A stretch of 64,000 nt of DNA from Herbaspirillum sp. SJZ107. Its GTDB lineage: Bacteria; Pseudomonadota; Gammaproteobacteria; Burkholderiales; Burkholderiaceae_D. The stretch covers positions 558,001-622,000 of the forward strand of contig NZ_VFNH01000003.1 in NCBI RefSeq assembly GCF_006715485.1. The letters run 5' to 3'. Position 1 is the stretch's first letter. Each line of letters opens with the position of its first letter. Below, one piece after another: positions 1 to 64,000 of this stretch. The notes under the pieces are model-generated. The model was not told the origin of the DNA. It saw only the letters and a program-made list of their open reading frames with translations, and did no database searches. The translations under genes were made by a program, and so were the position numbers.

Positions 1-30
1 TACGACGTGGGCCTGAACCACTCGTTCTAA
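1..30 (+). CDS. Outer-membrane porin, C-terminal end only
   Basis: Only the last nine codons and a TAA stop are inside the window. They read YDVGLNHSF. A hydrophobic alternating last strand ending in phenylalanine is the beta-barrel assembly signal of Gram-negative porins. A complete porin follows on the same strand, so this is probably the end of a neighbouring paralogue. The family call rests on these nine residues alone. Confidence 0.6.
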   Translation, partial: YDVGLNHSF

Positions 31-66
31 GCTGATGCGGGGCACGCCCCCGCCAAAAGCTGATCC

Positions 67-102
67 GCAAGGGCGGGCCTGGGCAACCAGGTCCGCCCTT
101 GC
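67..102 (+). terminator. Hairpin terminator after the first porin
   Basis: A 16-bp stem with one G-T pair (67-82 with 87-102) encloses the tetraloop GCAA. It starts 37 bases after the porin stop codon. There is no clear T-run after it, so termination may be partial. I see no other feature between 103 and the next ribosome binding site. Confidence 0.6.
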
Positions 103-256
103 TGCATCTGGGGCCTGTGCGATTTGCACAACGCTTGAGCCGGGTGCCCGGCACTGCCCGCGCAAACGGCATCATCCGTGCGCTGTTGCCGCCCCGGCTG
201 TCTGCACTGTTGTCTTGTTGCTTGTTATTGCCGTCCGTCCAACCATGGAGAATGCG

Positions 257-1540
257 ATGAACAAGTTCCTGCCGGCCGCGCTCGCCGGCACCTGTCTTTC
301 CACCTGCCTGGCGGCGCCCGCACTCGCCCAGAGCAGCGTCCAGATCTACGGTATCGCCGATGCCGGCGTCATGTGGCAGCGCGGCAGCCGGGTCAAGGTC
401 ATCAGCGGCGGCGCCGACGGTTCGCGCCTCGGCTTCAAGGGCAGCGAAGATCTCGGGCGCGGCCTGAAAGCCATCTTCAACCTCGAGGCGCGCATCGAGC
501 TCGATAACGGCACCCAGGTGCCGACCCTGGTCAACGAAAACCAGGGTTATTACCTGACGCGCAACATGGGCGCCCTGCCCGCCCCGGTGCTGGCGGCCGT
601 GCGCCAGGCACTGCAGCCGCCCGGCGGACCGGCCGTGAATCCCGAGCGTGCGCTGTTCGACCGCACTGCCATGGTCGGCATGGTCACGCCGCTCGGCGCG
701 GTCCTGCTGGGGCGCATGTACACGCCGGGCTATGAGGTGTTCGCGGCCGCCGATACCTTCGAAGTCGGCACCGGCGGCACCTGGGGCAGCATCACCGGCG
801 GCACCGGCGGTTTTACGGTACTGGGGGCCGACATCCGCTCGCAGCGCGCGCTGCAGTACCGCATTGCGCTGCCCTCCGGCCTGGGCGGCTCGGTCATGGT
901 CGCCGGCAAGGGTTCCGGCTACCTCGGCCTGTACAACAAATTCTGGGGCGCGGCGCTCACCTATAAAGCGCGCGGCTGGGACATCGGCATCGGCCACAAC
1001 CACGCCTACGACCCGGCCGGGCGGCCCAGCCTGCGCACCACCACCGTGGGCGGCTCGTATGCCTGGGGCCAGTGGAAGTTCTTCGCCGGCTGGCACGACC
1101 AGTACGACCGCAATGCATCCCTGCTGCCGACTTATATCGCCGGCTGGGATGCGCAGATCGCCCCGCAGCTGGCGCCGCTGGGCGCCGCCACGGCCACCGC
1201 CCTGCGCACCGTGTTCGTCAACAACATCACCATCAACAGCCGGCAGGATGCGTTCAGCGTCCAGGCCGGGCTGCACTACCGCATCGGCGCGGGACGGATC
1301 GTGGCCTCGGTCGCGCACCAGCACGACCGCAGCTCGTCCGAAAACGATGCCATGTTGTTTGCGCTCGGCTACAACTACTTTTTATCCAAGCGCACCGACC
1401 TGTATGCGGTGGCGTCGTTCATCCGGAACGACAACGAAGCCCAGTACAGTCCGGCAACGGCCGGGGCGCCGGGCGGCTTTACCAAGGCGCCCGGCGACGA
1501 CGGACGGGCCTTCCAGTTGGGTGTACGCCACCGTTTCTGA
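257..1540 (+). CDS. General outer-membrane porin
   Basis: A 427-residue Gram-negative porin that would form a trimeric diffusion channel in the outer membrane. Residues 1-24 are a signal peptide ending ALA before QSS. The mature protein opens with SSVQIYGIADAGV, the usual first strand of Burkholderiales (OmpC-like) porins, and contains the early SRLGFKGSEDLG motif. The protein ends in GVRHRF with the terminal Phe needed for barrel assembly. The ATG at 257 is chosen because GGAGAA lies about 6 bases upstream and the signal peptide starts there; the ATG at 245 would add four residues and lacks a good ribosome site. Solute specificity cannot be told from sequence. Confidence 0.9.
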   Translation: MNKFLPAALAGTCLSTCLAAPALAQSSVQIYGIADAGVMWQRGSRVKVISGGADGSRLGFKGSEDLGRGLKAIFNLEARIELDNGTQVPTLVNENQGYYLTRNMGALPAPVLAAVRQALQPPGGPAVNPERALFDRTAMVGMVTPLGAVLLGRMYTPGYEVFAAADTFEVGTGGTWGSITGGTGGFTVLGADIRSQRALQYRIALPSGLGGSVMVAGKGSGYLGLYNKFWGAALTYKARGWDIGIGHNHAYDPAGRPSLRTTTVGGSYAWGQWKFFAGWHDQYDRNASLLPTYIAGWDAQIAPQLAPLGAATATALRTVFVNNITINSRQDAFSVQAGLHYRIGAGRIVASVAHQHDRSSSENDAMLFALGYNYFLSKRTDLYAVASFIRNDNEAQYSPATAGAPGGFTKAPGDDGRAFQLGVRHRF

Positions 1541-1627
1541 CGACGCGGTCAACGCGGCGGCGTTTTCCTGCTTTGCGTGCTTGCGGTCGAGTAAAATGGG
1601 CGGTCCAACTCTTTCGTACGACCATTC

Positions 1628-2302
1628 ATGACCGCACCACTGGATTCCGCCGCCGTCGCCCAATACCTGGCCGACCATCCGCAATTCTTTGTCGAGCACG
1701 CCGGTTTGCTGGGCGAAGTAAAACTGTCGAGCCCGCTGACCGGTCGCGCAGTGTCGCTGCAGGAACGGCAGATGGAAGTGATGCGCGACAAGTACAAGGC
1801 ACTGGAACTGCGCATGGCCGACCTGCTGCGCCGCGCCGAGGAAAACATGGCGATCGCCAACCGTTTCCATGGCTGGACCCAGGGCCTGCTGCGCGCGGCC
1901 ACGCCGGCGGCGATGCCGGATGCCGTGGTCCAGGGCCTGATCGAGCATTTCAGCGTGCCGCAAGCCAGCCTGCGCCTGTGGAACCTGGCACCGGACTACG
2001 CCGACGCGCCGTTCGCCCGCGGCGTCAGCGACGACGTGCGCCTGTTCGCCAACAGCCTGCGCGCCCCCTATTGCGGTCCGAACAAGGATTTCGAGGCGGT
2101 GCGCTGGCTCGACGATGGTGTCGAGGTCGGATCAAACGTGCGCTCGACGGTGCTGCTGACGCTGCGCGCCGGCGGCAACGCCTTTGGCCTGCTGGTGCTC
2201 GGTTCGCCGGATCCCGATCGCTTCAACGCCACGATGGCGACCGATTTCCTGGTCCACATCGGCGAAACCGCCAGCGCCGCGCTGGCACCGCTGCGGGCCT
2301 GA
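1628..2302 (+). CDS. DUF484 family protein
   Basis: A 224-residue protein of the DUF484 family (YigA-like), which has a GAF-like fold and no established biochemical role. The N-terminus has the family pattern VAQYLADHPQFFVEHAGLL. A helical segment follows at about 45-75 (LQERQMEVMRDKYKALELRM), then a GAF-like region with conserved LGSPDPDRFNATMATDFL near the end. Its TGA overlaps the xerC ATG by one base, so the two are co-translated, matching the widespread DUF484-xerC pairing. In many relatives dapF lies just upstream; here a porin does. The family call is firm and the function is unknown. Confidence 0.88.
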   Translation: MTAPLDSAAVAQYLADHPQFFVEHAGLLGEVKLSSPLTGRAVSLQERQMEVMRDKYKALELRMADLLRRAEENMAIANRFHGWTQGLLRAATPAAMPDAVVQGLIEHFSVPQASLRLWNLAPDYADAPFARGVSDDVRLFANSLRAPYCGPNKDFEAVRWLDDGVEVGSNVRSTVLLTLRAGGNAFGLLVLGSPDPDRFNATMATDFLVHIGETASAALAPLRA

Positions 2303-3249
2303 TGGACACCCCGGCCACCGACGACCTGGCCGGCCGCTACCTGGCCGAGCTGGCCACCCAGCGCCAGCTCTCCCCGCACACGATCGCCGCCTACCGGCGC
2401 GACCTGGCCGAACTGGCCGCCCTGAGCGGGCATACCGACTGGCCGAAGCTCACCCACTTCGATATCCGGCGCTTTGCCGCCAAGCTGCACGCCGAAGGCC
2501 AGGGACCGGGCTCGATCGCACGCAAGCTGTCCGGCTGGCGCGGCTTCTTCGACTGGCTGTCGCGCCAGGTCGCGCTGGACGCCAACCCGGTCGACGGCGT
2601 ACGCGCGCCGCGCCGCGCCAAGCGCCTGCCCAAGGCGCTCGCCGTCGACGATGCGGTGCAATTAATGGAAGGCAAACCAGGCGCCGGTTCCGGCGCTGCC
2701 GAAGCCTTCGACCTGTGCAACCGCGCGATGTTCGAACTGCTGTACTCGAGCGGCCTGCGGGTGTCGGAACTGGCCGGCCTCGACCTGCACTACGTGGCGG
2801 CGCACGACGGCGCCCCGGCCTCGCTCGGCTGGCTGGAAGCGGATGGCAGCGAAGTGGTGGTCACCGGCAAGGGCAACAAGATGCGCCGGGTGCCGGTCGG
2901 CGGACCGGCGCGCACGGCGATCGCGGCCTGGCTGGCGGTACGGCCGCCGGCACGCGACGCCAGTTGCGCCCTGTTCCTGTCCGAGCGCGGCACCCGGGTC
3001 AGCCCGCGCGTGGTGCAGTCGCGCCTCAAGGTCCATGCCCAGAAAACAGGGGCGCCGGTCCACGTGCACCCGCACGTGCTGCGCCATTCCTTTGCCTCGC
3101 ACCTGCTGCAATCCTCGGGCGACCTGCGCGCGGTACAGGAACTGCTGGGCCATGCCAGCATCACCTCGACCCAGATCTATACGGCGCTCGACTTCCAGCA
3201 CCTGGCGGCCGTGTACGACCGCACCCATCCGCGCGCCAAGGTCAAATAA
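2302..3249 (+). CDS. xerC: Tyrosine recombinase XerC
   Basis: A 315-residue site-specific recombinase that, with XerD, resolves chromosome dimers at dif during division. The N-terminal SAM-like core-binding domain spans about 1-95 and the catalytic domain about 110-305. The catalytic set is complete: R153 (SSGLRVSEL), K190 (TGKGNK), H258 and R261 (HPHVLRHSF), H284 (LLGHASI) and the nucleophile Y293 (TQIYT). Length is normal for XerC/XerD. I prefer XerC over XerD because of the upstream DUF484 gene. The ATG overlaps the upstream stop codon. Confidence 0.95.
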   Translation: MDTPATDDLAGRYLAELATQRQLSPHTIAAYRRDLAELAALSGHTDWPKLTHFDIRRFAAKLHAEGQGPGSIARKLSGWRGFFDWLSRQVALDANPVDGVRAPRRAKRLPKALAVDDAVQLMEGKPGAGSGAAEAFDLCNRAMFELLYSSGLRVSELAGLDLHYVAAHDGAPASLGWLEADGSEVVVTGKGNKMRRVPVGGPARTAIAAWLAVRPPARDASCALFLSERGTRVSPRVVQSRLKVHAQKTGAPVHVHPHVLRHSFASHLLQSSGDLRAVQELLGHASITSTQIYTALDFQHLAAVYDRTHPRAKVK

Positions 3250-3302
3250 GGTCGGCAGGCTGGCTGACGGGCGGTGCGCTACGCCTTGCGAGCACGTCGG
3301 TG

Positions 3303-3329
3303 GTGACATTTCGTAAATTCCGGCATAAT
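3303..3329 (+). promoter_or_regulatory. Candidate sigma-70 promoter for the COG0523 GTPase gene
   Basis: GTGACA (3303-3308, five of six matches) and CATAAT (3324-3329, five of six) are separated by 15 bases, a little short of the 17-base optimum. They lie about 50 bases upstream of the ATG at 3379. I looked for a Zur-type AT-rich palindrome here and did not see one. Confidence 0.4.
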
Positions 3330-3342
3330 CTTCCGATTCTCT

Positions 3343-3360
3343 GGCGCCCCATGGGGCGCC
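3343..3360. repeat. Perfect 18-bp palindrome before the COG0523 GTPase gene
   Basis: GGCGCCCCATGGGGCGCC is identical to its reverse complement. It lies between the candidate promoter and the ATG at 3379, so it would sit in the 5' untranslated leader. It could be an operator, an RNA hairpin, or a terminator for xerC. No T-run follows, which weakens the terminator reading. Confidence 0.6.
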
Positions 3361-3378
3361 TTCATTAGGCAGCGAGAT

Positions 3379-4431
3379 ATGGAACTTATTCCCAGCACCA
3401 TCCTGACCGGCTTCCTCGGCGCCGGCAAAACCACCCTGCTCAACCGCATTCTGCAGGAAGAGCACGGCATGCGGATCGCCGTCATCGAAAACGAATTTGG
3501 CCAGGAAAACATCGACAACGAGATCCTGGTACAGGATGCGAGCGAACAGATCGTCGAGATGAACAACGGCTGCATCTGCTGCACCGTGCGCGGCGACCTG
3601 ATCGTGGCGCTGACCAACCTGGCGCGCAAGCGCGACGCCGGCGAAATCCAGTTCGACCGCGTGGTCATCGAGACCACCGGCCTGGCTAATCCCGGCCCGG
3701 TGGCCCAGACCTTCTTCGTGGACGAGGAAGTCGGTGCCCACTACCTGCTCGACGCGGTCGTGACCGTGGTCGACGCGCGCCATGCGATGGACCAGCTGGA
3801 CCGCCAGGAAGAAGCGCAGCGCCAGGTCGGGTTTGCCGACAAGATCCTGCTGTCCAAGACCGACCTGGTCGATGCCGCCGCACTGGATGCGCTGAAGGCA
3901 CGCATTCGCCGCATCAATCCGCGTGCGCCGATCAGCGTGTCGGATTTTGGCCGCGCCCCGATCAGCGAGGTGCTCGACCTGCGCGGCTTCAACCTGAACG
4001 ACAAGCTGGAACTCGATCCGGCCTTCCTGACGGCCGACGAAGCGCACGACCATGATCATCATGAGCATGACCACGATCACGTGCACACCGAGGCATGCGA
4101 CCACAGCCACGATCACCACCACGGCCATCACGCCGACGACATCGCGGCCTTCGTGTTCAAGAGCGAGCGCGCCTTCGATCCCGAGCGTCTGGATCAATTC
4201 CTTGGCAGCATGGTCCAAGTCTTCGGCCCGAATATGCTGCGCTACAAAGGTGTGCTGTCGATGGCTGGCGCGGACCGCAAGGTGGTATTCCAAGGCGTGC
4301 ATCAAATCATGGGCAGCGACCTCGGTGCAAAGTGGTCGGATGATGAGGCCCGTGGCAGCAAGATGGTGTTTATTGGTAAAAATTTACCAAAAGATGTGTT
4401 TATCCGCGGACTGGAACAGTGTTTGGTATAA
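3379..4431 (+). CDS. COG0523 / CobW-family metal-handling GTPase
   Basis: A 350-residue P-loop GTPase of the COG0523 family, which includes metallochaperones for zinc, cobalt or nitrile hydratase. Visible motifs are Walker A GFLGAGKT (11-18), the metal-binding CICC (65-68) and the guanine-specificity motif SKTD (159-162). The CobW C-terminal domain follows about residue 255. Between the domains, 223-251 is a metal-binding loop with 15 histidines in 29 residues. The next gene is dksA, whose product here lacks most zinc-finger cysteines; pairing of COG0523 proteins with zinc-independent DksA is known in zinc homeostasis. The metal and client are not determined by the sequence. Confidence 0.9.
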   Translation: MELIPSTILTGFLGAGKTTLLNRILQEEHGMRIAVIENEFGQENIDNEILVQDASEQIVEMNNGCICCTVRGDLIVALTNLARKRDAGEIQFDRVVIETTGLANPGPVAQTFFVDEEVGAHYLLDAVVTVVDARHAMDQLDRQEEAQRQVGFADKILLSKTDLVDAAALDALKARIRRINPRAPISVSDFGRAPISEVLDLRGFNLNDKLELDPAFLTADEAHDHDHHEHDHDHVHTEACDHSHDHHHGHHADDIAAFVFKSERAFDPERLDQFLGSMVQVFGPNMLRYKGVLSMAGADRKVVFQGVHQIMGSDLGAKWSDDEARGSKMVFIGKNLPKDVFIRGLEQCLV

Positions 4432-4593
4432 ACTACTGCGGTTCTGTATTTGCACATTCGGCAGGCGCGGCTTGCAACCGGTCCCGGTTGACTGGCCCGC
4501 CATCACGGCAGCCGGCCGGCGCGCACCGTAACTGGTAACTGCTGAGCTAGCTGATAAAATGGAAACTCTGTCGTATCAAAGGTAAGTGAAGTC

Positions 4594-5046
4594 ATGACTA
4601 AAACAACGAAACCGAATACCGTGGCGCAGCCCGAAGAACGCCTCTTGACGGACGAAGAGATTCGGGCGATGAGCGACGAGGACTACATGAACCCGGCACA
4701 GCTGGCGTTCTTCAAGAACCGCCTGCAGGAGCTCGAAAAGGAGCTGCTGAAGAATGCCGGCGAGACTACGGAACACCTGCGCGAAACCGTGCTCGTGCCC
4801 GATCCGGCCGACCGCGCCACGATCGAGGAAGAGCACGCGCTCGAACTGCGCACCCGCGACCGCGAACGCAAGCTGCTCAAGAAAGTCCAGCAGTCGCTGG
4901 CCTCGATCGAGTCCGGCGAATACGGCTGGTGCGAAGAAACCGGCGAGCCGATCGGCATCCCGCGCCTGATCGCGCGTCCGACCGCGACCCTGTCGCTGGA
5001 AGCCCAGCAGCGCCGCGAGCTGAAGCAGAAGCTGTACGGCGACTGA
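4594..5046 (+). CDS. dksA: DksA, RNA polymerase-binding stringent-response factor (cysteine-poor)
   Basis: A 150-residue DksA that acts with ppGpp in the RNA polymerase secondary channel. The coiled-coil tip DPADRAT carries the functional Asp73 and Ala75. In the C-terminal finger, the family's CxxC-x17-CxxC is reduced to C113-E-E-T116, 17 residues, then S134-L-E-A137, so only one of four zinc ligands remains. This resembles zinc-independent DksA variants such as Pseudomonas DksA2. The fold context (GWCEETGEPIGIPRL) is otherwise intact, so it is not a degraded gene. An AGGTAAG ribosome site precedes the ATG. A strong terminator follows. Confidence 0.93.
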   Translation: MTKTTKPNTVAQPEERLLTDEEIRAMSDEDYMNPAQLAFFKNRLQELEKELLKNAGETTEHLRETVLVPDPADRATIEEEHALELRTRDRERKLLKKVQQSLASIESGEYGWCEETGEPIGIPRLIARPTATLSLEAQQRRELKQKLYGD

Positions 5047-5105
5047 TCGCTCGCCCTGCCTTGCCGCTCCCCGCGCCGCGCGCGGGTGGCGCTGAACGCA
5101 CCCAC

Positions 5106-5136
5106 GAAAAAGCATGCGCCTGCCGCATGCTTTTTT
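5106..5136 (+). terminator. Rho-independent terminator after dksA
   Basis: AAAAAGCATGCG pairs with CGCATGCTTTTT around the loop CCTGC, and the stem runs into six T residues. It lies about 60 bases after the dksA stop and separates it from the gene at 5301. Confidence 0.9.
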
Positions 5137-5300
5137 CATTTCCGGCCCTGCGCATGGGTGCACATGTTCACGTAAAAAAGTTTCCCATCGGATACACTAA
5201 CGCTGGCCTGCCGGATGCTTGATGCAACTCAGGCGTGCGCACCACTCCTGGCGCGCCGCCATGCTACTGTCTCGACCGGCGAAGACAGTAAAGGAACGAT

Positions 5301-6746
5301 GTGGGATTGTTCTCCTTTCTCAAGAAAAAGAGCGATGCGCCGCCAGCGCCGGCGCAGGCACGCCCGCGTCCGGCCGCGGCCAGTCCCAGCACGCGCATGC
5401 CCCTCGATACCGAGGCCGAACGCGAACGCCAGCGCGAAATCGCGCGTGCCACCGCGGCCAAGATCGACGAGATCGAACTCGAGATGGCGTCCGACATCTT
5501 CGACGACGATGCCTGGAGCAGCCCGCGCCGGGCCCCGGCCGCGGTGGCGGCACTGGCTGCCGGCGCCGGCAGCGCAGGCGTCCCGGGTGCCGCCGGCACC
5601 TGGGCAGCCGGCGCGGCGCCGGCCACGCTGCTGGACGGCGGCCTGAATACCGACGGCCTGTCCGGACTCGACAGCGCCCTGGGCGCGGCCGCCGCACCGT
5701 CCAGCGCGCCGGCCGTCGAGGAAGCGGCGATCCTGTACGCCAACGGCCAGTCCGACGCCGCCGAACAGTCGCTGCGCGCCAGCCTGGACAGCAACGGCAA
5801 TGACCGCATGCCGTGGTGGATGCTGTTCGATCTGTACCAGGCCGGCGCGCGCGAAGAAGCCTTCGACAGCATCGCGATCGATTACGCCAGCCACTTCGAG
5901 ACCTCGCCGCCGGCCTACCGCGCACCGGCCGGCACTGCCCCGGGGGCCGGCGCCGGCCCGGGCAGCGCGGCGTTTTCCGGCGTCACCCCGACCGCCAGCC
6001 TGAGTGGCTGCCTCGACGCCGGCGCCGGCGCCCGGCTGGCGCGGCTGCAGATGCCGGCAGCCGCGCCGTTGTCTGCGTCGAGTGGCGCTTGCGCCCCGCC
6101 GGTGCGGATCGAATTCAGCGCCGTCACCGGCGCCACACCGGAAGGCTGTGCGGTGCTGCTGGATACGCTGCAAGCCTTGCGCCGCGCCGGACGCGAACTG
6201 GTGCTGGCCGGGGCCGACCACCTGGTCGGTGTGCTGCGTCCGATGCTGGCCATCGGCGAAGGCACGGCCAGCCAGGCGCCTTGGCTGCTGCTGCTCGAAC
6301 TGCTGCTCCTGATGAACCGCGAAAAGGATTTCGAAGAGACGGCGATGGATTATTGCGTCACCTTCGAAGTGTCCCCACCCTCGTTCGAGGCGCCGGCGCG
6401 GACCGCGCTCAGCATCAGCACCGACGACAGTGCCGGCAGCAACGCCGGCATCGAGGGCGACCGCTTCCTGCTGCCCGCCGTCATCGAAGGCGGCAGCCCG
6501 GCCCTGCTGGCCGCCATCGATGCCTATGCCCAGGAGCGCCCCCTGCTGGTGCTGGACTGTTCGCACCTGGCGCGCATCGACTACGGCGCCGCCGCCATGC
6601 TGGTGACGCGGCTGCGTGCGCTTGCCGAAGACGGCGGCGACAGTCCGCGCCGGATCGAACTGCGCGACCTGAATCACCTCGTCGCCGCCCTGCTGCGCCT
6701 GCTTGGGGCCGGCGAGCCGATCCGGCTGTACACGCACCGCTATTGA
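5301..6746 (+). CDS. Protein with duplicated helical and STAS-like segments
   Basis: A 481-residue protein of unknown function. It starts at GTG 5301, supported by AAGGAA five bases upstream; the first residues are MGLFSFLKKK. An Ala/Pro-rich, poorly ordered region fills about 15-150. Two copies of a helical unit are visible, PWWMLFDLYQAG...FETSPPAYRAP (about 171-212) and PWLLLLELLLLM...FEVSPPSFEAP (about 327-368). Each is followed by a STAS-like segment (about 268-320 and 388-481, the latter with LLVLDCSHLARIDYGAAAML). STAS domains mostly mediate regulatory protein contacts. It lies between dksA and hslV. Cytosolic; no signal peptide or membrane segment. Confidence 0.75.
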   Translation: MGLFSFLKKKSDAPPAPAQARPRPAAASPSTRMPLDTEAERERQREIARATAAKIDEIELEMASDIFDDDAWSSPRRAPAAVAALAAGAGSAGVPGAAGTWAAGAAPATLLDGGLNTDGLSGLDSALGAAAAPSSAPAVEEAAILYANGQSDAAEQSLRASLDSNGNDRMPWWMLFDLYQAGAREEAFDSIAIDYASHFETSPPAYRAPAGTAPGAGAGPGSAAFSGVTPTASLSGCLDAGAGARLARLQMPAAAPLSASSGACAPPVRIEFSAVTGATPEGCAVLLDTLQALRRAGRELVLAGADHLVGVLRPMLAIGEGTASQAPWLLLLELLLLMNREKDFEETAMDYCVTFEVSPPSFEAPARTALSISTDDSAGSNAGIEGDRFLLPAVIEGGSPALLAAIDAYAQERPLLVLDCSHLARIDYGAAAMLVTRLRALAEDGGDSPRRIELRDLNHLVAALLRLLGAGEPIRLYTHRY

Positions 6747-6797
6747 AACGCGCCAGGGCCGCCATGGGCGTCCGTCGACCTGCACTTCATGTTTCTT

Positions 6798-6825
6798 CTT
6801 GTAATTCCACATCGCATCCCCAATT
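6798..6825 (+). promoter_or_regulatory. Candidate sigma-32 heat-shock promoter for hslVU
   Basis: CTTGTAA (6798-6804) and CCCCAATT (6818-6825) are 13 bases apart. The heat-shock consensus is CTTGAAA, 13-15 bases, then CCCCATNT. The site lies 30 bases before the hslV ATG. HslVU is a classic heat-shock operon, so sequence and context agree. Confidence 0.65.
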
Positions 6826-6854
6826 GCGGTGGGCAGATTAATCACGAGGCAAAT

Positions 6855-7391
6855 ATGGAACAATTTCACGGCACGACGATCGTCAGCGTAAGGCGCGGCA
6901 ACCAGGTTGCATTGGGTGGCGATGGACAAGTCACCTTGGGCAACGTCGTCATGAAGGGCTCGGCACGCAAGGTGCGCAAGCTCTACCAGAACAAGGTGCT
7001 GTGCGGCTTTGCCGGCGGCACGGCCGACGCGTTTACCCTGCTCGACCGCTTCGAAGCGAAACTGGAAAAACACCAGGGCAACCTGCTGCGCGCCTCGGTC
7101 GAACTCGCCAAGGACTGGCGCACCGACCGCGTGCTGCGCCGCCTGGAAGCGATGCTGCTGGTAGCCGACCGCGAGAAAACCCTGATCATCACCGGCAACG
7201 GCGACGTGCTCGAACCCGAAGACGGCATCGGCGCGATCGGCTCCGGCGGCATCTATGCCCAATCGGCCGCCAAGGCGTTGCAGGAAAACACGGATTTCGC
7301 CCCAGCGGACGTGGTCAAGAAAGCACTGACCATCGCCGGCGAGCTGTGCATCTATACGAACATGTCGCACATCATCGAAACGCTCGACTGA
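6855..7391 (+). CDS. hslV: ATP-dependent protease subunit HslV
   Basis: A 178-residue threonine protease that forms the double-hexamer core of the cytosolic HslUV complex. The sequence around the active site is [10 protein letters not shown]; Thr7 would be the nucleophile after removal of a six-residue leader MEQFHG, as is usual in Burkholderiales. [10 protein letters not shown] and the late [13 protein letters not shown] motif are typical. The ATG at 6855 is chosen because the product starts as homologues do and GAGG lies just upstream; an earlier in-frame start would add an unrelated extension. hslU follows after 23 bases. Confidence 0.96.
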
Positions 7392-7414
7392 GCGTGCGAG
7401 CAAAAGGCAAGCAA

Positions 7415-8767
7415 ATGCAAATTAGCAAGATCATGAACATGACCCCCGCCGAAATCGTCTCGGAACTCGACAAGCACGTGGTAGGCCAGGGCAAGGCCAA
7501 GCGCGCGGTCTCGATCGCGCTGCGTAACCGCTGGCGCCGCCAGCAGGTCGACGAGCCGCTGCGCCACGAAATCACCCCGAAGAACATCCTGATGATCGGC
7601 CCGACCGGCGTCGGCAAGACCGAGATCGCGCGCCGCCTGGCGAAGCTGGCCGATGCGCCCTTCATCAAGGTCGAAGCGACCAAGTTCACCGAAGTCGGCT
7701 ATGTCGGCCGCGACGTCGACACCATCATCCGCGACCTGATCGACATCGGCGTCAAGCAGACCCGCGCCAGCGAAATGAAGAAGATGCGCCAGCGTGCCGA
7801 AGACGCGGCCGAAGACCGCATCATCGACATCCTGGTGCCGCCGGCGCGCGATTTCGGCTTCAACGTCAGCGCCGCCGAAAGCAAGGATGGCGACACCACC
7901 CGCCAGACTTTCCGCAAGCGCCTGCGCGAAGGCGCGCTCGACGACAAGGAAGTCGAGATCGACGTCGCCGAGGCAGCGCCGCAGATGGAAATCATGGCGC
8001 CGCCGGGCATGGAAGAAATGACCGAACAGATCAAGTCGATGTTCGCCGGCGCCGGTGGCAGCCGCAAGAAGGCGCGCAAGATGAAGGTCAAGGAAGCGAT
8101 GAAGATCCTGATCGACGAGGAAGCCGCCAAGCTCGTCAACGAAGACGAGATGAAGCAGAAGGCGATCGCCAACGTCGAGCAGAACGGCATCGTGTTCCTG
8201 GACGAGGTCGACAAGATCGCCACCCGTTCGGAACATGGCGGTCCCGACGTCTCGCGTGCCGGCGTGCAGCGCGACCTGCTGCCGCTGGTCGAAGGCACCA
8301 CGGTGAACACCAAGTACGGCATGATCAAGACCGATCACATCCTGTTCATCGCCTCGGGCGCGTTCCACCTGTCGAAGCCGTCGGACCTGATCCCGGAACT
8401 GCAGGGGCGCTTCCCGATCCGCGTCGAACTGGAAGCGCTGTCGGTCGACGACTTCAAGAGCATCCTGACCTCGACCGACGCCAGCCTGACCAAGCAATAC
8501 GAGGCTTTGCTGGCGACCGAAGGCGTCAAGCTCGAATTCGCCGACGACGGCATCCATCGCCTGGCCGAGATCGCTTATTCGGTCAACGAGCGCACCGAGA
8601 ACATCGGCGCGCGCCGCCTGTACACGGTGATGGAAAAGCTGCTGGAAGAGATCTCGTACTCGGCCACCGACAAGTCGGGCCAGACCCTGGTCATCGACAG
8701 CGCCTACGTGAACGAGCGGCTGGATGCGCTGGCGGTCAACGAAGACCTGTCGCGCTACGTATTGTAA
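7415..8767 (+). CDS. hslU: ATP-dependent protease ATPase subunit HslU
   Basis: A 450-residue AAA+ unfoldase that feeds substrates into HslV. Walker A is GPTGVGKT (62-69) and Walker B is VFLDEVDKI (near 260). [12 protein letters not shown], the pore-loop motif GYVG, and the C-terminal [19 protein letters not shown] sensor-2 region are all present. The protein ends SRYVL, the short tail that docks into HslV. The I-domain between the Walker motifs is of normal size. The gene lies 23 bases after hslV in the same operon. Confidence 0.97.
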
Positions 8768-8798
8768 TCAGCAAGGTATCGAAGGAAAGGAAGCGGCA

Positions 8799-9002
8799 AT
8801 GGCGAATAAAGCACTGGCAACCCGACAAAAGATGCGTCTGCGCGCCACGCCGGCGCCACTTCCGGCCCTGAAACCGCGCAACCCGTTCGCGGGTTTCGCC
8901 AAGGCGCGTGCGGCCGGGCCGCATGCCAAGCCCGAGGCCAGCGAACGGCTGGCCGCCAAGCGGGCGCTGAAGAAGGCCAAGCTGGAACCCGAGGACGAAT
9001 AA
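8799..9002 (+). CDS. Small basic Ala/Lys-rich protein
   Basis: A 67-residue protein of unknown function starting MANKALATRQKMRLRA and ending KKAKLEPEDE. It is rich in Ala, Lys, Arg and Pro with an acidic tail and has no membrane segment. The start is supported by GGAAAGGAAGCG upstream. It begins 31 bases after the hslU stop, so it may be read through from the heat-shock operon. Low-complexity composition makes homology hard to judge; it could be a nucleic-acid-binding or ribosome-associated peptide, but this is only a guess. Confidence 0.55.
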   Translation: MANKALATRQKMRLRATPAPLPALKPRNPFAGFAKARAAGPHAKPEASERLAAKRALKKAKLEPEDE

Positions 9003-9093
9003 GGTCGCAAGCAACATCCTTTGCGGCGCCACTAGACGTGCCTATAGGCAATGTTTTTGGTCTTGAACTGACCTCCCATCTTCTGTACATTCG

Positions 9094-9121
9094 ATGACTT
9101 GGAGTAATCCCACCAAGTCAT
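9094..9121. repeat. Perfect 9-bp inverted repeat before the XRE regulator
   Basis: ATGACTTGG and CCAAGTCAT are separated by 10 bases, so arm centres are about two helical turns apart. It ends 15 bases before the ATG at 9137. This spacing fits a dimeric regulator operator, possibly autoregulatory. It could instead form a leader hairpin. Confidence 0.65.
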
Positions 9122-9136
9122 GAATGCACAAATCCC

Positions 9137-9868
9137 ATGAGCTCCCCCGACATGCTGCTGGATGTGCTGCGCGCCGAACTGCGTGCCGCGGGCATCACCT
9201 ATAAAACCCTGGCCGAGCGTATCGCGATGAGCGAATCCAGCATCAAACGCATGTTCGGCCAGAAGGACATGACGCTGTCGCGCCTGGCGCAGATCTGCCA
9301 GGCGGCCGGCATCGCCATGGAAGACGTGCTGCGCCGTGCGGCCGATGCCCGGCCCCAGGCCGACACGCTGACCCTGGTGCAGGAAAACGCGCTGATCGCC
9401 AATCCGCGCCTGCTGCTGGTGGCGATTTGCTGCCTCGGCCACTGGAGCCTGGAGCAAGTCGTCGAAACCTACCGTTTGACGCAAGCCGAATGCATCGGCT
9501 TGCTGGTGGAACTCGACCGTCTCGGCGTGATCGAACTGAAACCGTTGAACCGCTACAGCCTGCGCGTCTCGAATGCTTTCCGCTGGTTGCCGGATGGTCC
9601 GGTGCAACGCTTTTTCCGCGACAACGTCGTCGGCGATTATTTCAACGGCCGCTTCGATGGTCCCGGCGAAACGCTGATGTGCCTGCCGGCGCGGCTGTCG
9701 CTGGCGAGCGCAGGCGAACTGGCCGAGCGCATCCACCAGCTGGCCGGCGAACTGGCGCGCATGCACCGTAACGACCGGCGGCTCCCGCCGCAGGAGCGCG
9801 ATGGCTTTACTTTGCTGGTGGGATTCAGGTCGTGGGAATTTGCGGCGTTCACGGCCTTGCGGCGCTGA
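9137..9868 (+). CDS. XRE-family transcriptional regulator
   Basis: A 243-residue predicted DNA-binding protein. Residues 5-65 form an XRE/Cro helix-turn-helix (TYKTLAERIAMSESSIKRMF then MTLSRLAQICQAAGI). The remaining 175 residues contain a winged-helix-like section (LEQVVETYRLTQAECIGLLV) and have no recognisable ligand-binding domain. A perfect inverted repeat lies just upstream. The gene converges on gspC with only three bases between the stop codons, and no terminator is visible between them. Targets are unknown. The ribosome site before this ATG is poor, so a start at the Met five codons in is possible. Confidence 0.8.
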   Translation: MSSPDMLLDVLRAELRAAGITYKTLAERIAMSESSIKRMFGQKDMTLSRLAQICQAAGIAMEDVLRRAADARPQADTLTLVQENALIANPRLLLVAICCLGHWSLEQVVETYRLTQAECIGLLVELDRLGVIELKPLNRYSLRVSNAFRWLPDGPVQRFFRDNVVGDYFNGRFDGPGETLMCLPARLSLASAGELAERIHQLAGELARMHRNDRRLPPQERDGFTLLVGFRSWEFAAFTALRR

Positions 9869-9871
9869 GAC

Positions 9872-10603
9872 TTACTGGGTGGCGGTCGGGACCTGGCCCG
9901 GGGTCGCCGCCCCCCGCGTCGGCGGTGCCATCTGCACCGGCGCCGAGGGTGCGTTGTTCTGGGCCGGGGCCTGGCCCGACGGCCCGATCTGGCCGCTAGC
10001 CGGCATTTGCGAGGACACGGCGCCCGGCGACATCGGCGGCTCGGGCGGTGGGTTGTCGGCCGGGGCTGCGCCCGGTGGAATCGCCGCGCCGAGTGCCGGT
10101 CCGGCATCGCCGGCCGGGGTTTGCGGTCCCTGCGGCGCCATCATCCCATTGTTGACGCCCTGGTTGGCGCCCCCTGCAGCGCCCGCGGCGCCGATCGGCG
10201 CCACCGACTTGGTATCGGCCGGCAAATCGATACGCTTCATCACGCCGCCATCGGACAGCATCACATAGCGCGGATAGACTTCGGCCAGCTTGATGCCCGA
10301 CGACAGTTCTTTACCTACCCGCAAGGCTTTCGGCGGCGCCCCGTCGGCGACGATGATCGCCACGCTGTCGCGCCCGGCGTACACGATGCCGGTCAATTGG
10401 TAATTGGTGGCGGTGGCCACCGCCACCTGTCCGCCGAACAAACCAGCGGCGGCATTGATGTCCGGATTCGGCGGGGCGCTGTGCGGCACCGCTGCCAGCG
10501 GACGCTGCGGCGGCTGGTAGAGCTGCAGGATCCAGTAGGCGAGCGAAGCCGCCAGCAGGATCAGGCCGGCCAGGCTCAGAATTAAGGGCAAGCGCTTGTT
10601 CAT
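9872..10603 (-). CDS. gspC: Type II secretion protein GspC
   Basis: A 243-residue inner-membrane protein that links the T2SS platform to the GspD secretin. A cytoplasmic start and one membrane segment (about 8-28) precede the periplasmic homology region (about 55-130), which has the pattern YQLTGIVYAG...GGVMKRIDLP. The remainder (135-243) is a Pro/Ala/Gly-rich low-complexity tail. I see no PDZ or coiled-coil domain, so this is a short GspC. The ATG follows AAGGAA. It is the last gene of the gsp operon, 11 bases after gspF. Confidence 0.85.
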   Translation of the reverse strand: MNKRLPLILSLAGLILLAASLAYWILQLYQPPQRPLAAVPHSAPPNPDINAAAGLFGGQVAVATATNYQLTGIVYAGRDSVAIIVADGAPPKALRVGKELSSGIKLAEVYPRYVMLSDGGVMKRIDLPADTKSVAPIGAAGAAGGANQGVNNGMMAPQGPQTPAGDAGPALGAAIPPGAAPADNPPPEPPMSPGAVSSQMPASGQIGPSGQAPAQNNAPSAPVQMAPPTRGAATPGQVPTATQ

Positions 10604-10614
10604 CTATTTCCTTG

Positions 10615-11835
10615 TCACCGCACCAACTGGTTGATTTCAATAATCGGCATCAGCACCGCCAGCACGATCAGCAGCACGACCAGGCCCATGGCCAGGATCA
10701 GCACCGGTTCGAGCAGGCCGGCGATGGTCAGCGTGCGCCGCTCGAGGTCGGCCTGCTGCGAATTCGAGGCGCGCTCGAGCATGGCCGGCAGTTCGCCGGT
10801 GATCTCGCCGGCGCGGATCATGTGCACCAGCATTGGCGGGAACAGCTTTTGCGCCGACAGCGCGCGTGCCAGGCTGACGCCTTCGCGCACGCTGGCGGTC
10901 GCCGATTCCACCAGTTCCTTCATGGCCACGTTCGACAGCGTGTCGCGGCTGGTTTCCAGGGCGCGCAGGATCGGCACTCCGGAGCCGGTGGTGATGGCCA
11001 GCGTGCTGGCAAAGCGCGTCGTGTTCAGGCTGCGTTCGAACTTGCCGTACACCGGTGCCGTCAGCAGCCAGGTATGCCAGCGCCGCTTGAGCACCGGGTT
11101 TTGCAGGGCCCGGCGCCAGCTGAACCAGGCCGCGATGACGATCAATGCGACGTAGATGCCATAAGCGCGCGTAAAGTTCGATACGCCCAGCATGATCACG
11201 GTCAGTACCGGCAGCTTTTGCTTGGTGTTGGCGAACACCGAGACGATCTGCGGCACCACATAGGTCAGCAGGAAGATGACGATGGCGAACGCGACCACGG
11301 TGACGATGGCCGGATAGGTAAATGCCAGGCGCACCCGCTGTACCAGCGCGTTGCGGCGTTCGATGTAATCCGCCAGGCGCGAGAGCACGCGCGACAGCTG
11401 GCCGATCTGTTCGCCGGACGACACCAGCGCGCGGTAGATCTCGGCGAAATCGCGCGGATGGCGCGCCAGCGCACTCGAAAACGAGGCGCCGCCCATGACT
11501 TCGGAGCGGATCGAGGCGATCAGGTCGCGCACATACGGACGCTCGGCCTGTTCCAGCAATGCGGTGAACGCCTGCTCGAGCGGCAGGCCCGCTTCCAGCA
11601 GGCTGGCCAGCTGGCGCGTGAACAGGGCCAGCTCGACCTGCGACAGGCGCTCGCCGAAGCCGCGTGCCTTGGCCGCCCCGCTCTCGTCGAGCTGGGCGCT
11701 GATGGCTTCGACCGCGAGCGGCGTCAGTCCCTGCAGGCGCAGGTCGGCACGCGCGGCACGCGGACTGTCGGCGTTGAGGACGCCCTTGCGGGTGATGCCG
11801 CCGGTATCGACGGCTTCGTAGCGGAAGGCGGGCAT
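10615..11835 (-). CDS. gspF: Type II secretion inner-membrane platform protein GspF
   Basis: A 406-residue polytopic protein of the T2SF family that forms the inner-membrane platform on which the GspE ATPase works. The start MPAFRYEAVDTGG is typical. Two cytoplasmic T2SF repeats are visible, each with a GLPLEQAF-like motif, together with three hydrophobic segments (about 170-195, 220-240 and 375-400, the last being LEPVLILAMGLVVLLIVLAV). The length is usual for GspF. The start lies three bases after gspE. Confidence 0.95.
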   Translation of the reverse strand: MPAFRYEAVDTGGITRKGVLNADSPRAARADLRLQGLTPLAVEAISAQLDESGAAKARGFGERLSQVELALFTRQLASLLEAGLPLEQAFTALLEQAERPYVRDLIASIRSEVMGGASFSSALARHPRDFAEIYRALVSSGEQIGQLSRVLSRLADYIERRNALVQRVRLAFTYPAIVTVVAFAIVIFLLTYVVPQIVSVFANTKQKLPVLTVIMLGVSNFTRAYGIYVALIVIAAWFSWRRALQNPVLKRRWHTWLLTAPVYGKFERSLNTTRFASTLAITTGSGVPILRALETSRDTLSNVAMKELVESATASVREGVSLARALSAQKLFPPMLVHMIRAGEITGELPAMLERASNSQQADLERRTLTIAGLLEPVLILAMGLVVLLIVLAVLMPIIEINQLVR

Positions 11836-11838
11836 GCG

Positions 11839-13263
11839 TCAGTCCGCCTTCGTCACGCGCAGCAGTTCGGCTTCGGTGGTGATGCCTTCGCGCACCCAGC
11901 GTTCGCCATCCTCGCGCATCGTCTGCATGCCCGACGCGATCGCGGCGTCGCGGATCTCGGCTTCCGACACCTGGTTGTGGATCTGCGCACGAATTTTCTC
12001 GTTGGTTTCGAGCAGTTCGTAGACGCCGACCCGGCCTTGGTAGCCGGTGTGGCCGCAGCGGTCGCAGCCGACCGCATGCCAGGTGCCGCCTTCCTGTTTC
12101 TTGCAGTAAGGGCACAGCTTGCGGACCAGGCGCTGCGCCATCACGCCCAGCAGCGACGACGACAGCAGGAAGGGTTCGATGCCCATGTCGAGCAGGCGGG
12201 TCACCGCCGACGGCGCGTCGTTGGTGTGCAGGGTCGCCAGCACCAGGTGGCCGGTGAGCGAGGCCTGCACCGCGATCTGCGCCGTTTCCAAATCTCGGAT
12301 CTCGCCGATCATGATCACGTCCGGGTCCTGGCGCAGGATCGCGCGCAGGGCCTTGCCGAAGGTCATGTCGATGCGGGCATTGACCTGGGTCTGGCCGATG
12401 CCGGTGAGGTCGTACTCGATCGGGTCTTCCACCGTCATGATGTTGGTGGTCGAGGCGTTCAGGCGCGACAGCGCCGCGTACAGGGTAGTCGTCTTGCCGG
12501 AGCCGGTCGGGCCGGTCACCAGCACGATGCCGTGCGGCTGATTGATGAGCTTGTCGAACTTCGGCAGCATCCGCTCGCTCATGCCGAGGTGGCTCAGATC
12601 GAGGCGGCCGGCTTCCTTGTCGAGCAGACGCAGCACGGCGCGTTCGCCATGGCCGGTCGGCAAGGTCGAGACGCGCACGTCGACCGGCTTGCCGCCGATG
12701 CGCAGCGTGATGCGCCCGTCCTGCGGCAGGCGTTTTTCGGCAATGTCCAACGCCGACATGATCTTGATACGCGAGATCAGCGACGCGTGGATCGCTTTAC
12801 GGGGACGCACGATGTCGCGCAGCGCGCCGTCGATGCGGAAGCGCACCACCGAGGTTTGCTCGAACGGTTCGATGTGGATATCGGAGGCGCCCTCGCGCAG
12901 CGACTGCGTCAGCAGCGCATTGATCATGCGGATGACCGGGGCGTCGTCGGACGATTCGAGCAGGTCTTCGATCGCCGGGACGTCCTGCAGCAGCTTGGTA
13001 AGATCGAGGTCGGCATCGAACTCGTCGGCCACCTGGGAGGCGTCGCCGCCTCCGGACTGGTAGGCGGACGCGATCTCGGCCTCGAGGTCGGCGCGTTCCA
13101 TGCGGCGCAGCGCGATGCGGCCGAAGCGGCGCGAGACTTCCGCGATCGCCGCCGGCTTGGTTGCATTCGACACCAGCACTTCGACGGCTTGCGCCGGGTC
13201 GCCGTTGGAACGCGCCAGCACGCCATAGTCACGTGCGAATGCGTAAGGCAACAGGTTGTTCAT
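11839..13263 (-). CDS. gspE: Type II secretion ATPase GspE
   Basis: A 474-residue cytoplasmic ATPase powering pseudopilus assembly. The N-terminal GspE domain is short. Walker [10 protein letters not shown] lies near 250, the Asp box and Walker B region are present ([15 protein letters not shown]), and the His box is [16 protein letters not shown] zinc-binding tetracysteine motif, CPYC and CDRC, lies at about 383-402 and is typical of secretion and pilus ATPases. The start [14 protein letters not shown] is the usual N-terminus, with GAGGAACC as ribosome site. It lies 45 bases after gspD. Confidence 0.96.
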
Positions 13264-13308
13264 GGTTCCTCGATTCTGCTTGGTTCTGCTGGTTCTACTG
13301 GATTGCGC

Positions 13309-15636
13309 TTAGTTTTGCTGGGCCGGACGGTAATCCGACGGCGACGGCTGTGCCGGCCGATAGTCCGGCTGGCCGGGCTGCACCGGCCGGACCGGCTGGC
13401 CCGTGCCCGTGCCCGTGCCGGTGGCCTGGCCCGGACGCGGCGCGACCGGCGCCGGCGGCGGCATCGTCGCCATCGTGCCGTTGCCGACCGGCGGCTGGCC
13501 GTTGGTCAGCGGCGGCAGCACCGGCGTGCCGAGATCGCGCAGCATGATGTTGCCGTCGTTGTTCTGCTGGAGCTCGGTACCGGCGGCGCGCATGTAGTCG
13601 TAGCGGTCCATCGAAATGCTGCTGTTCTGTTCCTTGCTGCGCACCACGACCGGACGCAGGAACACCATCAGGTTGCGCTTGGTACGGTTGCGGGTGCGGT
13701 ACTTGAACAGGTTGCCCACCACCGGGATGCTGGACAAGCCGGGCACCCGCTCTTCGTTGCTGCTCTGGTCGTCCGAGATCAGGCCGCCCAGCACCACGAT
13801 CTGGCCGTCGTCGGCGATGATGTTGTTTTCGATCGCGCGCACCGTGGTCACGATGCCCGAAGTCGAGGCGACCGAATTGTCGATGCCCGAGTTCTCGTGG
13901 TAGATCGCCATCTTGATCGTACCCCCTTCGGAAATTTGCGGGCGCACTTTCAGGAGCAGGCCGATGTCCTTGCGGTCGATGGTCTGGAACGGGTTGCTGG
14001 AACCGCTGGCCGTGGTCGTGAACGAACCGGTCAGGATCGGAATGTTCTGACCGACCTTGATCGTCGCCAGTTCGTTGTCCAGCGTGATGATGTTCGGAGT
14101 CGACAGGATGTTGGTGTCGCCGTCGGTTTCCAGCACGTGGGCGATCGCGCCCAGGCCGAGTGCGCCGTTGATCTGGCGGAACACGCCGACCGACAGCCCG
14201 CCCAGGGTCGGTATCGAGCTGCCGCTCGTACCGCTGAGGCCGCTTCGAGCGGCCACGGCCAGGTTGACGATGTTGTTGCTGCCGTTGGTATTAAAGGATT
14301 GCAGCGCGCCGACGCGGTACTTGCTGGCGTCGTTGCCGGACAGGCCCAGCCACTGCACGCCCAGCTCCGATGCCTTGGCAGCATTGACTTCGACCACCAG
14401 CGCTTCGATGTAGACCTGGGCGCGGCGCACGTCGAGCTGGTCGATGACCGAGCGCAGGTTGCGGTACAGCGCGTCCGGCGCGGTGATGATCAGGCTGTTG
14501 GTCGAGGCATCGGCCTGGATGAAGCCGGAGCCCTGGCCGCCGCCGGCGCCGCCGGCCGTGGCCTGGCTCTGCTGGGCGAAGGTGCCGCCGGTGCCGCCGG
14601 CACCGATGCTGCTCTGCTGCTGATTGCCGCCAAGGCCGCCGCCCAGGCCGCCGCTGCCGGTGCCGCCGGCGCCCGCGGTGCCGGACTGGATCGAGCCGCC
14701 CGCGGTGCCCTGCTGCTGCACCGGCACCGCCGACGAATCCTGCGACACCACCGCGCGCAGGGTCTGGGCGACCTTGCTGGCGTCGGCATTCTTGAGGTAC
14801 ACCACGTGGATGTTGCCGAGTTCGGTCGTCGGCTGGTCGAGCTTGGCGATCAGGCTCTTGGCCATGTTGGCGCGTCCGGCCGAGGGCGCGCGCACGACCA
14901 CCGAATTGGTGCGGGCATCGGCCAGCACGGTGACGCGGCCGGAATCGCCGCCGGCACTCGGTTCCATCAGGCGCGTGACCAGGGTGGCGACGTCGCTGGC
15001 GATGCCGTTGCGGATCGGGATCACGTCGAGGTCGGAGGTGGCCGGGCCGTCCAGCGCGGCGATGATCTTCGACAGGCGGCGCAGGTTGTCGGCGTAATCG
15101 GTGATCACCAGGCTGTTGTTGCCCGGGTCGGCCATGATCGAGTTGTTCGGCGAGATCAGCGGCCGCAGCACCGCGGTGAGGTTGGCCGCCGACTCGTGCT
15201 GCAGGCGATAGACCTGGGTCGCGATCTGGTCGCCGCGCACGCGCGAACCGCCGACCCCGACCTGGGTCGGCGAGGATTGCAGCTTGGCTTCCGCTTCCGG
15301 CACCACCTTGGCGAAGCCGTCGCCGGTGACCACCGCGTAACCCTGCAGGCGCAGCTGCGAAGTCAGCAGCGCGAAAGCCTGGGCCTTGGTGAGCGAGCGT
15401 TCCGACACCAGGCTCATCGTGCCTTTCACGCGCGGGTCGACGATGAAGGTCATGCCGGTGTAATGGCCGACCGCCTTGATCACCGATTCCATGTCGGCAT
15501 TCACGAAGTTGAGCGCCGCGCCGCTGCCCTCCTGGGCCAGGGCGGTCACCGGCGAGATTGCCGAGAGGATGGCGCAGCACAACATGGCGCCCGCTGCGAT
15601 ACGGCGCAAGGCCGGGACTTGCGGATTATTTTTCAT
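13309..15636 (-). CDS. gspD: Type II secretion outer-membrane secretin GspD
   Basis: A 775-residue protein forming the outer-membrane channel. A signal peptide (about 1-35, ending ALAQ) is followed by the N0-N3 domains; N0 is NFVNADMESVIKAVG. A glycine/glutamine-rich insert of about 60 residues lies at 312-372 within the N3 region. The secretin core (about 430-650) includes VPGLSSIPVVGNLFKYR, the conserved end of the barrel. The tail (700-775) is Pro/Gln-rich. No pilotin gene is visible nearby. The start overlaps the gspN stop by one base. Confidence 0.95.
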   Translation of the reverse strand: MKNNPQVPALRRIAAGAMLCCAILSAISPVTALAQEGSGAALNFVNADMESVIKAVGHYTGMTFIVDPRVKGTMSLVSERSLTKAQAFALLTSQLRLQGYAVVTGDGFAKVVPEAEAKLQSSPTQVGVGGSRVRGDQIATQVYRLQHESAANLTAVLRPLISPNNSIMADPGNNSLVITDYADNLRRLSKIIAALDGPATSDLDVIPIRNGIASDVATLVTRLMEPSAGGDSGRVTVLADARTNSVVVRAPSAGRANMAKSLIAKLDQPTTELGNIHVVYLKNADASKVAQTLRAVVSQDSSAVPVQQQGTAGGSIQSGTAGAGGTGSGGLGGGLGGNQQQSSIGAGGTGGTFAQQSQATAGGAGGGQGSGFIQADASTNSLIITAPDALYRNLRSVIDQLDVRRAQVYIEALVVEVNAAKASELGVQWLGLSGNDASKYRVGALQSFNTNGSNNIVNLAVAARSGLSGTSGSSIPTLGGLSVGVFRQINGALGLGAIAHVLETDGDTNILSTPNIITLDNELATIKVGQNIPILTGSFTTTASGSSNPFQTIDRKDIGLLLKVRPQISEGGTIKMAIYHENSGIDNSVASTSGIVTTVRAIENNIIADDGQIVVLGGLISDDQSSNEERVPGLSSIPVVGNLFKYRTRNRTKRNLMVFLRPVVVRSKEQNSSISMDRYDYMRAAGTELQQNNDGNIMLRDLGTPVLPPLTNGQPPVGNGTMATMPPPAPVAPRPGQATGTGTGTGQPVRPVQPGQPDYRPAQPSPSDYRPAQQN

Positions 15637-16409
15637 TATCTAAACTCGAGTGCGATTATGTTCTTGCCGTTCACCATTCGGCGCTGGCCCAGCAGGTTGA
15701 GCAGGTTGCCCAGCGTGTCTTCATATCCTTCGGCCGCTTGAGCCTGTCCCGAAAAGCGCAGGCGCCCATTTTCCAGTGCACCACTACCAGACAACAAAAG
15801 GGCGCCGCGGACCGTGCGCAGGGTCAAGTCGGCCTGCTGGCCGCGCCAGTCCATCGCCATCTCGTAGCTGCCCAGCGGTTTGATCGGGCTGATGCGCGAT
15901 CCCATGTCGCTCATGGACAGCACCGTGCGCCCGCTCACCGCCACCGCCTGCCCCTGGCGTGCGATATCCAGCAGGTTCCAGGACAGCTTGATGGTGCCCG
16001 ACGGCGCCAGCGTGTTCAGCGGCGCACCCAGGCCGGACAAGCCTTCGGCCGGCAGCAGCAGTTCGCCGGCGCTGACCTGCCACTGCGACCAGCTGCCGCT
16101 GATGCGGACCGGCTGCGCCAGCGCCTCGCCGTTGGCCAGGTCCATGCTGACCTGGCCGAACAGCACCAGCGGCGACAGGCGCCAGCTGAAGCGGCCCGGC
16201 AGCAGCGGCGTGACCGCCCCGCCCTCGCCCGGCGCGCCACCCACGAAGGCTGAGCCGCGCCACAGCGTACCCTGCGCATCCCCCAGAGTCAAACGGCCGC
16301 CGGTCTGGCGCTCGACCATCGGCCCCAGCCACGCGGCCGGCAGGAACGCCAGGATCGTGACGGCCACCGCCAGCGCGGCCAGCACACCCCACAGTACGGC
16401 CCGCTTCAT
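15636..16409 (-). CDS. gspN: Type II secretion protein GspN
   Basis: A 257-residue T2SS accessory protein of the GspN family, which is present in some systems and dispensable in several. One N-terminal membrane segment (about 5-28) anchors a periplasmic domain rich in beta strands. Family-like features are GDAQGTLWRGSA and the late GALENGRLRFSGQA. Its ATG overlaps the gspM stop by four bases and its TAA overlaps the gspD ATG by one, so it is tightly coupled in translation. Confidence 0.85.
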   Translation of the reverse strand: MKRAVLWGVLAALAVAVTILAFLPAAWLGPMVERQTGGRLTLGDAQGTLWRGSAFVGGAPGEGGAVTPLLPGRFSWRLSPLVLFGQVSMDLANGEALAQPVRISGSWSQWQVSAGELLLPAEGLSGLGAPLNTLAPSGTIKLSWNLLDIARQGQAVAVSGRTVLSMSDMGSRISPIKPLGSYEMAMDWRGQQADLTLRTVRGALLLSGSGALENGRLRFSGQAQAAEGYEDTLGNLLNLLGQRRMVNGKNIIALEFR

Positions 16410-16924
16410 TGGGCCGCGCCGGTGTTCTGCCGCAGCGTCAGGCTGGCGTCGACCTGGCCGGCCGTGGGCAGCGCGGTGACGGTGGCGTCCTGCACCAGCA
16501 CCCGGTTGGCACGGCGCTGCTCGTCGAGCCAGTTGGCGAGGCCTGCGAACGGTACGTTATTCAGCTGCAGCTTGATGTATTCGCCGGTCATCGCCAGCGA
16601 TTGCGGCTTCAGGCCGCGGCTGTTCAGGCTGGTGTCGACGGCTTCGCGCGTGATCGGCGGGATCTGGGTCGCGGGCGCGCGCGCCAGCGCGCCGGCTTCC
16701 TGGGCCATGGCCTGCAGTTCGGCCGCCTGCTGGCGCAGCTGCGGCAGCTGGCGGCGCAGCATGGCACGGCCCTCGACCGCGGGATCGACCAGCAGCAGGT
16801 ACAGCACGGCCAGCAGCACGACGGCGCCGCCGACGGTCAGGAAGCGGCGCTCCTGCTCGGTGCGCGCGAGCCAGAGCGCATTGGCGCGCTCGCGGTACTG
16901 GGCGATGGTGGTGGCAAGGCTCAT
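16406..16924 (-). CDS. gspM: Type II secretion protein GspM
   Basis: A 172-residue bitopic inner-membrane protein that pairs with GspL. A cytoplasmic N-terminus with a WLARTEQERRFL segment leads into a membrane helix (about 30-46), then a periplasmic ferredoxin-like domain ending about 168. The size and layout are as usual for GspM. It overlaps gspL and gspN by four bases each (ATGA type). Confidence 0.88.
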   Translation of the reverse strand: MSLATTIAQYRERANALWLARTEQERRFLTVGGAVVLLAVLYLLLVDPAVEGRAMLRRQLPQLRQQAAELQAMAQEAGALARAPATQIPPITREAVDTSLNSRGLKPQSLAMTGEYIKLQLNNVPFAGLANWLDEQRRANRVLVQDATVTALPTAGQVDASLTLRQNTGAAQ

Positions 16925-18168
16925 TGCGTGGCTCCTGTACTGCCTGCGGTGTTTCCTGTGCCGGTACCGCGTGCGCCGCTGCGGATGACCCAGGTGCCCG
17001 GCGTGGTGTCGTCGAGGGTCAGGGCGCGCGCGGCCAGGGCCGTGCGCAGTTGCCCGGTCAAGCCGGGGTCGGCCGTTCCTGGTTTGACTTTGACCGACAG
17101 CGCGCGTTCGCGGTATTCGATTGATGCAATGCCGGGTTCGCGTCCGGTGGCACGTGCAGCTTCGCCGAACGCCGCCGCCAGGTAAGTGAATTCGTCGGGC
17201 GACAGCTCGCCGGTGCCGGCCCGGGCACGCGCCATGTTCTGGCGCATCTGGACCACCGGATCGACCACCGGGTCGCGCGGGTACACCTGGCGGAAGGTCT
17301 GGGTCATCGACTGCTGCACGGTGGCGGCTTCGCGCTTCAGGCGCAGCCAGTCGAGATTCAGGCCGGCCAGGTTGACCGCCAGCGCCAGCAGGATCAGGCG
17401 CAGCGGCCAGCGCCAGCGGCGCCAGTCGCGCACCGGGGTGCCGGCCGCGCCGAGGCCGCTGACCAGGTCGAGCGCGGTGCTGCGCGAGGCGGCGATCCAG
17501 TGCGCCCAGTCGTCGGTCTCGAGCGTGATGCCGGGGCCGGCTTCCTGGGCCAGCACCTGGTATTCGCCGAGCAGGGCACGCGGCACGTACAGCACCAGCG
17601 GCGCGTCGCCGCTGAAGGCGCGCGCGGTCTGCAGCACAACGGCCGGGACCGCTTCAAGGGCCAGGCCGAAGCCCTGGAACAGGCCTTGTCTCAGGGTCAG
17701 CTCGGCGCCGTCGACGGCAGCCGACACGCTGCCCGGCTGCAGCGGCAGGCACAGCTGGGCCGGGATGGCGGCGACCGAGCGCGCGCCCTGGGCCAGCAGC
17801 GCGCGCACGATGGCTTCCAGCCAGTCGCGGTCGGCCACGGCGATCGGACGGGTGCCGTCGGGCTGCTCGGGTGCGGCCACCAGCACCGAATCCTCGGGGT
17901 CGCCCAGGATGTGTTCCTCGACCAGGGCCGGCAGCGCCGCCTTCAGGCGCGCGCCCGTCAGCGGCGGCGCCTGCACCGACAGCAGGGAGACGTCGGCGCC
18001 GGCCAGCAGCAGCACGACCCGGCGCGCGGTGCCGACCAGGTCGCCCAGGTTGCGCAGCGGGCCTTCGCCCTGCTGCTCGATGACACCGCCGTCGTTGACG
18101 AGGGCGAAGCGGCTCAGCGCATGTTCGCCTTCCGCGCGGGCCGGGTGCCGGATATAGAGTGTAGTCAA
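16921..18168 (-). CDS. gspL: Type II secretion protein GspL
   Basis: A 415-residue protein linking the GspE ATPase to the inner membrane. The N-terminal actin-like cytoplasmic domain starts TTLYIRHPARAEGEHALSRF. The membrane helix is near 260-280 (RLILLALAVNLAGLNL) and a periplasmic ferredoxin-like domain follows. No ATG or GTG lies at a sensible position; the TTG at 18168, 17 bases after gspK, gives the expected N-terminus and has AGCGAGA upstream. An ATG farther upstream would run into gspK in another frame and add residues with no family resemblance. Confidence 0.87.
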   Translation of the reverse strand: MTTLYIRHPARAEGEHALSRFALVNDGGVIEQQGEGPLRNLGDLVGTARRVVLLLAGADVSLLSVQAPPLTGARLKAALPALVEEHILGDPEDSVLVAAPEQPDGTRPIAVADRDWLEAIVRALLAQGARSVAAIPAQLCLPLQPGSVSAAVDGAELTLRQGLFQGFGLALEAVPAVVLQTARAFSGDAPLVLYVPRALLGEYQVLAQEAGPGITLETDDWAHWIAASRSTALDLVSGLGAAGTPVRDWRRWRWPLRLILLALAVNLAGLNLDWLRLKREAATVQQSMTQTFRQVYPRDPVVDPVVQMRQNMARARAGTGELSPDEFTYLAAAFGEAARATGREPGIASIEYRERALSVKVKPGTADPGLTGQLRTALAARALTLDDTTPGTWVIRSGARGTGTGNTAGSTGATQ

Positions 18169-18185
18169 ACCGTCTCGCTTTCTTG

Positions 18186-19193
18186 TTAGTTCTCGCGGGT
18201 CCACATCACGCGGGTACCGCCGGCGACCGGCGTCGACGGCCGGTAGATCAGCGACTGCGCATCCAGCGCGGCGCGGTCGAGCCGGATGCGGCTGTCGACC
18301 AGGAACCATTCGCTCGTCACTGCCGCCGAATTTGCCGCCGTCACCACGCGTCCACTCAATGCATTCGTAAAGTAGCTCATGTCCTTCCACGGCGCCTGCT
18401 TGCGCTGCGCCACCAGGGTGTTGGCCTCCGAGATCGACAGGTTGACGACCATGGCCGACAACAATTCCGGCGGGGCCGTGTTCACGTTCACTGTCGTTAA
18501 GGTATTTCCTGACGGTAGCACGATCACGAAGGGCCGCAAGCGTTCGACCATTTCCTGCGAAATACCGGGTATCGCCAGCAAATCATCCACTTGCAGCAGG
18601 CTGATCGGCTTGCCGGCCACCGTGCTGCGCTGCACCGGCGGCGTCGTCGGCGGCTGGCCGTTCCCGGTACCGGGCGGCGTTGCCGGCGCCGGCGGCAGGG
18701 TGGCATACACGTAAGTCGCAATCCGGTCGCCAAGCGACTGGTCCAGTTGCAGGTTGCGCAGCAGATTCTTGAAGAGCGCGACCTGATCCGGGACCGGCCC
18801 GTTGCTGTCAGCCAGATTGCGTAAATTGTAACGCGCCGACGCGTCCGTGACATTGCCGGCCAAGGTTGCCTCGAAATTTTCGCCCTCGACCCGCTCGCGC
18901 TCAATATATTGGTCGAGCCGGGTTTCGGCCACCGGCAACGCCCAAGCCTGGTCGAGGCTGGTGTAGCCGCCTCTGAACGTGTCCAGGATCAGGGACGTAT
19001 AGTCGAGCGCGCCGCGCAGGATCCACTTGGTCTGCAGGTGCAATCTCTGGTTTTCCATCGAGCGCACCTGCACCTGCTGCTGCCAGAACAGGCTGGCCAC
19101 GATGGCCACCGCCAGCGTGGTCAGCAACAGTGCAGTGATCACCGCAACCCCGCGCTGGCGCCAGCGGCGCCGCTTCAAGCGTACCGGCATCAT
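18186..19193 (-). CDS. gspK: Type II secretion minor pseudopilin GspK
   Basis: A 335-residue large minor pseudopilin that caps the pseudopilus with GspI and GspJ. A short basic leader ends RQRG, followed by VAVITALLLTTLAVAIVASL, the type IV prepilin-like helix; the Glu at +5 is absent, as is normal for GspK. The large globular part contains the helix-hairpin-helix-like VDDLLAIPGISQEMVERLRPF and NVNTAPPELL. The start overlaps the gspJ stop by four bases. Confidence 0.93.
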   Translation of the reverse strand: MMPVRLKRRRWRQRGVAVITALLLTTLAVAIVASLFWQQQVQVRSMENQRLHLQTKWILRGALDYTSLILDTFRGGYTSLDQAWALPVAETRLDQYIERERVEGENFEATLAGNVTDASARYNLRNLADSNGPVPDQVALFKNLLRNLQLDQSLGDRIATYVYATLPPAPATPPGTGNGQPPTTPPVQRSTVAGKPISLLQVDDLLAIPGISQEMVERLRPFVIVLPSGNTLTTVNVNTAPPELLSAMVVNLSISEANTLVAQRKQAPWKDMSYFTNALSGRVVTAANSAAVTSEWFLVDSRIRLDRAALDAQSLIYRPSTPVAGGTRVMWTREN

Positions 19194-19819
19194 GGCTCCC
19201 CTATCAGGAAGAATTTGCTCAACGGTACTTCCTGGCCCTGCTGCTGCAAGGCCACCTGCAGGCCGGTCGCTTCCTGCGAAACGCCGGTCGCACTCTGCGC
19301 CACGCTATTGATCGTCGCGACCGCCTGGCGCCAGCCGTCGTTCTGCCACACCAGCACCTGCATGCCGGCGACGCCGCCCTGCAGTGGCACGGCGCCGCCC
19401 GTATCGGTGTCGCTGGTGGAGGCCTGCCACAGGGCGTCGAGTTCGGCCAGGTCGCGGGTGACGTTCGATTCGCGCCGCATCAGGGTGCCGTTGACGATGC
19501 GGTAGGCCACCACCTGCAGGCGCGATGGCTGGTTTTCCGTGAACACGTCGCGCACCATGGTGATACGGCCGTTGCCGATCAACAGGTAGGGCCGGCCGTT
19601 GAGGATCTCGGGACGGGTGATGTGCTCGCAGTCGCTCTGCAGCTGGGCAAAGGCGAGCTGCATGCCGCGCGTGACTTCCATCTGCGTGGTGAGCGAGGAG
19701 CGGGCGCGCACGATGCTGTCCAGGCCGCGCCAGCCGAGCACGGCGACGATGGCCAGGATGCTGATCGCGACCAGCAGTTCGACCAGGGTGAAGCCGCGCG
19801 GGCGGTTCAGGTGCCTCAT
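19190..19819 (-). CDS. gspJ: Type II secretion minor pseudopilin GspJ
   Basis: A 209-residue minor pseudopilin. The prepilin signal is MRHLNRPRG then FTLVELLVAISILAIVAVLG, with Glu at +5 for GspO-type cleavage and methylation. The globular domain has the GspJ pattern with RPYLLIGNGRITMVRD. The ATG at 19819 is chosen because it gives the short basic leader and overlaps the gspI stop by four bases; the same frame is open further upstream but that would bury the leader. Confidence 0.93.
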   Translation of the reverse strand: MRHLNRPRGFTLVELLVAISILAIVAVLGWRGLDSIVRARSSLTTQMEVTRGMQLAFAQLQSDCEHITRPEILNGRPYLLIGNGRITMVRDVFTENQPSRLQVVAYRIVNGTLMRRESNVTRDLAELDALWQASTSDTDTGGAVPLQGGVAGMQVLVWQNDGWRQAVATINSVAQSATGVSQEATGLQVALQQQGQEVPLSKFFLIGEP

Positions 19820-20199
19820 GTCCGCCTCAGCACCACTTGTATCAGCTTGACGATGCGCCGGTTCGGGTTGGCGATGTCGAACACCGACACCTCGACCCGG
19901 CGCACACGCGGATTCGGGCTGGAAAAGACTTCTTCCTGGCATACCAGGTGCAGGTCGCCTTGCGGGCAGTCGAAGCTGCGCTTGCCGATCTCCAGGAATT
20001 GCCGGCTCAGGCGGATCTGCACCAGGCGGTTCTCGGCCGACCAGGTCGCCATCATCGCCGTGCGCAGGCCGGCGCTGTTCGTGCTCAGGCTGCCGACCGC
20101 GCGCAGGCCGGCACCCAATGCGGTGCCGACGATGACCAGCGCCACCAGCACTTCGAGCAGGGTGAAGCCGCGCTGCCGCGATGGAATACGCAGGTTCAT
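19816..20199 (-). CDS. gspI: Type II secretion minor pseudopilin GspI
   Basis: A 127-residue minor pseudopilin forming the tip complex with GspJ and GspK. The leader MNLRIPSRQRG is followed by FTLLEVLVALVIVGTALGAGL, with the conserved Glu at +5. The length is normal. The start is only four bases after the gspH stop and has a weak ribosome site, which suggests coupled translation. Confidence 0.93.
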   Translation of the reverse strand: MNLRIPSRQRGFTLLEVLVALVIVGTALGAGLRAVGSLSTNSAGLRTAMMATWSAENRLVQIRLSRQFLEIGKRSFDCPQGDLHLVCQEEVFSSPNPRVRRVEVSVFDIANPNRRIVKLIQVVLRRT

Positions 20200-20203
20200 G
20201 GGC

Positions 20204-20701
20204 TCATTCGACCGTGAAATGACCGACGCCGTCGGCCCGGATCGCGACGCGGATGTCGCCGCTGGCCAGGGTCAGCAGGAAGGGTTTGTCGACCGGTTCG
20301 CGGCCGAAGGTGATGCGCAATGGATTGGCGGTGCCGGCGCTGCCCGGTTCCAGCAGCAGGGTCAGCGGCGCATTGCGGAAGTCGCGCTCGCGTAGCAGGT
20401 CGTCGCTGGTGATCGGGTCCCAGCGCGTTTCATTACGCACCAGGAAGTGGTAGCGCTCGGGTGTGGCTTCGAAGGTGACCGGGCGGTTGCGCACGATCGC
20501 CTCGTCGCGCGCCAGCTGCAGCAGCAGGGACAGGCGGCGCGCCTCGTCCTGCAGGTCCTGGCGCGGACTCGGGATGGCGTTGATCGATACCAGTCCCAGC
20601 GTGATGCCGATGATGACCATCACGACCATGATTTCCACCAGGGTGAAGCCGTGGGCTGGCGCAGCTTTCCGGCGCAACAGCCCGCGCGCGCGCGTGGTCA
20701 T
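20204..20701 (-). CDS. gspH: Type II secretion minor pseudopilin GspH
   Basis: A 165-residue minor pseudopilin. The leader through HG is followed by FTLVEIMVVMVIIGITLGLV, with Glu at +5. The GspH/FimT domain follows (LQDEARRLSLLLQLARDEAI). The ribosome site AAGGAGCCC precedes the ATG. The gap to gspG is 27 bases. Confidence 0.93.
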   Translation of the reverse strand: MTTRARGLLRRKAAPAHGFTLVEIMVVMVIIGITLGLVSINAIPSPRQDLQDEARRLSLLLQLARDEAIVRNRPVTFEATPERYHFLVRNETRWDPITSDDLLRERDFRNAPLTLLLEPGSAGTANPLRITFGREPVDKPFLLTLASGDIRVAIRADGVGHFTVE

Positions 20702-20728
20702 CGGAATAAGGGCTCCTTACTGGCTCAC

Positions 20729-21187
20729 TTACTTATTGTCCCAGGAACCGACGTCGGCATCTTCGCCGGTACCGCCCGGCTGGCCATCCGCGCCCAGCGA
20801 CATGATTTCGACTTCGCCGCCATGGATGCCCGGCGACAGGTATTGGTAAGCATTGCCCCACGGGTCTTTCGGCAGGCGTTCGACGTAGCCGCCTTCCTTC
20901 CAGCCGTTGGCCGCCGGGCCGGTGGTCGGCTTCTGGATCAGCGCCTGCAGGCCCTGTTCGGTGGTCGGGTAGCGCTGGTTGTCGAGCTTGTACAGTTTCA
21001 GGGCCGACATCAGGGTCGAGATGTCGACGCGGGCGGCGGTCACGCGCGACTCGCCGGTACGGCCCAGCAGCTTGGGCACGACCAGGGCGCCGAGGATGCC
21101 GATGATGACCACGACCACCATGATCTCGACGAGGGTGAAGCCGCGCTGGCGGCGCTGGCCCTTCAGGCGTTGCGAAACATTTTGCAT
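20729..21187 (-). CDS. gspG: Type II secretion major pseudopilin GspG
   Basis: A 152-residue major pseudopilin, the main subunit of the T2SS pseudopilus. The leader ends QRG, followed by FTLVEIMVVVVIIGILGALV. The domain contains ALKLYKLDNQRYPTTEQGL and DPWGNAYQYLSPG, which are family hallmarks, and ends in an acidic loop (GTGEDADVGSWDNK) that resembles the calcium site of GspG. The ATG at 21187 is chosen because it gives the short basic leader. It is the first gene of the minus-strand gsp operon. Confidence 0.96.
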   Translation of the reverse strand: MQNVSQRLKGQRRQRGFTLVEIMVVVVIIGILGALVVPKLLGRTGESRVTAARVDISTLMSALKLYKLDNQRYPTTEQGLQALIQKPTTGPAANGWKEGGYVERLPKDPWGNAYQYLSPGIHGGEVEIMSLGADGQPGGTGEDADVGSWDNK

Positions 21188-21256
21188 ATGGCTCAATCTA
21201 TGGATAAGAGTCGGTAAAAACGATCTAGTATAAGTCGGTTTGACTGGCAAAGACCA

Positions 21257-21282
21257 CCTTACAAGCTTTTCCAATTGTAAGG
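21257..21282. repeat. 8-bp inverted repeat upstream of the gsp operon
   Basis: CCTTACAA and TTGTAAGG are separated by 10 bases. The repeat lies between the moeB stop (21305) and gspG (start 21187), about 70 bases upstream of gspG. A T-rich run follows neither arm, so an operator for the secretion operon seems more likely than a terminator of moeB. Confidence 0.5.
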
Positions 21283-21304
21283 CAGGCGGTCGTGAATGAC
21301 ACCT

Positions 21305-22075
21305 TTATCGGTCGCTGCGCGGGACGGCGCGGCCCGCGCACACCGGACAGGCGGGATTGCGCGCCACCCTCACCTCGCTCCATTCCATGGCCCGGCCATC
21401 CAGCATCTGCAGGCGCCCGGCCAGCGACGGCGCGATGCCGACCACCAGCTTCAGCGCTTCGGCGGCCTGCACGGCGCCGACGACCCCGACCAGGGGTGCG
21501 AATACGCCCATCGTGCTGCAGGCAACGTCTTCGAAACGGCTGTCCGGCGGGAACAGGCAGGCGTAGCAGGGCGAAGCCGGATCGCGCATGTCGTAGACCG
21601 ACAGTTGGCCGTCGAAGCGGATCACGGCGCCGGCCACCAGCGGCACCCCGGCGGCGACGCAGGCGCGGTTGACCGCATGGCGGGTCGCGAAATTGTCGCT
21701 GCAGTCGAGTACGACAGTGGCGCTTGCCACGAGTTCCGCCAGGCGGGCCGGCCCCACGCGTTCGCGCAAGGCCACGACGGCGATGTCGGGATTGATCTGC
21801 AACAGGGCTTCACGGCCGGACTCGACCTTGGGCTGGCCGACGCGCGCCGTCGTGTGCATCACCTGGCGCTGCAGGTTGGTCAGATCGACCGTGTCGTCGT
21901 CGACCAGCGTGATGCGGCCGACGCCGCTGGCGGCCAGGTACATGGCGGCCGGCGAGCCGAGGCCGCCGGCGCCGATGACCAGCGCATGCGCATCGAGCAT
22001 GCGTTGCTGGCCTTCGATGCCGATCTCGTCGAGCAGGATATGGCGCGAATAGCGCAGCAGTTGCTGGTCGTGCAT
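21305..22075 (-). CDS. moeB: MoeB/ThiF-family adenylyltransferase
   Basis: A 256-residue E1-like enzyme that adenylates the C-terminal Gly-Gly of a sulfur carrier such as MoaD (molybdopterin synthesis) or ThiS. The nucleotide-binding motif is VIGAGGLGSPAA. The zinc cysteine pairs are CYAC and CPVC near the C-terminus, and the R-x(4)-LQRQVMHTT motif is present. The start overlaps the ctpA TAA by one base. I favour MoeB from the position in the gpmA-envC-ctpA cluster, but a ThiF role cannot be excluded. Confidence 0.88.
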   Translation of the reverse strand: MHDQQLLRYSRHILLDEIGIEGQQRMLDAHALVIGAGGLGSPAAMYLAASGVGRITLVDDDTVDLTNLQRQVMHTTARVGQPKVESGREALLQINPDIAVVALRERVGPARLAELVASATVVLDCSDNFATRHAVNRACVAAGVPLVAGAVIRFDGQLSVYDMRDPASPCYACLFPPDSRFEDVACSTMGVFAPLVGVVGAVQAAEALKLVVGIAPSLAGRLQMLDGRAMEWSEVRVARNPACPVCAGRAVPRSDR

Positions 22076-23580
22076 TATTTTTTCGGCGCGCCCTTGAGCT
22101 CGGGCGGCTTCTGCTCTTCGCCCGGCAACTGCGCCGGCGCCGCCTTGTCGCCCTCCGCATCCACTTTCGCCAGGCGTACCGGCAAGCCCTTGAAGTGGTT
22201 GATGGCTTGCGCCAGCTGGAAATCGTCCTTGCCGCCGAACTCGAGCGGCTTGGCATTCTTCAGCAGGGCCAGGGCGCGCTGCTCTTCTTCCAGCTCGTCG
22301 CGCCGCGCTTTCGCCTTGGCGGCGGAGGCTGCGGCGGTCGATACCGTGACGCCCTTCTCGCCCTCGTTGACCAGATGATGGTCGAGGTCGGCTTCACGCA
22401 CCTGCATCGCGTTCAGGCCGTCGCCTTCCGCGGTCTCGTCGACTTTCAGGTCGGGCACGATGCCGAGCGCCTGGATCGAGCGGCCTTTCGGCGTGTAGTA
22501 GCGCGCCGTGGTCAGTTTGACGGCGGTGTCTTCGGTCAGCTGGCGCAGCGTCTGCACCGAGCCCTTGCCGAAGGTCTGGCTGCCCAGCACGATGGCGCGC
22601 TTGTAATCCTGCAGCGCGCCGGCCACGATTTCCGAGGCCGATGCCGAACCGGTGTTCACCAGCACCACCATCGGCACGGTTTTCAGGGCGGCCGGCAGTT
22701 TCGAGAGCGGATCGGCGCCCGGCTTCATCGCATAGAACTCGCGCCGGCCGTAGAAGGTCGCGTTCGATTCGGCCAGCTGGCCCTTGGTCGAGACGATGAC
22801 TTCGTTCTGCGGCAGGAAGGCAGCGGACACGCCGATCGCGCTCGGCAGCAGGCCGCCCGGATCGTTGCGCAGGTCCAGCACCAGGCCCTTGATGGCCGGG
22901 TTCTGGGCATACAGCTCCTTGATCTTGGCGGCCAGCTCGTCCACGGTCTCTTCCTGGAACTGGCTGATGCGCAGCCAGGCGTAGCCCGGCTCGACGATCT
23001 TGCCCTTGACGCTGGCGACCTTGATTTCCTCGCGCTCGACCGGCACCACCCAGGGCGCGTCGGCGCCGCGGCGGGCGATGGTCAGCATCACCTTGCTGTG
23101 CGCCTCGCCGCGCATGCGCTTGATGGCGTCGTCCAGCGACAGGCCCTTGACCGGCACGTTGTCGATACGGGTGATCAGGTCGCCGGCCTTGATGCCGGCG
23201 CGGTAGGCGGGCGTGTCCTCGATCGGGGTCACGATCTTGACGTAGCCGTCTTCCATCGCGACTTCGACGCCGACGCCGACGAATTTGCCCTCGACCTCTT
23301 CCTGCATCTCGGCGAAGTCCTTCTGGTCGAGGTAGACCGAGTGCGGGTCGAGCGAGGCGACCATGCCGGCGATGGCGTCCGACAGCAGTTTCTTGTCGTC
23401 GACCTTTTCGACGTAGTCGCTCTTGATCAGGCCGTACACGTCGGCCAGCTGGCGCAGTTCGTCCAGCGGCAACGGCGATTCCGCAGCCTTTTGCGCAAAC
23501 GCCGAGAACTGCACGGTGGCAGCCACGCCGGCGACCATGCCGATGCCGATCAGGCCAAGGTTCTTGAGTTTGTTACCCAT
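22075..23580 (-). CDS. ctpA: S41 C-terminal processing peptidase CtpA
   Basis: A 501-residue periplasmic serine protease that trims or degrades proteins from their C-termini, often cell-wall enzymes. The N-terminus (1-30) is a signal or anchor ending AFAQ. A PDZ domain occupies about 95-165 (IVTPIEDTPAYRAGIKAGD). The catalytic dyad is Ser314 in NTGSASASEIVAG and Lys339 in FGKGSVQT, 25 residues apart as in the family. The tail is acidic and Lys/Pro-rich. It follows the EnvC-like gene by 14 bases, which suits a role in controlling murein hydrolysis. Confidence 0.92.
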   Translation of the reverse strand: MGNKLKNLGLIGIGMVAGVAATVQFSAFAQKAAESPLPLDELRQLADVYGLIKSDYVEKVDDKKLLSDAIAGMVASLDPHSVYLDQKDFAEMQEEVEGKFVGVGVEVAMEDGYVKIVTPIEDTPAYRAGIKAGDLITRIDNVPVKGLSLDDAIKRMRGEAHSKVMLTIARRGADAPWVVPVEREEIKVASVKGKIVEPGYAWLRISQFQEETVDELAAKIKELYAQNPAIKGLVLDLRNDPGGLLPSAIGVSAAFLPQNEVIVSTKGQLAESNATFYGRREFYAMKPGADPLSKLPAALKTVPMVVLVNTGSASASEIVAGALQDYKRAIVLGSQTFGKGSVQTLRQLTEDTAVKLTTARYYTPKGRSIQALGIVPDLKVDETAEGDGLNAMQVREADLDHHLVNEGEKGVTVSTAAASAAKAKARRDELEEEQRALALLKNAKPLEFGGKDDFQLAQAINHFKGLPVRLAKVDAEGDKAAPAQLPGEEQKPPELKGAPKK

Positions 23581-23594
23581 GTGCTTCCTAGATC

Positions 23595-25046
23595 CTAGAA
23601 GTTGACCCAGCCGGCCGGGTCGATCGGCTTGCCCAGATGCCTGAGCTCGAAGTATAGCCCCGATTCCTCGTTGCCGCCGGTATTCCCGGCACTGGCAATG
23701 ACGTCGCCCGCCTTCACAGTATCGCCTTCGTGCTTGAGCAGCGTCTCATTGAAACCGTAGATCGACAGGTATTCGCCGCCATGGTTGATGATGATCACAT
23801 TGCCCCAGCCGCGCATGCCGCGCGCGTAGGCGATCCGGCCGGGCGCGACCGCGCGCACGTCGGTGCCCTGCGGCGCCTTGACGAACACGCCGCGCCAGGC
23901 CGGGCCGTCGGCGCGCTTGGTGCCGAAGCGGGCGGCGACACGGCCGGCGACCGGCGCCGGCATGCGGCCGCGCAGGCTTTCGAAGGCGCCGCTCGGCAGG
24001 TTCGAGGCCAGCGCGGTATCGGCGCGGCGTTGCGGCGGCGGCGCTTTCTCTTCCGCCGGCTCGGCCGCCACCTTCGGCTCTTCCGGCACCGGCAGCGGTT
24101 TCGCCGGCTTGCCGGTCCTGGCCGCTTCGCGGGCCAGGCGTTCGCGCTCCGCCTGCAGCGCCTTGGCACGCGCCAGCGCGCGCGCCTTGGCTTCGGCGGC
24201 GGCCTTGGCGCGCGCCTCGGCCAGCGCCTGCTGGCGCTTGCGCTCGGCGGCGGCGGCGATTTCCTGTTCGCGGATGATGCGGGTCAGCTCGTCGACCAGG
24301 CCGCTCATGCGCTGTTCGTCGCGCTCCAGGCTGCTGGCCTGCTTGCGCTGGTTGACCAGCTTGCTCGACAGGTTGGCCAGCAGGGTGGCGCGTTTCGCCT
24401 TTTCCTTTTCCAGCAGCGCCTTCTGGTCGCGCTGCTCGCCGGCGATCTCTTCGAGTTCATCCTTGGCGTTCTGGGTCGATGCGTGGTTGGCCTCGACCGC
24501 CGCCAGGTTGCCGCGCAGCGAAGTCAGCAGCTTGGCCTGGGCCTGCGAGACGTAGGCCATCAATTGCAGGTCGCGGTTGATCCGGTTCGGGTTGTCGCCC
24601 GACAGCAGCAGCTTGATGCGGTCTTCGTTACCCGCAACGTAGTGTTCGCGCAGCATCTTGGTCAGTTGCTGCTTCTGGGATGCGATGGTCTTGGCCAGAC
24701 GCTCCTGCTCGTTGGCCAGGTCTTTCAGCTTGGCATTGGTCGCAGCCTGTTCTTCGGCCAGTTCGCGCAAGGCGCGGGTGGCGTCCGAGATTTTTTCTTC
24801 GGATTCGGACAGCTCGTCGGCCGCGTCTTCCTTTTCGCTCTCGGTACGGCTGATGTCCTTCTTCAGCGCGCCGAGTTTTTGCTGGATGGCGGCGCGCGAG
24901 GCTTCGGCGGCTGCCTTCTGCTTGCTGCGCTCGGTTTGACGAGACCTGGCCTTCGGATCCGCGTGAGCGGCGCCCAAGGCCAGTACACAAGCTATCAAGC
25001 CGCACAGCAGCTTGCCGGCGGCGGATCGTGATACGGGGAAGCGCAA
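23595..25046 (-). CDS. envC: EnvC-like murein hydrolase activator (degenerate LytM)
   Basis: A 483-residue periplasmic protein, probably an activator of cell-division amidases. It starts at TTG 25046, four bases after the gpmA stop, chosen because a signal peptide begins there and ends AHA (about residue 29). A long coiled coil covers about 35-290. The C-terminal LytM domain (about 360-480) lacks the zinc ligands of active M23 enzymes: the usual HLS is replaced (SIYGFNETLL), and the HxH is replaced by GLYFELR. That loss is the signature of EnvC-type activators, so I infer activation rather than catalysis. Confidence 0.85.
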   Translation of the reverse strand: MRFPVSRSAAGKLLCGLIACVLALGAAHADPKARSRQTERSKQKAAAEASRAAIQQKLGALKKDISRTESEKEDAADELSESEEKISDATRALRELAEEQAATNAKLKDLANEQERLAKTIASQKQQLTKMLREHYVAGNEDRIKLLLSGDNPNRINRDLQLMAYVSQAQAKLLTSLRGNLAAVEANHASTQNAKDELEEIAGEQRDQKALLEKEKAKRATLLANLSSKLVNQRKQASSLERDEQRMSGLVDELTRIIREQEIAAAAERKRQQALAEARAKAAAEAKARALARAKALQAERERLAREAARTGKPAKPLPVPEEPKVAAEPAEEKAPPPQRRADTALASNLPSGAFESLRGRMPAPVAGRVAARFGTKRADGPAWRGVFVKAPQGTDVRAVAPGRIAYARGMRGWGNVIIINHGGEYLSIYGFNETLLKHEGDTVKAGDVIASAGNTGGNEESGLYFELRHLGKPIDPAGWVNF

Positions 25047-25049
25047 GAC

Positions 25050-25796
25050 TTACTTCGCCTTCCCTTGGTTGGCCACGGCAGCCATCTTGGCGGCGATCGC
25101 GTCCTGGTCGCCCAGGTAGTAATGGCGGATCGGCTTCAGGTCGGCATCCAGTTCGTACACCAGCGGGGTGCCGTTCGGGATGTTGAGGCCGACGATGTCG
25201 GCGTCGCTGATGTTGTCCAGCATCTTGATCAGCGCGCGCAGGCTGTTGCCGTGGGCCGAGATCAGGATCTTCTTGCCGGCGCGGATGGCAGGGGCGATTT
25301 CCTCGTCCCAGGCCGGCATCACGCGCGCCACGGTGTCCTTCAGGCATTCGGTCAGGGGAATGCTTGCACGGTCGAGGCCGGCATAGCGCGGATCGGCGAA
25401 CGAGGTACGCTCGTCATTCTCGTCGAGGGCCGGCGGCGGGGTGTCGTAGCTGCGGCGCCAGACCAGCACCTGCTCGTCGCCGAACTTGGCGGCGGTCTCG
25501 CCTTTGTCCAGGCCCTGCAGGGCGCCGTAGTGACGCTCGTTCAGGCGCCAATCGTTCTTGACTGGCAGCCACATCATGTCCATTTCGTCCATGGCCAGCC
25601 ACAGGGTGCGGATCGCACGCGTCAATACCGAGGTATAGGCCAGGTCGAAGGTGAAGCCGGCCTCGCGCAGCTGGCGGCCCGCGGTTTTCGCCTCTTCGAT
25701 ACCCTTGGCGGTGAGATCGACGTCGGTCCAGCCGGTGAAACGGTTTTCGAGATTCCAGGTGGACTCGCCGTGGCGCATGAATACGATTTTGTACAT
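25050..25796 (-). CDS. gpmA: 2,3-bisphosphoglycerate-dependent phosphoglycerate mutase
   Basis: A 248-residue glycolytic enzyme interconverting 3- and 2-phosphoglycerate. The catalytic histidine lies in [10 protein letters not shown], the substrate loop is [13 protein letters not shown], and the second histidine is in [10 protein letters not shown]. Length and order match dPGM. It is the first gene of the minus-strand gpmA-envC-ctpA-moeB cluster and diverges from the rhodanese gene. Confidence 0.97.
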
Positions 25797-25847
25797 AAGC
25801 TCTTACTTAAAGAAAGTTCGTAGAAAAATGTCCGGCAACTTCTATTT

Positions 25848-25853
25848 TATAAT
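25848..25853 (+). promoter_or_regulatory. Candidate -10 box for the rhodanese-grxC genes
   Basis: A perfect TATAAT lies 32 bases before the GTG at 25885. No good -35 hexamer stands at 17 bases, so strength is uncertain. Its last bases form an ATG at 25852, which I do not take as the start. Confidence 0.45.
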
Positions 25854-25884
25854 GCGCGGATTCAGTTCAACCAACGGAACATTC

Positions 25885-26289
25885 GTGAATTTCATCCTTG
25901 ACCATCTTCCCACCGTTGCGGTCGCCGTGATTTCCGGCGCCGCCCTGCTCTGGACGTCGCTGACGCCGCGCGGCCGCCTGGCCTCGACCATGCAGGTTAC
26001 CCAGATGATCAACCGCGGCAAGACCACCGCCGTGATCGATGTGCGCACTGCCGACGAGTTCGCCGCCGGCCACCTGCGCGACGCGAAAAACATTCCGCTG
26101 GCAGACTTGGGCGCTCGCGTCGGCGAACTCGACAAGGCCAAAATCAAGACCGTGATCGTGGTCGACCAGAACGGCAGCCGCGCCGCCAAGGCCGAGCGCC
26201 TGTTGAAAACGGCAGGGTTTGCAGATATCTATAGCCTGGAAGGCGGTATCGCAGCCTGGACGGCTGCCGGCCTGCCCGTGACCAAATAA
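25885..26289 (+). CDS. Membrane-anchored rhodanese domain protein
   Basis: A 134-residue protein with an N-terminal hydrophobic segment (about 8-25, VAVAVISGAALLWTSL) and a rhodanese domain (about 40-130). The active-site cysteine of sulfurtransferases is absent: the loop reads VVDQNGSRAAKAE, so Asn/Gly stand where Cys would be. It may therefore bind rather than transfer sulfur. The GTG at 25885 gives MNFILDHLP, as in relatives, with CGGAAC upstream; the ATG at 25852 overlaps a -10 box. grxC follows after 17 bases. Confidence 0.8.
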   Translation: MNFILDHLPTVAVAVISGAALLWTSLTPRGRLASTMQVTQMINRGKTTAVIDVRTADEFAAGHLRDAKNIPLADLGARVGELDKAKIKTVIVVDQNGSRAAKAERLLKTAGFADIYSLEGGIAAWTAAGLPVTK

Positions 26290-26306
26290 CATCGAAAGGA
26301 ATTACC

Positions 26307-26576
26307 ATGACAGCCCACGTCGTTCTTTATCACACCGCCAGCTGCCCGTATTGCGTGCGTGCCGAGCGCCTGCTCGAAGCCAAGGGCGTCACCGAAATCG
26401 AACGCATCCGCGTCGACCTCGACCCGGAACAGCGCGTCATCATGATGCAGCGCACCGGCCGCCGCACCGTGCCGCAGATCTACGTGGGCGACACCCACGT
26501 CGGCGGCTTCGACGACCTGTACGCGCTCGACCAGGCCGGCCGCCTGGATCCCCTGCTGAAGGGCGAAGCGGCCTGA
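26307..26576 (+). CDS. grxC: Glutaredoxin 3
   Basis: An 89-residue cytosolic dithiol glutaredoxin that reduces protein disulfides and mixed disulfides with glutathione. The active site is SCPYCVRAE. The cis-proline motif TVPQIYVG and the glutathione-binding GGFDDLYAL are present. The ribosome site AAAGGAATT precedes the ATG. It lies between rhodanese and secB in the usual order. Confidence 0.96.
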   Translation: MTAHVVLYHTASCPYCVRAERLLEAKGVTEIERIRVDLDPEQRVIMMQRTGRRTVPQIYVGDTHVGGFDDLYALDQAGRLDPLLKGEAA

Positions 26577-26675
26577 GGTAATAAGGGAACGGGCCGCCGC
26601 CGGGCCGCTTTCATGGGCCTCGGCGCGCGCCGCAGCAGTCTGCCTGCCCGCGCGGAAGTTGTCTGACAATGGCTA

Positions 26676-26702
26676 TTGCAACCTAATTGGTTTTGATACA
26701 AT
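26676..26702 (+). promoter_or_regulatory. Candidate sigma-70 promoter for secB
   Basis: TTGCAA and TACAAT are separated by 15 bases and lie about 80 bases upstream of the secB ATG, in the 204-base gap after grxC. The spacing is short, so this is tentative. I see no other feature in that gap. Confidence 0.4.
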
Positions 26703-26780
26703 TGCCGACGCTTTGATCCACGCATCCGAGCATCCGGGATAGCGACAGCTGTTCTTCTTACAATTAAACGAAAGCGTTCC

Positions 26781-27254
26781 ATGGCTGACGAAAACCTGCA
26801 ACCCGTATTCCAAATCCAGCGTATTTACCTGAAGGATCTGTCGCTGGAACAACCGAATTCCCCGGCGATCTTCCTCGAGCAGGAAGCCCCGACCATCGAG
26901 GTCTCGCTGGACGTCGGCGCCGAAGCGATTGCCGATGGCATCTACGAATCGACCGTGACCATCACCGTGACCGCCAAGGTCAAGGACAAGGTCGCTTTCC
27001 TGGTCGAAGGCAAGCAGGGTGGTATCTTCGAAGCCCGTAACATCCCGGCTGACCAGATGGATCCGCTGCTGGGCATCGGCTGCCCGAACATCATCTATCC
27101 TTACCTGCGCAGCAACATCGCCGACGTGATCACCCGTGCCGGTTTCCCGCCGGTCCACCTGGCCGAGATCAACTTCGAAGTGTTCTACCAGCAGCGTCGC
27201 CAGGCCCTGGCCGAGCAGGCAGCAACCGCCGGCACCCCGATCGGCAACCAGTAA
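26781..27254 (+). CDS. secB: Protein-export chaperone SecB
   Basis: A 157-residue tetrameric chaperone that keeps preproteins unfolded and hands them to SecA. The family features [29 protein letters not shown] and [20 protein letters not shown] are all visible, and the length is normal. It would serve the export of the porins, T2SS substrates and pilus proteins encoded in this window. Confidence 0.97.
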
Positions 27255-27362
27255 TACCGTCGTATCGTAGTAGATGTCTACTTGGTGCCGGTTGTCTTCC
27301 TGCTGGAAGGCCACCGGCACCTGCCCTGCCTTTCGGCGTCTTTCGTCTTCCCAAAGGCCCGC

Positions 27363-27824
27363 ATGCCGTCCATCCGCAAGCGCTTTTCTCCCCGCCTGAT
27401 CCTCGGTAGCTGTCTGCTGCTGGCGTCGTTCGCCGCCAGTGCCTTCGACTTCAAGAGCGTCGGCGCCCGTTCCGTGATTCTTTACGATGCCCCGTCGGTC
27501 AAGGGCAGCAAACTGTTCGTCGCCCCCAGCGGCATGCCGGTCGAAGTCGTGCTCAGCTACGGCGACTGGGTCAAGGTGCGCGATGCCGCCGGCGACATGG
27601 CCTGGACCGAAATCAAAGGCCTGTCCGCGAAACGCAACGTGATCGTCAAGGCCGCTTCCGCCAAGGTGCGGGCGACGCCCGACGATGCGGCGCCGGTCCT
27701 CATGACGGCCGACAAGAATGTCTTGCTCGAACTGGTCGATCCGGAAGCCGGTCCGTGGGTGCGCGTGCGCCACCGCGACGGCGTCAGCGGCTACGTCAGG
27801 GCGTCCGACGTCTGGGGTATCTGA
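27363..27824 (+). CDS. Exported SH3-like domain protein
   Basis: A 153-residue protein with a signal peptide (about 1-28, ending ASA). The mature part holds two bacterial SH3-like segments, with [14 protein letters not shown]...[15 protein letters not shown] and [11 protein letters not shown]...[16 protein letters not shown]. Such domains bind cell-wall peptides or proteins in the periplasm. The stop overlaps the gpsA start by one base. The function is unknown. Confidence 0.8.
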
Positions 27825-28864
27825 TGAGCATGCACGATAAACCAGCACAGAACATTACCGTCCTCGGTGCCGGCGCCTGGGGCACGGCGGTCGCGATCGC
27901 GCTGGCAGCACGCCATGACGTGCTGCTGTGGGGACGCAACCCGGCGCAAATGGAACGCAGCGCCGCGGCGCGCGAGAACACCGATTACCTGCCCGGTTTC
28001 CCGTTTCCCGAGGGATTGCAGGTCAGCGCCGATTTCGAGGCTGCAATTGCCCACGTAGCCGGCGCGGCTTCGTCCTCCGATGCCACCCCGCTGCTGATCG
28101 CCGCCTGTCCGGTGGCCGGCCTGCGCCCGCTGCTGCAGGCGCTGAAGGGGCGCCCGATCCCGAACATCGTCTGGCTGTGCAAAGGTTTTGAATACGACAC
28201 CGGCCTGTTGCCGCACCAGGTCGTGCATGAGGTACTGGGCAATGGCGTAACCGGCGCAGCCCTGTCCGGCCCCTCGTTCGCCCAGGAAGTGGCGCGCGGA
28301 CTGCCGTGCGCGCTGACCGTGGCCTCGGCCTCGGCGGAACTGCGCGAACGCGTGGTCAGCCTGGTACATGGCGGCAATATGCGCGTGTATGCCTGCGACG
28401 ACATGGTCGGCGTGGAAGTCGGCGGCGCCGTAAAAAATATCCTGGCAATCGCCACCGGCGCGGCCGATGGCCTCGGCCTCGGCCTGAATGCGCGCGCGGC
28501 ACTGATCACGCGCGGCCTGGCCGAGATCACCCGGCTCGGCACCGCACTGGGCGGGCATGCCGGCACCTTCATGGGGCTGACCGGGATGGGCGACCTGATC
28601 CTGACCTGCACCGGGGATTTGTCGCGCAACCGCCGCGTCGGGCTGGCGCTGGCCGAAGGCAAGCAGCTGGACACCATCGTGCGCGAGCTGGGGCACGTGG
28701 CGGAAGGCGTGCCGTGTGCCAAGGCAGTGCGCGAACTGGCGCGCCGGATGGGCGTCGACATGCCGATCACGAATGCGGTGGCGGGCGTGTTGTTCGACGG
28801 GATTCCGGCGGCCGAGATGGCCGGGCAGTTGCTGGCGCGGGATCCGCGCAATGAATTGGCCTAA
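27824..28864 (+). CDS. gpsA: Glycerol-3-phosphate dehydrogenase [NAD(P)+]
   Basis: A 346-residue cytosolic enzyme that makes sn-glycerol 3-phosphate for phospholipids from dihydroxyacetone phosphate. The Rossmann motif is [12 protein letters not shown] near the N-terminus. [27 protein letters not shown] (catalytic Lys) and [14 protein letters not shown] are diagnostic. The ATG at 27824 overlaps the upstream TGA; a second ATG two codons later is also possible. The secB-SH3-gpsA order is common in Burkholderiales. Confidence 0.96.
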
Positions 28865-28876
28865 ACGGTTTACCCA

Positions 28877-28916
28877 GGTTGCGGTGAGTGATGCCTGGGC
28901 ATCAATCACCGCAACC
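28877..28916. terminator. Long hairpin between convergent gpsA and cupin genes
   Basis: GGTTGCGGTGA pairs perfectly with TCACCGCAACC, and inside it TGATG pairs with CATCA. The hairpin sits between two facing stop codons (28864 and 28928). It lacks a T-run on either side, so a bidirectional terminator is likely but not certain. Confidence 0.6.
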
Positions 28917-28927
28917 CATCCCTACCA

Positions 28928-29299
28928 TTATGCGCTCGTGGTGCGCGACGTCGGGCCGCCGCTATTGTCGCCCGGGTGCAGCAGGATGGTCATCAGGCCC
29001 ACCGCGTCTTCGTTGGCGCTGATCGCGTGCGGTTCGCCGCCGGCCAGGTAGACCATTTCATTCGGCTTCAGGATCGTGCTGCGGCCGTGGGCCTGAAACA
29101 CGATCTCGCCTTCCAGGCACAGCAGGGTCATTTCGCCCTCGACCCAGTGTTCCGGCATGGGCTTGTCCTTCGGCAGCACCAGCCGGATCAATTCCATGTG
29201 ATCGGTCTTGATCAACGCGATCGACGTGAAGTTGGCGATGTCGTCTTCGCCGCGCTGTAGTGCGATCCGTTCACCCGATACTGCATGTTGCAAGGCCAT
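28928..29299 (-). CDS. Cupin domain protein
   Basis: A 123-residue single-domain cupin. The conserved beta-barrel motifs are visible as LPKDKPMPEHWVEGEMTLLC and YLAGGEPHAI. One histidine of the usual metal site is kept in each motif, but the first HxH is reduced to EHW. The ATG at 29299 follows GGAGAGAAAC; the ATG 12 bases upstream overlaps that ribosome site. Substrate and function are unknown. Confidence 0.78.
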   Translation of the reverse strand: MALQHAVSGERIALQRGEDDIANFTSIALIKTDHMELIRLVLPKDKPMPEHWVEGEMTLLCLEGEIVFQAHGRSTILKPNEMVYLAGGEPHAISANEDAVGLMTILLHPGDNSGGPTSRTTSA

Positions 29300-29314
29300 G
29301 TTTCTCTCCAATCA

Positions 29315-30001
29315 TTACTCGTCGTAAGTTTGCGGCACCCCGCGCAGCCAGTTCACCAGCGCGGTGGCATCCTTGAATCCCTGCGCGAGCTGGGGCACCA
29401 GTTTGTCCGGCGCATTGATGTCCAGCTTCATCTCGATCCAGACGAAATAGCTCTTGAGCTTCAGGTATTCGATCAGCGGATGGTTCGGATCGAAGCCTTT
29501 CGGCGGACGTTGCAGCTTGTCTTCCGGATTCAGGTCGCCATAGGTCTCGCGCAGATGTTTATTCTTCAACATTTTCGAGAAACCTGTCGCATCGTTGACC
29601 ACGTGTTCGCGGATCGCCTTCAGGCGCGCCGCCGGCGGCAGGTATTCGCCAGCGCCGAACAGCAGCGTCCCGTTGGCTTCGATGTGGAAATAATAGGTCG
29701 GGCCGCCGCCTTCGCTGGGACGCCGTTTATTCCCCGGCGCGATGCCGGCCGAAAAATGGTTTTTATACGGCGTCTTGTCGTTGGAAAAGCGGGTATCGCG
29801 CTGGAAACGGAACATCGCCTTCTTCGGGTCGCAGGCCGCGACCTGGTGGTCGAACTTGGCGATTTCCTGGATCAGTTCGGTCAGCACTTCCACGAACTCG
29901 GCCCGCAGGATGTCGTAGCGGGGCTTGTTCATGATGAACCAGGGGCGCGTGTTGTTGTCTTTGAGTTCGGTCAGGAATTGCGTCAGGTCACGCAGGTGCA
30001 T
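29315..30001 (-). CDS. DUF2461 (TIGR02453) family protein
   Basis: A 228-residue protein of the DUF2461 family, present in many bacteria and without a known role. Family features are LTQFLTELKDNNTRPWF, FRFQRDTRFSNDKTPYKNHF and GPTYYFHIE. There is no signal peptide or membrane helix. It is followed 15 bases later by the cupin gene, so the two may share a transcript. Confidence 0.88.
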   Translation of the reverse strand: MHLRDLTQFLTELKDNNTRPWFIMNKPRYDILRAEFVEVLTELIQEIAKFDHQVAACDPKKAMFRFQRDTRFSNDKTPYKNHFSAGIAPGNKRRPSEGGGPTYYFHIEANGTLLFGAGEYLPPAARLKAIREHVVNDATGFSKMLKNKHLRETYGDLNPEDKLQRPPKGFDPNHPLIEYLKLKSYFVWIEMKLDINAPDKLVPQLAQGFKDATALVNWLRGVPQTYDE

Positions 30002-30029
30002 GGAGGTTCCGGTAACAGGTTATAAAGAA

Positions 30030-31178
30030 TCAGGGCGTCTGGCGCGGCCGCCGTCCGACCGTCACCGCCAGCGTCGTTTCGCGGTTCTTGCGCATCACGG
30101 TCATCGGCGCCTTTTCTCCTGGCGGCAGTGCGGCGATCAGGTTCATCATGTCGTTGGTATTGCCAACCTTGCGCCCTTTCACCGCCAGCAGGATGTCGCC
30201 CGGACGCATGCCGGCACGGTCGGCCGGCCCGCCGCGCACGACCCCGGCGATGATGGCGCCGCTGTCGCGGCCGAGGCCGAAATTACCGGCCAGTTCCGGC
30301 GTGATGTCCTGGGATTCGATGCCGATCCAGCCGCGCACCACCTGGCCGTGCTTGACGATCGAGTCCAGCACCGTCTTCGCAGTCGACACCGGAATCGCGA
30401 ACCCGATGCCGACCGAGCCGCCGGTCTGCGAATAGATCGCCGAATTGATGCCGAGCAGGTTGCCGCGGCTGTCGACCAGCGCCCCGCCCGAGTTGCCGAA
30501 GTTGATGGCGGCGTCGGTCTGGATGAAATTCTCGAAGTGGTTGATGTGCAGGTTGTTGCGCCCCAGCGCCGAGATGATGCCCAGGGTGACGGTCTGGCCG
30601 ACGCCGAACGGGTTGCCGATCGCCAGCACGACATCCCCTACCCTCGCCTGGTCCGGTTCGCCGAGCACGATCACCGGCAGGTTTTTCTCTTTGATGCGGA
30701 TCACGGCCAGGTCGGTTTCCGGATCGGTACCGACCACGCTGGCCTCGGCCTTCCTGCCGTCGGCCAGGCCGACCTCGATCTCGTCGGCGCCCTCGACCAC
30801 GTGGTTATTGGTCAGGATGTAGCCCTCGGCACTGACGATCACGCCCGAACCGAGGCTGGCCATCTGTTCCTGCGGCGGCATCTTGTCGCCGAAAAAACGT
30901 CTAAAAAAGGGATCTTTCAACAGCGGATGGGTCTCGCGCAGCGCCTTGCTGGTCAGGATGTTGACCACGGCCGGCATCGCCCTGCCGGCCGCGTCGCGGT
31001 AGCTGTTCGGCGCGCCGCCGCCCGGCGCCTGCAGCACCGGGATCGCGCGCCCCGGCGTGCCGATCCCGACCTGGGCCGGCGCCCGTTCCAGCCATGCCGG
31101 GCGCAGCGCCGCGATCACCGCATACACGCCGAGCGCGATGGTGACGGTTTGCGCGAACAGGAGCCAGTAGCGGCGCAT
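30030..31178 (-). CDS. DegS/HtrA-like periplasmic serine protease
   Basis: A 382-residue trypsin-like protease anchored by one N-terminal membrane helix (about 5-25). The catalytic triad is His126 (LTNNHVVEG), Asp156 (TDLAVIRI) and Ser230 (NFGNSGGALV). One PDZ domain follows (about 280-370, RGGPADRAGMRPGDILLAV). A single PDZ and a membrane anchor resemble DegS/AlgW, which start sigma-E release in envelope stress; the anchored DegQ type is an alternative. A Pro/Gly-rich linker lies at 40-60. Confidence 0.9.
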   Translation of the reverse strand: MRRYWLLFAQTVTIALGVYAVIAALRPAWLERAPAQVGIGTPGRAIPVLQAPGGGAPNSYRDAAGRAMPAVVNILTSKALRETHPLLKDPFFRRFFGDKMPPQEQMASLGSGVIVSAEGYILTNNHVVEGADEIEVGLADGRKAEASVVGTDPETDLAVIRIKEKNLPVIVLGEPDQARVGDVVLAIGNPFGVGQTVTLGIISALGRNNLHINHFENFIQTDAAINFGNSGGALVDSRGNLLGINSAIYSQTGGSVGIGFAIPVSTAKTVLDSIVKHGQVVRGWIGIESQDITPELAGNFGLGRDSGAIIAGVVRGGPADRAGMRPGDILLAVKGRKVGNTNDMMNLIAALPPGEKAPMTVMRKNRETTLAVTVGRRPRQTP

Positions 31179-31194
31179 GGCGTGAGCCTGGAAT

Positions 31195-31626
31195 CTATTT
31201 TTTCAGGGAGTCGCGGATTTCGCGCAGCAACAGGATGTCTTCCGGCGGCGCCGGCGGCACGGCCGGCTTGTCCTCGTCCGGATGATGGAAGGAGTTGCGC
31301 AGGCGGTTCATCAGACGCACCATCTGGAAGATCACGAAGGCCAGGATCAGGAAGTTCAGCAGGATGGTGAGAAAGTTACCGTAGGCCAGCACGGCGCCGG
31401 CCTTCTTCGCTTCGGCCAGCGGCAAGCCATAGGCCTGGTGGTTCAGCGGAATATAGTAACTGGCGAAATCGAGACCGCCGAACAGCTTGCCGATCGGCGG
31501 CATGATGACGTCCTGCACCAGCGAATCGACGATGCGGCCGAAGGCGCCGCCGATGATCACGCCCACCGCCAGGTCGACCACGTTGCCCTTGATCGCGAAT
31601 TTCCTGAATTCTTCCAGCATGGCCAT
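31195..31626 (-). CDS. mscL: Large-conductance mechanosensitive channel MscL
   Basis: A 143-residue inner-membrane channel that opens under osmotic downshock. The amphipathic N-terminus [18 protein letters not shown] leads into TM1 ([20 protein letters not shown]). TM2 is [20 protein letters not shown], followed by the cytoplasmic bundle with [16 protein letters not shown]. The ATG at 31626 is chosen from the strong ribosome site AAGGAGGG. It precedes the DegS-like gene by 16 bases. Confidence 0.96.
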
Positions 31627-31768
31627 CCGGAGCCCTCCTTGTTCTTTGATTATCTCGTGGCGATGATACAGGAAGGTGCGCCAACCCGACGGCAGCGGTG
31701 GGCGCGCGACGCGCATTGCAGAGTTCGCGGCAGGCACGTTTTTTCTTTAATTTGCAAAACTGTTCACA

Positions 31769-31774
31769 TATAAT
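31769..31774 (+). promoter_or_regulatory. Candidate -10 box for petABC
   Basis: A perfect TATAAT lies 79 bases upstream of the petA ATG in an AT-rich leader. The hexamer at the proper -35 distance (TTTAAT, 31746-31751) is weak, so an activator may be needed. Confidence 0.45.
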
Positions 31775-31804
31775 CGATTGTTGCAATATTGGCTTTTACT
31801 GTAT

Positions 31805-31818
31805 TGCAATGCATTGCA
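31805..31818. promoter_or_regulatory. 14-bp palindrome in the petABC leader
   Basis: TGCAATGCATTGCA is identical to its reverse complement. Related TTGCAAT units occur at 31781-31787 and again as TGCAGTGCAA just after it, so several half-sites cluster here. It lies downstream of the candidate -10 box, a position fitting a repressor or an RNA structure. Confidence 0.5.
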
Positions 31819-31852
31819 GTGCAACATTTCGCATTTGACGAATGGAGTTGGT

Positions 31853-32467
31853 ATGAGTAATGAGAAGCAGGTCGATTCAGGCCGGCGAGGCTTGCTCGTG
31901 GCTACATGCGCGGCGGGTGGTGTCGTCGGTGTTTCAACGGCCGGAGTTCTGGTCAGTACCCTTCAACCTTCCGAACGGGCCAAGGCGGCCGGTGCTCCAG
32001 TCGAGGTCGATATCTCGGACGTCAAACCCGGCGAAATGAAAGTGGCCGAATGGCGCGGCAAGCCGGTATGGATCCTGCGCCGCACGCCCGAAATGCTGGC
32101 CAGCCTCAAGCAGAACGACAACCTTGTCGCCGATCCGGCTTCCGACAAGACCTTCCAGCTCGATATGCCGAAGTACGCCAAGAACGAATTCCGCGCGTAC
32201 GACAAGCACAAGGAAGTGCTGGTGGTGGTCGGCATCTGCTCGCACCTGGGCTGCTCGCCGTCGGCGCGCTTCCAGGAAGGCGCGCAGCCGAACCTGCCGG
32301 ACGACTGGCACGGCGGTTTCCTGTGCCCCTGCCATGGGTCGACCTTCGACCTGTCCGGCCGCGTATTCAAGAACAAGCCGGCGCCGGTGAACCTCGATGT
32401 CCCCCCGTACATGTATCTAACCGATAACAGGATCGTGATCGGCAAAGACGAGAAAGGCGAGGCATAA
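31853..32467 (+). CDS. petA: Ubiquinol-cytochrome c reductase Rieske iron-sulfur subunit
   Basis: A 204-residue subunit of the bc1 complex that takes the first electron from ubiquinol. A twin-arginine-type start (GRRGLLVATC) leads into the membrane anchor (about 14-36). The 2Fe-2S ligands are complete: C129 and H131 in CSHLGC, and C158 and H161 in CPCHGS, with the structural cysteines C134 and C160. The ATG at 31853 follows TGGAG. It is first in petA-petB-petC, with petB starting one base after the stop. Confidence 0.97.
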   Translation: MSNEKQVDSGRRGLLVATCAAGGVVGVSTAGVLVSTLQPSERAKAAGAPVEVDISDVKPGEMKVAEWRGKPVWILRRTPEMLASLKQNDNLVADPASDKTFQLDMPKYAKNEFRAYDKHKEVLVVVGICSHLGCSPSARFQEGAQPNLPDDWHGGFLCPCHGSTFDLSGRVFKNKPAPVNLDVPPYMYLTDNRIVIGKDEKGEA

Positions 32468-32468
32468 G

Positions 32469-33884
32469 ATGGGCGCTGCATTCAAGGAAACCAAGCTCCC
32501 GGCCAATGCGCCGAAGAGCCAGAAGGCCCTGGCCTGGATCGACGACCGCTTTCCGCTGTCGAAGCTGTGGCAGGAACAGTGGGGCCGCTACTACGCACCG
32601 AAGAATTTCAACGTCTGGTACATCTTCGGCTCGCTGGCGATGCTGGTGCTGGTGATCCAGATCGTCACCGGCATCTTCCTGACGATGCACTACAAGCCGG
32701 ATTCCAACCTGGCGTTCGGCTCGGTCGAATACATCATGAAGGAAGTCCCGTGGGGCTGGCTGGTGCGCTACATGCACTCGACCGGCGCCTCGGCCTTCTT
32801 CATCGTGGTCTACCTGCACATGACGCGGGCGCTGATGTACGGCTCCTACCGCAAGCCGCGCGAACTGATCTGGCTGTTCGGCTTCGCCACCTTCCTGTGC
32901 CTGATGGCCGAAGCCTTCTTCGGCTACCTGCTGCCCTGGGGCCAGATGTCGTACTGGGGCGCGCAGGTGATCGTCAACCTGTTCAGCGCCATCCCCGTCA
33001 TCGGCCAGGACCTGTCGCTGTGGATCCGCGGCGACTACGTGGTGTCGGATGCGACCCTGAACCGCTTCTTCGCCTTCCACGTGATCGCGATCCCGCTGGT
33101 GCTGCTGGGCCTGGTGGCGGCGCACCTGATCGCGCTGCACGAAGTCGGCTCGAACAACCCGGACGGCATCGAAGTGAAGGAAAACCTCGGTCCGGACGGC
33201 CACGGCGTCGATACGATCCCGTCGCATCCCTACTACACGACCAAGGATTTCTTCGGCGTCTCGGTGTTCCTGCTGATCTACAGCGCGATCGTGTTCTTTG
33301 CGCCAGAGATGGGCGGTTACTTCCTGGAATACAACAACTTCCTGCCGGCCGACTCCCTCAAGACCCCGCCGCACATCGCGCCGACCTGGTACTTCACGCC
33401 GTTCTACTCGGTGCTGCGCGCCACCACCTCCGACTTCATGTGGGTGGTGATGGCCGGCCTGGCCGCCTACGTCGTGTTCATCTGGCTGCGCTCGCGCCTG
33501 TCCTATAAAACCAAGATCGCGATCACGGTGCTGGCCGTGCTGGTCGAGATCGGCATGCTGCCGCAAGTGCTGGACGCGAAATTCTGGGGCGTGGTGCTGT
33601 TCGGCTCGGCCGTCGTGATCCTGGCCCTGCTGCCCTGGCTGGATCACTCGCCGGTGCGTTCGATCCGCTACCGCCCGGGCTGGCACAAGGCCGTGTATGG
33701 CGTGTTCTTCGTCTGCTTCCTGGTGCTCGGCTACCTCGGCACCCAGCTGCCGACCCCGGCCTACACGCTGATCGCCCAGCTGGCGACGCTGTTGTACTTC
33801 AGCTTCTTCCTCCTGATGCCATGGTGGAGCACGATGGGCCGCTTCAAGCCGCTGCCCAAGCGTGTGACCTGGACCGCGCATTGA
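32469..33884 (+). CDS. petB: Cytochrome b of the bc1 complex
   Basis: A 471-residue polytopic membrane protein carrying hemes bL and bH. Histidine pairs are in the HSTGASAFFIVVYLH and HVIAIPLVLLGLVAAH helices. The quinol-oxidation loop usually reads PEWY; here it is P305-T306-W307-Y308, so the glutamate is replaced by threonine. Replacement of that glutamate is known in beta- and gammaproteobacteria. The C-terminus has extra membrane helices beyond the eight of the core, as usual in this group. It lies within the petABC operon. Confidence 0.97.
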   Translation: MGAAFKETKLPANAPKSQKALAWIDDRFPLSKLWQEQWGRYYAPKNFNVWYIFGSLAMLVLVIQIVTGIFLTMHYKPDSNLAFGSVEYIMKEVPWGWLVRYMHSTGASAFFIVVYLHMTRALMYGSYRKPRELIWLFGFATFLCLMAEAFFGYLLPWGQMSYWGAQVIVNLFSAIPVIGQDLSLWIRGDYVVSDATLNRFFAFHVIAIPLVLLGLVAAHLIALHEVGSNNPDGIEVKENLGPDGHGVDTIPSHPYYTTKDFFGVSVFLLIYSAIVFFAPEMGGYFLEYNNFLPADSLKTPPHIAPTWYFTPFYSVLRATTSDFMWVVMAGLAAYVVFIWLRSRLSYKTKIAITVLAVLVEIGMLPQVLDAKFWGVVLFGSAVVILALLPWLDHSPVRSIRYRPGWHKAVYGVFFVCFLVLGYLGTQLPTPAYTLIAQLATLLYFSFFLLMPWWSTMGRFKPLPKRVTWTAH

Positions 33885-33908
33885 CTTGGATTGAGCCAAA
33901 GGACAACC

Positions 33909-34670
33909 ATGAATCTTACGAAGAAACTGCTCGCGGTGCTGGCCCTGGTGCCCGGCTTCGTGTTCGCCAACGAAGCCGGCTTCGCGCTCGACCGCGCGCC
34001 CGAACGTACCGACATCGCTTCGCTGCAAAACGGTGCCAAGTTGTTCGTCAACTATTGCCTGAACTGTCATTCGGCATCGTCGATGCGCTACAATCGCCTG
34101 CGGGACCTGGGTTTGAGCGAAGACCAGATCAAGGGCAACCTGCTGTTCTCGGGCGAGAAGGTGGGCGACATGATGAAAGTCGCGATGCGTGCGGACGACG
34201 CCAAGGCCTGGTTCGGCGCAGTACCGCCGGACCTGTCGGTGATTACGCGTGCGCGCGCATCGGGCGCCGGCACCGGCGGCGACTATCTGTATACCTACCT
34301 GCGCACCTTCTACAAGGACGACACCCGTCCCACCGGATGGAACAACCTGGTGGTGCCGAACGTCGCCATGCCGCACGTACTGTGGCAACTGCAGGGGGTG
34401 CGTACCGTGAAAATGGTCGAGGAACCCGATCCGCACGAAAAGGGCAAGACGATGCACCGTTTCGCCGGTTTCGAGCAGGTCACGCCGGGCAGCCTGAGCC
34501 AGCCGGAGTTCGACACCCAGGTCGCCGACCTGGTGGCATACATGGAATGGATGGCCGAACCGACCCGCGACCTGCGCAAGCGCCTGGGTGCGGTCGTGGT
34601 ACTGTTCCTGTCCTTGTTCGCTTTCCTTGCCTGGCGTCTGAATGCTTCTTATTGGAAAGATGTAAAGTGA
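33909..34670 (+). CDS. petC: Cytochrome c1 of the bc1 complex
   Basis: A 253-residue periplasmic cytochrome anchored by a C-terminal helix (about 226-245, LGAVVVLFLSLFAFLAW). A signal peptide (1-20, ending VFA) precedes the heme site C50-L-N-C53-H54. The axial methionine is probably in WNNLVVPNVAMPHVLW. The ATG at 33909 is preferred because the signal peptide begins there and AAAGGAC lies upstream. It is the last gene of petABC. Confidence 0.95.
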   Translation: MNLTKKLLAVLALVPGFVFANEAGFALDRAPERTDIASLQNGAKLFVNYCLNCHSASSMRYNRLRDLGLSEDQIKGNLLFSGEKVGDMMKVAMRADDAKAWFGAVPPDLSVITRARASGAGTGGDYLYTYLRTFYKDDTRPTGWNNLVVPNVAMPHVLWQLQGVRTVKMVEEPDPHEKGKTMHRFAGFEQVTPGSLSQPEFDTQVADLVAYMEWMAEPTRDLRKRLGAVVVLFLSLFAFLAWRLNASYWKDVK

Positions 34671-34674
34671 TTTG

Positions 34675-34699
34675 ATTGCCCGGTTATAATGCGGGCAAT
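34675..34699 (+). promoter_or_regulatory. sspA -10 box flanked by a perfect inverted repeat
   Basis: ATTGCCCG (34675-34682) and CGGGCAAT (34692-34699) form a perfect 8-bp inverted repeat. The nine bases between them hold a consensus TATAAT (34685-34690). It starts four bases after the petC stop and lies 60 bases before the sspA ATG. It could be an operator over the promoter, or a hairpin ending petC transcription. Confidence 0.6.
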
Positions 34700-34759
34700 G
34701 TCTATTCGGGGTGAGCCATTTGGCCTTCACCCCTTTGTTTCTTGAAGGAACTATAAACC

Positions 34760-35371
34760 ATGATGGTTCTCTACTCCGGCACCACGTGCCCGTTCTCCCA
34801 GCGCTGCCGCCTGGTCCTGTTCGAAAAGGGCATGGACTTCGAAGTGCGCGACGTGGACCTGTTCAACAAGCCCGAGGACATCTCGACGATGAACCCGTAC
34901 GGCCAGGTGCCGATCCTGGTCGAGCGTGAGCTGATCCTGTACGAATCGAACATCATCAACGAGTACATCGACGAGCGCTTCCCGCATCCGCAGCTGATGC
35001 CGGCCGACCCGCTGATGCGCGCGCGTGCGCGCCTGATGCTGTTCAACTTCGAAAAAGAGCTGTTCGTGCACGTGAACACGCTCGAGAACGAGCGCAACAA
35101 GGTCACCGACAAGAGCCACGACCGCGCCCGCGCCGAAATCCGCGACCGCCTGACCACGCTGGCACCGCTGTTCCTGAAGAACAAGTACATGCTGGGCGAC
35201 GAGTTCTCGATGCTGGACGTGGCGATCGCTCCGCTGCTGTGGCGCCTCGACCATTACGGCATCGAGCTGTCGAAGACCGCGGCGCCGCTGATGAAGTACG
35301 CCGAGCGCATCTTCTCGCGCCCGGCCTACATCGAAGCGCTGACGCCTTCCGAAAAGGTCATGCGCCGTTAA
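34760..35371 (+). CDS. sspA: Stringent starvation protein A
   Basis: A 203-residue RNA polymerase-associated protein with a glutathione S-transferase fold, involved in stationary-phase and acid-stress expression. The thioredoxin-like N-terminus has GTTCPFSQRCRLVLFEKGM and NPYGQVPILVERELILYES. The helical domain follows with DEFSMLDVAIAPLLWRLD. Two adjacent ATG codons start the frame; the first is used here. sspB follows after about 105 bases. Confidence 0.95.
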   Translation: MMVLYSGTTCPFSQRCRLVLFEKGMDFEVRDVDLFNKPEDISTMNPYGQVPILVERELILYESNIINEYIDERFPHPQLMPADPLMRARARLMLFNFEKELFVHVNTLENERNKVTDKSHDRARAEIRDRLTTLAPLFLKNKYMLGDEFSMLDVAIAPLLWRLDHYGIELSKTAAPLMKYAERIFSRPAYIEALTPSEKVMRR

Positions 35372-35477
35372 GCGCACGCGTCCCGTTCGCGGGATACCGT
35401 TGCACGCCAGTTGTTCGACGCCCTGCGGCGATTCGGATTACACTGGCGTGCAATTCGATGCAACCCGAATGCCGAAC

Positions 35478-35987
35478 ATGCCAGACATCTCTACCAAGCC
35501 GTACCTGCTGCGCGCCATCTACGAATGGTGCACGGACAGCGGCCATACGCCCTATCTGGCGGTCAAAGTCGACGCCGCGACCACGGTTCCGATGGAATAC
35601 GTGAAGAAGGGCGAGATCATCCTCAACATCAGCTACGGCGCCACCTCGGGCCTGAAGATGGACAACGACGCCATCACCTTCCGTGCACGCTTCAACGGCG
35701 TGTCGCGCGAGCTGTACATTCCGGTGCAGAACGTGCTGGCGATCTATGCCAACGAAAACGGCCAGGGCATGGCGTTCGAGGTGAACACGACGGCGGCCGA
35801 GATGGCACCGCCGGCCCCTGCCCCGACGCTGGCCCCCGCGCCGGCACCGGCCCCCGCCGCCGAGCCGGCAGCGCCGGGATTGGCTGCAGTCCCCGCCAAG
35901 ACGGCGTCGGAAGTGTCGCATCTGCCCGACGGCGACAATGAGCCACCGAAAAAAGGTGGCCGGCCTACGTTGACCCGCATCAAATAG
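35478..35987 (+). CDS. sspB: ClpXP adaptor / stringent starvation protein B
   Basis: A 169-residue adaptor that delivers ssrA-tagged proteins to ClpXP. The folded domain (about 5-110) has KPYLLRAIYEWCTDSG, VPMEYVKKGEIILNIS and ARFNGVSRELYIPVQNVLAIYA. A flexible Ala/Pro-rich linker (115-150) leads to the ClpX-binding tail GGRPTLTRIK. The start is uncertain: ATG 35478 gives the length seen in relatives (MPDISTKPY), while ATG 35469 would add three residues. Neither has a clear ribosome site. Confidence 0.92.
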   Translation: MPDISTKPYLLRAIYEWCTDSGHTPYLAVKVDAATTVPMEYVKKGEIILNISYGATSGLKMDNDAITFRARFNGVSRELYIPVQNVLAIYANENGQGMAFEVNTTAAEMAPPAPAPTLAPAPAPAPAAEPAAPGLAAVPAKTASEVSHLPDGDNEPPKKGGRPTLTRIK

Positions 35988-36008
35988 CGGTATAATTCTG
36001 GCCACATT

Positions 36009-36084
36009 GCCGGCTTAGCTCATCAGGTAGAGCAGTTGATTTGTAATCATCAGGTGGCGGGTTCGAGTCCTGCAGCCGGCACCA
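36009..36084 (+). tRNA. tRNA-Thr (anticodon UGU)
   Basis: A 76-base tRNA with encoded CCA. The 7-bp acceptor stem GCCGGCT/AGCCGGC is perfect and the discriminator is A. The T-arm reads GGTTCGAGTCC and the anticodon loop TTTGTAA gives anticodon TGT, reading ACA. The second anticodon-stem pair (28-42) is a T-T mismatch. A terminator follows 12 bases after CCA. Confidence 0.96.
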
Positions 36085-36095
36085 AGAATCGTGCG

Positions 36096-36125
36096 AAAGC
36101 CCAGCCTACATGGTTGGGCTTTTTG
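36096..36125 (+). terminator. Terminator after tRNA-Thr
   Basis: AAAGCCCAGCC pairs with GGTTGGGCTTT (one G-T pair) around the loop TACAT and runs into a T-stretch. It also separates the tRNA from the converging TPR gene. Confidence 0.88.
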
Positions 36126-36150
36126 CTTTCTGGACTGCTCGACACGCCGC

Positions 36151-37983
36151 TTACAGCTGCGCCAACGCCGGCTCCCCGCCCTTCCCCAGCCAGGTCGTCT
36201 CGAAACGCCGCTGCGCCAGCTGCAGCGACACCGCATCCCCGCGCTGCCGGTACACCTCCATCAAGCCGCGCAGCGCCCAGCCATTGCTCGGCGTGCGCGC
36301 CAGCGATGCGCGGAACACGTCTTCCGCATCGTCCAGCCGGCCGGCGCGCAGCAAGGCCACGCCCAGCGACTGCCGCGCCGGGTAGTACCAGTATGGCGGC
36401 TCCATGTAGGGCAGTCCGTCCTGCACCGCGACCGCCTGGCGGTAGGCGGCCAGCGCCAGCGGCAGGTCGCCGCGTGCATCGGCCAGGCGGCCGGTGGCGA
36501 CGTAGCGGGCGGTCCGGACGATGTCCTGGGCCGGGATGCCCCATTGGTCAAACGGCTTGAAGTCGGCGCTGCGCTCCATGGTGGCCAGGGCATCGATCTC
36601 GCGTCGGCTCTCGGGCGCCATGCCCTTGCGCGCGAAGCCGACGGCGCGTGCGTAATGCCACATCGCCTGCACCAGCACCAGGTCCGGGCCGGGGTCCGGC
36701 AGGGCCACCAGCGTGTCGGCACTGCTGAACTGCACGTGCGAGAAGTATGGCGCTGCCTTCACCGGCTGGATCAGCGGGAATGTCGCCACCAGTTCGGCCG
36801 GTAACGATTTATCCAGTTTATGTGCGGCGTCCAGTGCGGTCTTGCCGTCGCCGCCCATCAAGGCAGAGACCATCACGAAGTGGATGTTGTGCGGGTAGTA
36901 GGCGCCCTTGTAGACCGGATCGCTGCCCGAGCGGCCGAAGTAGCGCTCGTCGACGGCCACCGCCTGCAGGTTGGCGTCCAGCGACTCTTTATACAGGCCG
37001 AGCCGGTAATAGATATGCGAGGGCATGTGCACGATGTGGCCGGCGCCGGGGATCTGCCTTGCCAGCAGGCGCGCGTAGGGCAAGGCGCGCTCGGGGTTGG
37101 ACGAGGCTTCCACCGCGTGGATGTAGTAGTGGGCGGCGCCCGGGTGGTTCGGGTTGTGCGCCAGCACGCGCTCGAGGGCGGCGATCATCTCCGGCGTGCG
37201 GCCCTTGGGCTGGGTACCGCCGGCCTGCCAGTAATCCCAGGGCGACAGGTCCATCAGTGCTTCGGCGTACAGAACCTGGATCGTGTCGTGGCTGGGAAAG
37301 GCGCGCGCCGCCTCGCCCATCGCGTCGGCATAGGCCTGGTCGAGCGGCTTGCGGTCTGCCGGCGGCGCCTCGGCGTAGCGTTTGGCGACGGCGCGGATCA
37401 CGGCCTGCTCGTGCGGCGTGACCGCGTCAAGCAGGGTGACGGCCTTGCTGGCCGCGGCGTAGGCCGGGGCCACCGCCTGCGGGAACATCGGCGCATTGAT
37501 GTTGGGCCCCAGCACCAGCGCCTCTCCCCAGTAGCACATGGCGCAGCCGGGATCGGCCTGCTGGGCGGCGCGGAAGGCGCGCGCGGCTTCGGCATGGTTG
37601 AAGGCAAAGGCCAGGCGGATGCCCTGGTCGAAATAGGCCTGGGCCGGCCTGCTGCGGGTGGTGATCGGCAGGTGGAATTTACCCAGGTCCTTGTACAGCG
37701 GCGGCGGGCTGTCGGCGCTGCCGTCGGCTTGCGCGGGCAATTGCTGGCCGGGCTGGAAGGGACGCGTTTCGGTCGGCGGCGGTTGGAGCTGGTTCTGGAC
37801 TTGCAGCAGGCTGGCGAGCAGGACCGGACGGCCGGCCTGGGCCGGGGTGCAGCTGGCGCCGCGGGCGAACAGGGGATCGAATGCAGACGGTGCCGTGCCC
37901 TGCTCGGCGGAGGTCGGGGACAGGGCCAGCAGCGTGGCGGCACCGGCAGCCGCCAACGCGGCCAGGATTCCAGGATTTCGCAT
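36151..37983 (-). CDS. Exported TPR repeat protein
   Basis: A 610-residue protein with a signal peptide (about 1-26). After a Pro/Gln-rich spacer, TPR-type helical repeats begin near 115 (AYFDQGIRLAFAFNHAEAARAF) and run to the C-terminus. A CAMCYWGEALVLGPNINAPM motif lies near 145; the CxxC is not followed by His, so it is not a c-type heme site. The histidine-containing motif AGHIVHMPSHIYYRLG is also conserved in appearance. The ribosome site is GGAGGAG. The function is unknown; a periplasmic binding or scaffold role is inferred. Confidence 0.8.
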   Translation of the reverse strand: MRNPGILAALAAAGAATLLALSPTSAEQGTAPSAFDPLFARGASCTPAQAGRPVLLASLLQVQNQLQPPPTETRPFQPGQQLPAQADGSADSPPPLYKDLGKFHLPITTRSRPAQAYFDQGIRLAFAFNHAEAARAFRAAQQADPGCAMCYWGEALVLGPNINAPMFPQAVAPAYAAASKAVTLLDAVTPHEQAVIRAVAKRYAEAPPADRKPLDQAYADAMGEAARAFPSHDTIQVLYAEALMDLSPWDYWQAGGTQPKGRTPEMIAALERVLAHNPNHPGAAHYYIHAVEASSNPERALPYARLLARQIPGAGHIVHMPSHIYYRLGLYKESLDANLQAVAVDERYFGRSGSDPVYKGAYYPHNIHFVMVSALMGGDGKTALDAAHKLDKSLPAELVATFPLIQPVKAAPYFSHVQFSSADTLVALPDPGPDLVLVQAMWHYARAVGFARKGMAPESRREIDALATMERSADFKPFDQWGIPAQDIVRTARYVATGRLADARGDLPLALAAYRQAVAVQDGLPYMEPPYWYYPARQSLGVALLRAGRLDDAEDVFRASLARTPSNGWALRGLMEVYRQRGDAVSLQLAQRRFETTWLGKGGEPALAQL

Positions 37984-38217
37984 GATCTACTCCTCCACAT
38001 CATCGACGTCGACGCTTTTTGCCGACAGAAGGAAGCGCAACGCGTGTCATGGAAGCTGGATGTGCATTAGAGCGCGGCTTGCATGGCCGGTTCCGTGGAT
38101 ATATGGAAGGCATGGGGTCAGTCAAACATGTGCAAGACATCATGAGTGTTTGACGGCAGCATCGTTGCCGGATAAGTTATGGAACAAGCATTCGCCCACC
38201 CATCCACGAGGTCATGC

Positions 38218-39150
38218 ATGCAGGAGCCCGACCGGCACACGCACCGCGTTCACGCCACTTCCAGCCGCGACCTGGTCGACGGTCAGGTCCGCTATGCATG
38301 GAAAAAATCGCTCTGGTTCAGTGCGATGGCACTGGCGGCGCTTGGCGGCGGCGTCGTGTATGCAAGCTGGCGCGGCCTGCTGCTGTTTGCGCTGTCGACC
38401 GCCGCCGTGCTGCTGCTCGGGCACTCGCTGGGCAGCCACCGCAAGCTGATCCACGACAGTTTTCAATGCCCGGCCTGGCTCGGCTATGGTCTGATCTGGT
38501 GCGGGGTACTGGTCGGCCTCGCCGGTCCACTCGGCCTGCTGCGCCAGCACGAACTGCGCGACTATGCCCAGCGCCAGCCAGATTGCCATCCTTACCTGCG
38601 CCACGGCGCCGGATTCTGGCACGATTTCTGGTGGCAGGTGCATTGCGACCTGGTGCTCGCGCGCGAACCGGCCGTGGTGCTCGAGCCGCGCATCGCCGGC
38701 GACCGCGTGCTGGCCTGGCTGGAGCGCACCTGGATGCTGCAGCAGCTGCCGCCGGCGCTGCTGCTGTATGCCTGGTGCGGCTGGGGTTTTGTCGTCTGGG
38801 GCGTGTGTGCGCGGGTGACGGCCGGCATCCTCGGCCATTGGCTGATCGGTTACTTTGCCCACAACCACGGCAGCATGCACCACGAGGTACAAGGCGCTGC
38901 GGTCCAGGGCCGCAATATCCGCTTCACGTCGCTGCTGACGATGGGCGAGTGCTGGCACAACAACCATCATGCGTTTCCGGGATCGGCGCGCCTGGGTTTG
39001 TACGCGGGTGAATGGGACCCGGGCTGGTGGCTGCTGTGCGGCCTGCGCCGCCTGGGACTGGTGTGGGCATTGCGCCTGCCCGAAGACTTGCCGCCGCGGC
39101 CGGAACTGAAGCGGCTGCGCGACGCCGGCTGGCGCCCAACCGCTGCCTGA
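38218..39150 (+). CDS. Fatty-acid desaturase-like membrane protein
   Basis: A 310-residue membrane protein with the histidine clusters of the membrane di-iron desaturase superfamily. These are H69-x4-H74 plus H79 (GHSLGSHRKLIH), histidines near 111 and 124 (RQHELRDY and DCHPYLRHG), HNHGSMHHE near 220, and WHNNHHAFP near 246. Hydrophobic segments lie at about 33-65, 88-106 and 195-215. The ATG at 38218 is preferred for its GAGG six bases upstream; an ATG at 38179 would add 13 residues. Substrate (acyl-CoA, acyl-ACP or lipid) is not evident. Confidence 0.78.
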   Translation: MQEPDRHTHRVHATSSRDLVDGQVRYAWKKSLWFSAMALAALGGGVVYASWRGLLLFALSTAAVLLLGHSLGSHRKLIHDSFQCPAWLGYGLIWCGVLVGLAGPLGLLRQHELRDYAQRQPDCHPYLRHGAGFWHDFWWQVHCDLVLAREPAVVLEPRIAGDRVLAWLERTWMLQQLPPALLLYAWCGWGFVVWGVCARVTAGILGHWLIGYFAHNHGSMHHEVQGAAVQGRNIRFTSLLTMGECWHNNHHAFPGSARLGLYAGEWDPGWWLLCGLRRLGLVWALRLPEDLPPRPELKRLRDAGWRPTAA

Positions 39151-39163
39151 GGCCAGCCTGGCG

Positions 39164-40183
39164 TCAGCGCGGCTCGACCACGCAGCAATCGAGGCCGTCG
39201 CGGTGCGTGAAGCTGAAGCGCACCGGCAGGAACAGCTCGATCACCTGGGCGTTGGTGCGCGCATGCAGCGAAGCCTGGTCTACCGTGAAGCCGCCGCCGC
39301 CCGCCAGTGCCAGCGGCAGCATCAGCTGGTCGCCCAGGTATTCGGCGACGGCGGCGCCGCTGGCGATATAGCGGCGCGCCTGGCCGACCGCCTGGCGCGC
39401 GACGTTTTCCGCGGTGACCGACTTTTCGCCGAAGGTGGTGAAGACTTCGGTCACGTGCTCGTACTCGAGGGTCAGCATCAGCGCATTGCCCGGCCCCTGC
39501 TCGTCGGGCAGGCGGCGCGCAAACAGCTGGTCGTCACCCCAGTTCATGCCCTGGCCGACGCACTCGAGTTCGCGCTGGGCGACGCGTGCCGGGATGCCGG
39601 CCGTGAAGCTCTCGACATACCCCTGCCTGCGCTCGCCGCGCGTCATCCATTCGCGCGGCGCCAGTCGGGCACACGGCTGGACCGTGGCGACCACTTCGCC
39701 GCCGCCGGCCGGATAGAAGCCGAAGCGCGCCAGCTGCAGGTCGATCTGCGCGCCCATCTCGGCCATGCGCGGGCACCAGGCGCGCTGCAGGAACTGCACC
39801 GGCGGCGCCATCGGGTTGTGGGTGCCGCCGCACACGCGCAGCGTCGACGGCGCCTCGGCATGCAGGAGCGCCGGCAGCACTGTCTGCAGCACCAGCGTGC
39901 AGCTGCCGGCGCTGCCGATCGCGAAGCGGTAGTCGCCGCCGCGCAGCGTGCCCGGAATGAATTCCAGGTCCTGGCTGCCGAGGCTTGCCCCGCTCACGTC
40001 GGCGCCGCAGACCTGGGCGGCGGCCTGCACCGCCACCAGGTGCTGGCGCATCAGGCCCGGCTTGCTGCGGTTGGCGCGGATGCGCTTGATGCGGAACGGC
40101 TGACCGGTGATCATGGCCAGCGTCAGCGACGTGCGCAGGATCTGGCCGCCGCCCTCGCCCAATGCGCCATCCAGTTCGATCAT
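39164..40183 (-). CDS. rtcA: RNA 3'-terminal phosphate cyclase RtcA
   Basis: A 339-residue enzyme that converts RNA 3'-phosphate ends to 2',3'-cyclic phosphates with ATP. The start MIELDGALGEGGGQILRTSL is diagnostic, as are RGGDYRFAIGSAGSCTLVLQ and GFYPAGGGEVVA. The nucleotidyl-accepting histidine is His307 (ASLHARTN), matching His309 of E. coli. The ATG at 40183 has AAAGGAG at seven-base spacing; the ATG six bases upstream is too close to it. It follows rtcB by 11 bases. Confidence 0.97.
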   Translation of the reverse strand: MIELDGALGEGGGQILRTSLTLAMITGQPFRIKRIRANRSKPGLMRQHLVAVQAAAQVCGADVSGASLGSQDLEFIPGTLRGGDYRFAIGSAGSCTLVLQTVLPALLHAEAPSTLRVCGGTHNPMAPPVQFLQRAWCPRMAEMGAQIDLQLARFGFYPAGGGEVVATVQPCARLAPREWMTRGERRQGYVESFTAGIPARVAQRELECVGQGMNWGDDQLFARRLPDEQGPGNALMLTLEYEHVTEVFTTFGEKSVTAENVARQAVGQARRYIASGAAVAEYLGDQLMLPLALAGGGGFTVDQASLHARTNAQVIELFLPVRFSFTHRDGLDCCVVEPR

Positions 40184-40194
40184 CCCCATCTCCT

Positions 40195-41442
40195 TTACCC
40201 CTTCACGCATACGATCTGCTTGAGCGTATGCACCACTTCGACCAGGTCGCTCTGCGCCTGCATCACGGCGTCGATGTCCTTGTAGGCCATCGGGATCTCG
40301 TCGATCACGGCGGCATCCTTGCGGCATTCGACGCCCTCGGTGGCGCGTACCTGGTCCTCGACCGAGTAGCGGCGCTTGGCCTCGGTGCGGCTCATCGTGC
40401 GCCCGGCGCCGTGGCTGCAGCTGTGGAAGCTGTCCGGATTGCCCTTGCCGCGCACAATATAACTCTTCGCGCCCATCGAGCCCGGAATGATGCCCAGCTC
40501 GCCTGCACGCGCCGACACCGCGCCCTTGCGCGTGACCAGCACTTCCTGGCCGAAGTGCTGCTCCTTCTGGACGTAGTTGTGGTGGCAGTTCACCGCTTCC
40601 AGGTGCGTCTCGAACGGTTTATGAATCACCGTGCGCACGGCCGCGATCAGGTTGCGCATCATGACTTCGCGGTTCATGCGCGCGAACTTCTGCGCCCAGC
40701 CGACCGCCTCGACGTAGTCGTCGTAGTGCTGCGTACCCTCCTTCAGGTAGGCCAGGTCCTTGTCGGGCAGGTTGGCGATGTGGGTACGCATGTCCTGCTT
40801 GGCCACCTCGATGAAATGGCTGCCGATCGCATTGCCGACGCCGCGCGAGCCCGAGTGCAGCATGAACCAGACGAAGCCTTCTTCATCGAGGCAGATCTCG
40901 ATGAAGTGGTTGCCGGTGCCGAGCGTGCCGAGGTGCTTGTAGTTATTCGTGTTCTTCAGCTTCGGGGTCTTCTGGCAGATGACGTCGAATTCGTCCTTCA
41001 GCGCCATCCAGGCCGTGTCGACCGCCTGCGGCGGCGTGTCCCACGAACCTTTGTCGCGGCCTTTGAAGCCACGCGTCTTGGGCGACATCCCGTGCGGCAC
41101 CGAGCGCTCGATCGCGCTGCGCAGCGGTCCCAGGTTGTCCGGCAGGTCGCGTGCAGCGAGCGTGGTCTTGGCCGCCATCATGCCGCAGCCGATGTCGACG
41201 CCGACCGCGGCCGGGATTACCGCGCCCAGGGTCGGGATCACGCTGCCGATGGTCGATCCTTTGCCCAGGTGGACGTCGGGCATGGCCGCCATGTGCTTGT
41301 AGATGAAGGGCATGCGCGCGGTGTTCGCCAGCTGCTGTTTGGCTTCTTCTTCGACCGGGACGCCGCGGGTCCACATCTTGACCGGGCGGCCGCCGGCCAC
41401 CTCGAGGGTATCGTAGTGCTGGTCTTTGTATGCTTGGTTCAT
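40195..41442 (-). CDS. rtcB: RNA-splicing ligase RtcB
   Basis: A 415-residue GTP-dependent ligase that seals 2',3'-cyclic phosphate and 5'-OH RNA ends during RNA repair. Metal and catalytic residues are visible: D83 and C86 in GVDIGCGM, the His motif NCHHNYVQKEQHFG, and the GMP-accepting histidine in FHSCSHGAGR. The C-terminus VCVKG is typical. The ATG at 41442 gives the normal N-terminus MNQAYK; an upstream in-frame start lacks family support. It is the second gene of the operon begun at 41690. Confidence 0.98.
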   Translation of the reverse strand: MNQAYKDQHYDTLEVAGGRPVKMWTRGVPVEEEAKQQLANTARMPFIYKHMAAMPDVHLGKGSTIGSVIPTLGAVIPAAVGVDIGCGMMAAKTTLAARDLPDNLGPLRSAIERSVPHGMSPKTRGFKGRDKGSWDTPPQAVDTAWMALKDEFDVICQKTPKLKNTNNYKHLGTLGTGNHFIEICLDEEGFVWFMLHSGSRGVGNAIGSHFIEVAKQDMRTHIANLPDKDLAYLKEGTQHYDDYVEAVGWAQKFARMNREVMMRNLIAAVRTVIHKPFETHLEAVNCHHNYVQKEQHFGQEVLVTRKGAVSARAGELGIIPGSMGAKSYIVRGKGNPDSFHSCSHGAGRTMSRTEAKRRYSVEDQVRATEGVECRKDAAVIDEIPMAYKDIDAVMQAQSDLVEVVHTLKQIVCVKG

Positions 41443-41483
41443 GATCGTGTTCTCTCGTGTCGACTGCATTGCTTGTCTGTGAC

Positions 41484-41690
41484 TTATTCGGTATCGGCCA
41501 GCGTGGTCAGCAGGTTGCGCCAGATGCGCCGTGCCTGCCAGGCCGGGATTGCGCCGGCGTCGTCGAACACCTTGATGCGGGCCGGTACGCCTTGTACGTC
41601 GATGCTGACCGACACGACCTGGTCGCCTGTCTGTGCGTTTTTTTGTTGCGTTGCGCTGCCGGCCCTGCCGACGCTGATAATCCAGCCCAT
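41484..41690 (-). CDS. Small protein leading the rtcBA operon
   Basis: A 68-residue protein of unknown function, starting MGWIISVGRAGSATQQ and ending WRNLLTTLADTE. It has a strong ribosome site (GAGGGAGAGCGATC) and lies between the sigma-54 promoter and rtcB, so it should be the first cistron of the RNA-repair operon. I see no catalytic motif; SVSIDVQGVPARIKVFDDAG may form a small beta sheet followed by a helix. A longer overlapping frame on the same strand (41507-41818) would start upstream of the promoter and is less likely. Confidence 0.65.
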   Translation of the reverse strand: MGWIISVGRAGSATQQKNAQTGDQVVSVSIDVQGVPARIKVFDDAGAIPAWQARRIWRNLLTTLADTE

Positions 41691-41740
41691 GATCGCTCTC
41701 CCTCTCGTTGATCTCGTTTATCTTGTTTGCTCCTTCTCTT

Positions 41741-41757
41741 TTGCAAGCGGCGTGCCA
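41741..41757 (-). promoter_or_regulatory. Sigma-54 promoter of the rtc operon
   Basis: Read on the minus strand the site is TGGCAC, five bases, TTGCAA. This matches the sigma-54 -24/-12 consensus TGGCAC-N5-TTGCA fully. It is placed about 50 bases upstream of the first cistron (start 41690). The divergent gene encodes RtcR, a sigma-54 activator that controls rtcBA in other bacteria. Confidence 0.9.
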
Positions 41758-41842
41758 GCGCCTGGACGGCAGCCGGTGGGAACGCCAAGTGCTTGATTGG
41801 CAAGCAAAAATGTTTCACGAGGGTTGACAGGGACGATCTTGG

Positions 41843-41857
41843 ATTCCAATATGGAAT
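41843..41857. repeat. Minor inverted repeat between rtc operon and rtcR
   Basis: ATTCCA and TGGAAT are separated by ATA. It lies about 90 bases upstream of the sigma-54 promoter with respect to rtcBA, next to a longer repeat at 41866. It may be a second activator half-site pair. Confidence 0.4.
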
Positions 41858-41865
41858 ATTCAGAA

Positions 41866-41883
41866 TTTATACGACCGTATAAA
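41866..41883. promoter_or_regulatory. Candidate RtcR-binding upstream activator sequence
   Basis: TTTATACG and CGTATAAA form a perfect 8-bp inverted repeat around AC. It lies about 110 bases upstream of the sigma-54 promoter, the normal distance for an enhancer, and 10 bases before the rtcR ATG, so it could also control rtcR itself. A further TTTATAAA follows directly. Confidence 0.65.
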
Positions 41884-41893
41884 CCTTTATAAA

Positions 41894-43519
41894 ATGAAGA
41901 ACAAGAAAATCGTCGTGATCGGTTTCGTCGGGACCCAGCTCGACAGCGGCAAGGGCAGCGCGCGCTGGGAAAAGTGGCGGCCGTCCGTCGCCCTCACCCA
42001 GCATGAGGATGTGGTCATCGACCGTTTCGAACTGCTGTGCAATCGCGGCTACGAGGGGCTGGTGCGGCAGGTGATCGAGGATATGGGGGCGGTGTCGCCG
42101 GAAACCCAGGTGGTGCCGCACACGCTGGCGCTGGACGACCCCTGGGATTTCGAGCAGGTCTACAGTGCGCTGTTCGATTTTGCCAGGGACTACCCCTTCG
42201 ATCCCGAGCGCGAGGAATACTGGGTCCACATCACTACCGGCACCCACGTGGTCCAGATCTGCATGTTCCTGATGACCGAGGCGAATTATTTTCCCGGGCG
42301 CCTGCTGCAGACCTCGCCCCCGCGCCGCCATGCGCCCGGCGCGCCGGGTTCGTTTGCGCTGATCGACCTCGATCTGTCGAAGTACGACCAGATCGCGCAG
42401 CGCTTTTCGCACGAGCAGCAGGAAGGCGTGGCTTTCCTGAAATCGGGCATCGCGACCCGCAATCCTCGCTTCAACGCGATGATCGACGAGATCGATCGGG
42501 TGGCGATCAAGTCGCGCGCGCCGATGCTGCTGATGGGTCCCACCGGTGCCGGCAAGTCCTTCCTGGCGCGGCGCCTGTATGAATTGAAGAAGGCGCGGCG
42601 CCAGCTCGACGGCAGGTTCGTCGAGATCAACTGCGCCACCCTGCACGGCGACGGGGCGGCGTCGACGCTGTTCGGCCACGTCAAGGGCGCTTTCACGGGC
42701 GCGGCCAGCGAGCGCGCCGGCCTGCTGCGCAGTGCCGGCAAGGGCCTGCTGTTCCTGGACGAGATCGGCGAACTGGGCCTGGACGAGCAGGCCATGCTGC
42801 TCAAGGCGATCGAGGAAAAGCGCTTCCTGCCGGTCGGCGCCGACCATGAGGTGCACAGCGATTTCCAGCTGATCGCCGGCACCAACCGCGACCTGGCGCG
42901 CGAAGTCGCGCGCGGGCGCTTCCGCGACGACCTGTTCGCGCGCATCAACCTGTGGACCTACGAATTGCCCGGACTGGCCGAGCGCCGCGAAGACATCGAG
43001 CCGAACATCGATTACCTGCTGCGCGCGTTCGGCGCCGAGCATGGGCAGATGGTCCGTTTCAACAAGGAGGCGCGCGACCGCTACATGCGCTTCGCCATGT
43101 CGGCACAGGCGCGCTGGAGCGGCAACTTCCGTGACCTGTCGGCTTCGGTGACGCGCATGGCCACGCTGGCCGAGGTCGGGCGCATCACCGGCGAGATCGT
43201 CGATGCCGAAGCGCTGCGCCTGGCGCGCCTGTGGCAGCCGGCCGTTGCCGGACCGGCGGACGGCTTGCAGGCCGGGGACGGCGATGCGGTCGATCTGGAT
43301 ACGCTGCTGGGCGAGGCCGCGGCGGCGCAGCTCGACCGCTTCGATGCGCTGCAGCTGCAGGCGGTGGTGCGCGTGTGCCGCGCATCGAAGTCGCTGTCGG
43401 AGGCGGGACGCAGCCTGTTCGCCGTCTCGCGCGAGGCCAAGCGCCAGCCGAACGATGCCGACCGGCTCAAGAAATACCTGGCCAGGTTCGGGCTGGCGTG
43501 GGACGCGCTGCACGCCTGA
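41894..43519 (+). CDS. rtcR: Sigma-54-dependent regulator RtcR
   Basis: A 541-residue activator of the RNA-repair operon. The N-terminal domain (about 1-180) is the RtcR/CARF-type sensor, which in this family responds to RNA ends or cyclic phosphates and represses the ATPase until bound. The AAA+ domain follows with Walker A GPTGAGKS (215-222), the sigma-54 contact loop GAFTGA (265-270) and Walker B LLFLDE (285-290). The C-terminus (about 455-541) should hold the DNA-binding helix-turn-helix. It diverges from its likely target operon. Confidence 0.96.
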   Translation: MKNKKIVVIGFVGTQLDSGKGSARWEKWRPSVALTQHEDVVIDRFELLCNRGYEGLVRQVIEDMGAVSPETQVVPHTLALDDPWDFEQVYSALFDFARDYPFDPEREEYWVHITTGTHVVQICMFLMTEANYFPGRLLQTSPPRRHAPGAPGSFALIDLDLSKYDQIAQRFSHEQQEGVAFLKSGIATRNPRFNAMIDEIDRVAIKSRAPMLLMGPTGAGKSFLARRLYELKKARRQLDGRFVEINCATLHGDGAASTLFGHVKGAFTGAASERAGLLRSAGKGLLFLDEIGELGLDEQAMLLKAIEEKRFLPVGADHEVHSDFQLIAGTNRDLAREVARGRFRDDLFARINLWTYELPGLAERREDIEPNIDYLLRAFGAEHGQMVRFNKEARDRYMRFAMSAQARWSGNFRDLSASVTRMATLAEVGRITGEIVDAEALRLARLWQPAVAGPADGLQAGDGDAVDLDTLLGEAAAAQLDRFDALQLQAVVRVCRASKSLSEAGRSLFAVSREAKRQPNDADRLKKYLARFGLAWDALHA

Positions 43520-43633
43520 AACCGCCGGATATGACGTTCCATGCCGCCGATGGCGCAGCCTGTCGCAATTGCGCTGCCGGAGCTGTGGGGCGTGCCTATA
43601 GTGGCTACAAGCGATCACTACTGGAGACATCCC

Positions 43634-44395
43634 ATGAACAATATCCTCGGCAGCGCCCTGCTGGCCACCACCCTGTCGCTGGCGATGCACGGCGCCGTGG
43701 CCGACGACGTCGTGCGGGAAACCCGCAACATCGACGCCGCCGTCTCGAAAGTCCACCTGGGCGGCGTCATCCGCCTCAACCTGCGCCAGGGACCGCCGTC
43801 GCTGGTACTGTCCGGCGAACGCCGCTACCTGGCGAAGATCAAGACTGTCCAGCGCGGCGACACGCTGGTCATCGACATGGACGACAACCTGCGCGTCAAC
43901 GGCAGTGCCGGCGACCTGCGCGCCGACCTGACGGTGCCGAACCTGCAGGAATTCGTGTCGCAGGGCCTCGGCTCGAGCGAGCTGTCGGGCTTCAGCGGCA
44001 ACCGCGTGACCCTGTCGCTGGACGGCGCCGGCGCGGTGCGGTTCACGGGGCAGTACCGCGACGTCGATGCGCGCCTGGGCGGGGTCGGCGGCCTGACGCT
44101 CGATCCGGGACAGGCGGAACGGGTCGAGCTGCACCTGGGCGGCGCCGGCCACATCACGGTCAGCGGCAGGACCCGGTTGCTGCGCGCGCACCTGGGCGGC
44201 ATCGGCGGGCTGGATGCGCAGGGGCTGCGTGCGGATACGGTCGACCTGGACATGTCGGGCCTGGGCGGTGCCAGCGTGTTCGCCAGGACCGCCGCCAACA
44301 TCAGCATGAGCGGTATGGGTTCGGCCACCGTGTATGGCAAGCCGGCGACGCGCAATGCCACCACCAACGGCTTCGGCAAGGTCAGCTGGCAGTGA
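43634..44395 (+). CDS. Exported GIN-domain (DUF2807) protein
   Basis: A 253-residue protein with a signal peptide (about 1-22, ending AVA) and a beta-helix-like GIN/DUF2807 domain. Repeated short strands with LGGVGGL, LGGAGHI, LGGIGGL and MSGLGGA mark the right-handed beta helix. The ATG at 43634 has TGGAG upstream. The cellular role of this family is unknown. A bidirectional terminator follows. Confidence 0.82.
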   Translation: MNNILGSALLATTLSLAMHGAVADDVVRETRNIDAAVSKVHLGGVIRLNLRQGPPSLVLSGERRYLAKIKTVQRGDTLVIDMDDNLRVNGSAGDLRADLTVPNLQEFVSQGLGSSELSGFSGNRVTLSLDGAGAVRFTGQYRDVDARLGGVGGLTLDPGQAERVELHLGGAGHITVSGRTRLLRAHLGGIGGLDAQGLRADTVDLDMSGLGGASVFARTAANISMSGMGSATVYGKPATRNATTNGFGKVSWQ

Positions 44396-44412
44396 GCCGA
44401 AACGTGAAATAA

Positions 44413-44442
44413 AAAAACAGGCGGCACTGGCCGCCTGTTTTT
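44413..44442. terminator. Bidirectional terminator between GIN and BON genes
   Basis: AAAAACAGGCGGC and GCCGCCTGTTTTT pair perfectly around the loop ACTG. A-runs and T-runs flank both sides, so it can serve both facing genes. Confidence 0.92.
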
Positions 44443-44457
44443 CTGGTAATGCGGACC

Positions 44458-44784
44458 TTAGCGGACGACCGTGTCGTTCTTGACCGACTTCACACCCTTG
44501 ATGCCGCGTGCCAGTTCGACGGCACGGCGGGCGCTCTCAGGCGAGTCGACGAAGCCGCTCAGCTGCACGGTGCCCTTGAAGGTTTCCACCTGCACCTGGG
44601 TCGCCTTGACCGTCGGGTCGGCGGCATAGGCGGCTTTCACCTTGGCGGTGATGACGGAATCGTCGACGTATTCGCCGGTGCCTTCACGGGTGGCGGTCGG
44701 GGCGCAGGCGACGACCGAGACCAGCAGGGTGCCGGCGATAACGGATTGAGCAATGGCGGACTGGAAACGACGAGTAAAGGTCAT
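44458..44784 (-). CDS. BON-domain lipoprotein
   Basis: A 108-residue lipoprotein. The lipobox VVAC places the lipidated cysteine at Cys27. One BON domain fills about 45-105 (VDDSVITAKVKAAYAADPTV and VQLSGFVDSPESARRAVELA). Such OsmY-like proteins bind membranes and often respond to osmotic or envelope stress. The ATG at 44784 has GGGAGAATT upstream. Confidence 0.85.
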   Translation of the reverse strand: MTFTRRFQSAIAQSVIAGTLLVSVVACAPTATREGTGEYVDDSVITAKVKAAYAADPTVKATQVQVETFKGTVQLSGFVDSPESARRAVELARGIKGVKSVKNDTVVR

Positions 44785-44874
44785 GGCAATTCTCCCGAAT
44801 TTATTGAAGTTCAATTATTCCCAATTTCGGCTAAGTCTGGCGCCCGATATCGTTGCAAAAAAGTCACTCCCGCA

Positions 44875-45963
44875 TCAAGGCGTACTTGCCATGGCGGTGG
44901 CGCTGCCGGCTCCCGGCCGGTAGGCAAGCCGCTGCGGCGCCAGGTCGTGGCCGATCACCATGCGCACGTCGGCGCGTCCAGCCATCCTGACTTCGACCGG
45001 GGCGGCGGCGCCGAAGCGCCGTGCCAGGCGCTCGGCCAGCTCGCGGAAGGCGGGCTGGTATTCGATCCGGGTCTGGCGCACCTTGTACCCCTTTTCGTTG
45101 CTCAGGCGCACAATTTTCACGCCGGGATCGCGGATCTGGCGCGACACCAGCCTGGCCATGCCCGGGCGTCCGTTGCCGTTGCTGATCTCGAGCGCGGCGA
45201 CAATGGCCGGCTGTGCCGGATCCGGCAGCGACGGCGGCGGCGCTTTCGGCGCCGGTGCCGAGGGCAGCACGCGGCGCAGTTCGAGCACGCCGCTTGATGC
45301 CCGGGTCACTTCGACGAACGCCCATGCTTGGTCCGGCTGCGCCTGTACCGCCTGCGTGGCTTGCACCGCCCGCTCGAGCACGGGCATGCGGCTACCGCCG
45401 CCGGCCGCTGCATAGTCGGCCTGGAAATCGTGCTCGCGCAGGGCGCTGGCCTGGCTCAGCATCTGGCGCGCGCGCTCGTCCTGGCCGAGCTTCTGCAGGG
45501 TCTCGCCCAGGTACTGCCACGAGCGCGCGTTGAGCGGGTCGAGCAGGCAGGCCTTTTCGAGCGCGACCTGGGCTTCGTCGTAGTTACCGGCCAGGAAATA
45601 GGCGTAGCCCAGGTTACCGAACAGGAACGCGGTAGCCCGTCCCGAGCCCATGTGCGCGCCCTGGGTCAGCGCACGCCAGATCGGGATCGCTTTGGCGAAG
45701 TCGCGCTGCTCGGCATAGGCGATCGCCAGGCCGTTGTTGGCGTTGACATGGCCGGAATTGGCCTGCAGCGCGGCCTGGTAAGCGGCGATCGCTTCGCCAT
45801 AGCGGCGCTCGAGGTGCAGGTTGCGGCCGCGCAGATAGGCGTCGTCGGCGGACGACATGACGGGTGCCGCCGCGTCCTCACGCAGCAGCGCGCTGCCGCA
45901 GCCGGCCAGCAGGACGCCGCTGCACAGCAAGGGCAAGGCACTCAAAAGGATTCGGGTACGCAT
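44875..45963 (-). CDS. tadD: TadD-like TPR lipoprotein with LytR_C domain
   Basis: A 362-residue lipoprotein (lipobox LAGC, Cys22). Three or four TPR units cover about 40-175 (YLRGRNLHLERRYGEAIAAY; YAYFLAGNYDEAQVALEKAC). A Pro-rich linker leads to a C-terminal LytR_C-type domain (about 255-330, LEISNGNGRPGMARLVSRQI). TadD aids assembly of the Tad secretion machinery. The ATG at 45963 is preferred because GGAGAG lies before it. It is the last gene of the Tad operon, 17 bases after tadC. Confidence 0.85.
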   Translation of the reverse strand: MRTRILLSALPLLCSGVLLAGCGSALLREDAAAPVMSSADDAYLRGRNLHLERRYGEAIAAYQAALQANSGHVNANNGLAIAYAEQRDFAKAIPIWRALTQGAHMGSGRATAFLFGNLGYAYFLAGNYDEAQVALEKACLLDPLNARSWQYLGETLQKLGQDERARQMLSQASALREHDFQADYAAAGGGSRMPVLERAVQATQAVQAQPDQAWAFVEVTRASSGVLELRRVLPSAPAPKAPPPSLPDPAQPAIVAALEISNGNGRPGMARLVSRQIRDPGVKIVRLSNEKGYKVRQTRIEYQPAFRELAERLARRFGAAAPVEVRMAGRADVRMVIGHDLAPQRLAYRPGAGSATAMASTP

Positions 45964-45980
45964 AAGACTCTCCACTCATG

Positions 45981-46916
45981 TCAATTGGTGCCGCCGACGG
46001 CGCTGAACACGCGCCGAAGCTGGATGCCCGCAGGACCCACCAGCACCATCAGCAGCGTCGGGAAGATGCAGAAGATGAGCGGGAACAGCAGTTTCAGGCC
46101 GATTTTGGCGGCCGCTTCCTCGGCGATCATGCGGCGCTTGTTGCGCAGGTTGTCGGAATACACGCGCAGGGCATCGCCGATGCTGGTGCCGAAGCGCTCC
46201 GACTGGATCAGCATGGCCACCAGCGAATCGACGTCGTCGAGGCCGATGCGCAAGGCGAAGTTGCGCATCGCCTTCTCCTTGCTGAAGCCGGCGCGCATTT
46301 CCATCAGAGCCAGTTGCAATTCCTGCGCCAGGGTCACGCTTTTGATGTGGATCTCGCCCGCGACCTTGACCATGGCACGCTCCAGGCTCAGGCCGGCCTC
46401 GACGCAGACGGTGAGCAGATCGAGCGCATCGGGGATGGTTTCGAAGATCTCGCGCTTGCGGCGCTCGACCATGCGCCTCAGCACCACGTTGGGCAGGTAG
46501 TAGCCACAGGACGCCATCAGCAGCAGGAGCAGCACGTTGGTACTGGCCGTGGGCGCCGGCTTGAAGGCCAGCACGATGCCGGCCAGGGCCGGCAGGCACA
46601 GTGCCAGCATGGTCTTGGAGGCGAAGTACAGCGCCGGCGCCGACGGGTTGCGCCAGCCGGCGTTCATGAACCGGGTACGCAACGGCGATTTTTCCCAGCC
46701 CTCTTCCGGCACCGACAGCCGGCTCAGCGGCCGCACCACCCGCGCGACGCGCTCTGTCCAGCTGCTGCGGTCGGCCTGGCTGTCGTCGGTGCCGCCCTTG
46801 AAGCTGGCCAGACGCGCCTGCAGGGCGCCGGGCGCGAACAGCATCATGCCCACGCCCACCAGGCCGCAGACGACCGCGAACACGATCAACAGGAACAGTA
46901 ACTGTGCGCTTGTCAT
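45981..46916 (-). CDS. tadC: Tad pilus inner-membrane platform protein TadC
   Basis: A 311-residue T2SF-family membrane protein that forms the pilus assembly platform with TadB. Four hydrophobic segments are visible, at the N-terminus (LLFLLIVFAVVCGLVGVGMM), two near 105-135, and at the C-terminus (LLFPLIFCIFPTLLMVLVGP). The cytoplasmic domain has ALDLLTVCVEAGLSLERAM. It lies 10 bases after tadB. Confidence 0.93.
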   Translation of the reverse strand: MTSAQLLFLLIVFAVVCGLVGVGMMLFAPGALQARLASFKGGTDDSQADRSSWTERVARVVRPLSRLSVPEEGWEKSPLRTRFMNAGWRNPSAPALYFASKTMLALCLPALAGIVLAFKPAPTASTNVLLLLLMASCGYYLPNVVLRRMVERRKREIFETIPDALDLLTVCVEAGLSLERAMVKVAGEIHIKSVTLAQELQLALMEMRAGFSKEKAMRNFALRIGLDDVDSLVAMLIQSERFGTSIGDALRVYSDNLRNKRRMIAEEAAAKIGLKLLFPLIFCIFPTLLMVLVGPAGIQLRRVFSAVGGTN

Positions 46917-46926
46917 CGACGGCTCC

Positions 46927-47901
46927 TCAGATGTGAATGCGGATCATCTTGCGCAGCCAGAGCACGCCGATGACGATCATGATCAGCGCGGCCCAGACCA
47001 GCTTGATACCGGTCGGGTCGGTCCACAGGATGCCGATATAGTCCGGATTGGTCAGCACCAGCATGCCGCCCACGCCAAACGGCAGCAGGCCCAGGATCCA
47101 GGCCGACATCCGGCCTTCGGCCGACAGCACGCGCACCCTGTCCACCAGCTTCAGGCGTTCGCGGATGATGTGGCTGATGCTGGTGAGGATTTCGGCCAGG
47201 TTGCCGCCGGTCTCGCGCTGGATCAGGACGGCGATGATCAGGTAGCGCAGGTCGGTCAGCGGAATCCGCGCCGCCATGTTGTGCAGCGCTTCGGCCATCG
47301 GCACGCCGTAGTTGATTTCCTCGCGGGTGATGCGGAAATCCGCGCTGAGCGGCTCCGGCAGCTCGTTGCCGACGATTTGCAGAACGTTGGTGAACGAGTG
47401 GCCGGCGCGCAGCGCGCGTGCAATGAAATCGGCGGCCTCCGGCAACTGCTGCTCGATGCGCGCCAGGCGCCGCCGGCGCGCGCGCTTGACCAGCAACATG
47501 GGGATGATCGAGCACAGCAGCGCCAGCCCGATGCGCAGCGCCCACGGCAAGGGCCACTGCGCAGTCAGGAAAGCGCCTGCGAGCAGCGCCGTACCCGACC
47601 ACAGCAGGAACTTCTGGACCGACCACTTGCCCCCCGACTGCACCAGCAGCCGGTCGATGCGATGGGCCAGCGCGATGCGGTGCAGCAGCCGGTCGGCCAG
47701 GTCGTTGCGGGCGAAGCGGCGCTGCTTCAGGATCGAGATGCGCTCGGAGCGGCCTGCGGTCCCCGACATCAGCTGCAGGCGGCGCGCCACCCGCTGTGCG
47801 GCCGCGCCATGCGTGCCTATCCACCACAGGTACACGCCTTCGATGCCGAGGATGACGGCAGCGAACAGGAAGACGACGAAACCGTAGAACAGGATGTCCA
47901 T
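46927..47901 (-). CDS. tadB: Tad pilus inner-membrane platform protein TadB
   Basis: A 324-residue T2SF-family membrane protein, partner of TadC. Hydrophobic segments lie at 1-25, 100-130 and the C-terminus (LVWAALIMIVIGVLWL). The conserved cytoplasmic part has LPEAADFIARALRAGHSFTN and RETGGNLAEILTSISHIIRE. It follows cpaF by 24 bases. Confidence 0.93.
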   Translation of the reverse strand: MDILFYGFVVFLFAAVILGIEGVYLWWIGTHGAAAQRVARRLQLMSGTAGRSERISILKQRRFARNDLADRLLHRIALAHRIDRLLVQSGGKWSVQKFLLWSGTALLAGAFLTAQWPLPWALRIGLALLCSIIPMLLVKRARRRRLARIEQQLPEAADFIARALRAGHSFTNVLQIVGNELPEPLSADFRITREEINYGVPMAEALHNMAARIPLTDLRYLIIAVLIQRETGGNLAEILTSISHIIRERLKLVDRVRVLSAEGRMSAWILGLLPFGVGGMLVLTNPDYIGILWTDPTGIKLVWAALIMIVIGVLWLRKMIRIHI

Positions 47902-47925
47902 GCGAGACTCCGCGGCAGCTGCCGG

Positions 47926-49269
47926 CTAGGTGAAGATACGGTCCGGGTCGAAGGTATCTTCCGGCACCGGCGCGCCGAACATCCTGAGACGATCGGCGAA
48001 GCGCGGCCGCACGCCGGTGGCACAGAAATGGCCTTGAACCTTGCCGTCGGTGTCGACCCCGGTCTGCTCGAAGCGGAAGATTTCCTGCATCGAGATGATG
48101 TCACCTTCCATGCCGGTGACTTCCTGCATGCTGACCACTTTGCGCGTGCCGTCGGTCAGGCGCGTGGCCTGCAGGATCACGGTAATGGCCGAGCAGATCT
48201 GCTGGCGGATCGCGCGCGGCGTCAGGCTCACGCCTGCCATGCCGACCATGTTCTCCAGTCGCGCCAGCGCGTCGCGCGCGGTGTTGGCGTGGATCGTCGC
48301 CAGCGAGCCTTCGTGACCGGTGTTCATCGCCTGCAGCATGTCGAGCGCTTCGGGTCCGCGTACTTCGCCCAGGATGATGCGGTCGGGGCGCATGCGCAGC
48401 GAGTTGCGGACCAGTGCGCGCTGCGTGACTTCGCCCTTGCCCTCGATGTTGGGCGGGCGTGTCTCCAGGCGTACCACGTGCGGCTGGCGCAGCTGCAGCT
48501 CGGCCGCGTCCTCGATCGTCACGATGCGCTCGTTGCCGGGGATGAAACCGGAGATCAGGTTCAGCATGGTGGTCTTGCCGCTGCCGGTGCCGCCCGAAAT
48601 CAGGATGTTCACCTTGGCCAGGCCCAGGCTTTCCATCACCTTGACCATCGGCGGCGTGACGCTCTTGTAGTCGAGCAGGTTCTGCACCGTGAGCGGTGTC
48701 GCACCGAAGCGGCGGATCGAGACCAGTGGCCCATCTACCGCCAGCGGCGGGATGATCGCATTGACGCGCGAGCCGTCAGGCAGGCGCGCATCGACCATCG
48801 GACTCGACTCGTCGACGCGGCGGCCGACGCGCGAGACGATTTTCTCGATGATCTTCATCAGGTGGGCGTTGTCGTGGAAGGCGATGTCGGTGAGCTCGAG
48901 GCGGCCGCGCCGTTCGACGTACACCTTGTTATGCGTGTTGACCAGGATGTCGGACACGGTCGGATCGTTCAGCAGCGGCTCGAGCGGGCCGAAGCCCAGC
49001 ATCTCGTGCTGGATGTCGAGCACCAGGTTATGGCGCTCCTGCTGGTTCAGCACGATGCGTTCTTCCTCGACGATGCGCTGTACCAGCAGCGCCAGCTCGT
49101 GCTTGAACTGCTCGGTGGTGAGGCGCTTCAGGCGCTCCAGATCGATCCTGTCGAGGATCAGCTGGTGCATCGTCTTTTTCAGCTCCTGGTAGGCGTGCTG
49201 GGCTACCACAGGCATGGCTTGGTATTGGCGTTCCTCGTCCGTTCCGGACAGGCGCTCGCGCAGGGACAT
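47926..49269 (-). CDS. cpaF: Tad pilus assembly ATPase CpaF/TadA
   Basis: A 447-residue secretion ATPase that drives Flp pilus assembly. Walker A is [14 protein letters not shown], the Asp-box region is [14 protein letters not shown], Walker B is [17 protein letters not shown], and the His box is [15 protein letters not shown]. The N-terminal helical domain is normal. The start follows AAGGAG. It lies 18 bases after cpaE. Confidence 0.96.
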
Positions 49270-49287
49270 GGACGGCTCCTTGGAGAG

Positions 49288-50466
49288 TTAATAATCGCCT
49301 TCGCCGCGTCCAAACAGGCGGTCGAACAGACCGCCCCTGGATTCGACGATACGGCGCTCGGTCACGATCTCGACCAGGTCGGCCAGGCTGCGCGCGGCGG
49401 CGCTGCCGCGTGCCAGCTGCAGCACCGGGATGCCCTGGTTGACCGAATCGGTGACAGCGACATAATCATTGGGAATGGTGTGCAGCACCTCGGCGCCGAG
49501 CGCTGCGTTCAAGTCCTGCAGGCGCAGCTTGCCGCCTTTTTCGTAACGGTTGACGATCAGCCGGATCTGGTCGGTGAGGTAGCCTAGCGAACGGAAGATA
49601 TCCAGCAGGCGGCGCGCATCGCGGATGTCGGGCAAGGCCAGCTGCAGCACCGGATAGATCGCATCGGTGCTGTCGAGCGCGCGCAGCGAAACCGCGTCGA
49701 TCTGGCGCCCGACGTCGAGCAGGATGTAATCGTAATGCTGACGCGCGACGCGCAGGATGGTGTCGATGTGGTCGGGCTTGGCCTCGCTGGTCTGGCCAGG
49801 ATCGTCCGCGGCAGCCAGCACGCCGAAGCCGGGTGCCACGTGCACCAGGCACGAATCCAGGAACGGGCCGTCGATACGCGCGATCTGCTGGCAGACGTCG
49901 GCCAGCGTCATGACCGGCTTCTGGTCCGAGACGTACAGCGTGGCATCGCCGAACTGGCGGTGCAGGTCGATCAGCAGTACCTTCTTGTCGGCCAGGGTCG
50001 CCAGCGCGTAGCCGAAATTGGTCGAGATGAAGGTCGCGCCGCTGCCGCCCTTGCAGGCGATGAAGGCCAGTACCTTGCCGTCGTGGACCGACGCCACGCC
50101 GGCGCTGGCGGCGATGCGGTCGATCGCTTCATGCAGGGCACTGTGCAGCAACGGCAGTTGCAGCACCTCGCGCACACCGACTCGCATGGCGCGTATCAGG
50201 ATCTCGGGATGGTGGTTATCGGTCAGCAGCATGAAATGCGCCGCTGCGTAATGGCGGGTCAGCCGTTCCAGGAGGTCGCCGTCGGCGGCATCGGCGTCGC
50301 TGACGTCGACCACGACCAGCGCCGGCGCCTCCGCCAGCGGACGATCGAGCGCTTCACGCAGGCTGGCGCGGCTGGCGCCGACATTCAGCGGCGGCACGCG
50401 CGCCGCCCCTTGGGAGGCGATCTCCGCGTAAAGCTGGGTGTCGCGGCTGATCAAGAGGGCTTTCAT
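49288..50466 (-). CDS. cpaE: Tad pilus localization ATPase CpaE/TadZ
   Basis: A 392-residue MinD/ParA-like protein that positions the Tad machine. An atypical receiver-like N-terminus (about 1-125) is followed by a deviant Walker A KGGSGATFISTNFGYAL and by VLLIDLHRQFGDATLYV. Other motifs are YDYILLDVGRQ and VNRYEKGGKL. The ribosome site is GAGGAA. It is preceded by the small lipoprotein gene. Confidence 0.92.
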   Translation of the reverse strand: MKALLISRDTQLYAEIASQGAARVPPLNVGASRASLREALDRPLAEAPALVVVDVSDADAADGDLLERLTRHYAAAHFMLLTDNHHPEILIRAMRVGVREVLQLPLLHSALHEAIDRIAASAGVASVHDGKVLAFIACKGGSGATFISTNFGYALATLADKKVLLIDLHRQFGDATLYVSDQKPVMTLADVCQQIARIDGPFLDSCLVHVAPGFGVLAAADDPGQTSEAKPDHIDTILRVARQHYDYILLDVGRQIDAVSLRALDSTDAIYPVLQLALPDIRDARRLLDIFRSLGYLTDQIRLIVNRYEKGGKLRLQDLNAALGAEVLHTIPNDYVAVTDSVNQGIPVLQLARGSAAARSLADLVEIVTERRIVESRGGLFDRLFGRGEGDY

Positions 50467-50550
50467 CGGGTTCCTCGGGGCGGCGGGCGATCGTATCGAT
50501 GCTGGGTGCGGGCGGTGCTGCGTGCTCGGGCCGGAGCCACGCGCGCTGCA

Positions 50551-50841
50551 TCACTGGGCGCCGTTCCCATTGACCAGCGAACGGTCGGCACTGGTATCCT
50601 TGTCCTTGAACGAGCGCTGATAGCGCTCCTGGGCCGCGTGGGCGGCAACGCCGTCCACGCCGATGGCGGGATTGGCATTCGCCGACGCCGCCGGGTTGAT
50701 GACCTGGGCAGAAAGATTGGCGCGCATGGCAGCACCGAAGTGGTCGTTGAAGCGCGGGGTCGAACTGCAGCCCTGCAGCGTCGCGCCCAGCAGCAGCGCC
50801 AGCGACACCGGCAGCACCGGCAGATTGCGTCGGATCGTCAT
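50551..50841 (-). CDS. Small lipoprotein of the Tad locus
   Basis: A 96-residue lipoprotein (lipobox LQGC, Cys25). The mature sequence contains FNDHFGAAMRANLSAQVINP, which resembles the conserved end of CpaD-type pilus lipoproteins. The rest of CpaD is missing, so this is either a short CpaD-like protein or a different family. A strong ribosome site AGGAGG is present. It lies 9 bases after the secretin gene. Confidence 0.75.
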   Translation of the reverse strand: MTIRRNLPVLPVSLALLLGATLQGCSSTPRFNDHFGAAMRANLSAQVINPAASANANPAIGVDGVAAHAAQERYQRSFKDKDTSADRSLVNGNGAQ

Positions 50842-50850
50842 TCTCGCCTC

Positions 50851-52395
50851 CTATTTCAGTTCGAAGCCGCCGCTGCTGTGCGACGCGGGCGGCACCAGCG
50901 CCGGTGCGGACTGGGCGGCGCTGGTGGTTTCGGGTGCAGGACCATCCAGCCGTCCGCCGAGCAGGATCGCGCCGCGCGACGGCACGCCGATCTTGTCGGT
51001 CGGCAGTTCATAGCCTGCACCCGGCAGCGGCTTGACCAGGCGTGCGGTGATCACGAATACCAGTTCGGTGCGGTCCTGCTGGTAATCGGTGCTGCGGAAC
51101 AGCGCGCCCAGGATCGGCACTTCGCCAAGCACCGGCAAGCCTTTCAGGTTGGACACCAGGTTGTTCTTGACCAGGCCGCCGATCGCGAAGCTCTGGCCGT
51201 CGTACAGCTGAACAGTAGTGCTGGCGCGGCGCGTGGTCACGACCGGTAGCACTGCCACGCCATTAAAGCCGTTGACCGAGATACCGATGCCGTCGCGCGA
51301 CAATTCCGACACCTCCGGCGCCACACGCAGGTTGATGCGGCCGCCGGAGAGCACGGTCGGTGTGAAACGCAGGCCGACGCCGAACTCCTTCTCGGCCAGC
51401 GTGACCCGGTTGTTATCCTGGGCTACGGGTATGTAGAATTTGCCGCCCGCGAGGAAAGTGCCTTCCTGACCGCTGATCGCCATCACGTTCGGTTCGGCCA
51501 GGATGCGCACCAGGCCGTCCTGGCGTTCGGCCGCGGCTTTGACGCCGTTAGTGACACCTTTGGTGGCGTTGAGGGTACTGCTGGCTTTCCCGCTGATGAA
51601 ATCCGTTGCCAGCGTCGCAGCCCAGCTGCCGGAACCGAAACGCCAGGCGGCGCCGGCTTCCAGGCGCTCGAGCAGGGTCTTGGACACTTCGGCGACCTTG
51701 ACCTCGAGCTGGACCTGCTGCGGGGCGCTCACATTGAGCAGGTTGACGATACGGGTACTGGCCGCCTGAGTGGCGCTGGCGCTGGCATCCTTGGATTCGG
51801 TTTCTTCCTTGTCGGGCTTGGGCACGGCCAGTGCGCGCAAGGGCCGGCGTACGTAGGCGTTGGCCAGTTCGACAACCCGCGAGGCGGCGGCGGCGTCGCT
51901 CACGCTGCCACTCAGGACCAGCGTGTCGGCTGCCGCCATGACCTTGATGTCGCGCTCTTCGGGCATGACCGCCGCCAGCGTGGCCTGCAGCGGTGCGGGA
52001 TCGATCGCGACCGTGATGTCGAGCATGCTGCACACGCCGCTGCGGCCCTGCACGATCATGTTGGTGGTGCCGACGTCGACGCCGGCGATATACAGCGTGT
52101 CCGGTGCCACCAGCAGCGCCTGCACCACGGCCGGATTACCGACGCTGCGGTGCTGGACCACCTCGGGCAGGCGCATCAGGCTTGACTTGCCGACCTGCAG
52201 GGCCAGCTGGGCCGGCCTGGCGGCCGTACCCTGGCAGTTAGGGCCAACTTCGGTTCGCGCCGGCGCCGCCTGGGCCGTCTCGTCCACGTTCTGCGCCTTG
52301 GCCTTGGCTGCGCACGCGGGTCCGGCGGCCGCCAGAGCCAGGCCAGCGGCGACCAGGCAGCGGAACATCGGTGTTTGCATCAGGCTTGCGTTCAT
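50851..52395 (-). CDS. cpaC: Tad pilus secretin CpaC/RcpA
   Basis: A 514-residue outer-membrane secretin. A signal peptide (about 1-28, ending ACA) leads to the N-terminal pilus domain (LALQVGKSSLMRLPEVVQHR) and a BON-like segment (about 130-180). The secretin core spans about 200-470, with VEVSKTLLERLEAG-like and VPILGALFRSTDYQQDRTEL motifs. The tail is Ala/Pro-rich. The ATG at 52395 has GTGAGG upstream; a later ATG five codons in is possible. Confidence 0.93.
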   Translation of the reverse strand: MNASLMQTPMFRCLVAAGLALAAAGPACAAKAKAQNVDETAQAAPARTEVGPNCQGTAARPAQLALQVGKSSLMRLPEVVQHRSVGNPAVVQALLVAPDTLYIAGVDVGTTNMIVQGRSGVCSMLDITVAIDPAPLQATLAAVMPEERDIKVMAAADTLVLSGSVSDAAAASRVVELANAYVRRPLRALAVPKPDKEETESKDASASATQAASTRIVNLLNVSAPQQVQLEVKVAEVSKTLLERLEAGAAWRFGSGSWAATLATDFISGKASSTLNATKGVTNGVKAAAERQDGLVRILAEPNVMAISGQEGTFLAGGKFYIPVAQDNNRVTLAEKEFGVGLRFTPTVLSGGRINLRVAPEVSELSRDGIGISVNGFNGVAVLPVVTTRRASTTVQLYDGQSFAIGGLVKNNLVSNLKGLPVLGEVPILGALFRSTDYQQDRTELVFVITARLVKPLPGAGYELPTDKIGVPSRGAILLGGRLDGPAPETTSAAQSAPALVPPASHSSGGFELK

Positions 52396-52415
52396 GGCCT
52401 CACCCCGGGATAGAT

Positions 52416-53273
52416 TCAGAAGCATTCCTGCGTCATGCGCAGACCGTTCAATACGCTGACGCAATCGCGCCGCACCGGTGCCGCCGCCTTGACCACCACC
52501 GGACGCGGTGCCGCGGCCGGCCTGGGCACGGGCTTCGGGGCCGGCTTCGGCGGCACCGGCGTTGCCGGCGGCAGCAGCGTCACCTTGGTGGCACCCTCGG
52601 TCGCAGCCGACTGCGGGTCGACCTGGTTGCGCAGGGCCAGCGACAGCGTGCCGACACTGCGCGCCAGATCGAGTTTTTCGGCCTGTTCCGGCGTGACTTC
52701 GAGCGTGACCGCATTGACGACCTTCGGTTTGGTCTCGTCACGGCTGACTTCCTGCGCGACCGCCAGTACAAGAATCCGTTCCAGCACGATCTTCGAAATG
52801 CTCTGCTCGCGCCCTTCGGCGCCGGGCTGCATGTCCTTCTGGGTGCTGACGATGATGTCGACGTAGTTGCCCGGCAGCGCGAAGCCGGCGACCCCGATCA
52901 CGTCGTTGACGCGCACCGTGATCGCACGCTTGCCTTCGGTGATCAGGGCGGACAAACCGCCCAGGGTGCCGGCCGGCGCCAGCTTGGCTTCGGTAACCGG
53001 TTCGCCCATGACCAGGTTGCTCTTGAGGACACGGCCGTTGAGCCGTTGTGGATCGGTGAACGCGTCTTTCGGCAGACTGCCGGACGGCCACTCGGTCAGC
53101 TTGAACATCTCGGGCGCGAGGCGCTGGCCGAGGCTGATGTCGGCACTGGCCACCAGGATGCGGCCGTTCGCGCCGCCCGGCTGGGTCAGCAACCAGCGCG
53201 ATGCGAACACCACCGCGGCGAGGCCGAACAGGATGGCAACTACCATCAGGATGAGAGCACGCTTGTTCTTCAT
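52416..53273 (-). CDS. cpaB: Tad pilus assembly protein CpaB/RcpC
   Basis: A 285-residue protein with an N-terminal membrane segment (about 5-26) and a SAF domain (about 38-100, VASADISLGQRLAPEMFKL) followed by the RcpC domain with LPGNYVDIIVS. The C-terminal region is Pro/Ala-rich and includes two cysteines. It helps secretin assembly. The start abuts the upstream ATPase stop. Confidence 0.92.
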   Translation of the reverse strand: MKNKRALILMVVAILFGLAAVVFASRWLLTQPGGANGRILVASADISLGQRLAPEMFKLTEWPSGSLPKDAFTDPQRLNGRVLKSNLVMGEPVTEAKLAPAGTLGGLSALITEGKRAITVRVNDVIGVAGFALPGNYVDIIVSTQKDMQPGAEGREQSISKIVLERILVLAVAQEVSRDETKPKVVNAVTLEVTPEQAEKLDLARSVGTLSLALRNQVDPQSAATEGATKVTLLPPATPVPPKPAPKPVPRPAAAPRPVVVKAAAPVRRDCVSVLNGLRMTQECF

Positions 53274-54641
53274 TCAAGCCTCCACGTCGCTGGCAATGAA
53301 CATGCTGCGCCAGGCCTGCTCGACTGCCGCCATCGTCAGGCGCGCCTCGCTGCCGGCAAAGCCGGCGAAATCGGCGACCCGGTCCAGCAGTTCGCCTGGG
53401 TAGCAGGCCAGCAGCGCACGCCCGGACTGCGGATGCAGGCGCTCGACCAGGTGGTCGGCTGCGCCTTCGTCGTAGTCGATGCGGCGCAGCCGGCATTGGC
53501 GCCGCAACAGGGTGCGATAGGCATTCGGCGACCACGCCCCGATGGCGGTCTTGTAGCCGATGCGGCGCAGTGCGGCGTCGTCGAACACCATGGCCGGATT
53601 CAGGTTGGTCGCGAACACGACGGCAGCGTCGAACGGCACGATCTCGGTCTGGCCACCCTGCAGCGCCAGCTGGTCGGTGCCGGCATCGAGCGGGCCGATG
53701 AAACGGTTGAGCAGCTCGGCGGCCGGCATGCGCTGGCGGCCGACGTCGTCGACCACCAGCATGCCGTTGTTGGCCTGCAGGTGCGGCGGCGCGTGGTACA
53801 CCCCCTGTTCGGCGTCGTAGCGCAGCTCGAGCGTCTCGCGGGCCATCTCGGCGCCGACGTGGACCAGCGGCCGTTGCGACACCGCCCAGCGGGCATCGCT
53901 GCTGCGGCGCTCTTCCTGGGTACTGCCGCGCGCCGACGGCGGAGGTGCGACGTGGATGGCAGGGTCGAACAAGCGGATCACCTGGCCACTGACGATCAGG
54001 GCATGCGGCACGGCGATCGCCCCGGGCAACAGGCGCCCGAGCTTGCGTGCCAGCTGGGTCTTGCCGCTGCCCGATGGGCCATACAGCAGCAGCGAACGCC
54101 GTGCGTACAGCGCGGCGCCCAGCGTGGCGCGCGCATCCGCTGCCAGGCCATCCTCGCCGAGCACGGCCGCGAGCTGGGCAGGGGTAATGCGCTCGGCATC
54201 GGCATGGCGCAGCGCCTGGCGTTCGACCATCGCACGGTAGGCTGCCAGCGTCACTGGCGCCGGTCCGACGTAGCGGCAACGCGCGAGCGCGTCAGCGGCG
54301 GTGCGCTGCCCGATCGGGGTCAACTGGTACTGCATGTCGATATCGGATTCGCCGCACCAGGCGACGTCCACCTGCTGCTCGGCGATCAGCGGGTTGAGCA
54401 CCTCGCGCAGCACGCTGATCGAGAGACGCAGCTTGCCCGCCAGGAGCGGCAGCGGCGCCTTGCCGCTGGCCTCGATCGCCTTGAGCACCAGGTCCGCCAC
54501 GAAGCGCGGCTCGAGACCGGTGTCGCGCACTGTCTTGGCCTGGCGGGGCAGGATCGGCATGACGTCCGATGCGTCCGCCATACTGCCCTGGAGCGTGCGC
54601 GAGGCCGTCGCGGTATTGCCTGTCGATAGCGTTTCAAACAT
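53274..54641 (-). CDS. AAA+ ATPase of the Tad locus
   Basis: A 455-residue ATPase whose role in pilus assembly is not established. An N-terminal winged-helix-like domain (about 45-110, VADLVLKAIEASGKAPLPLL) precedes an AAA+ module with Walker A GPSGSGKT (188-195) and Walker B MLVVDD (294-299). Sensor-1 is VVFATNLNPAMV. No membrane segment is visible. It is not a canonical CpaE, CpaF or TadZ. It lies between cpaA and cpaB in the same direction, abutting cpaB, so it is probably co-expressed. Confidence 0.85.
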   Translation of the reverse strand: MFETLSTGNTATASRTLQGSMADASDVMPILPRQAKTVRDTGLEPRFVADLVLKAIEASGKAPLPLLAGKLRLSISVLREVLNPLIAEQQVDVAWCGESDIDMQYQLTPIGQRTAADALARCRYVGPAPVTLAAYRAMVERQALRHADAERITPAQLAAVLGEDGLAADARATLGAALYARRSLLLYGPSGSGKTQLARKLGRLLPGAIAVPHALIVSGQVIRLFDPAIHVAPPPSARGSTQEERRSSDARWAVSQRPLVHVGAEMARETLELRYDAEQGVYHAPPHLQANNGMLVVDDVGRQRMPAAELLNRFIGPLDAGTDQLALQGGQTEIVPFDAAVVFATNLNPAMVFDDAALRRIGYKTAIGAWSPNAYRTLLRRQCRLRRIDYDEGAADHLVERLHPQSGRALLACYPGELLDRVADFAGFAGSEARLTMAAVEQAWRSMFIASDVEA

Positions 54642-54737
54642 CGGAATCCCCTAGAAACCTTCATGTTTTCTGAAAGAGGTCGGATTGATTCTAGCGACCG
54701 CCTTCCAGTCCACCCTTGCGCTTTGCCAAAGGCAGAC

Positions 54738-55262
54738 TCAACCGTAGTGACGAAGCAGGACCGTGATCGTGCCGACCGCGATGGCCAGCCCATATGGAAT
54801 GGAACCGGCGCTCTGCTGGAGCGGCATGTCGGTCATATGGATGCCCGGTACCATGAAGCCGGATAACAGGTAGCGGATGTTGGTAAAGGCCAGCCGCAGG
54901 CGGCCATTCATCAGCACGACGCACAGTGACATGACGCCGCCGACGCACCACGTCAGCACGGCGACCTCGAATGCTTCCTCAGGACCAATGAATGCCCCCG
55001 CGACGGCGATCAGCTTGACGTCGCCGGCCGCCATGCCGCGCAGCAGATAAAACGGCAGAAATATCGCGAAGCCGACCCCCATGCCGGAAAATGCTTTCAG
55101 CACGGATGCGCCAGGGCTTGCAGAGAGCAGATGCAATAACAGGGCACAAGCCAGGCCGGTCAGCAACAACCGGTTTGGAATGCGGCGCGTCGCCAGATCA
55201 TTGATGGCAGCAATGCAAACCAGCAAAAGGAGACTCAAGTCCAGATATGGTTCGATTGGCAT
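54738..55262 (-). CDS. cpaA: Prepilin peptidase CpaA/TadV
   Basis: A 174-residue A24-family aspartic protease that cleaves Flp prepilin. Two aspartates are in the expected motifs, AINDLATRRIPN and GMAAGDVKLIAVAG (GxGD-type, here AAGD). Five or six membrane helices fill the sequence. No N-methylation domain is present, as usual for TadV. It lies between flp and the AAA+ gene. Confidence 0.92.
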   Translation of the reverse strand: MPIEPYLDLSLLLLVCIAAINDLATRRIPNRLLLTGLACALLLHLLSASPGASVLKAFSGMGVGFAIFLPFYLLRGMAAGDVKLIAVAGAFIGPEEAFEVAVLTWCVGGVMSLCVVLMNGRLRLAFTNIRYLLSGFMVPGIHMTDMPLQQSAGSIPYGLAIAVGTITVLLRHYG

Positions 55263-55276
55263 AGCATCCTCGAAAC

Positions 55277-55310
55277 AAAAAAGCCCTCCGGGCCGAATGT
55301 CCCGGAGGGC
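55277..55310 (-). terminator. Strong terminator directly after flp
   Basis: Read on the minus strand, GCCCTCCGGG pairs perfectly with CCCGGAGGGC around an 8-base loop and is followed by six T. It sits between the flp stop (55320) and cpaA (start 55262). It would let flp RNA exceed that of the assembly genes. Confidence 0.92.
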
Positions 55311-55319
55311 AAGTGCTAC

Positions 55320-55499
55320 TTACTTATTCTGGAGCGCAGTGCTGATCTCTCCGAACAAAGTCTTCAGATCGCCACCCACGGTCTTGGCGGCACCGGCGAT
55401 CACCACGCCGATCAGTGCAGCGATCAGGCCGTACTCGATCGCGGTCACACCGTTTTCGTCAGCAACGAAGGTTTTGACTGCAGAGATGAAGTTGCTCAT
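55320..55499 (-). CDS. flp: Flp-type pilin
   Basis: A 59-residue major pilin of the Tad/Flp pilus. A short leader (MSNFISAVKTFVADENG) ends at the cleavage Gly, followed by VTAIEYGLIAALIGVVIAGA with the Glu-Tyr pair typical of Flp. The protein is otherwise short, as Flp pilins are. The ATG at 55499 is chosen for this leader; the frame is open farther upstream. It is the first gene of the Tad locus. Confidence 0.96.
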   Translation of the reverse strand: MSNFISAVKTFVADENGVTAIEYGLIAALIGVVIAGAAKTVGGDLKTLFGEISTALQNK

Positions 55500-55852
55500 A
55501 ACGTACTCCCATATGGTAGGTTGATGAAACACTGACCGGAGGGCGCTGACTGCGACAACTGCGCTTCTTGCGACTGGCTGCTTCGCGTTCCGTGTCAGTG
55601 AGTTCACTATAAGATGTGATGCCGTACGGCAATTTGATTACGCGCAATTTTTTCCTTAGAGAATTATTTTTTGGTATGAGGAATTTTTTTAGCACCTTTA
55701 AACAGCACGCTGCTGTCCAAAAATTCGTAAAAATCAAACACACCTAGAGAAATTTTATTTGCATAATTGAAATTAATGTAGAAAGCCGTTATGCTGATTT
55801 TATTGCTTTAGTGAAATGCCAGATGCATAGGCGCCCGACAGGGACATGGTTC
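55500..55852. other. AT-rich divergent regulatory region between flp and GGDEF gene
   Basis: This 353-base gap between divergent genes contains no plausible gene. Bases 55621-55800 hold about 33% GC by my count, far below the surrounding coding DNA. A 12-bp palindrome, TGCCGTACGGCA, lies at 55620-55631. On the minus strand TTGCCG and TATAGT, 15 bases apart, may be the flp promoter (55606-55632). A-tracts and T-tracts recur, suggesting curved DNA or a nucleoid-protein binding site. Confidence 0.7.
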
Positions 55853-56926
55853 ATGCGCCAGCTTCTGGATTACATAGCCGGGAACGACATGGACTCGCTT
55901 CTGAAACATATGGTGGACATGACCGGCCACCGCGACCACGCAATGCTCGACATTTCCGTGATCTCGGCGGTGCGGGAGTTGGCCGGGGCCGTGCAGACCC
56001 GCATCCTGAGCATTGCCTCCGTGTCGGGGCAACAAGTCCTGCGTGCCCGCGCATCGATCCGCAGAGGCAGCCCTGCCCGCCTCGAGGACGCACACGAGGG
56101 TGGCCCCGGCGAAGCACTGGCCAGCCATCCGGTACTGATGCAGTGTCTGATGGCGCGCCGGCCCAGCGCCGAAGCGCTCGACGGCGACGGCATGCGCACG
56201 CTATGGCTGCCGATCTGGTTCGGCGACAAGGCCGGCACCTGCCTCGAAATCCGCGACGACAAACCGTTCGCCGACGTCACCGTCCACATGGTCGGCGGCA
56301 TCGTCGGCGTGTACCGCAACTTCCAGAACCTGCTCGACTACAGCGAACGCGATTCCCTCACCGGCCTGCTCAACCGCAAGACCTTCGACGACCAGCTGGC
56401 GCGCATGCTGCACAGCGCGCAGCAGCAGGATGCGCGCCTGCCCGGTCTCCCGGAACGGCGTCAGATCAATGGTCAGGAAAAGCAGTGGCTGGCAGTGGTC
56501 GACGTCGATCACTTCAAGGCGGTCAACGACCGGTTCGGCCACCTGTACGGCGACGAAGTGCTGATCCTGATCGCCAACCTGCTGCAATCCTCGTTTCGCG
56601 CCCAGGACCGCGTATTCCGCTTCGGCGGCGAAGAATTCGTCGTGCTGCTGCGCTCGACCACGCTGGACAATACCTGGAAGATCATCGAACGCTTCCGCGC
56701 CGGCGTGGCCAATCACAGCTTCCCGCAAGTGGGGCGGGTGACCGTCAGCGTCGGCTTCGTCGCGATCAGCGCCTTCGAATCGCCGGTAATGACGCTCGGC
56801 CATGCCGACCAGGCGCTGTACCACGCCAAGAGCAGCGGCCGCAATCGCGCCTGCCACTACGACGATCTGGTCTCGCACGGCATGGTGCAGGCAGCGGCCT
56901 CGAACGATACCGCCGAATTCTTCTGA
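55853..56926 (+). CDS. GGDEF-domain diguanylate cyclase
   Basis: A 357-residue predicted enzyme that makes c-di-GMP from two GTP. An N-terminal sensor-like region (about 1-175, GAF-like or unassigned) precedes the GGDEF domain. The active site is G258-G-E-E-F262. The inhibitory I-site RxxD (R249-A-Q-D252) is five residues before it, so product feedback is likely. The start is uncertain; ATG 55853 has AGGGA upstream, and GTG 55811 would add 14 residues. It diverges from flp. Confidence 0.88.
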   Translation: MRQLLDYIAGNDMDSLLKHMVDMTGHRDHAMLDISVISAVRELAGAVQTRILSIASVSGQQVLRARASIRRGSPARLEDAHEGGPGEALASHPVLMQCLMARRPSAEALDGDGMRTLWLPIWFGDKAGTCLEIRDDKPFADVTVHMVGGIVGVYRNFQNLLDYSERDSLTGLLNRKTFDDQLARMLHSAQQQDARLPGLPERRQINGQEKQWLAVVDVDHFKAVNDRFGHLYGDEVLILIANLLQSSFRAQDRVFRFGGEEFVVLLRSTTLDNTWKIIERFRAGVANHSFPQVGRVTVSVGFVAISAFESPVMTLGHADQALYHAKSSGRNRACHYDDLVSHGMVQAAASNDTAEFF

Positions 56927-56950
56927 TGCCGTGCAGGATGCTGCGCCGGC

Positions 56951-58171
56951 TCAGGCCAGTGACAGGAAGCGCAGCGGGTCGACCTGCCACTTGTCGGGAG
57001 ACTCGTGGCGCACAATACGGTCGCCCCCGCCGAAGCCCAGTCCGCGCGCCAGGTCGACCAGTTCCGGCTTGATATAGGCCTGGCTGCGGGTACTGTAGAA
57101 CACCCTGACCTTGGGCGTGAGCAGGCTCGTTTCGTGCGGTTCGATCACCACGCCGAGGCGTCCCGATTCCAGCAGCACCAGCGTGCCGACCGGGTAGATG
57201 CCGACGCAGCGCATGAATGCCTGGACCAGCGCCGGCTCGAACTGGGTGCTGCTCCACTCGTACATCTTGCGCAGCGCTTCGGCCGGCGGGATGCCCTTGT
57301 GGTAGCAGCGGTCGGCTGTGATGGCGTCGTAGACGTCGACGATGGCCGCCATCTGCGCCAGTTCGCTGATCGCCGCGCCGCCCTGGCGCTCCGGATAGCC
57401 GGCGCCGTCGCGCCGCTCGTGGTGGTGCAGCGTGATGTCGAGCGGGATCGTGCCGATGCCCGGCGTACGCGCCAGGATGTCGTGGCCGTCCTGCGGATGG
57501 CGGCGCACGACGGCGAATTCCTCTTCGGTCAGGCGCCCCGGCTTGTTCAGGATGGCATCCGGAATCAGGGCCTTGCCGGTATCGTGCAGCAGTCCGCCGA
57601 TGCCGGCCTGATAAATGGTCTCGGCATCCATCCCGCGCGCGCGGCAGAACGCCACCAGCAGGGTGCACACGCTGACCGAATGCAGGAAGGTGTAGTCGTC
57701 CTTGCTCTTGATGACGGACAGCCCGAGCAAGGCGCCGGCGTTGCGCAGGATCGAGCCGGTGATGTTCTCGACGACCGGCGACACCTGATCGAGTTCGACC
57801 GCCCGCCCCATGCGCGCATCCTGCATCACGGTCTTGACCAGGCCGGCGGCCTGGCGCCGGATCGCCAGCGCGCGATCGAATTCATCGGCCAGGGTGCTGC
57901 GCGGCGCCACTACCGGACGGGCGCCGATGGCGGCGATCCCGGCGTCGACCTTGGCCTCGGCTTCGGCCACGGTCGGCGCATCGTCGGCATCCAGGCCGAG
58001 GCTGCAATCGATGGTCACGGACTGGATACGCGCTGCCAAGATCTTGCGGATTTCGTCATCGTGCGTAATCTTGAAACGGTTGCGCAGGAAGGGATGCGTC
58101 ATCCAGCCACAGTCGAGCGCATGGATGAACATCCCGACGCGCAGCTGCGAGGGATCAACTTTCTTCAGCAT
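56951..58171 (-). CDS. HD-GYP domain c-di-GMP phosphodiesterase
   Basis: A 406-residue predicted phosphodiesterase degrading c-di-GMP. An N-terminal DUF3391-like segment (about 5-60) is followed by an HD-GYP domain (about 150-320) with the metal pair H196-D197 (LLHDTGK) and the signature HHERRDGAGYP (250-260). Key residues are intact. It converges on the GGDEF gene, with 24 bases between stops. No membrane helix is visible. Confidence 0.93.
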   Translation of the reverse strand: MLKKVDPSQLRVGMFIHALDCGWMTHPFLRNRFKITHDDEIRKILAARIQSVTIDCSLGLDADDAPTVAEAEAKVDAGIAAIGARPVVAPRSTLADEFDRALAIRRQAAGLVKTVMQDARMGRAVELDQVSPVVENITGSILRNAGALLGLSVIKSKDDYTFLHSVSVCTLLVAFCRARGMDAETIYQAGIGGLLHDTGKALIPDAILNKPGRLTEEEFAVVRRHPQDGHDILARTPGIGTIPLDITLHHHERRDGAGYPERQGGAAISELAQMAAIVDVYDAITADRCYHKGIPPAEALRKMYEWSSTQFEPALVQAFMRCVGIYPVGTLVLLESGRLGVVIEPHETSLLTPKVRVFYSTRSQAYIKPELVDLARGLGFGGGDRIVRHESPDKWQVDPLRFLSLA

Positions 58172-58335
58172 GGGGGGAGGCGCAGGTCGGTTGCCGGTAA
58201 ATCGCGGTGGGTCTCAGGGTATGTTAATGTCGCCGCGTTTCGCGGCGCTCAAGTATAGCTACTCTGGGGTGTTTAGTTGCCAGATGAAAACAATTCCTGA
58301 TCAATATGTGTCTATAAAGATACAAATATTTCGTA

Positions 58336-59268
58336 ATGGAACTTAGACAACTCCGCTATTTCGTTGCCATCGTCGATCACGGCTCGCTATCGCGCGCGGC
58401 CCTGGTGCTGCATGTGGCGCAACCGGCGCTGACCCAGCAGTTGCGCCAGCTGGAAGACGAACTGGGCGTGCAGCTGCTGCACCGTACCGCCCAGGGTGTG
58501 CTCAGCACCGACGCCGGCAAGGTGTTCTACGAGCACGCGCAGGCGATCCTGAAACAGGTCGCGGATGCCCAGGCCGCCGTGGTGCAGTCGGCCGAGCGGC
58601 CGTCGGGCAGCGTCACGCTGGGCCTGCCGCACAGCATTTCGAGCGCGCTGGCGCTGCCGCTCCTGCGCGCCATCCGCCAGAGATACCCGGAAATCACGCT
58701 GCAGCTGACCGAGGAATTGACCGGCAACCTGGCCGAGCAGCTGCGCGCCGGCCGCGTCAATCTCGCCGTACTGCTCGACGACGGCCAGCTGGGCGGCTTC
58801 GCCACCACCCCGCTGGTCGAGGAAGAATTGCGCTACATCTGCCGCGACGATGCGCCGCTGGCGAGCGGGCGCGACAGCGTGTCCCTGCGCGAAGTGCTGG
58901 ACACCACCCTGATCCTGCCCGGCCTGCAGCATGGCGTACGGCCGCGCATCGAAAGCACGGCGCGCGGCGCCGGCCTGCACGCGCGCGACGTCATCGAAAT
59001 CAATTCGATCGCCATCCTGAAATCGGCGATCCTGGCCGGCATGGGCGCGACCATCCTGCCGGTGGCGCCGGTGCTGGCCGAAGTCGAACGCGGCGCGATG
59101 CGCGCGCTGCCGATCCATGGCCCGGCGATCGCACGCACCGTGGTGCTGTGCGCCTCGCGCAATATCCCGCTCACGAATGCGGCCGCCGCAGTCGGCCGCC
59201 TGGTAGCCCAGGTGGCGCACGATTTGTGCGACAGCGGAGGCTGGGTCGGCGCCCGTCCCCTCCCCTGA
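58336..59268 (+). CDS. LysR-family transcriptional regulator
   Basis: A 310-residue regulator. The N-terminal winged helix-turn-helix (1-60) has MELRQLRYFVAIVDHGSLSR and QPALTQQLRQLEDELGVQLL. The periplasmic-binding-type effector domain follows. It most resembles the Nac/CysB-like nitrogen or aromatic-compound branch but I cannot name a ligand. No ribosome site is evident. It precedes the cyd operon on the same strand, with a terminator between. Confidence 0.9.
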   Translation: MELRQLRYFVAIVDHGSLSRAALVLHVAQPALTQQLRQLEDELGVQLLHRTAQGVLSTDAGKVFYEHAQAILKQVADAQAAVVQSAERPSGSVTLGLPHSISSALALPLLRAIRQRYPEITLQLTEELTGNLAEQLRAGRVNLAVLLDDGQLGGFATTPLVEEELRYICRDDAPLASGRDSVSLREVLDTTLILPGLQHGVRPRIESTARGAGLHARDVIEINSIAILKSAILAGMGATILPVAPVLAEVERGAMRALPIHGPAIARTVVLCASRNIPLTNAAAAVGRLVAQVAHDLCDSGGWVGARPLP

Positions 59269-59280
59269 ACTGTCCCTGAC

Positions 59281-59300
59281 AAGCCCTCTCCGGGCTTTTT
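59281..59300 (+). terminator. Terminator after the LysR gene
   Basis: AAGCCC pairs with GGGCTT around TCTCC and runs into TTT. It follows the LysR stop by 12 bases. Its T-run overlaps the start of the FNR box. Confidence 0.7.
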
Positions 59301-59312
59301 GATGTGCATCAA
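59299..59312 (+). promoter_or_regulatory. FNR/ANR box upstream of the cyd operon
   Basis: TTGATGTGCATCAA matches the FNR consensus TTGAT-N4-ATCAA at every fixed position. If it is at -41.5, the -10 hexamer would be at 59335-59340, where TAACCT stands. This is a class II activator layout for oxygen-limited induction of a high-affinity oxidase. Confidence 0.9.
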
Positions 59313-59426
59313 AGATTTTTCCGCTTGGGAAAACTAACCTCGCGTCATCGCTCCATTATCAGATCTAGCTACACGTAGTTTGCGCACGCTCAAATCTGCC
59401 GTTGGAGCATTTTGAAGGCGCACACC

Positions 59427-59645
59427 ATGCACACTCTTTCCAAGCACGCGCTGCGCACACCGCGCCGCAGCAACCTGGCCTTGACGCTGGCCGTGACCAT
59501 CGCCGTCAAGTGCCTGGCGCTGTACGGCCTCTGGTACGCCTGTTTCTCGCATCCGCAAACCAAGCACATGCTGCTGCCGGCCGGCCAGGTGGAACGCCAC
59601 CTGTTCGCCATCCCGGCTGCGCGTGATTCCCTCCCCAACAAATAA
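59427..59645 (+). CDS. cydP: Small cytochrome bd oxidase-associated protein CydP
   Basis: A 72-residue protein with one membrane helix (about 18-40, NLALTLAVTIAVKCLALYGL). Small CydP-type proteins are encoded just upstream of cydA in betaproteobacteria and are thought to be extra subunits. The ATG at 59427 follows GAAGG; a TTG 15 bases earlier is possible. cydA starts 14 bases later. Role inferred from position and family. Confidence 0.75.
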   Translation: MHTLSKHALRTPRRSNLALTLAVTIAVKCLALYGLWYACFSHPQTKHMLLPAGQVERHLFAIPAARDSLPNK

Positions 59646-59659
59646 AAGCAGGTCCCACC

Positions 59660-61270
59660 ATGCCTCCGCTCGACGATGTCGTAGCCCTCTCGCGGCTACA
59701 GTTCGCAGCCACCGCGCTGTATCACTTCCTGTTCGTTCCCCTGACCCTGGGCCTGGCCTGGATCCTGTTCATCATGGAATCTAGCTACGTCATGACCGGC
59801 CGCCAGGTGTACAAGGACATGACCCAGTTCTGGGGCAAACTGTTCGGCATTAACTTCGCGATGGGCGTCACCACCGGCATCACGATGGAATTCCAGTTCG
59901 GCACCAACTGGGCCTACTATTCCCACTACGTCGGCGACATCTTCGGTGCGCCGCTGGCGATCGAAGGCTTGATGGCCTTCTTCCTCGAATCGACCATGGT
60001 CGGCCTGTTCTTCCTCGGCTGGAACCGCCTCTCTCCGCGCAAGCACCTGATGGTGACCTTCTTCGTGGCGCTCGGCTCCAGCCTGTCGGCACTGTGGATC
60101 CTGATCGCCAACGGCTGGATGAACCACCCGGTCGGCGCCGCATTCAACTTCGACACCATGCGCATGGAGCTGGTCTCGATCTCGGAAGTGATCTTCAATC
60201 CGGTGGCGCAGGTCAAGTTCGTGCACACCGCCGCCGCCGGCTACGTGACGGCCTCGATGTTCGTGCTCGGTATCTCGGCGCTGTACCTGCTCAAGGCGCG
60301 CGACGTGCCGTTCGCGCTGCGCTCGTTCGCCATCGCCGCCGCCTTCGGCCTGGCCTCGACCCTGTCCGTGATCGTGCTGGGCGACGAATCCGGCTACACC
60401 GCCGGCGAAGTCAACAAGGTGAAACTGGCCGCCATCGAAGCGGCCTGGGAAACCCAGCCGGCGCCGGCGGGCCTCACGCTCTTCGGTTTTCCCGACGACG
60501 AGAAACAAACAACCGACTACTCGGTCGAGCTGCCCTGGGTGCTGGGCCTGATCGCTACCCGTTCCTACGACGGCAAGGTGACCGGCCTGAAGGAACTGCG
60601 CATGGAAAACGAAGCGCGCATCCGTACCGGCATGACGGCCTACGCCGCCTTGCTGCGCCTGAAGGGCGGCGACAAGTCGCCTGAAGCGAAAGCCGCCTTC
60701 GAAGCGGTCAAGGCCGACCTCGGCTACGGCTTGCTGCTGAAGAAGTACACGCCGAACGTGGTCGACGCCAGCGAAGCGCAGATCAAGCAGGCCGCCGCCG
60801 ACACCATTCCGAAAGTGGCGCCGCTGTTCTGGTCCTTCCGCGGCATGGTCTTCCTCGGCTTCCTGTTCCTGTTCATCTTCTGCGCTTCGGTGTGGTTCAT
60901 GGTGCGCCGCAACCTGGCGCCGCAGCGCTGGCTGTTGAAACTGTGCGTGATCTCGATCCCGCTGCCTTGGGTCGCTGCCGAACTGGGCTGGATCGTGGCC
61001 GAATACGGCCGCCAGCCCTGGACCATCGCCGGCGTGCTGCCGACCCATCTGTCGGCATCGAGCCTGAGCCCGGGCAGCCTGTGGTTTTCGCTGTTCGGCT
61101 TCCTCGGCTTCTACACGCTGCTGCTGGTGGTCGAGATGGGCCTGATGATCAAGTACGCCAGGATCGGCCCGGCCAGCCTGCATACCGGCCGCTATCACGG
61201 GGAGCCGGGCGGCGAAGCGGGCACGGATAAACCCGGGCACCTGGCGGACGACCAGATCGCCGCCGTATAA
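59660..61270 (+). CDS. cydA: Cytochrome bd ubiquinol oxidase subunit I
   Basis: A 536-residue subunit of a bd-type quinol oxidase, an inner-membrane enzyme with very high oxygen affinity. The sequence follows E. coli CydA closely, including the long Q-loop and VAEYGRQPW. Heme ligands are H22 (LYHFLFVP, b595) and H189 (VKFVHT, b558). The C-terminus is acidic and short. It is followed by cydB after 15 bases. Confidence 0.97.
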   Translation: MPPLDDVVALSRLQFAATALYHFLFVPLTLGLAWILFIMESSYVMTGRQVYKDMTQFWGKLFGINFAMGVTTGITMEFQFGTNWAYYSHYVGDIFGAPLAIEGLMAFFLESTMVGLFFLGWNRLSPRKHLMVTFFVALGSSLSALWILIANGWMNHPVGAAFNFDTMRMELVSISEVIFNPVAQVKFVHTAAAGYVTASMFVLGISALYLLKARDVPFALRSFAIAAAFGLASTLSVIVLGDESGYTAGEVNKVKLAAIEAAWETQPAPAGLTLFGFPDDEKQTTDYSVELPWVLGLIATRSYDGKVTGLKELRMENEARIRTGMTAYAALLRLKGGDKSPEAKAAFEAVKADLGYGLLLKKYTPNVVDASEAQIKQAAADTIPKVAPLFWSFRGMVFLGFLFLFIFCASVWFMVRRNLAPQRWLLKLCVISIPLPWVAAELGWIVAEYGRQPWTIAGVLPTHLSASSLSPGSLWFSLFGFLGFYTLLLVVEMGLMIKYARIGPASLHTGRYHGEPGGEAGTDKPGHLADDQIAAV

Positions 61271-61285
61271 ATCAAAGGAACCATC

Positions 61286-62428
61286 ATGCTGTTCGATTAC
61301 GAGACTTATAAACTGATCTGGTGGGCCTTCGTCGGCGTGCTGCTGCTCGGCTTCGCGCTGACCGACGGCTTCGACTTCGGCGTCGGCATCGCATTGCCCT
61401 TCGTCGGCCGTACCGACACCGAGCGCCGCATCGTCATCAATTCGATCGGCGCCACCTGGGAAGGCAACCAGACCTGGCTGATCACCGCCGGCGGCGCCCT
61501 GTTCGCGGCCTGGCCGCTGGTGTACGCGGCCGCGTTTTCCGGCTTCTACGTCGCCCTGCTGCTGTGCCTGTTCGCGCTGTTCTTCCGCCCGGTCGGCTTC
61601 GACTACCGCAACAAGCTGCAGGACCCGCGCTGGAGAAGCACCTGGGACTGGTGCCTGTTCGCCGGCGGCTTCGTCCCGCCGGTCATCTTCGGCGTCGCCT
61701 TCGGCAATCTGCTGCAGGGCGTCCCTTTCAGATACGACGACATGCTGCGCCTCGAATACACGGGCAGCTTCTTCGACCTGCTGAATCCCTTCGGCCTGCT
61801 GTGCGGCGTGCTGTCCCTTGCCATGCTGGCGCTGCACGGCGCGACTTGGCTGCAGCAAAAGACCGAAGGCGCCGTAGCCGAACGGGCGCGCCTGATGGCG
61901 ATGGGCGCAGCGATGCTGACCATCGCACTGTTCGCGGCCGGCGGGCTGTGGATCGCCACCGGCATCGAGGGTTATCGGATTGCCGCCATGCCGGATGCGA
62001 ACAGCGTGTTCCTGCCCGCCGCCAAGACGGTGACCCGGGCCACCGGGGCCTGGCTCGACAACTTCGGCCGCTGGCCGCTGCTGTGGGTCCTGCCGATCAT
62101 GGGCCTGGGCGGCGCGCTTCTTTCCTGCGTGTTCAGCGCCGTGCGCCGTTCGCTGCCGGCTTTCCTGTCCAGCGGCCTGGCAGTGACCGGCGTCGTGTTG
62201 ACCGCCGGTGCCGCCATGTTCCCGTTCGTGATGCCCTCCTCGCTGCTGCCGGCCCACAGCCTGACCGCCTGGGATGCGGTGTCCAGCCACCGCACCCTGT
62301 CCGTGATGTTCTGGGTCGTGATCGTGATGCTGCCGATCGTCAGCTTGTATACGGGCTGGGTGTACCGCGTCATGCGCGGCAAGGTCACGCACCAGCACAT
62401 CCAGGACAACCAGCACACCGCTTATTAA
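61286..62428 (+). CDS. cydB: Cytochrome bd ubiquinol oxidase subunit II
   Basis: A 380-residue polytopic membrane subunit. The start [20 protein letters not shown] and the [13 protein letters not shown] and [20 protein letters not shown] motifs are diagnostic of CydB. About eight membrane helices are visible. It does not bind heme but is required for assembly. cydX follows after 26 bases. Confidence 0.97.
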
Positions 62429-62454
62429 TTCATAAAGAACGAAGGAATACGATC

Positions 62455-62610
62455 ATGTGGTACTTCTCATGGATGCTCGGCCTCGGCTTCGCCATCACGG
62501 TCGCCATCATCAATGCCATCTGGCTCGAGACCAACTATGCGTTCGGCCAGCGCACCGAAGCCGGTACGGAGATGCGCTTCCAGGAAGAGCGCCGCAAGCG
62601 GAAACGCTGA
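62455..62610 (+). CDS. cydX: Cytochrome bd oxidase small subunit CydX
   Basis: A 51-residue one-helix subunit of the bd oxidase. It starts MWYFSWMLGLGFAITVAIIN, the hallmark of CydX (YbgT), and has a basic, charged C-terminus (EERRKRKR) longer than the E. coli protein. The start follows GAAGGAATACGATC. It completes cydABX. Confidence 0.95.
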   Translation: MWYFSWMLGLGFAITVAIINAIWLETNYAFGQRTEAGTEMRFQEERRKRKR

Positions 62611-62788
62611 GCAGCACCGGGGGCATCATTTTTTCTTATACCCCCATCCCCAATCGGTATTTCCGTATACGTCAACTCGTGGCTACACTCCAATAAAAGC
62701 CGCAAAAGCGGATGACGGCCCGCCCCGCCAGGCGCCTACCCGGCGCTGGAGCGAAGGCGGGCCAGTTCACCATACCATTGGAGACACC

Positions 62789-64000
62789 ATGCCCGACACC
62801 GTCCTCGGCCAAGGCGCGCACGCGCCTGCCGTCCCCCCTGCCACGCCTGCGCAGACGCCCGCACGCAAAGACGTCAGCCTCGACGACAAGTACACCGCTA
62901 CAGAAGGCAGGATCTTCCTGTCCGGGATCCAGGCGCTGGTGCGCCTGCCGATGATCCAGAAGCTGCGCGACGAACAGGCGGGCTTGAACACGGCCGGCTT
63001 CGTGTCCGGCTACCGCGGCTCGCCGCTGGGTGGCCTGGACGAAAACTTGTGGAAGGCCAAGGGACACCTGGAAGCCAAAAGCATCCAGTTCGTGCCGGGC
63101 GTGAACGAAGACCTGGCCGCCACCGCCGTCTGGGGTACCCAGACCGTCGACCTGATCGGCCCGGCCAAGCACGACGGCGTATTCGCCATGTGGTATGCCA
63201 AAGGTCCGGGCGTGGACCGCTGCGGCGACGTTTTCAAACACATGAACCATGCCGGCACCAGCAGGCATGGCGGCGTGCTGCTGGTGGCCGGCGACGACCA
63301 CGGCGCCTATTCCTCGACCCTGCCGCACCAGTCCGACCACATCTTCGCCGCCTGCATGATCCCGGTCCTGTACCCGTCCAATGTGCAGGAATACCTGGAC
63401 CTGGGCGTGCACGGCTGGGCGATGTCGCGCTTTTCCGGCTGCGCGGTGGCTTTCAAGGCGCTGGCCGACACGGTCGAATCGAGCGCCTCGGTCGATGCCG
63501 ATCCGTTCCGGGTCGAGGTCAGGATCCCGCAGGACTTTGCGATGCCGGAAGGCGGCCTGAATGCGCGCCTCTCGTCGGTGCCGCTGGGGACCCAGGCGCG
63601 CAACCAGGAAGCGCTGATGCAGGACTATAAGATCTACGCAGCCCTGGCCTATGCGCGCGAAAATAAACTGAACCGCACCGTCATCGACAGTCCGGATGCC
63701 AAGCTCGGCATCATCGCCTCCGGCAAGTCCTACGTCGACGTGCTGGAAGCCCTCGAAGAACTCGGGATCGACGAAGCGATGGCGGCCCAGGTCGGCCTGC
63801 GCGTGTACAAGGTCGCCATGATCTGGCCGCTGGAGCCGGAAGGCGTGCGCGAATTCGCCCAGGGTCTCGAGGAGATCCTGGTGGTCGAGGAAAAGCGCCA
63901 GGTCGTCGAATACCAGCTCAAGGAACAGCTGTACAACTGGCGCGACGACGTCCGGCCGCACATCGTCGGCAAGTTCGACGACAAGGGCGAATGGGTATCG
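62789..64000 (+). CDS. Indolepyruvate ferredoxin oxidoreductase family protein (5' part)
   Basis: The first 404 codons of a large gene that continues past the window. The product belongs to the 2-oxoacid ferredoxin oxidoreductase group with a thiamine-diphosphate fold, which oxidatively decarboxylates aryl- or branched-chain 2-oxoacids to acyl-CoA. Visible motifs are FVSGYRGSPLGGLDENLW, FVPGVNEDLAATAVWGTQ, GDDHGAYSSTLPHQSDH and the late IWPLEPEGV. The ATG follows GGAGACACC. Full-length relatives are over 1,100 residues. A poorly conserved N-terminal Ala/Pro tract is present. Confidence 0.88.
   Translation, partial: MPDTVLGQGAHAPAVPPATPAQTPARKDVSLDDKYTATEGRIFLSGIQALVRLPMIQKLRDEQAGLNTAGFVSGYRGSPLGGLDENLWKAKGHLEAKSIQFVPGVNEDLAATAVWGTQTVDLIGPAKHDGVFAMWYAKGPGVDRCGDVFKHMNHAGTSRHGGVLLVAGDDHGAYSSTLPHQSDHIFAACMIPVLYPSNVQEYLDLGVHGWAMSRFSGCAVAFKALADTVESSASVDADPFRVEVRIPQDFAMPEGGLNARLSSVPLGTQARNQEALMQDYKIYAALAYARENKLNRTVIDSPDAKLGIIASGKSYVDVLEALEELGIDEAMAAQVGLRVYKVAMIWPLEPEGVREFAQGLEEILVVEEKRQVVEYQLKEQLYNWRDDVRPHIVGKFDDKGEWVS

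Follow-up and report, generated by a model that had tools for sequence, protein, structure and literature searches.

The intergenic stretch between rtcR and the rtc operon of Herbaspirillum sp. SJZ107 is best read as the sigma-54 control unit of an RNA-repair operon, in which a palindrome cluster overlapping the start of rtcR is the predicted enhancer for RtcR. A probability of roughly 0.87 is assigned to this reading, and its direct basis is the sites themselves, together with the way they are conserved, spaced and tied to RtcR. The window referred to here is the whole stretch of 64,000 nucleotides that was analysed, and positions without a contig label are counted from its first letter. The features of the locus are as follows.

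39164..40183, minus strand: rtcA, RNA 3'-phosphate cyclase (PF01137, TIGR03399; start codon placed by eye)
40195..41442, minus strand: rtcB, RNA ligase (PF01139; start placed by eye from relatives, open frame to 41469)
41484..41690, minus strand: 68-codon ORF, first in the rtc operon (no match in Pfam or NCBIfam)
41741..41757, minus strand: predicted sigma-54 (-24/-12) promoter TGGCACGCCGCTTGCAA of the small ORF-rtcB-rtcA operon (consensus match)
41786..41798, minus strand: predicted IHF site AATCAAGCACTTG, between promoter and enhancer (consensus match)
41866..41883, unstranded: perfect palindrome TTTATACG-AC-CGTATAAA, predicted RtcR dimer site (core TTATA-N6-TATAA at 41867-41882)
41886..41891, plus strand: predicted third RtcR half-site TTTATA, which repeats the first half-site directly at a distance of 20 bp
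41894..43519, plus strand: rtcR, sigma-54 activator with an RtcR-type CARF domain (NF038308, PF06956, PF00158)

rtcR is divergent from rtcB and rtcA, the layout of an RtcR-controlled rtc operon, and 203 bases separate it from the operon. The preliminary description had reported a full-consensus sigma-54 promoter, which was borne out: TGGCAC-GCCGC-TTGCAA at 41757..41741 on the minus strand matches all 12 of 12 fixed positions with 0 mismatches, including the GG at -24 and the GC at -12 of TGGCAC-N5-TTGCA, and is the sole exact match in the window. With up to 2 mismatches allowed, 4 matches were found in the window against 5.7 expected. Promoter activity is predicted from this sequence; rpoN was found in the window's genome (6.7 Mb), and the promoter keeps 12/12 fixed positions in all 35 loci of the Massilia group defined below. 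Its assignment to the rtc operon stood as well, with the correction that the first gene downstream is the 68-codon ORF and not rtcB. Of 62 congeneric genomes, 12 have a relative of this ORF, always no more than about 300 bases from rtcB, and 11 of the 12 have rtcR as well. The earlier claim that the control region was complete held for promoter and repeat; the IHF consensus and the third half-site had been overlooked.

The perfect inverted repeat that had been described was recovered at 41866-41883 with 0 mismatches, and its distance from the promoter, given before as about 110 bases, measured 108. The palindrome ends ten bases before the rtcR ATG, the third half-site two bases before it. Even when up to 3 mismatches are tolerated, the palindrome has no second match in the window, where 0.01 would be expected for this sequence. 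Of 3000 shuffles of the 203 intergenic bases, 36 contained a perfect palindrome with 8-base arms and a spacer of 0-4, and the window holds 20 such palindrome rows, nested ones included, where ten shuffles of its sequence gave 9-27; a further AT-rich example, TTGGTAAAAATTTACCAA, lies at 4373-4390. By itself the palindrome is weak evidence, only mildly unusual and not significant, so the comparison with relatives carries the weight.

For this comparison, genomes carrying rtcR were counted in four overlapping sets: 27 of 101 among relatives, 40 of 399 in the order, 12 of 369 in the class and 22 of 62 in the genus. At least 80 named loci were taken from a contig database, and E. coli K-12 was added. 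After removal of duplicates (L064, L065, L066, L068, L070, L072, L080 and L104), 135 upstream regions were compared, the named ones being those among the matches listed. One duplicate pair was kept (L111 = L030); both lack the loose pattern given below, both are unlabelled for operator class, and neither is in the Massilia group. This group of 35 loci consists of the 22 congeners and 13 named loci, among the matches listed, from Massilia, Duganella, Janthinobacterium, Undibacterium and Herbaspirillum.

Within the Massilia group, 34 of 35 loci contain the core TTATM-N6-KATAA (mean 0.07 and maximum 1 in 40 shuffles), and the third half-site TTAT followed 3-5 bases after the core in 34 of 35 (shuffles 0), counts that include part of the loci from which the motif was derived. 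The pattern had been read from earlier loci, and all 13 named loci fetched afterwards carry both core and third half-site. The lone exception, L018, reads ATATACATAGAGATAA and then TTTATA. Among non-redundant loci the TTAT third half-site was found in 29/29, partly by construction of the search pattern; outside that pattern, an A stands two bases upstream of the core in 28/29. Alignment of intergenic regions from relatives, the check proposed in the preliminary description, therefore kept the repeat's core and third half-site in 34/35 loci, but the predicted conservation of TTTATACG-N2-CGTATAAA failed: as a literal unit it occurs in only 2 of the 35, the window and its nearest relative, L002, and the inner CG/CG of the 18-mer is peculiar to these two. 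Judged from the alignments, the conserved unit is the shorter core plus the third half-site and not the exact 18-mer.

A looser pattern, YTAK-N8-MTAR within 120 bases of the rtcR start, was found in 99 of 127 loci, a count that takes in the Massilia group (99/126 without the duplicate), compared with a mean of 8.3 and a maximum of 14 in 50 shuffles. The 127 are those of the 135 kept after L037, L045, L056, L059, L084, L101, L108 and L129 were set aside for an unreadable promoter region or a doubtful start. Carriers of the loose pattern include loci from Planctomycetota and Sorangium.

Within the genus, the three-half-site motif was found in 21 of 62 genomes: in 20 of the 22 with rtcR, where it always stands immediately ahead of that gene, and in 1 of the 40 that lack rtcR (G033). 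The reversed pattern gave 11 scattered matches in the same 62 genomes. The strict pattern missed two rtcR genomes (G035 and G039). The single match in a genome without rtcR is TTATCGTTGGATATAAAAATTTTATC, at G033:C1:292075-292100. rtcB itself is present in 50 of the 62 congeners, 28 of which have it without rtcR. In the 10 of these 28 whose rtcB loci were inspected, the core was absent from the 1400 bases upstream of rtcB (10/10), and a 12/12 sigma-54 promoter was seen in one (G058, L150). This locus keeps the promoter intact, lacks the core and has a truncated rtcR of 66 codons; this single case is what an operator tied to RtcR would predict. In at least three loci (L152, L155 and L156), rtcB adjoins what by eye is the gene next after rtcR in the window, which would fit a joint loss of regulator, operator and promoter. 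A conserved dyad upstream of the promoter and linked to the activator is expected of a sigma-54 enhancer, and such a dyad was found here, as a predicted site for RtcR.

Separately, two congeners (L175-L178; G055:C20 and G012:C1) have rtcB interrupted at nearly the same point (codons 183-192, GTLGTGNHF), by inserts of roughly 28 and 35 kb. The G055 insert carries an 825-aa ORF without a Pfam match at one end and, towards the other, a gene for HAD_SAK_2 (RNA-repair HAD), and short inverted repeats were noted by eye at its ends.

The palindrome could instead be the operator of another regulator of rtcR, or a recombinase site, with RtcR binding at some other place between the two genes. One mismatch separates the rtc palindrome from another, ATTATACGTCCGTATAAA, which lies in the window's own genome at G000:C1:103620-103637 (L144), before an ORF that by eye resembles a serine recombinase, and could be taken to favour this. 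It was rejected as an RtcR site, as it lacks the third half-site and no sigma-54-like sequence was seen by eye in 351 bases. At up to 3 mismatches the 18-mer was found at 2 places in the genome, compared with 6 for the reversed pattern (both strands each), so loose matches to the 18-mer carry no meaning; the three-half-site motif occurs once in this genome. Another regulator or a recombinase is improbable given that the motif tracks rtcR across the genus, that its half-site type co-varies with residues of RtcR, and that its spacing to the IHF site and sigma-54 promoter is kept.

The spacing was followed through the IHF site. WATCAANNNNTTR, which we take to be the IHF consensus, has a match between the predicted upstream site and the promoter, the arrangement of an IHF-assisted enhancer, and IHF binding there is predicted; ihfA, the IHF alpha gene, is present in the window's genome. 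The consensus was found in 25/35 loci (shuffle mean 0.85, maximum 3). From the palindrome centre to the GG at -24, the distance is 118-122 in 26 loci, 107-108 in 3, 96 in 2, 84-85 in 2 and 64 in 2. A looser IHF pattern, present in 32/35 loci, placed the IHF-palindrome distances in clusters near 49.5, 60, 71 and 82 and the IHF-promoter distances near 14.5, 25 and 37, so that the steps are near 11 bases. For IHF-palindrome, the best period was 10.95 (p 0.013, from four cluster means), and the corresponding p values were 0.068 for promoter-palindrome and 0.16 for IHF-promoter, with the period fitted between 10 and 12 and the cluster means chosen by hand. These mixed values fit DNA looping with a face-of-helix constraint, short of proof.

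The same promoter and IHF spacing points to DNA as the level at which the palindrome acts, and argues against its working as RNA, in a leader hairpin controlling translation or stability of rtcR. Folding of 41855-41910 gave -5.7 kcal/mol (z -2.89; 3 of 200 shuffles as good), which is expected of such a palindrome. In the relatives, the fifth mirrored pair is non-Watson-Crick in 9 of 34 loci (2 A/G, 7 C/T). Watson-Crick pairing at the three innermost positions is kept in 44, 35 and 18 percent of the 34, the outer four pairs being fixed by the search pattern. With pairing so poorly kept, two protein half-sites fit better than a stem; the third half-site falls outside the stem altogether. A hairpin role is therefore very improbable.

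The proposal that RtcR would also bind at its own start region agrees with the position of the predicted site, whose core starts 27-34 bases upstream of the rtcR start codon in the 35 loci. In the window, the third half-site occupies the Shine-Dalgarno position, a few bases before the ATG. SD-like tetramers were found before rtcR in 4 of 35 Massilia-group loci and 11 of 100 others, counted before rtcR only. Since the site overlaps the rtcR start region, autorepression by bound RtcR is plausible. The same elements might also be nothing other than a sigma-70 promoter of rtcR, with no enhancer role. In many relatives the bases preceding the core read as an extended -10-like sequence (TGnTAAATT), although they could alternatively be a fourth half-site, GATAA, and the only match of a promoter pattern scan sits over the palindrome (1 found, 0.2 expected). 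By eye, a further sigma-70 candidate for rtcR is TTGACA at 41824-41829, with a poor -10, CAATAT, at 17 bases. Two-fold symmetry, a third half-site and coupling to the IHF site, the sigma-54 promoter and RtcR residues are foreign to promoters, which makes a promoter function alone highly unlikely; promoter and enhancer roles can coexist at the site.

The protein expected to bind the cluster is a full-length RtcR. It matches NF038308 over residues 4-540 with 821.4 bits (cut-off 650), with PF06956 at residues 4-185, PF00158 at 187-354 and a GAFTGA motif readable in the translation. Its C-terminal domain (43265-43516, residues 458-541) gave no convincing match in Pfam with 42 diverse members (best E 0.0012, to a TPR family) or among PDB sequences (best E 0.16). 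A model of residues 458-541 has helices at 501-510 and 521-531 with a loop between them (mean pLDDT 76.6, below 50 at 513-515). Foldseek returned no match to this model at E 0.001, and the best VIA score was Z 3.7, to DNA-bound Zur. Fold comparison thus gave nothing usable, and a new fold is not implied.

In many Burkholderiales (Variovorax, Acidovorax, Cupriavidus and others), CTAG-N8-CTAG stands at the operator position. Of 80 loci labelled by operator type, length and redundancy filters left 57 non-redundant ones, 37 GATAA-type and 20 CTAG-type; RtcR columns were compared between these two classes, which were set after inspection of the data. By excess information, columns 517 (0.845) and 515 (0.820) ranked at the top of 527, and residue 227, outside the DNA-binding domain, was a close third (0.815); 518 ranked 7 and 514 ranked 21. 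Residues 514-518 form the loop preceding the predicted recognition helix 521-531, in a part of the model that is poor at 513-515. When operator class was set against residue 517 in 134 loci, 94 were labelled (74 of them in the tree) and 40, including E. coli, were unlabelled. V517 was found in 29/29 loci with GCTA-type operators and was absent in 60/65 with GATA-type operators; the five with V517 and a GATA-type label are L090, L128, L131, L134 and L143.

On a tree built without the C-terminal domain, operator type and residue 517 need 4 changes each. Two loci that combine GCTA with V517, L136 (Pyrinomonadaceae) and L125 (Chthoniobacteraceae), sit apart from the Burkholderiales clade on weakly resolved branches. 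A paired test of operator against residue 517 found 2 well supported independent pairs (same direction mean 1.4, opposite 0) and was not significant. The co-variation, as traced on these sequences, is largely one Burkholderiales clade against the rest, and shared ancestry explains part of the signal. Together with the 34/35 conservation of the core, the co-occurrence with rtcR and the uniqueness of the motif in the genome, it supports the earlier suggestion that the repeat is a candidate RtcR enhancer.

In the mechanism proposed for this enhancer, RtcR would bind the three half-sites (TTATA-N6-TATAA plus TTTATA), a cluster ending two bases before its own start codon, and IHF would bend the DNA between enhancer and promoter. 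RNA ends with 2',3'-cyclic phosphate would bind the CARF domain and cause RtcR to oligomerise. The oligomer would then remodel sigma-54 polymerase about 110 bases away, turning on the small ORF, rtcB and rtcA, and bound RtcR would probably also lower its own synthesis. Binding of RtcR at this place, looping and autorepression are steps that we infer. A more specific version is tentative, and somewhat more likely to fail than to hold: the operator would comprise three, perhaps four, half-sites in helical register, serving both as enhancer and as an autorepressor site that replaces the ribosome-binding sequence, and bacteria would have switched between GATA and GCTA specificity on more than one occasion, the determinant being residue 517 (and 515), ahead of the recognition helix.

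Activation through an upstream activating sequence (UAS), the RNA signal, oligomerisation and an IHF site are carried over by analogy from work on E. coli and Salmonella. According to the available part of one report, E. coli RtcR acts with sigma-54 from a UAS upstream of rtcBA (PMC5175333), and the accessible text of another describes an in vitro test promoter with UAS and IHF site (PMC9650030). The window shares with E. coli rtcBA, so far as these excerpts describe it, the divergent rtcR/rtcBA arrangement, a full sigma-54 promoter, a UAS and an IHF site (PMC5175333, PMC9650030), and differs in the small ORF ahead of rtcB. In E. coli K-12, the loose pattern is matched by TTATAAGGATATCTAA, which ends one base before the rtcR ATG, at a distance of 127 from the -24 element. 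This site has less symmetry and is not caught by the strict patterns, whereas the Massilia group has a clear palindrome and third half-site. Cyclic-phosphate RNA is given as the RtcR signal in the portions available of two papers (PMC9879122, PMC7790460). In the excerpt of the report with the test promoter, tRNA fragments failed to activate full-length E. coli RtcR in vitro (PMC9650030), so the signal step is tentative.

Control by RtcR and sigma-54 is likewise shared with the Salmonella rsr-yrlBA-rtcBA operon, as far as the available excerpts go (PMC4987338, PMC9879122, PMC7790460). Unlike in Salmonella, no rsr was seen at the head of the window's operon; an rsr-like start was noted there by eye in L003 and L008. 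An Rfam search of L001 at the gathering threshold gave no match. In 6 of 8 loci searched, a low-scoring (30-45 bits) tRNA-like RNA lies just behind the sigma-54 promoter in the operon direction: L030, L036, L038, L043, L044 (about 1089-1183, minus) and L050 (3406-3470, plus). These RNAs are perhaps, on our assumption, Y RNAs of the YrlA type.

Earlier treatments of RtcR sites were compared from the parts of the sources that were available. Table 1 of a 2016 review gives the RtcR enhancer sequence as NK, meaning not known (PMC4987338), the SigmoID paper proposes an RtcR profile for Pectobacterium (PMC4888284), and a P. aeruginosa TF-SELEX atlas assigns a function to RtcR targets (PMC8041468). 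A literature search, mainly of freely accessible papers, returned no title on the RtcR operator of the Massilia group among the matches listed. Taken from these comparisons, the predicted RtcR enhancer is well conserved and ordinary in kind, and half-sites, their spacing and candidate specificity residues can now be named for it.

RtcR is the CARF-domain switch through which damage to RNA leads to expression of RNA-repair genes. Given a consensus that specifies half-sites, rules for their spacing and candidate specificity residues, the site can be tested directly and RtcR targets can be predicted in other genomes, and the autoregulation of rtcR becomes a concrete question.
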